A DNA stretch of 43,363 bases from Candidatus Sungiibacteriota bacterium (lineage in GTDB: Bacteria > Patescibacteriota > Minisyncoccia > Sungbacterales > HO2-52-23): positions 1 through 43,363 of the forward strand of contig JACPMG010000023.1 in assembly GCA_016186095.1 (NCBI GenBank), given 5' to 3'. The position numbers and the translations under genes were made by a program. Positions within the stretch are counted from its first letter, which is position 1. Each line of letters begins with the position of its first letter. Shown one piece after another: positions 1 to 43,363 of the stretch. Below the pieces are notes generated by a model. It ran no database searches. It was given only the letters and a program-made list of their open reading frames with translations, and was not told the origin of the DNA.

Positions 1-79
1 CAACGAGAACGGCAATGATGCCGAGAGTCCGCAGAAGATTCTGTGGCGTCCCGGCCAGCCAATTCAGCCATGCATTCAT
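1..79 (-). CDS. N-terminal part of a membrane protein, cut by the window edge
   Basis: Only the first 26 codons are present. Reading the minus strand, an ATG at 79-77 lies 7 nt after a strong AGGAGG ribosome binding site (87-92). The peptide begins MNAWLNWLAGTPQNLLRTLG and continues IIAVLV, so it enters a hydrophobic segment that is probably a signal anchor or first transmembrane helix. Nothing more can be said about its function; the family cannot be identified from this fragment. Confidence 0.6.
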   Translation of the reverse strand, partial: MNAWLNWLAGTPQNLLRTLGIIAVLV

Positions 80-146
80 CTCCGCGCCTCCTTTCGTCAA
101 TTGGAACTGTAACTATATTATACCACCATTTATAGCTAAAAGTCAA

Positions 147-206
147 CCCCACACATAACTTACACTGCGCAAGGCGCGAATCTACTTGTGTAAGTTATGT
201 GTGGGG
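147..206. repeat. Perfect 19-bp inverted repeat with 22-nt loop
   Basis: CCCCACACATAACTTACAC at 147-165 is exactly reverse-complementary to 188-206. The loop contains a small GCGC-rich palindrome (TGCGCAAGGCGCG). No gene lies in it. It has no T-tract on either side, so it is not a typical terminator; it could be a small mobile palindrome (MITE-like) or the remnant of a transposon end. It sits between divergent genes. Confidence 0.7.
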
Positions 207-238
207 TCAAATGCTCTACATCTTCACCCACCAAAATT

Positions 239-263
239 TTGCCTAGCAAAACTTAGGCGGGCA
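239..263. repeat. Short GC-rich palindrome upstream of the CobO-like gene
   Basis: TTGCCTAGCAAAACTTAGGC followed by GGGCAA folds back (GCCTA with TTAGGC, TTGCC with GGCAA). It resembles in shape the short palindromes found inside genes elsewhere in this window. It ends 10 nt before the start codon at 274. Confidence 0.5.
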
Positions 264-273
264 ATCCGGCACT

Positions 274-864
274 ATGTTATATATTTTCACAGGTAACGGC
301 AAAGGCAAGACAACTGCGGCTCTGGGGCAGGCCGTGCGGGCTGTTGGCGAAGGGAAAAAGGTCTTGATGGTCCAATTTATCAAAGGGCCGTGGAAGTCGG
401 GTGAGGACGATGTTGAAGTTACACAGAAAGGCGTCATTCTGAGCGAAGCGAAGAATCCCAGAGATCCTTCGGTCGCTTCACTCCCTCAGGATGACAAGCG
501 CGGCATATTTAAGTTGGTAAAAATGGGCAAGGGTTTCGTGGGAATTATGGGTGACAAGCTACCGCGCGAGGAACATGAAAAGGCCGCGGAGGAAGCGCTT
601 GAGTACGCGCGAAAAGAAATTGAAGCAGGCAATTGGGATATAGTAATTCTTGACGAAATCAATAACGCCATTTCTCTCGGTCTCGTCGCCAAAGATAAAG
701 TTTTAGAACTATTAAAACTTAAACCTGATAACTTACACCTGATTTTTACCGGCCGCGATGCTCCGCAGGAATTTATTGACCGTGCTGATTTGGTCACCGA
801 GATGCGGGATAGCAAACATCCGTATAACAAGGGAGTAAAAGGAAAGAGGGGGCTTGAGTACTAA
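274..864 (+). CDS. CobO/BtuR-like P-loop ATPase (cob(I)alamin adenosyltransferase family)
   Basis: 196 residues. Walker A is GNGKGKTT at residues 8-15, right after the first beta strand (MLYIFT), which fixes the ATG at 274. The C-terminal half keeps the family features: a Walker B-like strand ending ILDEINNAI, and LIFTGRDAPQEFIDRADLVTEM. CobO enzymes transfer the adenosyl group of ATP to corrinoids; the family match is clear, but no other cobalamin gene is nearby, so the true substrate is unknown. Residues about 54-74 (GVILSEAKNPRDPS and following) are not part of the family fold: they are encoded by a 63-bp palindromic repeat inserted in frame (433-495). The next gene, comEC, starts 35 nt downstream from its own promoter. 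Confidence 0.8.
   Translation: MLYIFTGNGKGKTTAALGQAVRAVGEGKKVLMVQFIKGPWKSGEDDVEVTQKGVILSEAKNPRDPSVASLPQDDKRGIFKLVKMGKGFVGIMGDKLPREEHEKAAEEALEYARKEIEAGNWDIVILDEINNAISLGLVAKDKVLELLKLKPDNLHLIFTGRDAPQEFIDRADLVTEMRDSKHPYNKGVKGKRGLEY
433..495. repeat. 63-bp REP-like palindrome inserted in frame in the CobO-like gene
   Basis: The element opens GTCATTCTGAGCGAAGCGAA and closes with CTCCCTCAGGATGAC, an imperfect palindrome of the kind seen dispersed in many bacterial genomes. Its length is exactly 21 codons, contains no stop in the gene's frame, and encodes a peptide with SEAKNP. It lies between the first strands of the P-loop domain, where family members have a shorter surface loop. Confidence 0.8.
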
Positions 865-892
865 TTGAAAAAGTATTTATGTTTGTTACACT
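865..892 (+). promoter_or_regulatory. Putative promoter of comEC
   Basis: TTGAAA (865-870), 16-nt spacer, TACACT (887-892). Transcription would begin at about 899, the ATG of comEC, predicting a leaderless or nearly leaderless mRNA. No ribosome binding site is visible, which fits. Confidence 0.45.
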
Positions 893-898
893 TCCGCT

Positions 899-2425
899 AT
901 GACCAAATCGCGGATTTTTTTATTTTTGCTCCTGTCTTTTATCGCGGGCATCGCTGTGCGCTCGTTTCTCCCCGTACCTTATTTTTTGATGTGGCTGGGA
1001 CTGGTTGGCTCTTTGGCGGTTTCCTCGACGGGAATTTTTCGTAGGCAAAAAGTCATAGTAGTATATGGATTTCTCGTCGTGGCATTTTTAGCGGGCATTT
1101 TCCGGTTTGATCAAGTTGAGCAGTCGCGGCCTGATCTTTCACTATTTTACGGTAAGGCGCAGGAGATGGCCGGAATTGTCGTGGAAGATCCGGAACGTAC
1201 GGAAAAAGTAGAGCGCCTCACTCTGAAGGTTTCTGCGGTTGACTCGAGAGATGTTATGCCATTTCTGGCGTTGGTGACTTTGAGAAAATATCCGGAGTAC
1301 CATCTGGGAGATGAGCTGCGAGTCCGGGGTATACTTGAGCGGCCGGAAAACTTTTCCGACTTTGATTATATTTCTTATCTTTCGCGGCAGGATATTTATA
1401 GCACCGTGTCGTTTCCGATTATCGAGAGGGTCGGCGAGGGCAAGGGGAGCAAATTGAAGCTTTGGCTCTCAGGTATAAAGCATTCCTTTGAAGCAAAAAT
1501 TGACCGGGTTCTAAATGAGCCGCACGCGGCGTTTCTTAAGGGGCTTTTGTTGGGAGAGCGCAGTTCGCTTCCGCCGGATCTTGTGGAAAATTTTAAGCTG
1601 ACCGGAACTTCGCATATTGTTGCTTTGTCCGGCTACAACATCACCATGGTCGGCAGATTTTTTACCGCCGGGCTCCTCCTGCTCACGGTGCCTTTTCAGT
1701 TTTCTTTTTGGCTGGCAATTTTTGGCATCGGACTTTTTGTTTTGATGACCGGAGCTTCGGCCTCGGTGGTGCGCGCGGGAATTATGGGTATTTTGGTGCT
1801 GGTGGCCCGGCGCGAGGGAAGAATATATCATATGACCAACGCCCTGGCTTTGGCCGGAGCGGCCATGATTTTTCAAAATCCCAGAATTCTTCGTTTTGAC
1901 GCGGCGTTCCAACTATCGTTCCTGGCCACCCTGGGTCTGGTTTATCTTTCCCCGCGCGTTGAGCTATGGTTGGATAAAGTTAGCTCGCGGATGGCATTGG
2001 CTCGGGGGAAGATTCTTTTGAAAAAGGATCCCCTTGCCGAGCGCAGCAAACTTTTTCCTTTCAGGAGGATTTTAATTGAGACGCTTTCCGCCCAACTCAT
2101 GGTACTCCCGCTTCTTATTTATCTTTTCGGGCGCGTATCTATAATAAGTCCGATCACCAATATCTTAGTGCTTATAGCCGTGCCTTACGCGATGGCTACC
2201 GGTTTTGCTACCGGAATTGCCGGGTTTTGGTGGGAGCCGTTGAGTAGATTGCTGGGCTGGATAACATGGGTTTTGCTTGAGTATCAGATAAGAATTATAG
2301 AATTTTTTGCGAAAGTTCCCGCCGCTTCCATAAAATTTGAAAAATGGATGGCGGTGCTTGTTTTCACGGTTTATCTGACAATTTTTTGGCGGCTATGGAG
2401 AAGATCAAGAAGAACGCAAAATTAA
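899..2425 (+). CDS. comEC: ComEC/Rec2 channel domain (DNA uptake)
   Basis: 508 residues. An N-terminal hydrophobic pair of helices is followed by an OB-like region (about 80-170) and the Competence domain, recognisable from LLLGERSSLPPDLVENFK and HIVALSGYNITMVG, with about eight later transmembrane segments. ComEC forms the inner-membrane channel that imports one DNA strand during natural transformation. The usual C-terminal metallo-beta-lactamase domain is missing here and is encoded by the next gene, whose start overlaps the end of this one. No comEA or comF is seen in the window. In small-genome bacteria this pathway is a plausible route to nucleotides as well as to new genes. Confidence 0.9.
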   Translation: MTKSRIFLFLLLSFIAGIAVRSFLPVPYFLMWLGLVGSLAVSSTGIFRRQKVIVVYGFLVVAFLAGIFRFDQVEQSRPDLSLFYGKAQEMAGIVVEDPERTEKVERLTLKVSAVDSRDVMPFLALVTLRKYPEYHLGDELRVRGILERPENFSDFDYISYLSRQDIYSTVSFPIIERVGEGKGSKLKLWLSGIKHSFEAKIDRVLNEPHAAFLKGLLLGERSSLPPDLVENFKLTGTSHIVALSGYNITMVGRFFTAGLLLLTVPFQFSFWLAIFGIGLFVLMTGASASVVRAGIMGILVLVARREGRIYHMTNALALAGAAMIFQNPRILRFDAAFQLSFLATLGLVYLSPRVELWLDKVSSRMALARGKILLKKDPLAERSKLFPFRRILIETLSAQLMVLPLLIYLFGRVSIISPITNILVLIAVPYAMATGFATGIAGFWWEPLSRLLGWITWVLLEYQIRIIEFFAKVPAASIKFEKWMAVLVFTVYLTIFWRLWRRSRRTQN

Positions 2426-3279
2426 TCTCCCTTATTATTTTAGGCGCACTAGCTGTCGTTATTTGGTACGCGGTTTTCTATTTGGAGGGCCGCCAAAATC
2501 TTCTGGTATCATTTTTTGATATCGGGCAGGGGGACTCTGTTTTTATCGAGGTGCCCAGCGGGAACCAGATTTTGGTTGATGGAGGACCAAGCGATCGGAT
2601 TTTGGCAAAACTCGGGCGCGCTATGCCCTTTTGGGACCGCTCCATTGACCTTTTGATTCTGACGCATCCGCATGCCGATCACGTGACGGGGCTATTTGAG
2701 GTACTTAAACGATACGATATAGGAATGGTACTTGAGTCGGGCGCGGAATACAGCACGCCCGAATATAAAGAGTGGCACGAACTTCTGCAAAAGAAAAAAG
2801 TTCCGGTGGCGATTGCGCATGCGGGCGAGAAGCTGATTCTCGGGAAAGGCACCATACTTGATGTTCTCTCGCCGTGGGACAATTACGTGAGTGTTTCTTT
2901 GAAAAACCCGCATGATGCCAATATCGTCGGCCGGCTTACTTATGGGCAGAATTCGATCCTGCTTATGGGCGATGCCGAGAGGCCGATTGAACAAAGATTA
3001 TTATTTGAGTCCCTTAATTCTAAATTCATAATTCTTGATTCTGACATTTTAAAAGTTGGCCATCACGGATCAAAAACTTCGTCTTCGGAAGACTTCTTGC
3101 GCGTTGTATCGCCGAAGGTCGCGATAATACAGGCAGGCCGCAAAAATCGCTACGGTCATCCTACGCAGGAAGTTCTTGACCGTCTGGCCGCGGTTGGCGC
3201 GAAAATTTTGCGAAATGACTTGGAAGGGGATATATTCCTTGCGAGTGACGGCACAAGTTATTCAGTAAAAAGTAAATAA
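2395..3279 (+). CDS. ComEC-type metallo-beta-lactamase nuclease domain
   Basis: 294 residues from the ATG at 2395 (MEKIKKNAK), overlapping the comEC channel gene by 31 nt. One N-terminal transmembrane helix (about 9-28) is followed by the MBL fold: FDIGQGDSVFIEVPSGNQIL, the metal motif LTHPHADHVTG, LLMGDAE, and VGHHGSKTSSS. This domain is thought to degrade the non-transported strand during DNA uptake in ComEC proteins. Here it is a separate membrane-anchored protein, translated in a different frame, so the split is genuine and not a sequencing stop inside one frame; a frameshift artefact remains possible but the start and the helix look functional. A strong terminator follows directly after the stop codon. 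Confidence 0.85.
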   Translation: MEKIKKNAKLISLIILGALAVVIWYAVFYLEGRQNLLVSFFDIGQGDSVFIEVPSGNQILVDGGPSDRILAKLGRAMPFWDRSIDLLILTHPHADHVTGLFEVLKRYDIGMVLESGAEYSTPEYKEWHELLQKKKVPVAIAHAGEKLILGKGTILDVLSPWDNYVSVSLKNPHDANIVGRLTYGQNSILLMGDAERPIEQRLLFESLNSKFIILDSDILKVGHHGSKTSSSEDFLRVVSPKVAIIQAGRKNRYGHPTQEVLDRLAAVGAKILRNDLEGDIFLASDGTSYSVKSK

Positions 3280-3308
3280 AACGAGCTCCGTGGGGGGCTC
3301 GTTATTTT
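3280..3308 (+). terminator. Rho-independent terminator after the comEC pair
   Basis: Ten-pair stem AACGAGCTCC with GGGGGGCTCGTT (one G-U), four-base loop, followed by a TTATTTTG run. It separates the comEC unit from the convergent gene ending at 3314. Confidence 0.75.
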
Positions 3309-3313
3309 GATCT

Positions 3314-3763
3314 TTACTTTTCGCTGCTGGGTGGGCCTGGGGAAACCTCTGGTAAAACCGGAGACGTCCGCGACTTTAGGTTCTCTAGAAGAAGATTCAT
3401 GAGTCCGGCTAGGTCAGCGGTGGTAGCGCAGGAAGTGCTGGCGCAGTCGCCAAGTTCCGCGGGTGCGGGCGAGACAGCTATTCTTGAGAATTGCCATTCG
3501 TCTCGGGCCCGCTTCAGCGCTCTCTCATCATCGGAGACGAACACCACGTTTCGCCGCGCAATGTGCAAACCGTCAGTATGTATGGCCAACGCTGATAGCG
3601 TTGGGAATACTCTGATGGTGTCTATGCCCTCTGGTAATTGCGCCCCATACATCTTTACTGTCTTAATTCCTCTTTCCGCAAACCAATTCCATCGGTTTCC
3701 GCGTGGGGGCAGTTTTATCCCTTGGTTATGCAGATCAAGAACTAGAACCCATTTTGTATTCAT
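3314..3763 (-). CDS. Hypothetical protein, 149 residues
   Basis: I do not recognise this family. The N-terminus reads MNTKWVLVLDLHNQGIKLPP, a beta strand ending in acidic residues, and a second strand NVVFVSDDERALKRARDEW is followed by a helix; this is reminiscent of a Rossmann-like or HAD/NYN-like fold but lacks a full HAD motif I (DxDx). The C-terminal 35 residues are Pro/Ser rich and probably disordered. The start is supported by a GGGGGGAAGG purine-rich site (3770-3779 region) ahead of the ATG at 3763. It is convergent with comEC and divergent from the next kinase-like gene. The overlapping plus-strand frame here (3399-3818) is less protein-like. Confidence 0.55.
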   Translation of the reverse strand: MNTKWVLVLDLHNQGIKLPPRGNRWNWFAERGIKTVKMYGAQLPEGIDTIRVFPTLSALAIHTDGLHIARRNVVFVSDDERALKRARDEWQFSRIAVSPAPAELGDCASTSCATTADLAGLMNLLLENLKSRTSPVLPEVSPGPPSSEK

Positions 3764-3827
3764 CGGAACCTTCCCCCCGAAATTTATTAGTTTTTGTTCT
3801 ATTTCTGCAACGCAGTAGAGCGCTAGT

Positions 3828-3856
3828 TTGTTTTTGCCACCTTAATTTGGTACAGT
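3828..3856 (+). promoter_or_regulatory. Putative promoter of the adenylate-kinase-like gene
   Basis: TTGTTT (3828-3833), 17-nt spacer, TACAGT (3851-3856). The predicted start of transcription is about 5 nt before the ATG at 3868, again a near-leaderless message. Confidence 0.4.
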
Positions 3857-3867
3857 AGCAATATCAT

Positions 3868-4947
3868 ATGAAAAGTTTTTCCTTCCCCGTTTTTAAAACC
3901 AAAGTTGACGGAGTGCCGCAAAAATTTATGTTGGAGGATCCGGTAGAGCGCCGGAAGTATTTTGATTTAAAAGCCGGGGTGGATATTGAGAAACTGCGCG
4001 AGTATTTGCAAAAAGGAAATACATTTGTCGGCTTTCTCTTGGGACCCAAAAACTCGGGCAAAGGAACTTATACTAAACTTTTTATGGAGGCGGTTGGAGG
4101 AGAACATATCGCGCATATTTCGGTAGGGGATATCGTGAGAAGCGCTCATAAAGACCTCGGTGACGCCAAGAGTCGGAAAAATATGACGGAATTTCTAAGG
4201 CGGCGTTATCGCGGGTTTATTTCCATAGAAAAAAGTCTGGATGTACTTGAGGGTCGTGATACTAAAACCCTCCTTCCCACGGAAATAATCTTGGCGTTGG
4301 TGGAGCGCGAGATTGGCAAGCTTGGCCGCAAGGCGATTTTCATTGACGGTTTCCCCAGGAATCTTGACCAAGTTTCTTATTCGCTTTATTTTCGGGCGTT
4401 GATGGGATATCGTGATGACCCGGACTTTTTCGTATTTATTGATGTGCCGGAGGCCGTGATTGACGAGAGAATGAAATATAGAGTTGTTTGTCCGCAGTGT
4501 CAAACTCCCCGCAATACGAAACTGCTCCGAACCAAGGACGTGGAGTACGATGTAAAAACAAAAAGATTTTATCTTTTGTGTGACAATCCGGCCTGCAGCG
4601 GATTCGGGAAAAGCAGGATGTCTGCCAAGGAGGGAGACGATTTGGGAATTGGGGCCATACGCGAGCGGATTGAGGTTGATCAAAAGGTGATGGCTACTCT
4701 TCTTGAATTGCAGGGCGCGCCCAAAATATATTTACGAAATTCCGTGCCAGTAGACATGGCTAAAGAGTACATTGATGACTACGAAATTACTCCGGCATAT
4801 CGCTATGAGTTGGAGGATGACAAAGTTAAAATAGTTGAGGAGCCGTGGACAGTTAAAGATGAGGAAGGGAAAGTTTCGTATAGTTTATTGCCGGCGGCCG
4901 TAGCTTTATCATTGATAAAGCAGACCGCTCAAGTTTTGGGGTTGTAG
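3868..4947 (+). CDS. Adenylate-kinase-like nucleotide kinase with zinc-binding lid
   Basis: 359 residues, against about 215 for bacterial Adk. A 45-residue N-terminal extension precedes the P-loop GPKNSGKGTYTK (about 53-64). FIDGFPRNLDQVSY matches the NMP-binding/Walker B region of adenylate kinases. The lid carries VCPQCQ followed by CDNPAC, a CxxC...CxxxxC zinc knuckle, with a longer than usual insertion. A 60-residue C-terminal extension is acidic. The family transfers phosphate between ATP and nucleoside monophosphates. A second, shorter Adk lies in the ribosomal operon (32652-33275), so this copy may have another substrate or role. Followed by the structured repeat at 4956-5089. Confidence 0.75.
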   Translation: MKSFSFPVFKTKVDGVPQKFMLEDPVERRKYFDLKAGVDIEKLREYLQKGNTFVGFLLGPKNSGKGTYTKLFMEAVGGEHIAHISVGDIVRSAHKDLGDAKSRKNMTEFLRRRYRGFISIEKSLDVLEGRDTKTLLPTEIILALVEREIGKLGRKAIFIDGFPRNLDQVSYSLYFRALMGYRDDPDFFVFIDVPEAVIDERMKYRVVCPQCQTPRNTKLLRTKDVEYDVKTKRFYLLCDNPACSGFGKSRMSAKEGDDLGIGAIRERIEVDQKVMATLLELQGAPKIYLRNSVPVDMAKEYIDDYEITPAYRYELEDDKVKIVEEPWTVKDEEGKVSYSLLPAAVALSLIKQTAQVLGL

Positions 4948-4955
4948 ACTTTCTC

Positions 4956-5089
4956 GCCGCTATGCCTTTTCGGGTACGGCTATCGCCCCGACCAGCGCCG
5001 GGGCTCACCTCCGGTTTGCTCCCTTGCTCGCTCACTTCGTTCGCACCATGCCCGCTCGGTCGCAAAAGGCCCCTCAAAGGCATAACGGC
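4956..5089. repeat. Long structured repeat, copy A
   Basis: Terminal arms GCCGCTATGCCTTT (4956-4969) and AAAGGCATAACGGC (5076-5089) pair with one mismatch. Inside are a GCCCCG/CGGGGC hairpin (4985-5004) and a TTTGC/GCAAA pair. The blocks GTACGGCTATCG, CTCACCTCC, CTCGCTC and ACCATGCCCGCTCGG recur in the same order in copy B (32302-32459), whose arms have a different sequence but also pair with each other. No coding function; it causes a spurious N-terminal extension of the next gene if the first ATG is used. Confidence 0.75.
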
Positions 5090-5102
5090 TCGGTTAATGT
5101 TT

Positions 5103-6128
5103 ATGAAAGCAGTATTTTTTAAAAAGTCAGGCGGTCTGGACGTTTTCCAATACGGCGAACTTCCTACCCCAAAACCGCAAATGGGTGAAGCTCTTGTGCG
5201 AGTGCGAGCGGCTGGTCTGAATCGCCTTGATGTTTGGCTACGAGAAGATAAAGAAAACACCCGTAATATCCTCATGCCTCATATCTCCGGCTCGGATGCC
5301 GCCGGAGTTATTGAGGAAATAAATGGTGAAAGCTCGTTGAAAGTCGGGCAAGAAGTGGTTTTGAATCCAGCTATTCCCTGTGGTATTTGTTTGCGTTGCA
5401 AAAAAGGAGAGTTGTGCGAACTTGTTAAAATTTTCGGCGTCAAAAATCAGGGAAGCTACGCCGAATATATTACTGCTCCAATCTCGCAATTCTATCCAAA
5501 GCCCCAAAACATTTCTTTTGCTGAAGCGGCGGCATTTCCGCTAACATTTCTCACTGCTTGGCACATGCTCGTTGGGAGAGCAAATCTGCAAAAAGGCGAA
5601 ACAGTTTTTGTTTGGGGCGCGTCCGGCGGCTTAGGTTCGTCAGCTATTCAAGTAGCAAAATATCTTGGCGCAAAAGTTATCGCCGCCGCTAAGTCTAAAG
5701 AAGATGCAAAACAAATCCGCGAGATTGGCGCAGATGAAATTGTAATTTACACCGAAGGAAATGTTGAGAGTGCGATAAAAAATCTCACAAGTGATCTCGG
5801 CGTTGATGTAGTTTTTGAAAGTGTTGGTGAAAAGACCTGGAGTACGACGCTTGCTATGCTTCGCCCTTTCGGTCGTGTCGTCATCGCCGGAACAACAAGC
5901 GGCGATATGGGCACGCAAGATTTGAGCGATATTTACGTCCGCCAACTTTCGATCTTTGGAGCGAGGATGGGAACGAAAGAAGAATTTGAGAAAGTTTTAG
6001 AGCTTGTCGCGGCAGAAAAACTAAAGCCAATCATTGACAAAACATTCTCGCTCAAAGACGCGGTCGAAGCGCAGAAGCGAATGGTTGAAGGTAAGCATTT
6101 GGGCAAAATTGTTTTAGAAATACTATGA
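5103..6128 (+). CDS. Zinc-type medium-chain dehydrogenase/quinone oxidoreductase family
   Basis: 341 residues from the ATG at 5103 (MKAVFFKKSG), the usual family start; longer readings run into the structured repeat. An N-terminal GroES-like domain contains GHxx-like PHISGSDAAG and a structural zinc site CGICLRCKKGELC (about 95-107). The Rossmann domain has the dinucleotide motif GASGGLGSSAIQVAK (about 172-186), and the C-terminus ends with the typical KHLGKIVLEIL. Likely an NADPH-dependent reductase or alcohol dehydrogenase; the substrate cannot be told. Its stop overlaps the start of the Dcd-like gene by 4 nt (ATGA), so the two, and the Nudix gene after them, form a translationally coupled trio. 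Confidence 0.85.
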   Translation: MKAVFFKKSGGLDVFQYGELPTPKPQMGEALVRVRAAGLNRLDVWLREDKENTRNILMPHISGSDAAGVIEEINGESSLKVGQEVVLNPAIPCGICLRCKKGELCELVKIFGVKNQGSYAEYITAPISQFYPKPQNISFAEAAAFPLTFLTAWHMLVGRANLQKGETVFVWGASGGLGSSAIQVAKYLGAKVIAAAKSKEDAKQIREIGADEIVIYTEGNVESAIKNLTSDLGVDVVFESVGEKTWSTTLAMLRPFGRVVIAGTTSGDMGTQDLSDIYVRQLSIFGARMGTKEEFEKVLELVAAEKLKPIIDKTFSLKDAVEAQKRMVEGKHLGKIVLEIL

Positions 6129-6664
6129 TTTTAGGCATAGATGAAATTCATAGATTGATAGACGAGATTAAACTTCTCGAAAATCTTTCGGAGAGAGAAT
6201 TAACCACTCCCGAAGGAGCGGGAATCGATTTACGTTTGGATAAATTATTTCGATTGGAAGGAAAGGGATTTTTGGGAATTGATGAGCGTGAGACCCCCAA
6301 AGGAATTTTGGTTGGTGAGTACGACCCGGACAAAAAATCTTCAGTAACATTAAATCCTGGCGACTATTTTCTTACGGAAACCGTTGAGAAACTCAATATG
6401 CCGTTGAATCTTCTTGCCATAGTAAAGCCGCGCACCACTCTGCAGCGCTCCGGTATAATAACTCGCGTTTCTGTAGCTCATTCGGGATACTCCGGCACGA
6501 TCCACCCAGCTCTTTTTAATGCTGGTCCGGTACCGGTAGAAATTGAGCTGGGGGCGCGCTATGTCCATGTCATGTTTTTTGAAGTTAAAGGGAAAAGCAA
6601 TCCTTATCGCGGCCAGTGGCAAGGGGGACGAGTAGATACCAGTGGTCGCGAAACACAAGTATGA
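6125..6664 (+). CDS. Dcd/dUTPase-superfamily protein (dCTP deaminase-like)
   Basis: 179 residues. GAGIDLRLD (31-39), KPRTTLQRSGI (101-111), GYSGTI (121-126) and a C-terminal YRGQWQGG are the dCTP deaminase pattern. These enzymes convert dCTP to dUTP (or dUMP) for thymidylate synthesis. However, where Dcd proteins have the catalytic glutamate (consensus LExxN), this protein has PALFN, i.e. Ala129. The dUTPase catalytic aspartate is not obvious either. It may therefore be a nucleotide-binding protein without deaminase activity, or use another residue. Both ends are joined to neighbours by ATGA overlaps, and the next gene is a Nudix hydrolase, which suggests a nucleotide-pool or sanitising role. 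Confidence 0.8.
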   Translation: MILGIDEIHRLIDEIKLLENLSERELTTPEGAGIDLRLDKLFRLEGKGFLGIDERETPKGILVGEYDPDKKSSVTLNPGDYFLTETVEKLNMPLNLLAIVKPRTTLQRSGIITRVSVAHSGYSGTIHPALFNAGPVPVEIELGARYVHVMFFEVKGKSNPYRGQWQGGRVDTSGRETQV

Positions 6665-7143
6665 GTGAGGAGCAAAAACTTGACCCGCGTCTGCATTTTG
6701 TCGTTGCAACTGCCATTATTGTAAGGGACGGCAAGTATTTGATTGTGAAGAGGGCGCCGAATGAAAAAGCGTTTCCTAACAAATGGTCAGTCCCCGGCGG
6801 AAAATTGGTGCTTCATGAATATTCGCATCTCCCCAAGACCACTCCTACTCACCCTCAATGGTATAACGTAGTAGATTTTGTGTTGAGAAAGGAAGTACGC
6901 GAGGAGGTGGGCTTAGAAATTGAACGTTCAAAATATGTCTGCGACTTGGTTTTTATAAGACCCGATGGGTATCCGGTGGTCACGTTATCTTACTGGGCGC
7001 CATACAAAAGCGGCGAGGTCGTTTTGAATCACGAGCTTAGCGATTTTGCCTGGGTTACTTTGGAGGAGGCGAGAAATTATGATTTCATTGAAGGTATTTG
7101 GGACGAAATCAGGCAGGTGGAGGAGATGTCACAAAAAACTTAA
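6661..7143 (+). CDS. Nudix hydrolase with an insertion inside the Nudix box
   Basis: 160 residues from the ATG at 6661, which overlaps the stop of the Dcd-like gene (ATGA). The beta strand FVVATAIIVRDGKYLIVKR and WSVPGGKLVLHE begin the Nudix box; the helix KEVREEVGLEIE ends it. In the standard box (GX5EX7REUXEEXGU) seven residues separate the first Glu from the RE pair; here about 28 do, and the R is Lys. Such insertions occur in GDP-mannose and related sugar-nucleotide hydrolases, but the substrate here is unknown. A clear terminator follows. Confidence 0.85.
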   Translation: MSEEQKLDPRLHFVVATAIIVRDGKYLIVKRAPNEKAFPNKWSVPGGKLVLHEYSHLPKTTPTHPQWYNVVDFVLRKEVREEVGLEIERSKYVCDLVFIRPDGYPVVTLSYWAPYKSGEVVLNHELSDFAWVTLEEARNYDFIEGIWDEIRQVEEMSQKT

Positions 7144-7165
7144 ACAAAAAATATTTCCGGTGAGC

Positions 7166-7194
7166 TTAAAAAACGCGCCTTGCGCGTTTTTTAA
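7166..7194 (+). terminator. Terminator after the dehydrogenase-Dcd-Nudix unit
   Basis: Perfect stem TTAAAAAACGCG / CGCGTTTTTTAA with a 5-nt loop (CCTTG). It is symmetrical, so it could stop transcription in both directions. Confidence 0.85.
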
Positions 7195-7246
7195 ATTTCT
7201 GGTAAGACAACATCAGCTTCTTCCGTCATAAATAAGGAGTTTACAG

Positions 7247-14032: not shown

Positions 14033-14113
14033 CTAATGACTCACACCAATCCACCAATACATATTCGTGATTCGTGGATTAGTGTATAAATTCGTGGATT
14101 AGTGTTTATGCGC
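14033..14113. repeat. 81-bp inverted repeat, copy 2 (leader of rpsG)
   Basis: Exact reverse complement of 12441-12521. It fills most of the rpsL-rpsG spacer and includes ATG CGC of rpsG. The 1,511-bp segment between the copies (M50 gene, small membrane gene, rpsL) could invert by recombination. Confidence 0.95.
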
Positions 14114-14575
14114 AGAAAACGCAAGGTAAAACGCGAAATACTTCCGGATCCCAAATACAGCAACGCTACGGTTGCCAAATTTATCAACTACGTGATGCGG
14201 GGCGGAAAAAAATCTACGGCGCAGAAAGTCGTTTATAAAACTTTTGATCTGATTGAGAAAAAATACAAGCAGGAGCCCTTGGCCGCGTTTGAAACCGCGA
14301 TAAGAAACGTGGGCCCGGCCTTGGAAATAAAATCGCGAAGGATCGGAGGGGCGACCTATCAGGTGCCGCGCGAAGTCAGGGGGGATCGCAAATTTGCTTT
14401 GGCCTGTCGTTGGATTTTGGATGCCGCGCGTTCCAAAAAAGGAAAGCCCATGCATGAAAGATTGGCCGAGGAGTTGATCGCCGCCACCAAAAATGAGGGC
14501 TCGGCGATAAAGAAAAAGTTGGATACGCACAGAATGGCGGAAGCCAATAAGGCGTTTGCGCATTTTGCGTGGTAA
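14108..14575 (+). CDS. rpsG: Ribosomal protein uS7
   Basis: 155 residues from the ATG at 14108 ([19 protein letters not shown]). A GTG six bases earlier is in frame but belongs to the leader repeat. [30 protein letters not shown] and the C-terminal [13 protein letters not shown] are typical. It nucleates assembly of the 30S head and contacts the E-site tRNA. No Shine-Dalgarno sequence; the leader is the 81-bp repeat shared with rpmB. Confidence 0.97.
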
Positions 14576-14577
14576 AA

Positions 14578-15549
14578 ATGGAGGGAGAGAAACAATTTGA
14601 GACGCCAACGAGACAAAAGGAAAAACTGCCCGATAACGTTGTTGTGGTTGAACGGCCCGAAGCCAGGTATAGGATAGTTTATGAAATACACAAGATTCCT
14701 CATACGCCAGAAGAAATCGGTCATCCGGCGGTCCTCGCAGTTGAGTTTGTCAGCTTCCGTTACGATACTCCAGCAGGCGCGGAGGATATTTTAGAAAGAT
14801 TCTGGGAGCACAAAGCCGAAGGCGCGGGCAAAAGTATGCAGGAGAGAGTTGGAACTGAACGGAAATACCTCGAAGAGCGCCACATACCAATTGCCTTTGT
14901 TGACGTGCCGTATGAGGATGTAGAGGCTGCTTTAAGCAATGAAAAGTTTATTTCTTTTGTCGAAGTTGCTACGGCAGTTACCTCGGCGCAGTACGTCAAA
15001 GAAAAACTTAGCGGATTGCGCGAAGAAGGATTCTCACGCAGAGAGTTCTTGAAGTTGTCCGCCGCCGGAATGCTCGGCGCATACACGGGACTCGAGCTGT
15101 TGAATACGTTATTAGACCTATACTGGGCTACGAAGAGTGGACACGGAAAAATGTCTCCGCCGGAGCGAAAATTGATAAAGTTGCAAGAAACTGTTCACCC
15201 GGAACTTAAAGCGATTATATTGACGTTACGTAATGCCATATTCGCCCGGAAACTATACGCGCTGGCAAATCACTTTAACCTTGTCAAAGGAGAAAAGCCG
15301 GAGATAGCCATTACGGTGGGAGCGGCCCATACGGGCCTTGAAGACATGCTGCTGGAAGATCCTCTACGGAGAGGAGAAGTATTGGAGAAATTTTTCTCCA
15401 CGTTCGGTATTGATAAGGGAAAAATTTCTATATCACCCATAGCCGTAGCAATGTTTTCTACAGAAGAGGGAAGGTGGGTGGTAAAAGAGATTTTTAATGA
15501 TCCGTTGTTAAATCAAATAGAAAGAAAATGGCGCGCGAATATCCAATAG
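14578..15549 (+). CDS. TraB/PrgY-like protein with an internal twin-arginine motif
   Basis: 323 residues from the ATG at 14578, 2 nt after rpsG. Two parts match the TraB family weakly: an N-terminal [13 protein letters not shown] with [10 protein letters not shown] (compare GTAHVSxxS and VELDxxRY) and a C-terminal [12 protein letters not shown] with [14 protein letters not shown]. Between them, [19 protein letters not shown] (153-171) is a twin-arginine signal-like sequence with a hydrophobic core, placed in the middle of the protein instead of at the start. It may act as an internal membrane anchor. The function of TraB proteins is poorly known. Lying between rpsG and fusA in an otherwise conserved operon is odd; its end overlaps fusA by 22 nt. 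Confidence 0.65.
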
Positions 15550-17648
15550 AAAGAACTAGGGACATAGGCATTATCGCCCACATCGACGCCGGAAAAACTA
15601 CGGTTACCGAGCGCGTTTTATTTTACACCGGAGTTTCGCATAAAATCGGCGAGGTGCACGAGGGAACTACGGTGATGGATTGGATGGAACAAGAGCGGGA
15701 ACGGGGGATTACTATAACTGCGGCCGCCACCACGGCTTTTTGGAAACCGACATATCTGGGTCAAGAGCAAATAGCAAATAGCAAAGGGCATGAGTACAGA
15801 ATAAATATAATTGATACCCCGGGACACATTGATTTTACCGTTGAAGTGCAAAGATCCCTGCGGGTGCTTGATGGGGCGGTAGTCGTTTTTGATGGGGTGG
15901 CAGGAGTTGAGCCGCAGTCCGAAACCGTCTGGCGCCAAGCAGACAAGTTCAAAGTCCCGCGGATATGCTTCATCAATAAACTTGATCGCATGGGAGCATC
16001 TTTTGAGCGGTCTTTGAATTCTATTTACGAGCGTCTTACGCCCAACGCCGTTCCGGTCACCATTCCCATAGGACATGAGCAGGAACATGAGGGCGTGATT
16101 GATCTTATGAGGATGAGGGCGGTGCGATTTTTGGGAGAGCATGGCGAGAAAATTGAGCTTGCTGAAATTCCCGCGCCGCTTAGAAAATCCGCGGAAGAAT
16201 GGCGCCATAAAATGGTGGAAAAAATAGCCGAGTCCGATGATACGCTTACGGAAAAATATCTTGAGGGCAAAGAGATTTCTATGGAAGAATTAAAATCAAC
16301 GCTTCGCAAGGTTACGCTTGAATATAAATTGGTTCCTGTATTTTGCGGATCGGCCTTGAAAAATAAAGGCGTGCAGCTGGTGCTTGATGGCGTGATTGAT
16401 TATTTGCCTTCGCCATCCGATTTGCCGCCGGTCAAAGGCACTGATCTGAAGACGGGCGCGGACGAAGCCCGCGAGCCAAAAGACGATGCGCCTTTTGCGG
16501 CCCTTGCCTTTAAACTTCAATCCGATCCTTATGTCGGGCAGTTGACTTATTTTCGAGTGTACTCCGGCACCCTTAATGCCGGCTCTTATGTATTAAATTC
16601 GGCCACCGGTGAGCAGGAGCGGGTAGGGCGGATTTTGCGGATGCACGCCAATTCGCGTGAGGAATTAAAAGAGATTAATACCGGAAACATAGGCGCCATC
16701 GTAGGGCTTAAAAATACGCATACAGGTGATACACTTTGCGATCCGGATAAACCGATAATTCTGGAAAAGATTGTGTTTCCTGAGCCGGTGGTAGGGCTTA
16801 AAATAGAGCCAAAAACTAAAGCCGATCAGGAAAAAATGGGGATTGCCTTGCGTAGACTTAGCGAGGAGGACCCCACCTTTAAAATCAAAGGCGATCCGGA
16901 AACCGGCGAGACGATTATTTCGGGCATGGGCGAATTGCATCTGGAAATTATTGTGGACAGGATGAAACGTGAGTTTTCCGTGGTTGCCAACGTGGGAAGG
17001 CCGCAGGTGGCGTATAAAGAAACGATTAAAAAAGTTGCCGAAGCCGAGGGAAAATATATAAGACAATCCGGAGGACGCGGGCAGTATGGGCATGTATGGC
17101 TTCGGGTGGAGCCGCGGGAGCGCGGCAAAGGATTTGAATTTATTAACGAAATCAAAGGAGGCATTATTCCGCAGGAATTTATTCCGGCGGCTGAGAAAGG
17201 GATTAAAGAGGCCATGGAAAAAGGAGTGATGGCCGGATACCCCATGGTGGATATGGAGGTGGCGCTTTACGACGGATCGTACCACGAAGTTGATTCGTCC
17301 GAAGCCGCATTTAAAATTGCCGGATCAATAGCTTTGCAGGAGGCGGCAAGACGCGCCGGTCTTGTTATGCTTGAGCCGATTATGAAAATTGAAGTAGTGC
17401 TGCCGGAGCAATTTTTGGGCGAAGTTACGGGGGATTTGAATTCCAAACGCGCGCGGATTGAGGAGATGTCCGAACGGGGGTTAGGGATTAAGGTGATTGA
17501 CGCCAAAGTTCCTTTGGCCGAAACGTTCGGCTATGTTACAACTTTGCGTTCCTTGACGCAGGGTAGGGCCTCTTTTACCATGGAGTTTGACCACTACGAA
17601 GAAGTACCTAATAACATCGCGCAGCAGATAATTGAAGGGAAGCGGTAG
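15528..17648 (+). CDS. fusA: Elongation factor G
   Basis: 706 residues. The GTPase domain has [40 protein letters not shown] and [10 protein letters not shown]; domains II-V follow, ending with a typical [17 protein letters not shown]. It drives translocation of tRNA and mRNA. Between AATTAFWK and [10 protein letters not shown] there is an extra segment of about 12 residues ([13 protein letters not shown]) encoded by the repetitive DNA AGCAAATAGCAAATAGCAAA (15766-15785), just after switch I. The ATG at 15528 lies within the end of the preceding gene. Confidence 0.98.
15764..15788. repeat. Tandem AGCAAAT repeat inside fusA
   Basis: Three imperfect AGCAAAT units, kept in frame, in the surface loop between switch I and the DTPGH motif. 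It resembles the low-complexity words used in the intergenic spacers. Confidence 0.55.
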
Positions 17649-17725
17649 GGCTACGAAATACGAAAATTTACGAATATACGAAAACGGTTTCGTAATTTCG
17701 TGCTCTTTCGTAATTCGTAGAGAGA
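17649..17725. repeat. TACGAA-type palindromic spacer after fusA
   Basis: CTACGAAATACGAAAATTTACGAA opposes TTTCGTAATTCGTAG through several short complementary blocks. Same word family as the spacers before rpsN, rplO and tpiA, but here no gene start follows on the plus strand. Confidence 0.7.
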
Positions 17726-17728
17726 AAT

Positions 17729-17770
17729 AAAAAAGCGGCGCAAGTCGGGCTTATGCTCGGCGAGGCCGCT
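17729..17770 (-). terminator. Terminator of the convergent gene 17774-18094
   Basis: Outer stem AGCGGC/GCCGCT and inner CGGGC/GCTCG; read on the minus strand it ends in TTTTTATTTC. Confidence 0.75.
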
Positions 17771-17773
17771 AAG

Positions 17774-18094
17774 TTATCCGATGTGCTCGAGTAGTCTGGG
17801 CAAATGTGGGTTGAGAGTCTCGAATTCCTGCCAGAGTTCGCGTGGCGTCTTGCTACCCTCGCTCATATGTGCCCGCAGACCGCAGTGAGGGCAATGGAGT
17901 ACGATATGTCGTCTTGTCGTGCCTACGAGAGCGGTTGTCATTTTTATCTGACCCAATTGTCCCCAATGGAGGTGAAAAGCAGAGGTTTCTTTGGAAAGCG
18001 GATCAAACCTGACGTCTGATTCAGCGATTTCGAAACGAACTTCTTCCCCATATTCATTCACTATGAGAGTTACCCAGTCAATGATTTTTCCCAT
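17774..18094 (-). CDS. Hypothetical protein with a C-terminal Cys/His cluster
   Basis: 106 residues from the ATG at 18094, chosen because GGAGG stands 8 nt upstream; longer readings invade the divergent gene. The N-terminal part (IIDWVTLIVNEYGEEVRFEI) looks like a beta-rich domain and the C-terminal part holds HCPHCGLRAH, half of a zinc ribbon. No family recognised. Divergent from a Phd-like gene with only 34 nt between the starts, so they may share control. It has its own terminator. Confidence 0.55.
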   Translation of the reverse strand: MGKIIDWVTLIVNEYGEEVRFEIAESDVRFDPLSKETSAFHLHWGQLGQIKMTTALVGTTRRHIVLHCPHCGLRAHMSEGSKTPRELWQEFETLNPHLPRLLEHIG

Positions 18095-18128
18095 CTGGGG
18101 CCTCCAAAGAATAAGCAGCAGTTCTATC

Positions 18129-18452
18129 ATGGATATATCAAAAATTAAAAATTTAGTCAAGCAAAACGGCGACAAATTTATTTTTGTGGAAAACGGAGAG
18201 CCGGAGGTGGTGATGATGTCGTTTGGCGAGTACCAGAAACTTACCGAACATAATGCGAAGACGCGAACCCCGCATAACCTTTCAGGTGTTGTGGGGCAGG
18301 CATACGCGAACACGGCTGATTATAGACCCGGATTTGCGGGTTTGAGAGATGAAGAGGCGCAAGAGACCGAGTTTATCACACCGATGGTCGCCGAATCGGC
18401 AGGATTGCCAATACGGCTGGAAGATATTCGGCTGGAAGATTTACCGATATAA
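18129..18452 (+). CDS. Phd/YefM-like antitoxin-type protein
   Basis: 107 residues from the ATG at 18129 (MDISKIKNLVKQNGDKFIFV). FIFVENGEPEVVMMSFGEYQKL is the strand-helix core of Phd/YefM proteins (IVTRNGxPxAVLLSxxEYxxL pattern). These bind DNA and neutralise a toxin partner. The usual toxin gene does not follow; the next gene is convergent and unrelated. The C-terminal 55 residues are Pro/acidic and end in a near-repeat (RLEDIRLEDLPI). It may be an orphan antitoxin or a plain regulator. Confidence 0.65.
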   Translation: MDISKIKNLVKQNGDKFIFVENGEPEVVMMSFGEYQKLTEHNAKTRTPHNLSGVVGQAYANTADYRPGFAGLRDEEAQETEFITPMVAESAGLPIRLEDIRLEDLPI

Positions 18453-18494
18453 CGCAGCGGATCGTTTCAGAACTGAAAAATAAAAAAAGAGGGA

Positions 18495-18713
18495 CTATGT
18501 CTTCTCTTGTCCCTCAAATTCTTCCGTGACCTCAAAGGCTACTGCGATTTCCGGGCATTCGGCATGAACAACGGTGGCTACTCGCTCTCGAAGTTCTGAT
18601 GAGTCTTCTTGAAGATACACAGTAAATTTACCACCCGGGATCCCAACACCGTTTACGCCATTAATGACCAAAAGCTTTGGAGAGAAATGAGCCTTGAGTT
18701 CGCATGCATTCAT
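18495..18713 (-). CDS. Hypothetical small protein, 72 residues
   Basis: Read from the ATG at 18713, which is preceded by GAGAGGTGGACCA; a TTG ten codons upstream lies inside the predicted -10 region and is less likely. The sequence begins MNACELKAHFSPKLLVINGV, has a glycine-rich turn, a strand (KFTVYLQED) and an acidic tail. Not recognised. Convergent with the Phd-like gene, upstream of tuf. Confidence 0.5.
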   Translation of the reverse strand: MNACELKAHFSPKLLVINGVNGVGIPGGKFTVYLQEDSSELRERVATVVHAECPEIAVAFEVTEEFEGQEKT

Positions 18714-18742
18714 TGGTCCACCTCTCGTGAAGAACTGACTCA

Positions 18743-18771
18743 ATCCTATACCATGGGATACAAAGGGTCAA
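18743..18771 (-). promoter_or_regulatory. Promoter of the 72-residue gene
   Basis: Minus strand TTGACC (18766-18771), 17 nt, TAGGAT (18743-18748). Confidence 0.5.
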
Positions 18772-18781
18772 CCACTCGCTA

Positions 18782-18810
18782 TTGACTAATATCTATTAAT
18801 CAGGTAACAT
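18782..18810 (+). promoter_or_regulatory. Promoter of tuf
   Basis: TTGACT, 17 nt, TAACAT. The untranslated leader of about 60 nt contains a CCCGC/GCGGG stem (18844-18867 region) and ends AAATATATAAAT ATG without a ribosome binding site. Confidence 0.6.
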
Positions 18811-18878
18811 TTACTTTGTTGTATTTATAAGCTAAATTTAACCCCCGCACTGGCTTAATCGGCGGGAAATATATAAAT

Positions 18879-20072
18879 ATGGCAGGAAAATTTGAGCGAA
18901 CCAAGCCGCATCTGAATGTCGGCACCATCGGCCACGTGGATCATGGGAAAACAACTCTTACGGCGGCCATCACTAAAGTCCTTAGTTTAAAAGGGCTTCC
19001 TTCGCGCGTGGAATCGGTAGATCAGATTGATAACGCGCCGGAGGAGAAAGCGCGCGGTATTACCATAGCACTTCATCACTCCGAGTATGAAACGGAGAAA
19101 AGGCATTATGCCCATATAGACGCTCCGGGACACGCCGACTACATTAAAAATATGATTACCGGTGCGGCGCAAATGGACGGCGCGATTTTGGTGGTGTCGG
19201 CATCCGACGGCCCCATGCCTCAAACCCGCGAACACATTTTACTTGCCAGGCAAGTCGGAGTACCCGCGGTTATTGTTTTTTTGAACAAAGTTGACATGGT
19301 GGATGACCCGGAATTGATTGATCTGGTGGAGGCTGAGGTGCGCGAGCTTCTTAAAAAATATGAATTTCCCGGAGATCAGACCCCCATAATCCGCGGGTCA
19401 GCCCTAAAAGCTCTTGATGCTAAATCAGTCGATGATGAGTGGGCCAAAAAAATTATTGAACTTGTTGATGCGCTTGATTCTTTTATACCCGAGCCGGTGC
19501 GCGATGTGGATAAGCCCTTTTTGATGCCGGTTGAGGATGTTTTCTCTATTGAGGGTAGAGGCACTGTAGTTACCGGACGCGTGGAGCGGGGCAAGGTGAA
19601 AGTAAACGATGAGGTGGAGATTGTCGGCATGCGTGATACGCAAAAAACGATTGTTACCGGTATTGAGATGTTTAATAAATCACTGGATGAAGGGATAGCT
19701 GGAGATAACGCCGGAATTCTTTTGCGGGGGCTTAAGAAAGAAGATGTGGAGCGCGGGCAGGTGATTTCCAAGCCCGGCGCGGTAACTCCGCATACTGAGT
19801 TTGATTCGGAGGTATATATCCTGACTAAAGAGGAAGGGGGCCGCCATACGCCATTTTTTGCGGGATATAAGCCACAATTTTATATCCGAACCACTGACGT
19901 AACCGGAGAGGTTACACTTCCCGCGGGTACGGAGATGGTAATGCCGGGCGATACTATTAAATTTACGGTAAAGCTGATCGTACCCGTGGCGCTTGAGGAG
20001 AAACAGAGATTTGCGATTCGCGAGGGAGGCAAGACCGTGGGTGCCGGCGTAGTAACTAAGATTCTGAAATAA
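18879..20072 (+). CDS. tuf: Elongation factor Tu
   Basis: 397 residues. [10 protein letters not shown] (P-loop), [17 protein letters not shown] (switch I), [12 protein letters not shown] (switch II) and [12 protein letters not shown] are present. Two small departures from the usual bacterial sequence: ALHHSEYET replaces NTAHVEYET, and DAPGH replaces DCPGH. It carries aminoacyl-tRNA to the ribosome. Transcribed from its own promoter, with rpsJ 34 nt downstream. Confidence 0.98.
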
Positions 20073-20106
20073 TCCGAGATGAGAAGAGTTTTGTTCTTTT
20101 AGAAAA

Positions 20107-20439
20107 ATGGCAGCAAAAAAACAAGAAGAAATAAAGACCAAGTTGCGGATAAAAGTTCGGGCCTACGACTCGAAGATCATTGATAATTCCGTAAAGCAGA
20201 TTATTGATACGGCCATCCGCAACGGCGCCGAAGTCGTGGGGCCCGTGCCGCTGCCGACGGAAATCCGCAAATACACAGTCAATCGTTCAAGCTTTGTCCA
20301 CAAAAACGCGCGGGAGCAGTACGAAATGCGCGTGCACAAACGCCTGATCGATATTATGAATCCCAGTCCACGGACGATTAACGCGCTGACCAATCTTAAC
20401 TTACCGGCCGGGGTGGATATAGAGATTAAAATGTTATAA
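20107..20439 (+). CDS. rpsJ: Ribosomal protein uS10
   Basis: 110 residues. [40 protein letters not shown] and [18 protein letters not shown] are diagnostic. A 10-residue charged N-terminal extension precedes the family core. It is joined to tuf instead of to rplC; two small genes and a separate promoter lie between it and uL3, so the classical S10 operon is split here. Confidence 0.97.
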
Positions 20440-20448
20440 AATAGAGTC

Positions 20449-20709
20449 ATGAGTGCGGAAAAGCTAGAAGGATTAAAGCAGAAGCATCTCGTTACTGAAG
20501 GATATTTAGATGTGCGTTTACAAGAGGCGAAGGAAGAGATCAAGACGGAAATTAAAGATGAAATAAGAGGTGAGACGGCAAAAATCCTACAGGGCGTCGA
20601 CAAAATTATAACCAGATTTGACATAGCGGAAAAAGACCACGCAGCGGATAAGCTGTTGCACGATCGACACGAGAAGCGGCTTGAGAAACTTGAGGTAAAA
20701 GTTTTTTAA
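20449..20709 (+). CDS. Small coiled-coil protein, 86 residues
   Basis: Highly charged and predicted almost wholly helical: LQEAKEEIKTEIKDEIRGET has heptad spacing, and the C-terminus is RHEKRLEKLEVKVF. Function unknown; similar short coiled-coil proteins are frequent in these bacteria. It follows rpsJ by 9 nt and is probably on the same transcript. The ATG at 20449 has no clear ribosome binding site. Confidence 0.6.
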   Translation: MSAEKLEGLKQKHLVTEGYLDVRLQEAKEEIKTEIKDEIRGETAKILQGVDKIITRFDIAEKDHAADKLLHDRHEKRLEKLEVKVF

Positions 20710-20725
20710 AACAATTTTTAAAAAT

Positions 20726-21004
20726 ATGAGAGAAGGAGCGCCAAAATTTGAAGCGAATGATGAAGCAAGAGAGAAGCTAAGCGGAACATTTAGAGCTCTT
20801 TACAATGAGATGGGTCGCAATATGCCCCACGACCAACGGATGGAAATTGATAAAAGAATGAAGGAAGCTTCCCTTGAAGCATTACAAGCTGGAATTATTG
20901 AAGAAGATATTGAGAAAATTCGTGAGGAGGCACGCGGACAAGCGGTTAGAGATGCATATGAAAAAGACATTGAAAGGAGTCGCAAAGAACGAAAAGCGGC
21001 TTAG
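20726..21004 (+). CDS. Hypothetical charged helical protein, 92 residues
   Basis: Starts MREGAPKFEANDEAREKLSG; rich in Glu, Arg and Lys, with no Cys and no membrane segment. Predicted helical throughout. Not recognised. Last gene of the tuf-rpsJ transcript, 16 nt after its neighbour. The stop at 21004 is followed by about 170 nt of non-coding DNA. Confidence 0.55.
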   Translation: MREGAPKFEANDEAREKLSGTFRALYNEMGRNMPHDQRMEIDKRMKEASLEALQAGIIEEDIEKIREEARGQAVRDAYEKDIERSRKERKAA

Positions 21005-21175
21005 TGTTTAAGAATATATTGGATCTTTCAATCCTTCGGCCTGAATGACTTGTCCTCCCGTAGCTTTAGCGAAGGAGGATCGGACCGAACATTGAGCGAT
21101 TCACCGCGCTTAAATCCCCAGCGGTTGTCGGGGAAATATATTGGGTGAACAAAATGCTGTTATTTAAGCAATTTT
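21005..21175. other. Non-coding stretch between the tuf unit and the uL3 promoter
   Basis: Holds a nested palindrome (TTCGG...CCGAA and GTCC...GGAC around the element at 21054-21078) and a CCCC/GGGG hairpin near 21116-21134. No gene or tRNA is seen. It probably contains the 3' end of the tuf-rpsJ transcript. Confidence 0.5.
21054..21078. repeat. 25-bp palindrome related to those in rpmB and the RecB-like gene
   Basis: CCTCCCGTAGCTTTAGC then GAAGGAGG; the core AGCTTTAGCGAAGG is shared with 12298-12323 (minus strand) and 39321-39346. The outer arms differ but still pair (CCTCC/GGAGG). Confidence 0.75.
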
Positions 21176-21204
21176 TTGATAACTAGCTTTTGAACAAGTA
21201 ATCC
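21176..21204 (+). promoter_or_regulatory. Promoter of the ribosomal protein operon
   Basis: TTGATA (21176-21181), 17 nt, TAATCC (21199-21204), placing the transcript start near 21210. Confidence 0.6.
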
Positions 21205-21212
21205 GCGAAAGA

Positions 21213-21237
21213 AAAAGGGCGGAAGGCCTTTTTTATT
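21213..21237 (+). promoter_or_regulatory. Leader hairpin with T-tract before rplC
   Basis: AAAAAGG...CCTTTTTT flanking GCGGAAGG, then ATTTTG, a terminator-like hairpin inside the untranslated leader, 15 nt before the AAGGAG of rplC. It might attenuate the operon, or end upstream transcription. Confidence 0.45.
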
Positions 21238-21254
21238 TTGTGGAATAAGGAGCA

Positions 21255-21860
21255 ATGAAATCAATTCTTGGAGAGAAAATCGGTATGAGTCAGATTTTTG
21301 ATAAGGAAGGAAACGTCGTTCCGGTGACGCTTGTTAGGGTTACGCTCAATACAGTGCTTCAGCCAAGGACTAAGGATAAAGACGGATACGAGGCGGTGCA
21401 GGTCGGGATGGGCGAGCGCAAGCAAAAAAATATAAAAAAGCCGCAGCAAGGGCATTTCAAGGATTTAGGAAACTTTCGTCACGTTAAGGAATTTAGGGCG
21501 GGCGAAAATCTGGAGCGAGGCGCAAAAATTGACGTATCGGTATTTAGTGAAGGCGACGTGGTAAAAGTAAGCGGCATCTCTAAGGCCAAAGGATTTCAGG
21601 GGGTAGTAAAGCGCCACGGATTTCACGGAGCACCGGCCACGCACGGGACCAAGCACGCGCATAGAGAACCCGGATCCATTGGCGCTACTTGGCCGCAGAG
21701 AGTTATCAAGGGGATGAGAATGGCCGGAAGAATGGGCGGAGTACGGATTACGACTAAAGGTTTAAAAATTGCTAAAGTTGACGCGGAAAATAATCTATTG
21801 GTCATAAAAGGCGCTGTACCGGGGAGGCCGGGTACGTTGCTGGAAATACGCGGAATATGA
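21255..21860 (+). CDS. rplC: Ribosomal protein uL3
   Basis: 201 residues. MKSILGEKIGMSQIFDKEGN at the start and HGFHGAPATHGTKHAHREPG...GSIGATWPQRVIKGMRMAG are the family landmarks; the latter loop reaches the peptidyl transferase centre. It has a good AAGGAG site (21246-21253 region), unlike most genes after it. The next gene starts in its stop codon (ATGA overlap). Confidence 0.97.
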   Translation: MKSILGEKIGMSQIFDKEGNVVPVTLVRVTLNTVLQPRTKDKDGYEAVQVGMGERKQKNIKKPQQGHFKDLGNFRHVKEFRAGENLERGAKIDVSVFSEGDVVKVSGISKAKGFQGVVKRHGFHGAPATHGTKHAHREPGSIGATWPQRVIKGMRMAGRMGGVRITTKGLKIAKVDAENNLLVIKGAVPGRPGTLLEIRGI

Positions 21861-22525
21861 AGGTTAATTTATACAACCAAAAAGGAGAAAAAGCTGGGGC
21901 CACAGAACTTCCGGATAATATTTTCGGCTTGAAGTGGAATGCCGATCTTGTTCATCAGGTGGTAACAAGTCAGATGGCAAACTTGCGTCAGCCGGTCGCG
22001 CATGCCAAAGGCAGAGGAGAGGTGCGCGGAGGCGGTAGGAAGCCATGGCGTCAGAAGGGGACAGGGAGGGCGCGGCATGGGTCTATCCGTTCTCCCATAT
22101 GGAAAGGAGGAGGAGTTGCGCATGGCCCGAAAAAAGAAAGGAGTTTCAAAAAAAAGATTAATAAAAAAATGGCGAAAAGAGCTTTGTGGACTGTGCTTTC
22201 GGCCAAGGCGCGCGACGGGGAAATAATAGTATTGGATGATATTAAGTTTGTAGAACTCAAAACTCGTCTGGCATCAGAGATGTTTACTAGGCTTGCCAAG
22301 CAAGAAAGACTGGAGCGCATCACCAAGGGAAATGGCGTGTTGGTGGCGCTTGAGGAGAAATACGGGGCCGCGCGCCGCGCGTTTCGCAACCTTCCCTATG
22401 TGGGCGTCGATGAGGCGAGGAATTTGAATGCGCACGAAGTTCTGCAGTATAAATACATATTGTTTCCTAAGAAGGCATTAGAGGTTTTTTCCGCCAAAGG
22501 CGGATTTGCCTCGGGCGAAAAGTAA
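21857..22525 (+). CDS. rplD: Ribosomal protein uL4
   Basis: 222 residues. The extended loop GGGRKPWRQKGTGRARHGSI lines the exit tunnel. The last residues, SAKGGFASGEK, come from a palindrome-rich element (22485-22521) closely related to one in the N-terminus of uL23 just downstream, so the C-terminus has been extended or replaced by repeat DNA. Begins within the uL3 stop. Confidence 0.97.
   Translation: MKVNLYNQKGEKAGATELPDNIFGLKWNADLVHQVVTSQMANLRQPVAHAKGRGEVRGGGRKPWRQKGTGRARHGSIRSPIWKGGGVAHGPKKERSFKKKINKKMAKRALWTVLSAKARDGEIIVLDDIKFVELKTRLASEMFTRLAKQERLERITKGNGVLVALEEKYGAARRAFRNLPYVGVDEARNLNAHEVLQYKYILFPKKALEVFSAKGGFASGEK
22485..22521. repeat. In-frame palindromic element at the end of rplD
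   Basis: TTTTTTCCGCCAAAGGCGGA followed by TTTGCCTCGGGCGAAAA. Stems TCCGCC/GGCGGA and TTTGCC/GGCGAAA. Confidence 0.8.
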
Positions 22526-22529
22526 ACTT

Positions 22530-22967
22530 ATGACACTTTGGAGCAAAATTTTTTCCGGCAAAGGCGGATCCCTGCCCGACCGGCAGGCGGGTGCCTCGGG
22601 CGAAAAAAAAGAAAGAAAAGAGGAACGGCGAGCGGAGAAAGAGGAATTAATAAAGAAAGAAACCGTAGGGGCGGGGGTTATTAAAGAAGGCCGTATTATA
22701 CCAGGCATCATACGTTCCCCTCGTATAACCGAAAAAACAAGCGGGTCGGCCAAAGAGAACAAGTACGTGTTTGAGGTATCCGCGCGGGCCAATAAAGTGG
22801 ATGTGAAGGGAGCTCTTGAGGCGCGTTACGGCGTGAACATCGAGGCCGTTAATATCGTTAATGCCCCGGGAAAAGAGCGCAGACGCGGCAGGCAGATAGG
22901 ATGGAAGCCGGGATTTAAAAAAGCGATGGTGAAAGTGAGGCAAGGACAGACAATTGAAATCCAATGA
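22530..22967 (+). CDS. rplW: Ribosomal protein uL23 with long N-terminal extension
   Basis: 145 residues from the ATG at 22530; the family is usually about 95-100. The core starts near residue 58 (IRSPRITEKTSGSAKENKYV) and includes VNIVNAPGKERRRGRQIGW. The extension carries SGKGGSLPDRQAGASGEKK, encoded by repeat DNA (22549-22608), then a Lys/Glu-rich helix. uL23 sits at the tunnel exit and binds trigger factor and SRP, so the extension would project outward. Overlaps rplB by 4 nt. Confidence 0.95.
   Translation: MTLWSKIFSGKGGSLPDRQAGASGEKKERKEERRAEKEELIKKETVGAGVIKEGRIIPGIIRSPRITEKTSGSAKENKYVFEVSARANKVDVKGALEARYGVNIEAVNIVNAPGKERRRGRQIGWKPGFKKAMVKVRQGQTIEIQ
22549..22608. repeat. In-frame palindromic element in rplW, with a nested palindrome
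   Basis: Same outer sequence as the rplD element (TTTTTTCCG.CAAAGGCGGAT ... TGCCTCGGGCGAAAA) but interrupted by about 23 bp containing CCTGCCCGACCGGCAGG, itself a palindrome. Confidence 0.8.
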
Positions 22968-23794
22968 AAAAATATAATCCTACATCTCCGGCGCGCCGTC
23001 AGATGGAAGTCATTGACTGGCGAGGCGTCCTTACTAAAAAAGAGCCCGAAAAGAGCTTGACATTTGGTTATAAACGCAATGTAGGCAGAAATTCTTTTGG
23101 TAGAATCACGACCCGGCACAAAGGAGGAGGCGCCAAAAGGTTGTGGCGTAAAATTGATTTCTTGTACGATAAAAAGGATATCCCGGCGCGGGTTGAGGCA
23201 ATCGAGTACGACCCCAATCGCACCAGTTTCATAGCGCTTCTTATTTACCGTGACGGCGAGAAGCGGTATGTGCTGGCGCCGCAAGGGTTTAGAGTAGGGA
23301 GCGAGGTTATTACTTCCGCGGACGCGCCCATAGAAGTAGGTAATCGTACTATTTTACAAAGGATTCCCATAGGCACCATGATTTATAATGTTGAATTGGA
23401 AAAAGGAAAAGGGGCACAGCTGGCCCGCTCGGCCGGCGCGGGGGCGATGGTCCTTGCGCAGGAAGGAGAGTATACCAATATTCAGCTCCCCTCAAAAGAA
23501 ATACGCGTGGTTCGTTCGGAGAACTGGGCCTCTGTGGGCGCTCTTTCCAATCCGGAGCATAGTTTTATGACGATTGGAAAAGCAGGTAGATCGCGTCATA
23601 TGGGAATTCGGCCGACGGTTCGAGGCACGGCCATGAATCCGGTTGATCATCCGCACGGCGGAGGGGAGGGGCGTACGCTTCTTGGTAGAAGGCGAGGTCC
23701 CGCTACTCCTTGGGGGAAACCCGCGCGGGGAGTTAAAACCAGAAAAAGATTTAGAAGATCGGATAAATTTATCCTGCAACGCAGGACTCGTTAA
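22964..23794 (+). CDS. rplB: Ribosomal protein uL2
   Basis: 276 residues. GRITTRHKGGGAKRLWRKID, the KOW-like beta barrel, and the C-terminal MNPVDHPHGGGEGRT, whose histidine lies close to the peptidyl transferase centre, are intact. Starts inside the last codons of uL23 (4-nt overlap). The following 70-nt spacer is palindromic. Confidence 0.98.
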   Translation: MKKYNPTSPARRQMEVIDWRGVLTKKEPEKSLTFGYKRNVGRNSFGRITTRHKGGGAKRLWRKIDFLYDKKDIPARVEAIEYDPNRTSFIALLIYRDGEKRYVLAPQGFRVGSEVITSADAPIEVGNRTILQRIPIGTMIYNVELEKGKGAQLARSAGAGAMVLAQEGEYTNIQLPSKEIRVVRSENWASVGALSNPEHSFMTIGKAGRSRHMGIRPTVRGTAMNPVDHPHGGGEGRTLLGRRRGPATPWGKPARGVKTRKRFRRSDKFILQRRTR

Positions 23795-23864
23795 TATGTT
23801 CGAATCCACCACCAATCGCACGAATTGATTCGTGATATTCGTGGGTCATTCGTGAAAATTCGCA
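23795..23864. repeat. 70-nt fold-back spacer before rpsS
   Basis: Contains CACGAATTGATTCGTG and further CGAAT/ATTCG blocks, plus an AATCCACCACCAAT word shared with the rpmB/rpsG leaders. Ends on the ATG of rpsS; no ribosome binding site. Confidence 0.7.
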
Positions 23865-24188
23865 ATGTCAAGAAGTCTAAAAAAAGGTCCATATGTACAT
23901 CCCGCGATTTTAAAACATATGCATCGGGTTAGCCCCGGAAGCAAGGTTGCGATTAAAACGTGGTCAAGGGACTCTACGATTACTCCAGAGATGATCGGGT
24001 ATACTTTTGGAATCCATAACGGAAGGAATTTTATAGAGATCAAGATTATGGAAGATATGGTTGGGCATCATTTTGGAGAGTTTGCGCCTACCAGAAAATT
24101 TGTCCGCCACGGGGGCCGTATGCAAAAAGAGTTGGAGCAAAAAGCCCAGGAAACGGAAAAAGCAAAAGTAGAGGCGCCCAAAAGATAG
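23865..24188 (+). CDS. rpsS: Ribosomal protein uS19
   Basis: 107 residues. SRSLKKGPYVHPAILKHM, IKTWSRDSTITPEMIGYTF and GEFAPTRKF are diagnostic. The C-terminal 22 residues after RHGGRMQKEL are a charged extension (Glu/Lys). It lies in the 30S head next to uS13. Preceded and followed by self-complementary spacers. Confidence 0.97.
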   Translation: MSRSLKKGPYVHPAILKHMHRVSPGSKVAIKTWSRDSTITPEMIGYTFGIHNGRNFIEIKIMEDMVGHHFGEFAPTRKFVRHGGRMQKELEQKAQETEKAKVEAPKR

Positions 24189-24256
24189 GCATTAGCTTGT
24201 AGGAGTTAGCTGGTAGGTTTACCTACAAGCTAACAAGCTACAAGCTACAGGCTAAA
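24189..24256. repeat. 68-nt fold-back spacer before rplV
   Basis: Almost the whole spacer is one hairpin: TAGCTTGTAG with CTACAAGCTA outside, GTTAGCTGGTAGG with CCTACAAGCTAAC inside, loop TTTA. It ends on the GTG start of rplV. Confidence 0.85.
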
Positions 24257-24778
24257 GTGGAAATCAAAGCCCAATTAAATTATCTGCATATAGCCCCACG
24301 CAAAGTGCGGCTGGTTACGGATTTACTAAAGGATATGAGCGTGGTACGGGCGCGCATACAGTTGGAACATTTACCCAAGCGTTCCGCAGCACCACTGCTT
24401 AGGCTTTTGCAATCTGCCGTTGCCAACGCTAAGCACAATTTTCAAATAGAAGACAGTGGGCTTCATATAAAGAAAGTTATAGTCAATCCCGGTCCGGTGC
24501 TGAAGCGGTTTGAGCCGAGAGCCTTCGGCCGAGCCGCACCGATAAGGAAGCGGTCCAGCCACGTTCTGTTAGTTCTGGAGACGGAGAAGGTAAAAACCGG
24601 GGGTAGAAAAAAGGTTAGAAAAGAGGGTCCGGCGATACGGGAGGCGACCATAGAAGATATGGAAAAAATAGAAGAGAAGACTCCTCGTTTCGGGGTTGAG
24701 CGGTCGGAAGTAAGGCCGGGCCTGAAGCCGAAATCAGCCGGATTTGTGAGGAGAGTATTTAGACGCAAGGCTATTTAG
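24257..24778 (+). CDS. rplV: Ribosomal protein uL22 with C-terminal extension
   Basis: 173 residues, starting with GTG (V/MEIKAQLNYLHIAPRKVRLV). The core of about 112 residues (VRARIQLEHLPKRSAAPLLR...AFGRAAPIRKRSSHVLLVLE) is normal; roughly 60 further residues form a basic, Pro-containing tail not found in E. coli. uL22 lines the exit tunnel. The GTG follows directly after a hairpin spacer. Confidence 0.96.
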   Translation: MEIKAQLNYLHIAPRKVRLVTDLLKDMSVVRARIQLEHLPKRSAAPLLRLLQSAVANAKHNFQIEDSGLHIKKVIVNPGPVLKRFEPRAFGRAAPIRKRSSHVLLVLETEKVKTGGRKKVRKEGPAIREATIEDMEKIEEKTPRFGVERSEVRPGLKPKSAGFVRRVFRRKAI

Positions 24779-24801
24779 AATTTGAGTTTTAAGCTTTATT
24801 T

Positions 24802-25485
24802 ATGACTCATCGAGTTCATCCGTACATTTTTAGACTAGGAGAAACCACAACGTGGAAGTCGCGTTGGCTTAATCGCAAGCAGTTTGTGGAAAATTTAAGG
24901 GAAGATACGCTTCTTCGCGAATGGCTGGCCAAACGGCTCCGTCAAGGCCATATTGAATCAATTGAGATTGAGCGCGCTCCCAACACGGTTCAGATAATTA
25001 TCAAGACTTCGCGTCCCGGACTTCTTATAGGCCGAAGCGGAGAAGGGGCGGATAAGCTTAAAAGAGAAATTCAGTCACGGCTGTTAAGAATAAGGAAACG
25101 TTTCGGTGCGGTTTTGTTAGGACGGCAGGAGTTAAAACTGACTATTGAAGAAGTACGTTCACCCGAGACGCATGCGGTCATTGCGGCCCAGATGATTGCC
25201 GACGATATTGAAAAGCGGATTCCTTTTCGGCGCGCCATGAAGCAGGCCATCAGCAAGATAGCCGCTTCCAAAGAAGTAAAAGGAGTGAAGCTGGCGCTTA
25301 AGGGCAGACTTGACGGAGCGGAGATGGCTCGCTATGAGTGGCTGAAAAAGGGGCGGATCCCTTTGCAAACTCTGCGTGCTGATGTGGATTATGCGGAGAA
25401 GACAGCGTATACGACCTACGGGACGATAGGCGTAAAAGTATGGATTTATAAAGGAGACGTCTTCCAGAAAATGCCTAATTCCTAA
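24802..25485 (+). CDS. rpsC: Ribosomal protein uS3
   Basis: 227 residues. The KH domain has GLLIGRSGEGADKLKREIQ; the C-terminal domain has GRLDGAEMARYEWLKKGRIP and DVDYAEKTAYTTYGTIGVKV. Part of the mRNA entry site and helicase activity of the 30S subunit. The 23-nt gap to rplV is AT-rich and has no ribosome binding site. Confidence 0.97.
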   Translation: MTHRVHPYIFRLGETTTWKSRWLNRKQFVENLREDTLLREWLAKRLRQGHIESIEIERAPNTVQIIIKTSRPGLLIGRSGEGADKLKREIQSRLLRIRKRFGAVLLGRQELKLTIEEVRSPETHAVIAAQMIADDIEKRIPFRRAMKQAISKIAASKEVKGVKLALKGRLDGAEMARYEWLKKGRIPLQTLRADVDYAEKTAYTTYGTIGVKVWIYKGDVFQKMPNS

Positions 25486-25577
25486 TTTCTAATGTCTAAT
25501 AAAATACCCAATGATTAAAATTTTATACATAGGAATTTCATTAGGAGTTAGATATTAGAAATTAGAAATTTTGTTTT
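25486..25577. repeat. 92-nt fold-back spacer before rplP
   Basis: Outer arms CTAATTTCTAAT and ATTAGAAATTAG are perfect 12-mers; the interior has further CTAAT/ATTAG words. It ends at the ATG of rplP. Confidence 0.85.
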
Positions 25578-25982
25578 ATGTTGCAGCCTAAAAAGGTTAA
25601 ACATCGCAAATGGCATAAGGGGCGTACGAAAGGGGTTGAGAACCGCGGTACGGAACTTGCCTTTGGCGCGTACGGCTTGAAGGCCCTGGAGGCGCGCTGG
25701 ATTACTGCGCGTCAGATTGAGGCGGCGCGCCGCGCCATTACCAATTATATCCAACGAGGAGGTAAAGTATGGATTCGCATATTTCCTGATAAGCCCGTGA
25801 CCAAAAAACCACCGGAAGTAACGCTTGGCGGAGGCAAAGGAGCGGTGGATCATTATGTAGCCGCGATAAAGCCGGGTAGAATTCTTTTCGAGATGGACGG
25901 AGTGAGCGGGGAGATTGCAGGGGAAGCGCTACGGCTTGCTGCGCATAAACTGCCGGTGAAGACTAAATTTATTAAAAAATAA
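25578..25982 (+). CDS. rplP: Ribosomal protein uL16
   Basis: 134 residues. [39 protein letters not shown] and [20 protein letters not shown] are typical; it contacts the A-site tRNA elbow region. The next gene, rpmC, begins 4 nt after the stop. Confidence 0.97.
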
Positions 25983-25986
25983 AACC

Positions 25987-26172
25987 ATGAAGATCGCAGA
26001 ATTAAGGCAAAGACCGAAGGAGGAATTAAAAAGTCTGCTCGTCGAGAAGCGGGCGCGCATTGATGAAATTGGTTTTATGTTGCGGCAGAAAAAAACAAAA
26101 AATGTTAAAGAAGCCGCGGGATTACGCAAAGATGTAGCGAGGATATTGACTTTGATTAACCAAAAATTATGA
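25987..26172 (+). CDS. rpmC: Ribosomal protein uL29
   Basis: 61 residues, two helices: MKIAELRQRPKEELKSLLVE and KNVKEAAGLRKDVARILTLI. Sits at the tunnel exit beside uL23. Overlaps rpsQ by 4 nt (ATGA). Confidence 0.95.
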   Translation: MKIAELRQRPKEELKSLLVEKRARIDEIGFMLRQKKTKNVKEAAGLRKDVARILTLINQKL

Positions 26173-26426
26173 GGAGATTAAAAGGAACAGTAGTATCAAA
26201 TAAGATGGCCAAAACCGTTGTGGTGCGTGTGGATCGTTTGAAGAAACAGCCCAAGTATCAGAAGTATTACCGCGTTTCTGCAAAGTTTAAGGCTCACGAC
26301 GAGAAGGGCGAGTATAAAGTCGACGATATTGTTATGATTCAAGAAACGAGACCACTTTCCAGAGACAAAAAGTGGAAAGTGACGGAATTGGTAAAAAGGC
26401 GGGAAAAGACAGTGGAAAACGAATAA
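26169..26426 (+). CDS. rpsQ: Ribosomal protein uS17
   Basis: 85 residues. RLKGTVVSNKMAKTVVVRVD, YRVSAKFKAHDE and ETRPLSRDKKWKV form the OB fold typical of uS17, a primary 16S rRNA binder. Starts within the rpmC stop; rplN follows after 9 nt. Confidence 0.96.
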   Translation: MRRLKGTVVSNKMAKTVVVRVDRLKKQPKYQKYYRVSAKFKAHDEKGEYKVDDIVMIQETRPLSRDKKWKVTELVKRREKTVENE

Positions 26427-26435
26427 AAATCTAGT

Positions 26436-26801
26436 ATGATTCAAACACGATCAATGTTAAAAGTCGCGGATAACTCTGGAGCAAAACTTATTCAGGTTAT
26501 CAAGGTTTTGGGCGGATCGCGCCGGCGTTATGCGCGTTTGGGCGATACTGTCGTCGCCTCGGTTAAAATCTCTGAGCCGCGCAAGCTCGTGAAGAAAAAA
26601 GATGTGGTGCGGGCGGTGATAGTGCGGGAAAGGGCAGCATACCGCAGGAAGGACGGGTCATATGTTCGGTTTGATGACAACGCGGCGGTAATTGTTGAGA
26701 ATGGCGAGCCAAAGGGCGGAAGGATTTTCGGGCCGGTGGCAAGAGAGCTGCGGGATAGGGGATTTACCAAGATAATTTCGTTGGCATCTGAAGTGGTTTA
26801 A
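26436..26801 (+). CDS. rplN: Ribosomal protein uL14
   Basis: 121 residues. [20 protein letters not shown] and [20 protein letters not shown] are diagnostic. It forms part of the subunit interface and is the binding site of RsfS. Its stop codon is directly followed by the first of four 68-nt repeat leaders. Confidence 0.97.
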
Positions 26802-26869
26802 TTCGCAAACCGTGTGACTTGCAGCGTGTAACGCAAGCGCGATACACGATACACGATACACTATACACG
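26802..26869 (+). repeat. 68-nt leader repeat, copy 1 (before rplX)
   Basis: Runs exactly from the stop of rplN to the start of rplX. Begins TTCGCAAACCGTGTGACTTG, then GCGTGTAACGCAAGCGCG and four TACACG-type units, the last joined to ATG as ACACGATG. It differs from copies 2-4 at a few positions (e.g. one TACACT). Confidence 0.95.
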
Positions 26870-27178
26870 ATGAAAATTAGGAAAGGCGACCAAGTAAAAA
26901 TAATATCGGGCAACGATAAAGGCAAACAAGGGAAAGTGCTGGCCGTTTTTTCCTCAAAAGGGAAGATTGTTGTCGAAGGCCTGAATATAAGGAAAAAGCA
27001 CGTTAGGCCTAAACAGCAGGGCAAGAAAGGAGAGCTTGTGAAGATCCCCGCTCCACTTCCTGTATCACGCGCCATGCTGGTTTGCCCAAAATGCGGAAAG
27101 CCAACGAGGGTTGGCAGTAAAATAAATGACCCGGGCCGAAAGGCGCGAGTCTGCAAAAAGTGCGGAGGAGAGATTTAA
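26870..27178 (+). CDS. rplX: Ribosomal protein uL24
   Basis: 102 residues from the ATG at 26870 (MKIRKGDQVKIISGNDKGKQ), the KOW motif. The C-terminus has CPKCGKPTRVG and CKKCGGEI, a zinc ribbon seen in many bacterial uL24. An in-frame upstream ATG would add residues encoded by the leader repeat and is rejected. The stop overlaps the end of an antisense gene. Confidence 0.96.
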   Translation: MKIRKGDQVKIISGNDKGKQGKVLAVFSSKGKIVVEGLNIRKKHVRPKQQGKKGELVKIPAPLPVSRAMLVCPKCGKPTRVGSKINDPGRKARVCKKCGGEI

Positions 27179-27627
27179 CCTATGTTTGTTTCACCTGCTT
27201 GTTCCATCTCGGAGTGGTATGATTCACCCTTCTCAGCGTTGAGAATGGAAGCCAACCAGAACCCGATCCATATATCACGCAAAGCAAGTAAGTAAGTAGT
27301 AGGTATACCGGAAAGCGATATCACGATTGTTGCCGCCACCGCCGTTATGAGAATAAACGCCTGAAAGAACATAGTTCCAAGCTCTTCTGTTATCTCTCCA
27401 CCCAGCCAGAAACAGAGATAGAGCCATAGAGACCAAGAAATTAGTATGAATACGGCTAACGGCTTAAGGCCGGATGTGTAGAGGACATAAGGGAGATAAG
27501 GAAAAAGGAATTCTTGGAACGGAACGAAAAACGTATTCAGGAGTACAGACGATACAGCATAACTCAAGACGTTAAGCGTAAGGAATAGAAGAACGTTAAT
27601 CTTCAGAAAATATGGGAGTCCTTTCAT
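27175..27627 (-). CDS. Antisense membrane protein inside the ribosomal operon
   Basis: 150 residues with about four transmembrane helices: INVLLFLTLNVLSYAVSSVL, the segment around FILISWSLWLYLCFWLG, ILITAVAATIVISLSG and the stretch around LRDIWIGFWLASIL; the C-terminus is short and polar. No known family recognised. It has an AGGAGG site (27633-27640 region) and a consensus promoter of its own, both stronger than any on the ribosomal genes around it. It separates uL24 from uL5, normally adjacent, and is transcribed against them. It could be a late insertion. Confidence 0.7.
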   Translation of the reverse strand: MKGLPYFLKINVLLFLTLNVLSYAVSSVLLNTFFVPFQEFLFPYLPYVLYTSGLKPLAVFILISWSLWLYLCFWLGGEITEELGTMFFQAFILITAVAATIVISLSGIPTTYLLALRDIWIGFWLASILNAEKGESYHSEMEQAGETNIG

Positions 27628-27658
27628 CGCCAGTCCTCCTAAGAGTTTTTCAAAATAG

Positions 27659-27686
27659 ATTATACTTGAGTCAATAAATATGTCAA
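27659..27686 (-). promoter_or_regulatory. Consensus promoter of the antisense membrane gene
   Basis: Minus strand TTGACA (27681-27686), 16 nt, TATAAT (27659-27664): a perfect sigma-70 match. Its -35 box overlaps the start codon of rplE on the other strand. A TATACT at 27661-27666 on the plus strand might serve rplE. Confidence 0.75.
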
Positions 27687-28216
27687 TCCTTCAGGAAAAA
27701 TATAAAAAAGAAATCATCCCTGCGATGCAGAGTAAATTTGGATACAAAAATATCATGTCCGTGCCTAGGGTGGTAAAAGCGGTCGTAAATGTGGGCGTGG
27801 GAAGGATTCGTGACGAAAAACAGCACGAAGAGATCAGAAAGTATCTTGCGCTTATCACCGGCCAAAAATCCGCCGCTCGTCCAGCGAAAAAAGCCATTGC
27901 TTCGTTCAAAACGCGCCAAGGCCTTATTGTAGGGTATCGGGCAACGCTTCGCGGGAAAAGGATGTACGATTTTTTGTCGCGGCTTATCAATATAGCGCTT
28001 CCTCGCACCCGGGATTTCAAAGGTATTGAGACGAGCTCATTTGATAGTAAGGGCAATTTGACAATTGGGATAAAAGAGCATATAGTTTTCCCGGAGATTA
28101 TCGGTGAGGACTACCGATTTTTATTTGGCCTGGAAGTTACGGTGGTTACCACGGCCAAAAAAAGAGAAGAGGGGATTGAGTTATTAAAGTTGATGGGATT
28201 TCCCATTAGGACTTGA
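27680..28216 (+). CDS. rplE: Ribosomal protein uL5
   Basis: 178 residues. FGYKNIMSVPRVVKAVVNVG, ITGQKSAARPAKKAIASFK and RDFKGIETSSFDSKGNLTIG are typical. It binds 5S rRNA in the central protuberance. No ribosome binding site; its start region doubles as the promoter of the divergent membrane gene. Confidence 0.97.
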   Translation: MSILQEKYKKEIIPAMQSKFGYKNIMSVPRVVKAVVNVGVGRIRDEKQHEEIRKYLALITGQKSAARPAKKAIASFKTRQGLIVGYRATLRGKRMYDFLSRLINIALPRTRDFKGIETSSFDSKGNLTIGIKEHIVFPEIIGEDYRFLFGLEVTVVTTAKKREEGIELLKLMGFPIRT

Positions 28217-28286
28217 ACTACGAATAGCGAATCGTACGAATATACGAATTCGTACATTCGTAAAAATTCGTAATTCGTAGTATAAC
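28217..28286. repeat. 70-nt fold-back spacer before rpsN
   Basis: Outer arms ACTACGAAT and ATTCGTAGT; inner GTACGAAT/ATTCGTAC blocks. Ends AACATG at the rpsN start. Confidence 0.85.
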
Positions 28287-28472
28287 ATGGCCAAGCAATC
28301 AGTAATAGCCCGCGCGTTAAAGAAGCCGAAATTTAAGTCGCGAGTGGTGCGCCGATGTTTTCGCTGCGGACGCAAGAGAGGATATCTAAGGGATTTTGAT
28401 TTATGCCGAATTTGTTTCCGGGAATTGGCGAATCGCGGCGAGATACCGGGAATTAAGAAATCGTCATGGTAA
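28287..28472 (+). CDS. rpsN: Ribosomal protein uS14, zinc form
   Basis: 61 residues. [20 protein letters not shown] gives the CxxC-CxxC zinc site of the short uS14 type; [18 protein letters not shown] is the usual end. Flanked by palindromic spacers on both sides. Confidence 0.97.
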
Positions 28473-28540
28473 ATCGCAAACCGTGTAACTTGTAGCGTGT
28501 AACGCAAGCGCGATACACGATACACGATACACGATACACG
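28473..28540 (+). repeat. 68-nt leader repeat, copy 2 (before rpsH)
   Basis: Identical to copies 3 and 4 over all 68 nt. CGTGTA occurs twice in the left half and TACACG four times in the right half, so several alternative hairpins can form, some covering the start codon. Confidence 0.97.
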
Positions 28541-28930
28541 ATGTCAGACCCCATATCCGACATGTTCATACGCATAAAAAATGCTTACCGCGCCGGTCAT
28601 AAGGCAGTGCTTATTCCTTATTCCAAATTTAAACATGAGATCGCGAAGGTTCTTGAGCGCGGTGGTTTTACGGGAAAGATTGAACGAAAAGGAAAGCGCG
28701 TGCGTAAGGTCCTTGAGATTGCGTTGAGATATAGCGGTAATGGAGAGCCTGCCTTGGGCGGGGTAAGACTTATTTCCAAACCCAGCCGCAGGCTTTACTC
28801 TTCTCACCGAGATCTTAGCCGTGCGCGAGAAGGCGGAACCCTGATTATTTCAACTCCTCAAGGGGTTATGTCCGGGAAAGAAGCCAGAAAAGCAAAAGTC
28901 GGCGGAGAAATGATCGCGGAGATTTGGTAA
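28541..28930 (+). CDS. rpsH: Ribosomal protein uS8
   Basis: 129 residues. MSDPISDMFIRIKNAYRAGH and the C-terminal ISTPQGVMSGKEARKAKVGG are diagnostic; it binds the 16S central domain. In E. coli uS8 represses the spc operon; no homologous operator can be claimed here. Confidence 0.97.
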   Translation: MSDPISDMFIRIKNAYRAGHKAVLIPYSKFKHEIAKVLERGGFTGKIERKGKRVRKVLEIALRYSGNGEPALGGVRLISKPSRRLYSSHRDLSRAREGGTLIISTPQGVMSGKEARKAKVGGEMIAEIW

Positions 28931-28998
28931 ATCGCAAACCGTGTAACTTGTAGCGTGTAACGCAAGCGCGATACACGATACACGATACACGATACACG
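28931..28998 (+). repeat. 68-nt leader repeat, copy 3 (before rplF)
   Basis: Runs from the rpsH stop to the rplF ATG; identical to copy 2. Confidence 0.97.
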
Positions 28999-29541
28999 AT
29001 GAGTAGAATCGGTAAAAACCCCATACCAATTCCCGAAGGAGTCACTGTTAATGTGTCCGATTCTTATGTTTCCGTAAAGGGGCCCAAGGGGGAATTAAAA
29101 CGCGCTTTTCATCCATGGCTGCACGCGGAAGTGAAGGACAGCATGATTGTGGTCACCGTAAAGGAGGCGACTAAAAAAAGTTCCGCCCTCTGGGGTCTTT
29201 TCAGAATGCTTATTGCCAATATGGTTGAAGGCGTCTCCAAAGGATTTGAAAAAAAACTTGAATTTGAGGGGATAGGATATAGAGCGGTTGTTGAGGGCGA
29301 TACTCTTGTAATGCAACTTGGTTTTTCGCACCCGGTCAGGCTTAAGGCGCCTGCCGGAATTCAGATCTTAGTTGAGAAAAATGTTATAAAAGTGTCCGGC
29401 ACGAATAAAGAATTGGTGGGCGAGACTGCCGCACGAATCCGCGCCCTAAAACCGCCCGAACCGTATAAAGGAAAAGGGATTCGTTACCAAGGAGAGGTGA
29501 TCAGGAGAAAGGCGGGTAAAAAAGCAGTAGCGGCTGGATAG
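28999..29541 (+). CDS. rplF: Ribosomal protein uL6
   Basis: 180 residues, two repeated domains. MSRIGKNPIPIPEGVTVNVS at the start and PPEPYKGKGIRYQGEVIRRK near the end. Lies at the base of the L7/L12 stalk near the factor-binding site. Confidence 0.97.
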   Translation: MSRIGKNPIPIPEGVTVNVSDSYVSVKGPKGELKRAFHPWLHAEVKDSMIVVTVKEATKKSSALWGLFRMLIANMVEGVSKGFEKKLEFEGIGYRAVVEGDTLVMQLGFSHPVRLKAPAGIQILVEKNVIKVSGTNKELVGETAARIRALKPPEPYKGKGIRYQGEVIRRKAGKKAVAAG

Positions 29542-29608
29542 CCGCAGTATCAATAAATTACGAATCAGGTACGAATAAAATGCACAAGCTCGTAAAAATG
29601 AAGGCGCT
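29542..29608. repeat. 67-nt spacer before rplR, degenerate
   Basis: Has TACGAAT words (ATTACGAATC, GGTACGAATA) and one CTCGTAAA, so a TACGAAT-type palindrome may have decayed. Length is close to the other spacers. Ends at the rplR ATG. Confidence 0.5.
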
Positions 29609-29974
29609 ATGAAAAGAATAAAGACTAAACAAGAGAAAAGAGAAAGGAGGCACAGAAGAGTTAGGGCCAAGGTTTTTGGAACGAGCGCCGTCCCGCGGCT
29701 TTCGATTTTCCGATCAAATAAGCGCGTCTGGGTTCAGCTGGTTGACGATACGGCGGGGAAAACTATTGTTGCCGCGAGCGATAAAGAGATTAAAGCAAAT
29801 AAAAAGACCGCGGAGAAAGCGGTTGCGACGGGGGCAAAAGTCGGTGAACTGCTCGCGAGGAAAGCGCGGGAGAAAAAGATAGATCGTGCGGTGTTTGACC
29901 GCGGCGGTTATAAATATCATGGTATTGTGAAGGCCGTTGCTGAGGGCGCGAGGAACGGGGGGCTAAAATTCTAA
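29609..29974 (+). CDS. rplR: Ribosomal protein uL18
   Basis: 121 residues. [40 protein letters not shown] and [20 protein letters not shown] are typical. Binds 5S rRNA with uL5. Confidence 0.97.
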
Positions 29975-30042
29975 ATCGCAAACCGTGTAACTTGTAGCGT
30001 GTAACGCAAGCGCGATACACGATACACGATACACGATACACG
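29975..30042 (+). repeat. 68-nt leader repeat, copy 4 (before rpsE)
   Basis: Runs from the rplR stop to the rpsE ATG; identical to copies 2 and 3. Confidence 0.97.
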
Positions 30043-30522
30043 ATGTCAAGACCAAGAGATAGAAGACAAGGTCCACAAATGAGAGAGAAATCTGAGTTTG
30101 ATCAGGGGGTTTTGGATATACGGAGAACAGCGCGGGTGGTCGCAGGCGGACGGCGTTTCAGTTTCCGCGCAACGGTAGTCGTCGGCAACAGAAAAGGACG
30201 AGCAGGAGTAGGCGTCGGTAAGGGGGCAGATGTCGCCGGCGCCATAGAAAAGGCCGCATTTCAGGCCAAGAAGCATCTTATATCAATTCCCATCACCGAC
30301 AAAAAAACGATACCTCATGAGGTCTCGGCAAAATTCTCCGCCGCCCGAATAATTATGAAACCTGCTCGGGAGGGAAGAGGTTTGGTTGCCGGCGGGCCGA
30401 TCAGGACGATAGCCGATCTTGCGGGGATCAAGAATCTTACCGGCAAGATTTTGGGCCGCACGGTAAATAAACTCAATAATGCGAGGGCCACGATGGAAGC
30501 GCTCAAAAAGCTTAAACCCTAA
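30043..30522 (+). CDS. rpsE: Ribosomal protein uS5
   Basis: 159 residues. VLDIRRTARVVAGGRRFSFR, VGNRKGRAGVGVGKG and NNARATMEALKKLKP are diagnostic. It shapes the mRNA entry channel with uS3 and uS4. In most bacteria rpmD (uL30) would follow; here uL15 follows directly, as expected for Patescibacteria. Confidence 0.97.
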   Translation: MSRPRDRRQGPQMREKSEFDQGVLDIRRTARVVAGGRRFSFRATVVVGNRKGRAGVGVGKGADVAGAIEKAAFQAKKHLISIPITDKKTIPHEVSAKFSAARIIMKPAREGRGLVAGGPIRTIADLAGIKNLTGKILGRTVNKLNNARATMEALKKLKP

Positions 30523-30612
30523 GTACACTACGAATTACTAATTATACGAATGTACGAATCGGCAGATAAATCTATTCGTATATTCGTAAAGATTCGTTAT
30601 TCGTAGTAACAC
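30523..30612. repeat. 90-nt fold-back spacer before rplO
   Basis: Outer CACTACGAAT with ATTCGTAGT, inner ATACGAAT with ATTCGTAT. Ends at the rplO ATG. There is no room or frame for uL30. Confidence 0.85.
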
Positions 30613-31035
30613 ATGCAGTTTCATCAACTTTCTGCAAAAACAAAATTTAGAAAAAGCAGGCGGGTGGGTCGTGGCGGTAAGCGCGGCACTTATTCAGGCC
30701 GCGGGATTAAAGGTCAGCGCGCGCGCGCTGGGGCACGGATCAGGCCGGCCGAGCGCGATATTTTGAAAAAAATCCCGAAACTCCGCGGGTATAAATTTAA
30801 ATCGTTTCGGCTGAAACCGGCGGTGATAAACTTTAGCAGGATAGCCAAAAAATTTAAATCCGGCGATCTTGTTTCGCCCGAGAGTTTGTTAAAGGCCGGT
30901 CTTCTTAGTAGAATAAAAGGTAGGGTGCCGGAGATAAAAATACTCGGCGGCGGAGACATGACGAAGAAATTACAATTTAAGGGCGTTACTTTCTCCGCTT
31001 CAGCGCAGAAAAAATTATCAGCAAAAAATGCTTAG
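30613..31035 (+). CDS. rplO: Ribosomal protein uL15
   Basis: 140 residues. RKSRRVGRGGKRGTYSGRGI is the glycine-rich N-terminal tail that threads into the 23S rRNA; VKILGGGDMTKK-like EIKILGGGDMTKKLQFKGV lies near the end. Overlaps secY by 8 nt. Confidence 0.96.
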   Translation: MQFHQLSAKTKFRKSRRVGRGGKRGTYSGRGIKGQRARAGARIRPAERDILKKIPKLRGYKFKSFRLKPAVINFSRIAKKFKSGDLVSPESLLKAGLLSRIKGRVPEIKILGGGDMTKKLQFKGVTFSASAQKKLSAKNA

Positions 31036-32299
31036 AAAGCTAGCACTTCTTTTTTCCGTATCTGACCTTCGTCAAAAGGTATTTTTTATTTTGGCAATGT
31101 TGGCGGTATTCCGGGTAGCTGCGGCCGTGCCTTTGCCGGGCGTGGATCCATCGCGTCTCAAGGCTTTTCTTTCGGGGAACCAATTTTTTGGGCTTTTGAA
31201 TATTTTTTCCGGTGGGGTGCTGGACAATCTATCCGTGGTAATGCTTGGCGTGGGCCCCTATATTACGGCCTCCATTATTATGCAGCTTCTGACCATGATC
31301 ATTCCGCAGCTTAAGGAAATGTATCACGAAGAAGGCGAGGCCGGCCGTGCCAAGTTCAACCAATATTCCCGGCTTCTTACGGTGCCTTTGGCTCTTCTCC
31401 AGTCATATGGGCTTCTAGTACTTCTTATCCGCCAACAGGTGATCCCGCCGCTCGACCTTTTCGGCTACGCGTCCAATATGATCATGGCCACTGCCGGGAC
31501 GCTTTTCCTCATGTGGCTGGGAGAACTAATCACCGAGAAAGGAATTGGCAACGGCGTCTCGCTCATGATTTTCGCCGGTATTGTGAGCGGACTTCCAAGA
31601 GCCATCCAGCAGGAGTTTTTTACTTTTTCTCCGGAGAAATTGCCTTTGTATCTTGCGTTTCTCGTGGTGGGTATTGCGGTCATCGCCGGTGTGGTCATCA
31701 TCTCCGAGGGACAAAGGAATGTACCGGTGTCTTACGCGAAACGCATTCGCGGTATGAGAATGTATGGCGGAGTATCAACGCATCTTCCGCTGCGGGTTAA
31801 TCAGGCTGGCGTCATCCCAATTATTTTTGCCATATCTATTATTTTGTTTCCCGGTCTTATCGGAAGTTTTCTTGCCGGCGTCCCCAATCCATATGTACAG
31901 AGTCTCTCCCGGTTTCTTATACAAATTTTCAACAACCAATGGGCCTATGGAATCGTTTATTTTCTGCTTGTTTTTGTTTTTACTTATTTTTACACCGCAG
32001 TTACGTTTGACCCTAAAGCTATTGCCGATAATATTCAAAAACAAGGAGGTTTTATTTTGGGGATACGTCCGGGCAGGCCGACCGCCGAATTTCTATACAG
32101 CATTTTAAACCGCATAACCCTTGCCGGAGGTATTTTTCTTGGAGCGGTGGCTGTTTTGCCGCTCTTGGTACAGGGCGTTTTTGGCGTACAAACGCTGACC
32201 ATCGGAGGCACCGCGCTCCTCATTGTGGTGTCGGTGGCGTTGGAGACGATGAAGCAGGTTGATGCGCAGCTGGTTATGAGGGAATACGAAAATTTGTGA
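31028..32299 (+). CDS. secY: Protein translocase subunit SecY
   Basis: 423 residues with ten transmembrane segments. Seen: RVAAAVPLPGVDPSRLKAFL, the plug-region LDNLSVVMLGVGPYITASII, LIMW-like FLMWLGELITEKGIGNGVSL, EGQRNVPVSYAKRIRG and the last cytosolic loop. Forms the SecYEG channel for protein export and membrane insertion. Translationally coupled to rplO. A long structured repeat follows its stop. Confidence 0.98.
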   Translation: MLRKLALLFSVSDLRQKVFFILAMLAVFRVAAAVPLPGVDPSRLKAFLSGNQFFGLLNIFSGGVLDNLSVVMLGVGPYITASIIMQLLTMIIPQLKEMYHEEGEAGRAKFNQYSRLLTVPLALLQSYGLLVLLIRQQVIPPLDLFGYASNMIMATAGTLFLMWLGELITEKGIGNGVSLMIFAGIVSGLPRAIQQEFFTFSPEKLPLYLAFLVVGIAVIAGVVIISEGQRNVPVSYAKRIRGMRMYGGVSTHLPLRVNQAGVIPIIFAISIILFPGLIGSFLAGVPNPYVQSLSRFLIQIFNNQWAYGIVYFLLVFVFTYFYTAVTFDPKAIADNIQKQGGFILGIRPGRPTAEFLYSILNRITLAGGIFLGAVAVLPLLVQGVFGVQTLTIGGTALLIVVSVALETMKQVDAQLVMREYENL

Positions 32300-32301
32300 T
32301 C

Positions 32302-32459
32302 GGTGCGGTTCCTCGCCGATACGCTTTTTCCGTACGGCTATCGTCGCCCCAGCGTGGCTCCTCACCTCCCGTATGATGCCTCGCTCTTCCGCCTCCAGCG
32401 GAAACCATGCCCGCTCGGCATCATAAGGCCGGAAAAAGCGTACTGGCCTCGACCGCACC
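32302..32459. repeat. Long structured repeat, copy B
   Basis: Nested arms: GGTGCGGT (32302-32309) with ACCGCACC (32452-32459); TACGCTTTTTCCG (32320-32332) with its exact complement (32430-32442); TATGATGCC (32372-32380) with GGCATCATA (32417-32425); TTCCGC (32387-32392) with GCGGAA (32398-32403). Unpaired blocks match copy A (4956-5089). It starts 2 nt after the secY stop. Confidence 0.8.
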
Positions 32460-32651
32460 TTATTTAGGCGGACATATCTTCAGCGGCCCTTCTGATTCTT
32501 TTCTAAAGGGCGGAGCTCGACCATTCCTTAGTTTTAGTAAATTCCCTGCGGTGGGGGGGAATAAGTATAAGAAGTGTCATGGGGCGTAGGGGAAAATAAA
32601 TAAAAGAGCGACCTCATTTACATGGCGTAGTCAATAGAAACCAAAAGTATA
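32460..32651. other. Non-coding stretch before adk
   Basis: Contains a CGGCCCTT...AAGGGCGG hairpin (32482-32513) and a purine-rich tail with GGGGGGAATAAG and GGGGAAAATAAA. No gene is seen. A TATAAT at 32649-32653 overlaps the adk start codon and cannot serve adk. The region may hold the 3' end of the secY message. Confidence 0.45.
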
Positions 32652-33275
32652 ATGAAAAGCAAATCATTAAAAAATAAATTAACTTTCGTTATATTGGGTC
32701 GCTCCGGGTGTGGAAAGGGGACGCAAGCAAAATTTGTTTTGGAGCGTTTCGGTAAAAACAAAGCGCGACATTTGGAAACTGGACGGTTTTTCAGAGAAAT
32801 TATAGCCAAGTATAAAAATCCCACGACCGAAATTGCCCGCGGGGTTATGGCGCGAGGGCACATTTTTCCGGCTTGGCTTTCCGCATCTACTTGGCTGAAG
32901 CTTGTCGTAGAGGAGGGGATTGCCGATAGACACTGGGTTTTTGACGGCGCGCCTCGCTGGCTTTGGGAGGCTAAGTTGATTGATGAGGTGATGCAATGGC
33001 ATAGCCGGCCGCTGCCTCTTTGTATATACATAGATACATCCCTAAAGGAGGCCACTAGGCGGCTTCTTTTGCGTGGCCGTCCGGATGATAATCGCCAAGC
33101 CATCCGCAATCGAATGAGATTTTTCAGTAAATATGTACTGCCTACGATCAGTTTCTTTAAAAAGGAGGGGCGTCTTATAGAGGTAAATGGCAATATGCCT
33201 CCTGATGTTGTTTGGAAAGAAATAGACCAGAAACTTGCCAAACGCTTGGGGAAGAAATGGCCGCGCAGAAGATGA
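32652..33275 (+). CDS. adk: Adenylate kinase family protein
   Basis: 207 residues. Walker A GRSGCGKGTQAK (about 17-28) matches GxPGSGKGTQ of Adk; ETGRFFREII corresponds to the NMP-binding helix, FDGAPRWLWEAKLIDEV to the DGFPR motif (Phe replaced by Ala), and RGRPDDNRQAIRNRMRFF to the lid-following DDxxxxxxxR. The lid is very short and has no zinc site. Its place between secY and map is the classical position of adk. Catalyses ATP + AMP to 2 ADP. It ends by overlapping map. Confidence 0.85.
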   Translation: MKSKSLKNKLTFVILGRSGCGKGTQAKFVLERFGKNKARHLETGRFFREIIAKYKNPTTEIARGVMARGHIFPAWLSASTWLKLVVEEGIADRHWVFDGAPRWLWEAKLIDEVMQWHSRPLPLCIYIDTSLKEATRRLLLRGRPDDNRQAIRNRMRFFSKYVLPTISFFKKEGRLIEVNGNMPPDVVWKEIDQKLAKRLGKKWPRRR

Positions 33276-34075
33276 TCTCCATAAAAACCGGAGAGGAAAT
33301 AAAAGTTTTGCGGGAAGGAGGAAAGAGGCTTGCCGGGATTCTGGCTGAAGTTGTCGAGGCCGCCAAAGAAGGGGTATCCACTCTTGAATTAGATAGGCTC
33401 GCCGAGAGCCTGATTTTTAAATCCGGCGGCACGCCGTCATTTAAGGGCTATCGTCTTAAAGAAACTAAAATCCCGTATCCGGGCAGTTTATGCGTGTCTG
33501 TAAATGCTGAAGTGGTGCATTCTATTCCTCGGGCCGATAAGATTCTGAAAGAAGGAGATGTGGTGGGGCTTGACATAGGGATGCAATATCCCGGCAAATG
33601 GCAAAAGGCAGATGGCAAATGGCGCGATGGATTATTTACCGATATGGCGGTAACTGTAGGAATCGGGAAAATTTCCAAAGAAGCAGAGCGATTAATAAAA
33701 GCCACCAAAGAAGCGCTTGATAGCGGAATTTACGCGGTGCGTCCCGGAGCTCACGTGGGCGATATCGGCTATGCTGTTCAAAAACATCTTGAAAAAAATA
33801 AATTGGGCATTATCCGGGATCTTGCCGGACACGGCGTAGGATATGAAGTCCACGAGGAGCCATTTATTCCCAATTACGGAAAAGCCGGACAAGGCCCGGA
33901 GTTGAAAGAAGGAATGGTGCTTGCGATTGAGCCTATGGCGACTTTGGGCGACTGGAGAGTGGAATTGCAGGATGATGAATGGACTTTCCGAACGGCAGAC
34001 GGAAGTATGTCCGCCCATTTTGAGCACACGGTGGCGGTGACAGATAAGGGGGTGGAAGTGATTACACTCCCATAG
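33272..34075 (+). CDS. map: Methionine aminopeptidase, type I
   Basis: 267 residues from the ATG at 33272 (MISIKTGEEIKVLREGGKRL), which overlaps the adk stop (ATGA); a start 15 nt earlier with a purine-rich GGGGAAG site is possible. Metal ligands sit in GDVVGLDIGMQY, DGLFTDMAVTVG, AGHGVGYEVHEEPFIPNYG and AIEPMATLG. The substrate His is in SVNAEVVHSIPR. Removes the initiator Met co-translationally. There is an insertion after GMQYPGKW (KADGKWRDG), near the DxxxxxxxxxxD metal motif. Confidence 0.97.
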   Translation: MISIKTGEEIKVLREGGKRLAGILAEVVEAAKEGVSTLELDRLAESLIFKSGGTPSFKGYRLKETKIPYPGSLCVSVNAEVVHSIPRADKILKEGDVVGLDIGMQYPGKWQKADGKWRDGLFTDMAVTVGIGKISKEAERLIKATKEALDSGIYAVRPGAHVGDIGYAVQKHLEKNKLGIIRDLAGHGVGYEVHEEPFIPNYGKAGQGPELKEGMVLAIEPMATLGDWRVELQDDEWTFRTADGSMSAHFEHTVAVTDKGVEVITLP

Positions 34076-34087
34076 TAGAATATAACT

Positions 34088-34486
34088 ATGCGTTATCTTG
34101 GTATCGACTACGGCACGAAGAGGATCGGCATAGCGCTTTCCGATCAAGGCGGGCGGGTCGCTTTCCCTAAAAAAGTAATTGCCAATAGAGGAGGGGAACG
34201 AGCGGTAACGGAGATAAAAACTATAATCGAGCGGGAAAAAGTATCAGAAATTGTGGTGGGATTGCCCGTGTCTCTTGACGGCAGGGAGACCGAAATTATG
34301 AAAGAAGCGCGCCACTTTGCAGAAATTTTACAACAGGGGCTATCCATCCCCGTACATCTAGAGAATGAGATGCTCACCACTCATATGGCCAAGCGGGACG
34401 GGATTAAGAAAGAACACATTGATGAGGCGGCAGCGGCGCTGATTTTACAAGCATACCTGGATAAGCAAAATAGGGCAGAGCGTTGA
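34088..34486 (+). CDS. ruvX: RuvX/YqgF family Holliday junction resolvase-like nuclease
   Basis: 132 residues. YLGIDYGTKRIGIALSD has the first catalytic Asp of the RNase H fold, VVGLPVSLDGRET the Glu/Gly strand, and DEAAAALILQAYLD the last Asp. Family members process pre-16S rRNA 5' ends and can resolve junctions. Position inside a translation-centred operon fits the rRNA role. It replaces infA-rpmJ-rpsM, which follow map in many bacteria. Confidence 0.93.
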   Translation: MRYLGIDYGTKRIGIALSDQGGRVAFPKKVIANRGGERAVTEIKTIIEREKVSEIVVGLPVSLDGRETEIMKEARHFAEILQQGLSIPVHLENEMLTTHMAKRDGIKKEHIDEAAAALILQAYLDKQNRAER

Positions 34487-34543
34487 GCGTTTAGGATTTA
34501 GTTTGCTAAACGCTATACGCTATACGCTAATTGCTAAACGCTT
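34487..34543. repeat. 57-nt fold-back spacer before the glycosyltransferase gene
   Basis: GCGTTTAG pairs with CTAAACGC (twice present), with TATACGC tandem words between. It ends CGCTT at the GTG start codon. Confidence 0.75.
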
Positions 34544-35287
34544 GTGTATCTATCCTGGATCATCCCTACTTATAATGAGGAGAAACGAATAGAAAAGACC
34601 ATCCGCGAGGTGGATGGGTATTTGAGATCAAAAAATTTCCCCGGAGGGTACGAGATTATAGTTTCCGATTCGGCCTCGCGCGATCGTACCGCGGAAATTG
34701 TAAATGATCTCACGCGTGTCATTCCCGGACTCCGGCTGGTAAAAATAGAAAATAAAGGCAAGGGCTGGGCGGTGCATGAAGGGATGATGAGGGTTCTTGG
34801 AGATATACGTCTTTTTGCCGATGCGGATAATTCCGTGTCGCCCGAACAGGCGGAGAAATTTTTGCCATTACTTTGCCAAGGGCAGCGCAGTCAAGGATGT
34901 TTTGACATAGTTATCGGCTCCATTGAAGTCCCGGGGGCTTTTATTGAGGAGAAAGCTCAATGGTACAGGCGATGGCTGGGAAAGGCGGCCAAATATATTA
35001 TTCGTATCGTCTCCGGTCTATGGGATATACATGACAGCCAACGGGGATTTAAATTTTTTACGCGCCGCGCGGCAGAAGCTATTTTTCCCAAACAGACAAT
35101 CTTTGGATGGGGGTTTGACTTTGAGATTTTGCTTATCGGGAGGAGAAATGGGTTTAAGATTAAAGAGATACCGGTTAAATGGATAAATCCGCCGGATTCT
35201 AAAGTAAATCTGAAGGCCTATGCGACCACTCTGCTTGAGCTTTTGAAGATGAAATTTAATGATTTAAGGGGTAGATACCAATCATGA
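34544..35287 (+). CDS. Family 2 glycosyltransferase, dolichyl-phosphate glucosyltransferase-like
   Basis: 247 residues, GTG start. WIIPTYNEEKRIEKTIREV, the metal-binding ADADNSVSPEQ and DSQRGFKFFTRRAAEAIF are typical of GT2 enzymes that move a sugar from a nucleotide donor to a polyprenyl phosphate. It has no C-terminal membrane helices. The next gene, GalT-like, overlaps it by 4 nt, hinting at a joint role in sugar activation and transfer to the cell surface. Confidence 0.88.
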   Translation: MYLSWIIPTYNEEKRIEKTIREVDGYLRSKNFPGGYEIIVSDSASRDRTAEIVNDLTRVIPGLRLVKIENKGKGWAVHEGMMRVLGDIRLFADADNSVSPEQAEKFLPLLCQGQRSQGCFDIVIGSIEVPGAFIEEKAQWYRRWLGKAAKYIIRIVSGLWDIHDSQRGFKFFTRRAAEAIFPKQTIFGWGFDFEILLIGRRNGFKIKEIPVKWINPPDSKVNLKAYATTLLELLKMKFNDLRGRYQS

Positions 35288-36282
35288 GCGGTAAAAAGAA
35301 GTTAATCTCCGAACTTAGGCAGGATTTTGTATCCGGAGAATGGGCGGTGATCGCCACCGGAAGGGGGAAACGTCCTCACGACTTTTTGAAGCAAAAGCGC
35401 GAGCCGTTCCGACAGCCCAAATCCGGCTGTCCTTTTGAGAAATTGCCCGCAGGCGTGCTTGCGGCATATAGTTTGGATGAAGAGTGGCAGGTTGGAGTTA
35501 TTCCCAATAAATATCCCGTTTTTGGGAGGGGAGTGTGTTCATTTTTTCACCGCGTGGGGCCGTATCAATGGGGAGAAGGCGTGGGTTTTCATGAAGTGGT
35601 GATCACCCGCGACCACGAGCGTTCCATAGGCCGGATGAGAATTGAGGAAGTGGAGCTTGTCATCCGCGCCTATCAGGACCGCTATCTTGCTTTGAGAAAT
35701 GACGATTGTGTGGAGTACATATCCATTTTTCACAATCACGGCAAGCTTTCCGGAGCCACAATCTCCCATCCGCATTCACAAATTATCGCGATACCGGTAA
35801 TTCCGCCGGACGTGGGACGCAGTTTACGCGGGTCAGCCGATTTTTTCCATGAGAATAAAACCTGCGTCCATTGCCATCTGCTCAAGTACGAGTTGAAGGT
35901 AAGGGATAGGGTTATTTATGAAAATGATTTTTTCGCGGTTTTAGCGCCGTTTGCTTCTAAGACTGCTTTTGAGATACGTATTTATCCCAAAAGGCACGAG
36001 CCGCATTTTGAAATGATTTTGGCGCAAGAGCGCATGGTTTTGGCAGATGCTTTACGCTCGGCGCTCGCCAAACTTTTTAGGGGCCTTAAGAATCCCGATT
36101 ATAATTTCTTTTTGCATACTGCTCCCATCGCGGATTCAAAGGAATTCCACCACTATCACTGGCATTTTGAAATTTTGCCCAAGACCGCCATCTGGGCCGG
36201 ATTTGAAATCGGCACGGGGATTGAAATATCAACTATTGCTCCGGAGAAGGCGGCGGAGTTTCTCAGGAGAATAAAAATTTGA
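35284..36282 (+). CDS. galT: Galactose-1-phosphate uridylyltransferase-like (GalT/HIT superfamily)
   Basis: 332 residues. HNHGKLSGATISHPHSQIIA carries the HxHxQ nucleophile site; CVHCHLLKYE and FHHYHWHFEILPK match the second half. The N-terminal zinc site is reduced (CPFEK instead of CPxC). GalT moves UMP between UDP-glucose and galactose-1-phosphate. galK and galE are not in the window, so another sugar-1-phosphate may be the substrate. Coupled to the upstream glycosyltransferase gene. Confidence 0.88.
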   Translation: MSGKKKLISELRQDFVSGEWAVIATGRGKRPHDFLKQKREPFRQPKSGCPFEKLPAGVLAAYSLDEEWQVGVIPNKYPVFGRGVCSFFHRVGPYQWGEGVGFHEVVITRDHERSIGRMRIEEVELVIRAYQDRYLALRNDDCVEYISIFHNHGKLSGATISHPHSQIIAIPVIPPDVGRSLRGSADFFHENKTCVHCHLLKYELKVRDRVIYENDFFAVLAPFASKTAFEIRIYPKRHEPHFEMILAQERMVLADALRSALAKLFRGLKNPDYNFFLHTAPIADSKEFHHYHWHFEILPKTAIWAGFEIGTGIEISTIAPEKAAEFLRRIKI

Positions 36283-36353
36283 CTACCAATTACGAATTGT
36301 ACGAATATACGAATGATTCGTAAATTCGTAGGGATTCGTTATTCGTAGTATTT
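36283..36353. repeat. 71-nt fold-back spacer before tpiA
   Basis: AATTACGAAT and TACGAATATACGAAT face ATTCGTAAATTCGTAG and ATTCGTTATTCGTAG. Ends at the tpiA ATG. Same word family as 28217-28286 and 30523-30612. Confidence 0.8.
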
Positions 36354-37115
36354 ATGCGTAAACCCTTAATTATAGCCAACTGGAAAGCTAACCCTGATTC
36401 TCCGGGACGGGCTTTGTTGCTCGCGCAAAAAATTGAGAGGGGAATATCGTCAATTCGCAATTCGGAGGTGGTAATCGCACCGCCTTTCCCGTTTATTCCG
36501 TTGGTCGGCGGAGTGTTGAAACGAGTCAAGCTCGGTGCGCAGGACGCATTTTGGGCAGACGGTCCGTATACCGGTGAGGTTTCAGGACGGCAGTTAAAAA
36601 ATATCGGAGTTCAGTATGTCATTATTGGGCATTCAGAGCGGAGGATACATCTTGGTGAGACGGACGAACTTATAAATAAAAAAGTTCGGGCGCTGCTTGA
36701 ACATGGTATGAGCCCGGTTCTTTGCATCGGCGAGCGCGAGAGAAGCGAGGTAGCGATTCCGGCTATTGTCGGGGAACAGCTGAAAAAAGCTCTTGAGGAG
36801 GTCAGAAAAAGCCATCTTAAAAATTTGGTGGTCGCCTACGAGCCCATTTGGGCGATTTCCACCATGCCGGGCGCCCGACCAGACACTCCGGATAATGCTT
36901 TTCGTGCCATGGTTTATATCCGTAAAATTATTGCCGGCCTTTATGGTAGTAAAGCAGCGGGCGTTGTCCGGATAATTTATGGAGGATCGGTAAACGATAA
37001 AAATATTGTATCTTTTCTCCGTGACGGAAAAATGGAGGGGGCGTTGGTCGGCGGCGCCAGTCTTCGCCCGGACGAATTTATTAGTATCGTGAAAAAGGCG
37101 GCTAAAGTAAAGTGA
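36354..37115 (+). CDS. tpiA: Triosephosphate isomerase
   Basis: 253 residues. IIANWKANP (catalytic Lys), IGHSERR (His), VVAYEPIWAI (Glu) and IIYGGSVNDKN (phosphate loop) are all present. Interconverts dihydroxyacetone phosphate and glyceraldehyde-3-phosphate. Its stop overlaps the GTG start of pgk (GTGA), so two successive lower-glycolysis enzymes are made together. Confidence 0.97.
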   Translation: MRKPLIIANWKANPDSPGRALLLAQKIERGISSIRNSEVVIAPPFPFIPLVGGVLKRVKLGAQDAFWADGPYTGEVSGRQLKNIGVQYVIIGHSERRIHLGETDELINKKVRALLEHGMSPVLCIGERERSEVAIPAIVGEQLKKALEEVRKSHLKNLVVAYEPIWAISTMPGARPDTPDNAFRAMVYIRKIIAGLYGSKAAGVVRIIYGGSVNDKNIVSFLRDGKMEGALVGGASLRPDEFISIVKKAAKVK

Positions 37116-38251
37116 AACTTCGTACGCTCCAAGATGCGCCTATAAAAAAAGGAACGCGCGTGATTGTGCGCGCCGATTTTGATGTAGTAACCGGGAGGAT
37201 AGAAGATAATTTTAAAATACGCGAGTGTCTAGCCACTATACGTTTTGTGTTAAGAAAGGGCGGGCGAGTGCGTATTGTATCTCATCTCGGGCGTCCGCAT
37301 GGCGTAATCGTGCGGCGACTCTCTATGAAATCCATCGCCCAATATCTTGGGAAACTTCTGGGGCGGCGCGTTTTTTTTATCAGCGATCCGCTGTCGCGGA
37401 AGATTTTCCAAAGATATGATTCTCTCTCCGATATACTTTTTTTTGAGAATATCCGTTTCTGGCCCGGAGAGGAAAAAAATAATACCCGATTTGCCTCTGA
37501 CTTGGCCAAATGGGGCGATCTGTATGTAAATGAAGCGTTTGCCGATTCCCATCGAACTCATGCCTCTGTGGTCGCTTTGCCAAAACAATTGTCTTCTTTT
37601 GCCGGATTTCAGACGGAAGAAGAGACAGCGTTCCTAAATAGAGCGCTACAAAGAGCGTCTAAAGCCGTCGTAGTGATCGGCGGCGTGAAGCTGGAGACAA
37701 AAATCCCCGTGATAACCCGGTTTCTTGACAGAGGGAGTACGGTATTTGTCGGGGGAGCGCCGGCTAATACGTTTTTTTTGGCTCGCGGAATGAGGGTGGG
37801 GAAATCACTGGTTGAGCCGGCGTTCCTTAAAAAGGTCGCCTCTTTGCTCAAGAATAAAAAGTGTATTCTTCCGACTGATCTTTTAGTCGGGAAAGGAAAA
37901 GGGTTCCCCACGAGGGTTATATCTGCGCATGACCATCTGCGGCCGAGCGAAATGATTCTTGACGTAGGTCAGGAGACTGCTCAACATTTCGGCCCAGTAT
38001 TTAAGAGCGTACGGACGATTGTTTGGAACGGACCCGTGGGAATTGCCGAACAGTATCCCAAGGGGACTTACGCGCTTGCTAGGGCCGTGGCGCGGGCGCG
38101 AGGTTTAAAAATTGTTGGCGGCGGAGACACGATTGCTTTTTTGAGAAAGTACAGCATGCTGAAAGGATTTTCCCACGTGTCTACGGGCGGAGGTGCGATG
38201 CTTGAGTTTTTGGCTGGTAAAAAATTGCCGGGGATTGAAGTACTAAGGTAA
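37112..38251 (+). CDS. pgk: Phosphoglycerate kinase
   Basis: 379 residues, GTG start; slightly short for the family (about 390-400). VIVRADFDVVTGRIEDNFKI, VSHLGRPHG, FFENIRFWPGE, NEAFADSHRTHAS, VWNGPVGIAEQYPKGT, GGGDTIAF and HVSTGGGAMLEFLAG give both substrate sites. Makes ATP from 1,3-bisphosphoglycerate. Family proteins usually have VDFNVP in the first motif; here ADFDVV is a mild variant. Confidence 0.97.
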   Translation: MKLRTLQDAPIKKGTRVIVRADFDVVTGRIEDNFKIRECLATIRFVLRKGGRVRIVSHLGRPHGVIVRRLSMKSIAQYLGKLLGRRVFFISDPLSRKIFQRYDSLSDILFFENIRFWPGEEKNNTRFASDLAKWGDLYVNEAFADSHRTHASVVALPKQLSSFAGFQTEEETAFLNRALQRASKAVVVIGGVKLETKIPVITRFLDRGSTVFVGGAPANTFFLARGMRVGKSLVEPAFLKKVASLLKNKKCILPTDLLVGKGKGFPTRVISAHDHLRPSEMILDVGQETAQHFGPVFKSVRTIVWNGPVGIAEQYPKGTYALARAVARARGLKIVGGGDTIAFLRKYSMLKGFSHVSTGGGAMLEFLAGKKLPGIEVLR

Positions 38252-38260
38252 TAATCTGCG

Positions 38261-38297
38261 ATACTAATATACCAATGCATACTAATAATACTAATAG
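38261..38297. repeat. Left TACTAATA-type inverted repeat at the GxxExxY gene
   Basis: GCGATACTAATATACC, then ATACTAATAATACTAATAG. The complement lies at 38679-38706 (ATTAGTATTATTAGTATA...GTATCG). Its right half is translated as HTNNTN of the GxxExxY protein. Confidence 0.65.
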
Positions 38298-38679
38298 AGA
38301 CCAGAAATTAATTTACCCGGAACTTTCCTATTTGCTGACTGGAATCTGTTTTGACGTCCATAATAAGATTGGAAGATTCTCTCGTGAGAAACAATACTGC
38401 GACCTTTTAGAAGATAAATTGAAGGAATTGGAAGTCCCTTATAAACGAGAGTATGTTGTAGGAAAGACCGGGAATCGCGTGGACTTTTTGATAGATGAAA
38501 AGATTGTTTTAGAAGCAAAGACTAGAAGGCTATTTTTAAAAGACGATTATTTTCAGTTACAACGCTATCTTCAGATTTTAGATAAACGATTAGGTCTGCT
38601 CGTAAATTTCAGGAATAGATATATAAAACCGTTGAGAGTTGTTAAAATCGATACGGACGCACGGAGTAAATTCGTATAA
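38275..38679 (+). CDS. GxxExxY family protein (PD-(D/E)XK-like)
   Basis: 134 residues. LTGICFDVHNKIGRFSREKQ corresponds to the family signature (G.GxxExxY; here GRFSREKQY). VDFLIDEKIVLEAKTRRLFL matches the D...ExK strand of PD-(D/E)XK proteins, and YLQILDKRLGLLVNF is typical. Biochemical role unproven; probably a nuclease or DNA-repair accessory factor. The first six codons are made of repeat DNA, so translation might begin later. Flanked by inverted repeats and followed by a RecB/Cas4-like nuclease gene. Confidence 0.8.
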   Translation: MHTNNTNRDQKLIYPELSYLLTGICFDVHNKIGRFSREKQYCDLLEDKLKELEVPYKREYVVGKTGNRVDFLIDEKIVLEAKTRRLFLKDDYFQLQRYLQILDKRLGLLVNFRNRYIKPLRVVKIDTDARSKFV

Positions 38680-38706
38680 TTAGTATTATTAGTATATTTG
38701 TATCGA
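38679..38706. repeat. Right TACTAATA-type inverted repeat
   Basis: TAATTAGTATTATTAGTATA then TTTGTATCGAG, complementary to the repeat at the start of the GxxExxY gene. Ends one base before the ATG of the next gene. Confidence 0.65.
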
Positions 38707-38707
38707 G

Positions 38708-39550
38708 ATGTGGTACAGGAATATAGAAGAATTTAAGGCCGCCAATGGCCACGAGGTCAATGGGACATGGTATCCACGGGTTACCAAAATTTTAGACATC
38801 AAATCCAAGCCGGCGCTGGACGGATTTTTTAAAGAGATGGAAAGTTATGCGTCTGCCGAGGAGGTCAAAAATAAATCCGCCGCGGAGGGGAGTTTAATGC
38901 ATGCCGTAATACAAAAGATCGCGGTTGGTGATGTGTCTGACATTCCCGAAGAAGTACTGCCGGCGGCCGACGCGTTTCTTAAATTTAACGACGGCGCAAA
39001 AATCGTTTTCCACCCGGAGTTTATCGAGAAACAAATTTGGTCGCCGCGTCACCGCTATGCCGGAACGGTTGATGCCTTGGCCAGTATCGGAGGGAAATTC
39101 GGAGTTTTGGATATTAAGACTTCAACCGGATTCTACCCCGAGTATAATCTACAGACCGCGGCCTACGCTTCCGCACTTCAGGAGTTTCAGGTCAAAAAGA
39201 CCCTTGAGCTCCCGCGTGATATCGAAACTCGTTGGATTTTGCGTGTGAACCAGCATAAAATCTGTCGCCAATGCAAAGCCACCTTACGAGAAAAAGGCGG
39301 CCGCAGCAAGATCAGACTTGCCCGCCGAAGCTTTAGCGAAGGTGGGAATGGTAAAGTAAATGGTGGTTCGATTTGCCCGGAGGGTGAACATAAATGGGGA
39401 GAGATGGTGGGTGAAGCGGAACTTAGGGAATTTCCTTATTTTTATAAAGATATTAGGGCCTTTGTGGCGGCCAAGATACTTTGGGAGTGGGAAAATGACT
39501 ACTGGTTACGCCAGATTGGCTACTTAAAAAATGACAACGGTTATGTCTAA
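38708..39550 (+). CDS. PD-(D/E)XK nuclease, RecB/Cas4/AddB-like
   Basis: 280 residues. AGTVDALASIGGKFGVLDIK (about 117-136) gives the Asp and the DxK pair of the nuclease core and LQTAAYASALQEF the QxxxY helix of RecB-type domains. A cysteine pair CRQC (about 189-192) and a later CPEGEHKW suggest a metal site; between them the residues LARRSFSEGG are encoded by a 26-bp palindrome almost identical to one in rpmB but read in another frame. Probably acts on DNA ends; no Cas genes are near. Its end overlaps the rnhA-like gene. Confidence 0.8.
   Translation: MWYRNIEEFKAANGHEVNGTWYPRVTKILDIKSKPALDGFFKEMESYASAEEVKNKSAAEGSLMHAVIQKIAVGDVSDIPEEVLPAADAFLKFNDGAKIVFHPEFIEKQIWSPRHRYAGTVDALASIGGKFGVLDIKTSTGFYPEYNLQTAAYASALQEFQVKKTLELPRDIETRWILRVNQHKICRQCKATLREKGGRSKIRLARRSFSEGGNGKVNGGSICPEGEHKWGEMVGEAELREFPYFYKDIRAFVAAKILWEWENDYWLRQIGYLKNDNGYV
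39321..39346. repeat. 26-bp palindrome inside the RecB-like gene
   Basis: CCCGCCGAAGCTTTAGC then GAAGGTGGG; 25 of 26 bases match the reverse complement of 12298-12323 in rpmB. Confidence 0.85.
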
Positions 39551-39986
39551 GCAGGAAAAAATTATCATCTTTACAGATGGAGGCGCCCGCGGCAACCCCG
39601 GCCCAGCGGCTATAGGCGTGGTGATTAAGGATGCATCAGGACATACGATCAAAAGCTACGGTGAGGCGATAGGGGAGACGACGAATAACGAAGCCGAGTA
39701 TCGGGCCGTGATTTCGGCACTGGCCAAAGTAAAAGCGCTTTTGGGGAAAGAGAAAGTTAAAAATATTGCCCTTGAGATCAACATGGATAGCGAACTTGTT
39801 AAAAAGCAGTTAAACGGGGAATACAGGATTGAAGAAGAGAAGCTATTTCCATTTTTCATAAAAATATGGAATTTAAGAATGGATTTTGGGGAAGTAAAAT
39901 TTCATCATATTCCTAGAGAAAGGAATAAAGAAGCGGACCGGTTGGTCAATGAGGCCCTGGATAAAGAACAACAAAATCTTTTTTAA
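39543..39986 (+). CDS. rnhA: Ribonuclease HI family protein
   Basis: 147 residues from the ATG at 39543 (MSKQEKIIIFTDGGARGNPG); an ATG 12 nt earlier is possible. All acidic active-site residues are present: FTDGGARGNPG, TTNNEAEYRAV, MDSELVKKQ and ERNKEADRLVNEA. Cuts RNA in RNA-DNA hybrids. Overlaps the preceding nuclease gene by 8 nt; a perfect terminator follows. Confidence 0.93.
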   Translation: MSKQEKIIIFTDGGARGNPGPAAIGVVIKDASGHTIKSYGEAIGETTNNEAEYRAVISALAKVKALLGKEKVKNIALEINMDSELVKKQLNGEYRIEEEKLFPFFIKIWNLRMDFGEVKFHHIPRERNKEADRLVNEALDKEQQNLF

Positions 39987-40020
39987 ACTCAAAACCGCCC
40001 CTAGGGGCGGTTTTGAGTTT
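39985..40020. terminator. Bidirectional terminator between rnhA and rnpB
   Basis: AAACTCAAAACCGCCCC is perfectly complementary to GGGGCGGTTTTGAGTTT with a minimal loop. It serves rnhA on the plus strand and rnpB on the minus strand. Confidence 0.9.
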
Positions 40021-40023
40021 GTC

Positions 40024-40437
40024 TCTGATATATCTATAAGCCGAATTCTGTTCTACAAAATTTTTGCAGAAGTGATCATTTATCTGGACTGCGGATTGCT
40101 CACGCAGTTCTAGCCTCTATAAAAGAGTTGCACCGGATAGGAGTTTTTCCCCGTGCGTTGTTGCCAGCGCACGCTGTGAGCTTTTACCTCACTCTTTTCA
40201 CCCTTACCTCCTTCGCTCGAAAACCTTTAGGGTTTTCTTAACGACGATCGGCGGTATAGTCTCTGTGACACCTCCGACGCACTATCAAAATTTGACAATG
40301 AAGTCGGAGCTCCGCATCATGCGCTGTGCGCATGCATCGGAGTTTCCCGGTCATGGCGGCCGTTAGCCGCTATCCATAAATTGGTGTTCGGACTTTCCTC
40401 TCCGACTTAAGTCGGAGCGATCACTCGATATATCAAA
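40024..40437 (-). ncRNA. rnpB: RNase P RNA, bacterial type A-like
   Basis: Minus strand. The 5' part has GAGGAAAGTCCGAACACC and the 3' part ACAGAATTCGGCTTAT, the two halves of the universal P4 core; CACAGAGACTATACCGCC lies between. P1 is TGATATATC paired with GATATATCA at the two ends (40427-40435 and 40026-40034). About 410 nt. Processes the 5' ends of tRNA precursors. Ends are approximate. Confidence 0.93.
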
Positions 40438-40447
40438 GTACATTTAT

Positions 40448-40476
40448 AGTATAGCAAATCACCTCTGAAATTACAA
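40448..40476 (-). promoter_or_regulatory. Promoter of rnpB
   Basis: Minus strand TTGTAA (40471-40476), 17 nt, TATACT (40448-40453); transcription would begin near 40441, a few bases before P1. Confidence 0.65.
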
Positions 40477-40481
40477 GTATC

Positions 40482-40510
40482 AAAAATCCGTCCTTGATAC
40501 ATCGGACGGA
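40482..40510 (-). terminator. Terminator of the small HTH gene
   Basis: TCCGTCC/GGACGGA stem, 10-nt loop; on the minus strand it ends TTTTTG. Confidence 0.75.
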
Positions 40511-40517
40511 CTTTTGT

Positions 40518-40739
40518 TTACGCGAGCGATATGTCAATCTTTCTTCCTTTATGCTTATTTTTTGAATTTTCAATGCGGCGTATGAACATTTCCAGCTGAT
40601 CGGCTCGATACACGCGGTAATTATTTACCGGGTTGCGGTAGGAGGTAAGTATCCCTTTTTTGTCCCAGTTGCGAAGTGTCAAGGGGGAAACACGTAAAAT
40701 TTCCGCCGCTTCTCTTATAGTTATGAATTTCCTCTCCAT
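40518..40739 (-). CDS. Small MerR/excisionase-like helix-turn-helix regulator
   Basis: 73 residues. TIREAAEILRVSPLTLRNWD and KKGILTSYRNPVNNYRVYRA are the HTH and wing of MerR/HTH_17 proteins; there is no effector domain. A basic tail (KNKHKGRKIDISLA) follows. It probably binds DNA as a dimer or multimer. It is divergent from the giant surface protein, which itself begins with a related HTH domain; three AAACCTT half-sites lie just upstream of its start, consistent with autoregulation. Confidence 0.8.
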   Translation of the reverse strand: MERKFITIREAAEILRVSPLTLRNWDKKGILTSYRNPVNNYRVYRADQLEMFIRRIENSKNKHKGRKIDISLA

Positions 40740-40947
40740 TTTGAAACCTTACAAAACCTTGATAGCCGATACGCCTTATTTATTAAGGTTTATCAACGTT
40801 TAGCAATTGTTTTATATACTGCCGACTTTCTAAAGAAATTATGTTCTGTTGAATGGCGACGCGCAAGTCTAAGTTATCCACAGATAAAGACCGAAAAATC
40901 ATAACACCTATGTTACAATGAAATAAAGATATTCACAGCCATCCGAT
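40740..40947. promoter_or_regulatory. Divergent control region between the HTH gene and the surface protein gene
   Basis: AAACCTT at 40744-40750 and 40754-40760 and its complement AAGGTTT at 40785-40791, with TTGATA/TATCAA next to two of them, form candidate operators. A TACAAT (40914-40919) about 29 nt before the ATG at 40948 is a possible -10 box without a good -35. A single TTATCCACA (40874-40882) matches a DnaA box. Confidence 0.4.
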
Positions 40948-43363
40948 ATGCTATCCGATAATGAAAAATTTATTTCACTTGCCGAAGCGGCTCAAGGAAC
41001 TCCATACTCGCAGGAGTATTTAAGTTTGCTCGCGCGCAAGGGAAAACTTCCGGCAAAAAAAGTTGGCCGTAATTGGTATGCTACTAAACTTGCCGTTGCC
41101 AACTATCTGGATGAACAAAAGATTAAACTTCTTGAGCTTGCCGCCCAGCGAAGCGGGGCGAGCCTCGCTCTTCCAGAGCGGGAGGAAAAATCTGCCATAT
41201 CCGATATAAAGCCCCATATCGTATCGGATATGCCTCGCAATCTAACTTCGCCTGTCACGGCCGAGATTGATGCGCGGAGTAGAAGACGATTTATCTTAGA
41301 GGAAGTCCACGAAGATCAAGACTGGGAGGCTGTACCGTTTCTCTATAGGATATTTTCTTCGCCAACCCTTCGTATTTTTTTCTATATCATCGGGCATTCC
41401 TTTTTGGCCGGTACCATACTCTCTGGTTTTTTTGTTCTGGGAGTTTTTGGGATGAACCTTGTGAATGAAAAGTCTCTGGAATTCGCTCAGCAAAAATCGC
41501 AGCGCGATCTGCAATATTTTGCGGCGGTAGCCGGGGAGCGGATCGGGATTTTGGAATTTACCCAAAACCGTCTTAGAATTTTTGCCGGCGCGTTGAGAGA
41601 TACCGGAGAGATGGTTGCCAACGCCATTCTTGAATTAACGGGCTCGCCGATAAATACATTACAACCCTTGCTTTCTGTTCCGTCGTCTCCGTCTCCGGCA
41701 ATAGTAGAGGAACCCGTGGCAGAAGAAGTCGATGTTGGCAGAAAAGCGCCGAGCGTTGAAGAGCCTCGTGAGGCCGTGTTGAAGTCCGACTTCGGAAGAA
41801 AAGAAGTCGGACTTCAAGAGGTTCGCGAGATTATAATTCCTGCTGATTTCGCGGCGGCCAAGGCTGATATCCTTTTGAATGTAGAGAAAACTAATAAATC
41901 TATTCGCGAAAGGTTTGATAAGGCGATTGATGACTTGACCTTCAAACTCTCGCGTACCTCAAGCCGCGCGGAATCCTCTATCCAGATGGTTACGCTTTCG
42001 CAAAAAATTGACCAGTTAGACGGCGCAACTTTAAAAAATGTCACTTTCTCAGGAGCGTCCGGTTTAACGGATAATGACATACCCAATAACATCACCGTAA
42101 TAGGTTCGCAATCTTTTTCTGGTCTTACCCTTTCCGGGGATTTTACCACTTCCGGAGATTTGACTTTTTCCTCCAGCGCCACCACCACCATTCCAGCATC
42201 AGCGGTCAATGCTTTCTCCATCGCCACCTCCAGCACCGCAGTACCTTTTATGACTTTTGATACCTCTAACTACCGCGTGGGTATAGGAACGTCTACGCCG
42301 GGGACAACTTTCTCCGTAGGAGGCAATGCTTTAATCTCCGGTACTCTTGATGTCGGCGGAGTTTTTCGCGCTAATTCTAGCTCCCTTACCGTAAACAACA
42401 TTCCTTCAACCGCCCACTCCTTTTCCACCTGGGCCGTAAACAGCGAAGCGGCCAATGCCACCACCTCTTCTCTGATAATAAATCCCTCTTCTGCCGGCAC
42501 TGACACCAACTTGTTTGGTTTAATGGTTGCCGATAATGTAAAATTTCTGGTGGACGCGGAGGGAGATACTTTTGTCAATTCCCTGACCTCGGCCGGTTCA
42601 GTAACCGTGGCCTCCACCAGCGCCTCCTCTCTTCTCATTGAAGGCTCCACCTACGTTGGAGATGCCATCACCGACCTTTTTTCCGTAAACTCCGGCAACA
42701 TCTTCTTTAACAACCGGGCCACAAGCACCATCATCGACAACACCATCAATGCCTTTTCCCTGGCTACTTCTTCCACCGGCATTCCTCTTTTCTCCCTAGA
42801 CACCGCTCAAGGAGGAAGAGTAGGCATAGGCACCACTTCTCCCTGGGGCATATTCTCTCTCAACCCCACGGCTTTAATTGGAACCGGGCCTCAATTGGTA
42901 GTTGGCTCCTCGTCAGCCACCAGCTTCTTAATCTCCAACGCGGGCAACGTCGGCATCGGAACCACCAGCCCGGGAACACTTCTTTCTATCGGCGGCTCGG
43001 TTTTTCTTGGCGCCTCAGCCGGAGGCGGAACCGTAGGAGGTCTAGGCGTAGGCAGAGCCACCACCACCCAAGGAGTATTAGAAACCACTGGGGCAGGATC
43101 CATAGGAGGGGCATTGTCAGTATCGGGCATAACAAACCTCGCCACCGGAAACACCTATCAAATCGCCGGAACCGATGTTCTCTCCAACAACACTCTTGGC
43201 TCAGGAGTTCTGACCTCCTCTCTAACCAGCGTGGGAGCATTATCTTCAGGATCATTGGCCGCGGGATTCGGCTCCATTATGATAAACAGCGCCTCCTCAA
43301 CCATCACCAACCTAAGTTCCCTTTTCTCCACCTCCACCCAAGCTACTTCTACCTATCTTGCGG
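40948..43363 (+). CDS. Giant HTH-transmembrane-surface protein, N-terminal part (runs off the window)
   Basis: At least 805 codons open to the window edge. Residues 5-55 (FISLAEAAQGTPYSQEYLSL to VGRNWYATKLAVANYLDEQ) form an excisionase-like HTH. After a charged linker, a transmembrane helix lies at about 143-171 (YIIGHSFLAGTILSGFFVLG). Then come a helical, probably coiled-coil stretch (about 172-370) and, from about 380, Ser/Thr/Gly-rich beta repeats with the recurrent VGIGTSTP (444), VGIGTTSP (625) and VGIGTTSP (668), as in phage-fibre-like and adhesin proteins. The HTH would be cytosolic and the repeats outside. Codon use shifts to C-rich codons (ACC, TCC, GCC, AAC) in the repeat part. Confidence 0.85.
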   Translation, partial: MLSDNEKFISLAEAAQGTPYSQEYLSLLARKGKLPAKKVGRNWYATKLAVANYLDEQKIKLLELAAQRSGASLALPEREEKSAISDIKPHIVSDMPRNLTSPVTAEIDARSRRRFILEEVHEDQDWEAVPFLYRIFSSPTLRIFFYIIGHSFLAGTILSGFFVLGVFGMNLVNEKSLEFAQQKSQRDLQYFAAVAGERIGILEFTQNRLRIFAGALRDTGEMVANAILELTGSPINTLQPLLSVPSSPSPAIVEEPVAEEVDVGRKAPSVEEPREAVLKSDFGRKEVGLQEVREIIIPADFAAAKADILLNVEKTNKSIRERFDKAIDDLTFKLSRTSSRAESSIQMVTLSQKIDQLDGATLKNVTFSGASGLTDNDIPNNITVIGSQSFSGLTLSGDFTTSGDLTFSSSATTTIPASAVNAFSIATSSTAVPFMTFDTSNYRVGIGTSTPGTTFSVGGNALISGTLDVGGVFRANSSSLTVNNIPSTAHSFSTWAVNSEAANATTSSLIINPSSAGTDTNLFGLMVADNVKFLVDAEGDTFVNSLTSAGSVTVASTSASSLLIEGSTYVGDAITDLFSVNSGNIFFNNRATSTIIDNTINAFSLATSSTGIPLFSLDTAQGGRVGIGTTSPWGIFSLNPTALIGTGPQLVVGSSSATSFLISNAGNVGIGTTSPGTLLSIGGSVFLGASAGGGTVGGLGVGRATTTQGVLETTGAGSIGGALSVSGITNLATGNTYQIAGTDVLSNNTLGSGVLTSSLTSVGALSSGSLAAGFGSIMINSASSTITNLSSLFSTSTQATSTYLA

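Follow-up and report, generated by a model that had tools for sequence, protein, structure and literature searches.

Few strings of genes in bacteria are more conserved than the S10/spc cluster. In the window, by which we mean the whole stretch of 43,363 nucleotides analysed here (genome G000), the rplX and rplE genes of this cluster are separated by a gap of 501 nt, and this is filled by a single minus-strand ORF of 150 codons that we designate P0001. It encodes a small multi-pass membrane protein with three hydrophobic stretches that matches no named family in the family databases; an AlphaFold model has a mean pLDDT of 52, too poor for a structure search. The order of rplX and rplE in the relatives is that of a single operon. 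A coding gene lies antisense between two genes of this operon, rplX and rplE being on the plus strand and P0001 on the minus strand. In sequence terms it also has a promoter of its own, both by its match to consensus (12/12) and by its covariation with the gene. Further along the cluster, rpmD is absent between rpsE and rplO in this genome, which together with its small size suggests a Patescibacteria/CPR lineage. The features of the joint, and of related loci discussed below, are collected in Table 1.

Table 1. The rplX-rplE joint of the window, and inserted genes in the S10/spc clusters of related genomes
Feature	Position	Strand	Basis or content
rplX (uL24), stop 27176-27178	26870..27178	+	Pfam PF17136
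TTAA common to stop codons of rplX (+) and P0001 (-)	27175..27178	.	sequence
P0001, antisense gene, 150 aa	27175..27627	-	ORF (ATG 27627, TAA 27175), homologue, codon-position pattern
Inserted DNA, rplX stop to rplE start, 501 nt	27179..27679	.	0-183 nt in family relatives
Shine-Dalgarno AGGAGG, 7 nt upstream of P0001 ATG	27635..27640	-	sequence
-10 box TATAAT, spacer 16 nt	27659..27664	-	sequence; 1 of 5 perfect genome sites
rplE (uL5), ATG 27680, start ATGTCAA	27680..28216	+	Pfam PF00673, PF00281
-35 box TTGACA = rplE nucleotides +2..+7 (complement)	27681..27686	-	sequence; covariation with rplE start
rplC-rplD inserts		antisense	lipoproteins G012, G015, G018, G019; membrane proteins G003, G017; Pro/Ala-rich with one hydrophobic stretch G054, G079
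rplX-rplE inserts		antisense	G000 (window), G017, G021
rplO-secY inserts		antisense	G012, G017, G039
Lipoprotein family loci	L157:3444-3677, L162:3180-3449, L172:3902-4159, L175:3830-4099, L199:3747-3977, L201:3609-3866		
rpsC-rplP ORFs	L155:7784-8047, L158:8062-8367, L162:7598-7858, L174:7926-8228	sense	

The promoter of P0001, TTGACA-16-TATAAT (27686-27659), matches the sigma-70 consensus at all 12 positions, the scoring assuming sigma-70 hexamers. Only five perfect TTGACA-N16-18-TATAAT sites occur in the 680-kb genome, where the reversed consensus pattern is found 0 times, and the odds of a perfect site falling within a given 150-bp stretch of one strand are ~5e-4. Since perfect sites are so rare, this one is beyond chance. 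The sequence-only reading of this DNA had located the promoter, its spacer and the AGGAGG site correctly, and was also right that the -35 box overlaps the rplE start, TTGACA lying on nucleotides +2 to +7 of ATGTCAA. It held in addition that these signals are much better than those around them. This is true of a 12/12 site that is rare genome-wide, but a promoter-like site in the sense orientation inside rplE (TTGACA-17-TATAGT, 28058-28086, plus strand) matches at 11/12. If active, the latter site could supply rpsN and later genes beyond the antisense interference. A strong consensus set against heavy opposing traffic need not mean that P0001 is strongly expressed, as the sequence-only reading had it. 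A bidirectional promoter was also considered, based on a symmetry rule (PMC10268837), since plus-strand TATACT at 27661-27666 overlaps the antisense -10 box; this would make rplE near-leaderless. The idea suits the window but neither G021 nor G017, and is kept as a side idea.

Is P0001 a real gene? A homologue with 49-50% identity over nearly the full length (E 9e-38) is found in G054, a genome of another family in the same class, where the sequence-only reading had named a lack of homologues anywhere as fatal to its view. Identity between the two genes at codon positions 1, 2 and 3 is 58, 73 and 42%, and 36 of the 69 identical residues are encoded with synonymous differences. On this comparison the pattern is that of protein-level selection, and a homologue that is 50% identical and has diverged mainly at third codon positions shows that P0001 is real. 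These are the two clear members of the family from ~860 phylum genomes; we did not count the weak matches in G177, G351 and G680 (E 4e-4 to 1e-3) as homologous. That the arrangement might be an assembly chimera or the ORF a product of chance is suggested by the draft state of the genome (32 contigs) and by the want of a named protein family, but we regard this as highly improbable given the protein-level conservation of the homologue, a GC3 of 0.46 that is close to the 0.49-0.50 of the adjoining ribosomal genes, and the repetition of the layout in two other genomes described below.

Comparison with relatives bears out the proposal that the gene is an insertion. The rplX-rplE spacing is 0-183 nt with no gene between in 12/12 family relatives, and class-wide a gene of this sort is missing from 110 of the 113 distinct junctions parsed. 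Seemingly large gaps at L041 and L232 were put down to parsing errors. We found no matching terminal repeats at the ends of the insert and only the one ORF within it, and no P0001 relatives were found in contig, viral, phage and plasmid searches. We rejected a mobile-element origin on these negative results for terminal repeats and for viral, phage or plasmid relatives. The joint accepts non-coding inserts too, since in G012 (L008) it holds a geneless insert of 183 nt with long inverted repeats, resembling a small palindromic element. Elsewhere in the window, short tandem or palindromic repeats lie in ribosomal intergenic gaps at 26840-26867 and 28217-28281, comprising CGATACAC units and ACTACGAAT...ATTCGTAGT; the gaps at these joints are 70-120 nt in many relatives and near zero in others.

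The insertion also bears on the translation signals of rplE. In the closest relative (G003) a single nucleotide separates the rplX stop from the rplE start, and GGAGG lies within the last rplX codons. The same GGAGG is kept in rplX in the window, but is ~500 nt away from rplE, and there is no Shine-Dalgarno sequence directly before rplE. This separation is an apparent cost of the insertion that needs explaining.

How general is the arrangement at this joint? Among the 113 distinct joints of the class, just three exceed 400 nt: those of the window (501), G017 (470) and G021 (421), which represent three families of one order. Each contains one antisense ORF with a good Shine-Dalgarno sequence, and the encoded proteins are small and hydrophobic (150, 137 and 121 aa, respectively). 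The antisense promoters match at 12, 10 and 12 of 12 positions, with the -35 box at rplE +2 to +7 in every case, and the antisense stop codon overlaps that of rplX in all three, the shared TTAA being present in G017 and G021 too. Common descent of the three proteins is unsupported. A profile search does link the G017 protein to those encoded at rplO-secY in G012 and in G017 itself (E 8e-6, the best shuffled decoy reaching 0.01), but P0001 and the G021 protein match neither of these above decoys. Since the three are not provably related, this suggests more than one acquisition at rplX-rplE.

The start of the sense gene changes with the presence of the antisense gene. The rplE start is ATGTCAA in 3/3 genomes with the antisense gene compared with 2/110 other class genomes (Fisher 4e-5), and among 22 genomes of the order exactly those three have an antisense promoter-like site of at least 10/12 at the rplE start (p 6e-4). 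At rplC-rplD a site of at least 10/12 in or near the rplD start is found in 6/8 genomes with an antisense gene and in 3/49 without (p 6e-5); these tests treat the genomes as independent, although they are related. On rplD the -35 box lies at +6 to +11 in G003 and G015 and at +2 to +7 in G054. G017 and G019 carry antisense genes at rplC-rplD yet lack a consensus promoter where rplD begins, and the rplO-secY antisense genes of G012 and G017 have promoters away from the secY start. In these comparative data, the covariation of sense-gene codons with the antisense gene is the best evidence that the antisense promoter works.

The phenomenon extends through the cluster. We scanned the clusters of 22 genomes of the order and 40 others of the class, all drafts, and every envelope-gene insert found between rplC and secY is antisense (14/14). 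The 14 fall into about seven gene families, and the genomes are related, so that independent events must be fewer than 14. The scans listed, from rplC to secY, no insert in the sense orientation that was clearly hydrophobic. The clearest sense insert, present in four genomes, separates rpsC from rplP, where similar ORFs encode a soluble protein; the copy in G003 (L155) matches DUF3850 (ASCH-like). The lipoprotein family at rplC-rplD, with a DGxxIxC...G core and no Pfam match for the two members tested, is antisense at this joint in four genomes and is found elsewhere in G293 and G062. Families f1 and f4 share it at this joint, and it has therefore probably, judged from this distribution, been long kept there. 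The arrangement of P0001 is thus not a lone oddity, but is real and recurrent, with other genes, in other families and at other junctions of the cluster, a recurrence missed by the sequence-only reading.

It might nevertheless be without regulatory use. Small envelope genes may simply land at the joints of compact genomes, those that are antisense with their own promoter being allowed, and the interference would then be negligible or a mild cost. Different genes occur at the same joint with patchy presence, and members of two families, the lipoproteins and the 'GY' membrane proteins, also occur elsewhere as ordinary genes. Moreover, the homologue of P0001 in G054 lies at yebC-ruvB (L002:1501-1920, plus strand), where it is a lone antisense gene. 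The sequence-only reading had proposed a search for homologues in a similar genomic placement, and this copy is antisense but at an unrelated joint. All this is what tolerated passengers would give, and we hold it to be a possibility of some substance, though an unlikely one. Set against it are the covariation of ribosomal start codons with the antisense gene, by which the promoter itself is maintained, and the keeping of the rplC-rplD lipoprotein in antisense in two families. What maintenance of the promoter shows, at this comparative level, is that expression of the antisense gene serves some purpose; that the interference is useful does not follow from it.

Other antisense ORFs were noted outside the ribosomal joints considered above. 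At yebC-ruvB a hairpin and a T-run resembling a terminator lie downstream of the G054 gene. In 4/7 of the family relatives of G054 this joint spans just a few nucleotides; in another, G184, a different small membrane ORF is antisense there (L202:3915-4196, plus strand), and in G099 a gene lies in the sense orientation. The fusA-tuf gap of the window contains a soluble antisense ORF of 72 aa (18495-18713, minus strand) with GAGGTG and TTGACC-17-TAGGAT, and that of G004 a different soluble antisense ORF of 76 aa (L158:1152-1382, minus strand) with TAAGGAGG.

We lean towards the reading that acquisition of an envelope gene antisense at rplX-rplE has turned the spc portion of the operon into a noncontiguous operon, whose membrane protein would be produced mostly at times of low ribosomal transcription. 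A membrane-protein gene inserted here in the sense orientation would be overexpressed, and for this reason it would be the antisense orientation that survives. Busy polymerases on the ribosomal operon would occlude the antisense promoter or collide with polymerases leaving it, so that only a near-perfect promoter would be kept; collision at the rplE start is expected from the geometry. The antisense mRNA would be the complement of an untranslated segment within the operon mRNA, and by analogy with known systems antisense and sense transcription may be mutually exclusive through polymerase collision and RNase III. Because ribosomal transcription is heavy during growth, the antisense gene should fire mainly as it drops, and the membrane protein would be made chiefly in slow growth or starvation. 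Firing at low ribosomal transcription would explain both the near-perfect promoter and the antisense-only survival of envelope genes.

An effect on the ribosomal genes themselves may also be envisaged. Polymerase bound over the rplE start and the antisense transcript may together lower expression of the operon's distal half, and this is plausible since in E. coli uS8 represses the spc mRNA at the rplE start (PMC10931766), i.e. at the same joint. Regulation of the distal half, as the sequence-only reading proposed, is thus possible, and is one of two live readings. In its strongest form antisense transcription would be a dedicated cis-regulator, kept to set the ratio of distal to proximal spc expression with the protein secondary. 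The antisense promoter does cover the rplE start, a known control point, but the P0001 coding sequence is under protein-level selection, the insert is missing from most relatives, and similar inserts lie at two joints that are not known as points of control, rplC-rplD and rplO-secY. We consider such a dedicated role improbable. A uS8 operator at the rplE start would be an RNA resembling 16S helix 21; among Rfam models, a scan of the joint gave only sub-threshold miRNA matches and no credible RNA element.

More speculatively, and here we are doubtful, the ribosomal super-operon could act as a growth sensor in this class of reduced bacteria, with diverse antisense envelope genes at rplC-rplD, rplX-rplE and rplO-secY, several having their -35 box in the first ribosomal codons, switched on when ribosome synthesis stops. 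The arrangement may tie envelope proteins inversely to ribosome production. It offers a concrete and testable case of mutually exclusive transcription around ribosome synthesis in mostly uncultured bacteria. Repeated antisense envelope inserts in S10/spc, with ribosomal start codons doubling as promoter elements, are unmatched in the literature that we searched: there was no report of antisense genes of this kind in ribosomal operons, coverage of subscription journals being thin, and a text search gave no paper combining 'noncontiguous operon' and 'ribosomal protein'.

The arrangement shares features with three known systems. Like the uS8 operator of E. coli, it would place a control element at the rplX-rplE joint, but that operator is a stretch of RNA to which uS8 binds, whereas here there is an antisense gene with its promoter. 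As in an excludon, the geometry predicts that a coding transcript would run antisense over the genes beside it; an excludon is however recognised by a long antisense transcript that has been observed, while the arrangement in the window is known from its sequence. The closest likeness is to the noncontiguous operons of Staphylococcus aureus menE-menC-MW1733-ytkD-MW1731 and of phage 80alpha (ith-1/tha-1), in which mutual exclusion of the strands, with polymerase collision and RNase III, is documented (PMC7154746, PMC11087260). Here as there, a protein-coding gene that has a promoter of its own runs antisense within an operon and is complementary over its whole length to expected polycistronic mRNA that is internal and untranslated. 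Unlike in these examples, the host is the S10/spc cluster, whose co-transcription is presumed from gene order, the start codons of the sense gene downstream supply the -35 box, and the layout recurs with different envelope genes.

Follow-up and report, generated by a model that had tools for sequence, protein, structure and literature searches.

The window and its giant open reading frame

The window analyzed here is the whole of one contig (C13, 43363 bases) from a 680-kb genome that is 92% complete and that belongs to a tiny, probably host-dependent bacterium. Its last gene (40948-43362, + strand) is open for 805 aa and exits at the contig end with its 3' end missing; the preliminary description had rightly read it as a single uninterrupted frame leaving the window. 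Because the window is the entire contig, the cut is an end of the assembly, and the complete protein is longer than 805 aa. The features of the gene and of the region preceding it are listed below (HTH, helix-turn-helix; TM, transmembrane).

40518..40739, - strand: stand-alone MerR-type HTH protein, 73 aa, divergent (PF00376, E=1.4e-11)
40744..40760, no strand: direct repeat AAACCTT-N3-AAACCTT, likely the own site of the MerR-type gene (word enrichment upstream of MerR-type genes)
40874..40882, + strand: DnaA-box match TTATCCACA (7-mer comparison, counts at this promoter type)
40914..40919, + strand: TACAAT, a possible -10 box that follows the DnaA-box match and precedes the operator (by eye)
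40941..40959 (40941-40947, 40953-40959), no strand: candidate operator pair ATCCGAT-ATGCT-ATCCGAT, 12-bp spacing, spanning the start codon (motif)
40948..43362, + strand: HTH-TM-fibre protein gene (ORF, 805 aa up to the contig end)
40960..41121, + strand: winged HTH, residues 5-58 (Pfam, conserved profile, AlphaFold, Foldseek)
41199..41229 (41199-41205, 41223-41229), no strand: candidate operator pair ATCCGAT-N17-ATCGGAT, 24-bp spacing as in Fic genes, inside the coding region (motif)
41374..41460, + strand: single TM helix, residues 143-171 (hydrophobicity; N-in by the positive-inside rule in relatives)
41461..42009, + strand: linker and putative helical stalk, residues 172-354 (sequence only)
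42010..43362, + strand: GIGTTSP-type fibre repeats, residues about 355-805 (sequence; paralogous fragments in the same genome)

The gene is not an isolated case. At contig ends of the same genome lie three pieces of similar fibre genes, open on the 5' side, any of which may continue the cut gene, the repeats allowing no safe choice among them; the HTH is present in 33 of 55 relatives whose genomes were searched, and a different query matched it in 179 of the 384 genomes of the class, across which comparison indicates that the HTH-TM-fibre architecture is common. Complete versions in the fetched loci measure 1522 to 3330 aa, and open frames reach 6621 aa. The N-terminal 211 aa, used as a protein query against the genome contigs, returned no match; an alignment query did match. 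A scan of viral contigs gave no match, and there is therefore no sign of a phage gene. Two HTHs in tandem precede the membrane helix at L128, L129 and L146, and in an open frame of 4602 aa in G102. An intein/Hint-type domain (residues about 890-1226; PF14890, E=6e-18) is lodged within the giant HTH-TM fibre protein of L041:1-3963(-).

The divergent neighbour had been described as a free-standing HTH of the same type as that of the giant protein. This is wrong at the family level: it is a PF00376 protein, and the profile of the giant protein's HTH does not match it. A homologue of this neighbour occurs in 23 of 43 loci, directly upstream and divergent in 20 of them, and the MerR-type genes have an upstream word of their own, AAACCTTA, with AACCTTA/AAACCTT enriched there. 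By these comparisons it is a member of a different family, yet a conserved neighbour. A signal peptidase I gene is found upstream of HTH-TM genes in 12 of the 43 loci; it is directly upstream on the same strand, with a gap of 211-469 bp, at L088, L090, L095, L096, L102, L104, L117, L124, L132, L138 and L140.

In another setting (L080:10001-19983, also L076, L086, L089, L098 and L107), the HTH-TM head gene opens a second F1-like ATPase operon. There the HTH-TM head encoded by the first gene is followed by a G2-like domain and then by a 2-TM hairpin that resembles a c subunit and in which, by eye, Thr occupies the usual acidic site; alpha, beta, gamma and epsilon are recognized by Pfam, the last gene is large and fibre-like, and the operon showed neither an a subunit nor a separate c subunit. 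Most of the genomes concerned have an ordinary ATP synthase elsewhere. The layout resembles that of the F1-like X0 ATPases of mycoplasmas, which were said to be without equivalent in other bacteria (PMC3369863).

DNA-binding head, membrane helix and fibre

Against Pfam, the head of the window protein matches HTH_17 over residues 9-57, weakly (E=0.003, 18.3 bits, below the cutoff of 27), and the relatives L057 (28.3 bits) and L039 (27.6 bits) exceed that cutoff; its type is HTH_17, and not HTH_25, the MreB-binding type of RodZ. The profile is strongly conserved among relatives, a conservation that stems partly from the selection of matches, as the HTH motif belonged to the search pattern, which does not apply to its co-occurrence with Fic. 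The AlphaFold model is a winged HTH predicted with confidence (pLDDT 91.8), and Foldseek aligns this model at a probability of 0.99, with E-values of only 0.08-0.16, to 8dgl, 4j2n and 6ama (RdfS, Pukovnik Xis and BldC-DNA); a sequence search of the PDB with the HTH profile found no real match. Profile, model and fold matches together bear out the excisionase-like HTH initially placed at residues 5-55. Its recognition helix is YSQEYLSLLARKGKL and its wing KKVGRNWYAT. The module, of consensus TPYSQEYLSLLARKGKLxAxKxGRNWYTT, is met before a TM helix, as stand-alone proteins of 76-83 aa, or in Fic proteins, of which it forms the C-terminal domain in archaea, Chloroflexota, Omnitrophota, Elusimicrobia and others. 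In nearly all Patescibacterial copies, one hydrophobic helix comes next.

This helix was evaluated on the GES scale with shuffles of each protein; a plain Kyte-Doolittle threshold did not tell real and shuffled sequences apart. The segment 143-171 of the window protein stands out from shuffles of the same residues (p=0.015), and 32 of 41 proteins individually do so at p<=0.05, so that the helix proposed from the window is retained and is shared by most homologues. Lys and Arg lie mostly on its N-terminal side (35 vs 5 of 53), which argues for an N-in topology. The predicted arrangement, a cytoplasmic DNA-binding domain followed by one TM helix, is that of a transmembrane one-component regulator.

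Beyond the membrane, the GIGTTSP-type repeats reported earlier are indeed there: three of the form GIGT(S/T)(T/S)P are visible in the window protein (VGIGTSTPG, VGIGTTSPW and VGIGTTSPG). Complete fibre proteins terminate in Pro/Glu/Thr-rich tails, and no second anchor was seen in them. A G2-like domain lies near the C-terminus of several relatives, and also in a 3' fragment from the same genome. The C-terminal domain of the relatives has no Pfam match; the best match of its AlphaFold model is gp12 of phage phi29, in its C-terminal fragment (E=1.6e-4), followed by phage capsid decoration proteins. Given this likeness to a phage fold, the outside part is likely to be trimeric and phage-fibre-like. 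The proteins thus recall phage fibres of the phi29 gp12/Peptidase_G2 type, with their intramolecular chaperone-like domain, but differ from them in being cellular, membrane-anchored and equipped with a DNA-binding head. Because the phage chaperone domain is self-cleaving, and because stand-alone HTH relatives exist, one could imagine a membrane-released transcription factor, in which cleavage frees the HTH to work as an ordinary soluble repressor; the chaperone-like domain is however outside, far from the TM helix, and we regard such a release as improbable.

Giant membrane proteins have been seen in a host-dependent CPR bacterium, Vampirococcus lugosii, whose membrane-located proteins of 1392-4163 aa were proposed to serve host attachment (PMC8080830). 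Unlike in the HTH-TM-fibre proteins, no DNA-binding head is mentioned for them, and the word 'helix-turn-helix' is absent from the text of that report. In the genome of the window, L068:5706-8609(+) (contig C32) encodes a protein of 967 aa that has a G2-like domain and, at its N-terminus, a signal-like helix, and that lacks the HTH; fibre-type proteins lacking the DNA head therefore exist in the same genome.

A paired DNA word at the gene start

The first clue to a binding site came from the intergenic regions of TM genes with a MerR-type neighbour, where ATCCGATA...TATCGGAT recurs near the start. Motifs were counted within -300..+60 of gene starts, with ORFs of the same loci as controls. ATC[CG]GAT is found at the start of 34 of 41 TM genes and 28 of 29 Fic-HTH genes, vs 30 of 572 control ORFs, and it is paired in 25/41, 24/29 and 1/572, respectively. 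The Fic set had played no part in finding this word, and when 7-mers are compared without bias, TATCGGA and ATCCGAT come out on top in the TM and Fic sets separately; stand-alone HTH genes carry the same motif at their start in three cases out of four. Since the HTH is the only thing that Fic and fibre genes have in common, it should be the reader of the DNA. In TM genes the spacing is mostly 12 bp (ATCCGATA-N3-TATCGGAT), and the pair lies downstream of the -10 and may precede the ORF by as much as 300 bp. In Fic genes the form is ATCGGAT-N17-ATCCGAT, with 24-bp spacing, and many of the bacterial pairs flank a TATAAT-like box.

Exceptions follow the protein to some extent. Seven of the 41 TM genes are without ATC[CG]GAT, and most of these seven, not all, carry a variant HTH. 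Where a TM gene encodes a wing devoid of Arg/Lys (DNT, KNT, GNV, NGV), TGCCGATA half-sites are present in 5/6 cases vs 4/87 (p=1e-5), and the RFLIF helix subfamily (recognition helix SQDYLRFLIFKKKL) has AAACGATA half-sites in 4/5 vs 4/87 (p=1e-4), p-values that are too small and indicative only, as the grouping was made with the data already in view and the genes are related. No ATCCGATA occurs in the latter subfamily, and CGATA is constant across the half-site variants. This comparative evidence indicates that the HTH is sequence-specific for paired TATC[CG]GATA at the start of its own gene. The conserved operator, its sharing with Fic genes and its covariation with wing and helix across homologues lend strong support to the view of the preliminary description that the HTH faces the chromosome and is linked to gene control. 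RodZ offers a known case of an HTH that is a cytoplasmic protein-binding or anchoring module. With this precedent, and with the weak Pfam score of the window HTH, a head that anchors proteins and does not read DNA could be envisaged; it is nevertheless very improbable, given that the operator is shared with Fic genes, that half-sites covary with wing and helix, and that the fibre protein of L068 has no HTH, so that anchoring does not need one.

Further elements accompany the operator in part of the genes. A DnaA-box match, TTATCCACA, lies upstream of it in 17/41 TM genes vs 10/301 controls and 0/29 Fic genes; in the window no + strand promoter was listed by a consensus promoter scan of the region. 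An idea that the gene marks oriC, raised by the DnaA boxes and by two closed genomes with the gene near coordinate 1, was dropped, dnaA being far off (dnaA distance check in closed genomes: 484.7 kb vs 921.9 kb in G003, 386 kb vs 3.3 kb in G122). Between the operator and the start codon, four Yanofskybacteria loci (L103, L106, L091, L112) share a leader of about 200 nt that is GC-rich and stem-like; an Rfam search for a known RNA in this long 5' leader (L106) gave no match.

Genome-wide, the pair is rare. The 680-kb genome has four paired sites, two at gene 40948-43362 and two inside unrelated coding sequences, and in the 55 relatives pairs away from HTH genes are in coding sequence or have no nearby ORF. 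On this survey the operator appears essentially private to the HTH-TM-fibre gene, and a regulon was discarded as a reading. The scarcity of other pairs beyond chance coding matches points to self-control and not to a broad host-contact regulon. This bears on the likeness to ToxR, CadC and TcpP, members of a known and widespread class of transmembrane transcription regulators (PMC10269533), with which the proteins share a cytoplasmic HTH, one TM helix, an extracytoplasmic domain and a specific DNA site. The text of that survey contains neither 'Patescibacteria' nor 'candidate phyla'. The ectodomain of ToxR, CadC and TcpP is a small sensor, whereas here it is a giant fibre of up to thousands of aa; the HTH is Xis/MerR-like (HTH_17) and not ToxR-type, and its own gene is the only clear target. 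A sensor of that kind, in which binding of the fibre to a host cell alters or pulls the HTH and so switches transcription, its own gene included, would suit the topology, the specific operator and the wide distribution of such regulators; with clear paired sites only at the own gene there is no regulon to switch, and we think it rather unlikely.

The closest experimental precedent for such an operator comes from Fic proteins. CccR, a Fic-HTH protein, protects AGATAATCAT-N26-ATGATAATCT inverted repeats near the -35/-10 of its own promoter and was shown experimentally to repress it via the HTH (PMC9755527), and CbFic2 binds DNA through its HTH (PMC10628234). The proteins studied here are like CccR in having an inverted-repeat operator at their own promoter and, as proposed, autorepression by the HTH; the HTH sequence and the operator words of the fibre proteins recur in the Fic relatives detected in this analysis. 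Fic-HTH proteins differ in being soluble AMP-transfer enzymes with a C-terminal HTH, and CccR reads AGATAATCAT-N26 instead. Fic-HTH genes of archaea and Chloroflexota (L084, L087, L092, L097, L109, L133, L134 and others), one of them from a named strain, Methanolobus vulcani B1d, bear the operator word, in most cases in the form ATCGGAT-N17-ATCCGAT in the promoter; its presence there predicts their autorepression.

Probable control of a surface fibre by its own head

We consider it reasonably likely, and the best explanation of these data, that the gene encodes a membrane-tethered giant fibre whose HTH binds the operator of its own gene and represses it. The architecture and the link between HTH and operator are drawn from comparative sequence evidence, from which we infer autorepression exerted from the membrane. 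A single-pass, N-in protein would hold a giant phage-fibre-like structure outside and a sequence-specific winged HTH inside, and the fibre molecules borne by the membrane would reach back to their own operator. As this operator covers the start codon and follows closely on the likely -10 box, binding of the HTH there would shut transcription off. The protein is probably an autorepressor: repression is preferred to activation from the position of the site and the precedent of CccR, and as Fic pairs (24 bp) bracket the -10 and TM pairs (12 bp) are downstream of it, the effect may differ between the two. If the fibre is trimeric, several HTH heads could jointly occupy the paired sites. Feedback by the product would set the number of very costly surface fibres, and negative feedback fits because each copy costs thousands of residues; loss or pulling of a fibre could relieve repression.

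The same elements may be read differently. An operator at the gene start, a membrane anchor and an extreme protein length would also agree with a gene tether (self-transertion), in which the main task of the HTH is to keep its own locus at the membrane, allowing the fibre to be transcribed, translated and exported at one place, repression being secondary; membrane-bound regulators are reported to drive transertion for the T3SS2 of Vibrio parahaemolyticus (PMC9977878). The start motif is however shared by stand-alone HTH genes (3/4) and by soluble Fic genes, so the operator needs no membrane anchor, and we judge a predominantly tethering role unlikely. There is also a small chance that autorepression and tethering combine in a mechanical self-switch: the HTH heads would keep their own gene at the membrane beneath the fibre base and so link transcription, translation and export of the giant chain, until contact with the outside fibre, or its loss, detaches the heads from the operator by pulling and synthesis begins anew. 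If so, the surface structure would count and replace itself without any other regulator.

Transmembrane transcription regulators and giant CPR membrane proteins are already known. In literature searches we found neither the motif words nor an HTH-bearing CPR surface fibre ('TATCCGATA' matched unrelated sequence strings), nor the HTH-TM-fibre combination, its operator, its sharing with Fic or a rule relating helix and wing to the site.

Patescibacteria account for much of bacterial diversity, and host cells are where most of them live; to our knowledge, how their attachment structures are controlled is not known. For about half of the genomes sampled in the class, the present comparisons would name a specific regulator together with its DNA site and part of its recognition code, and they suggest that a surface fibre, a structural protein, can regulate its own transcription. 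One DNA-reading module, together with its operator, would be common to bacterial fibre proteins and to Fic enzymes of archaea and Chloroflexota.
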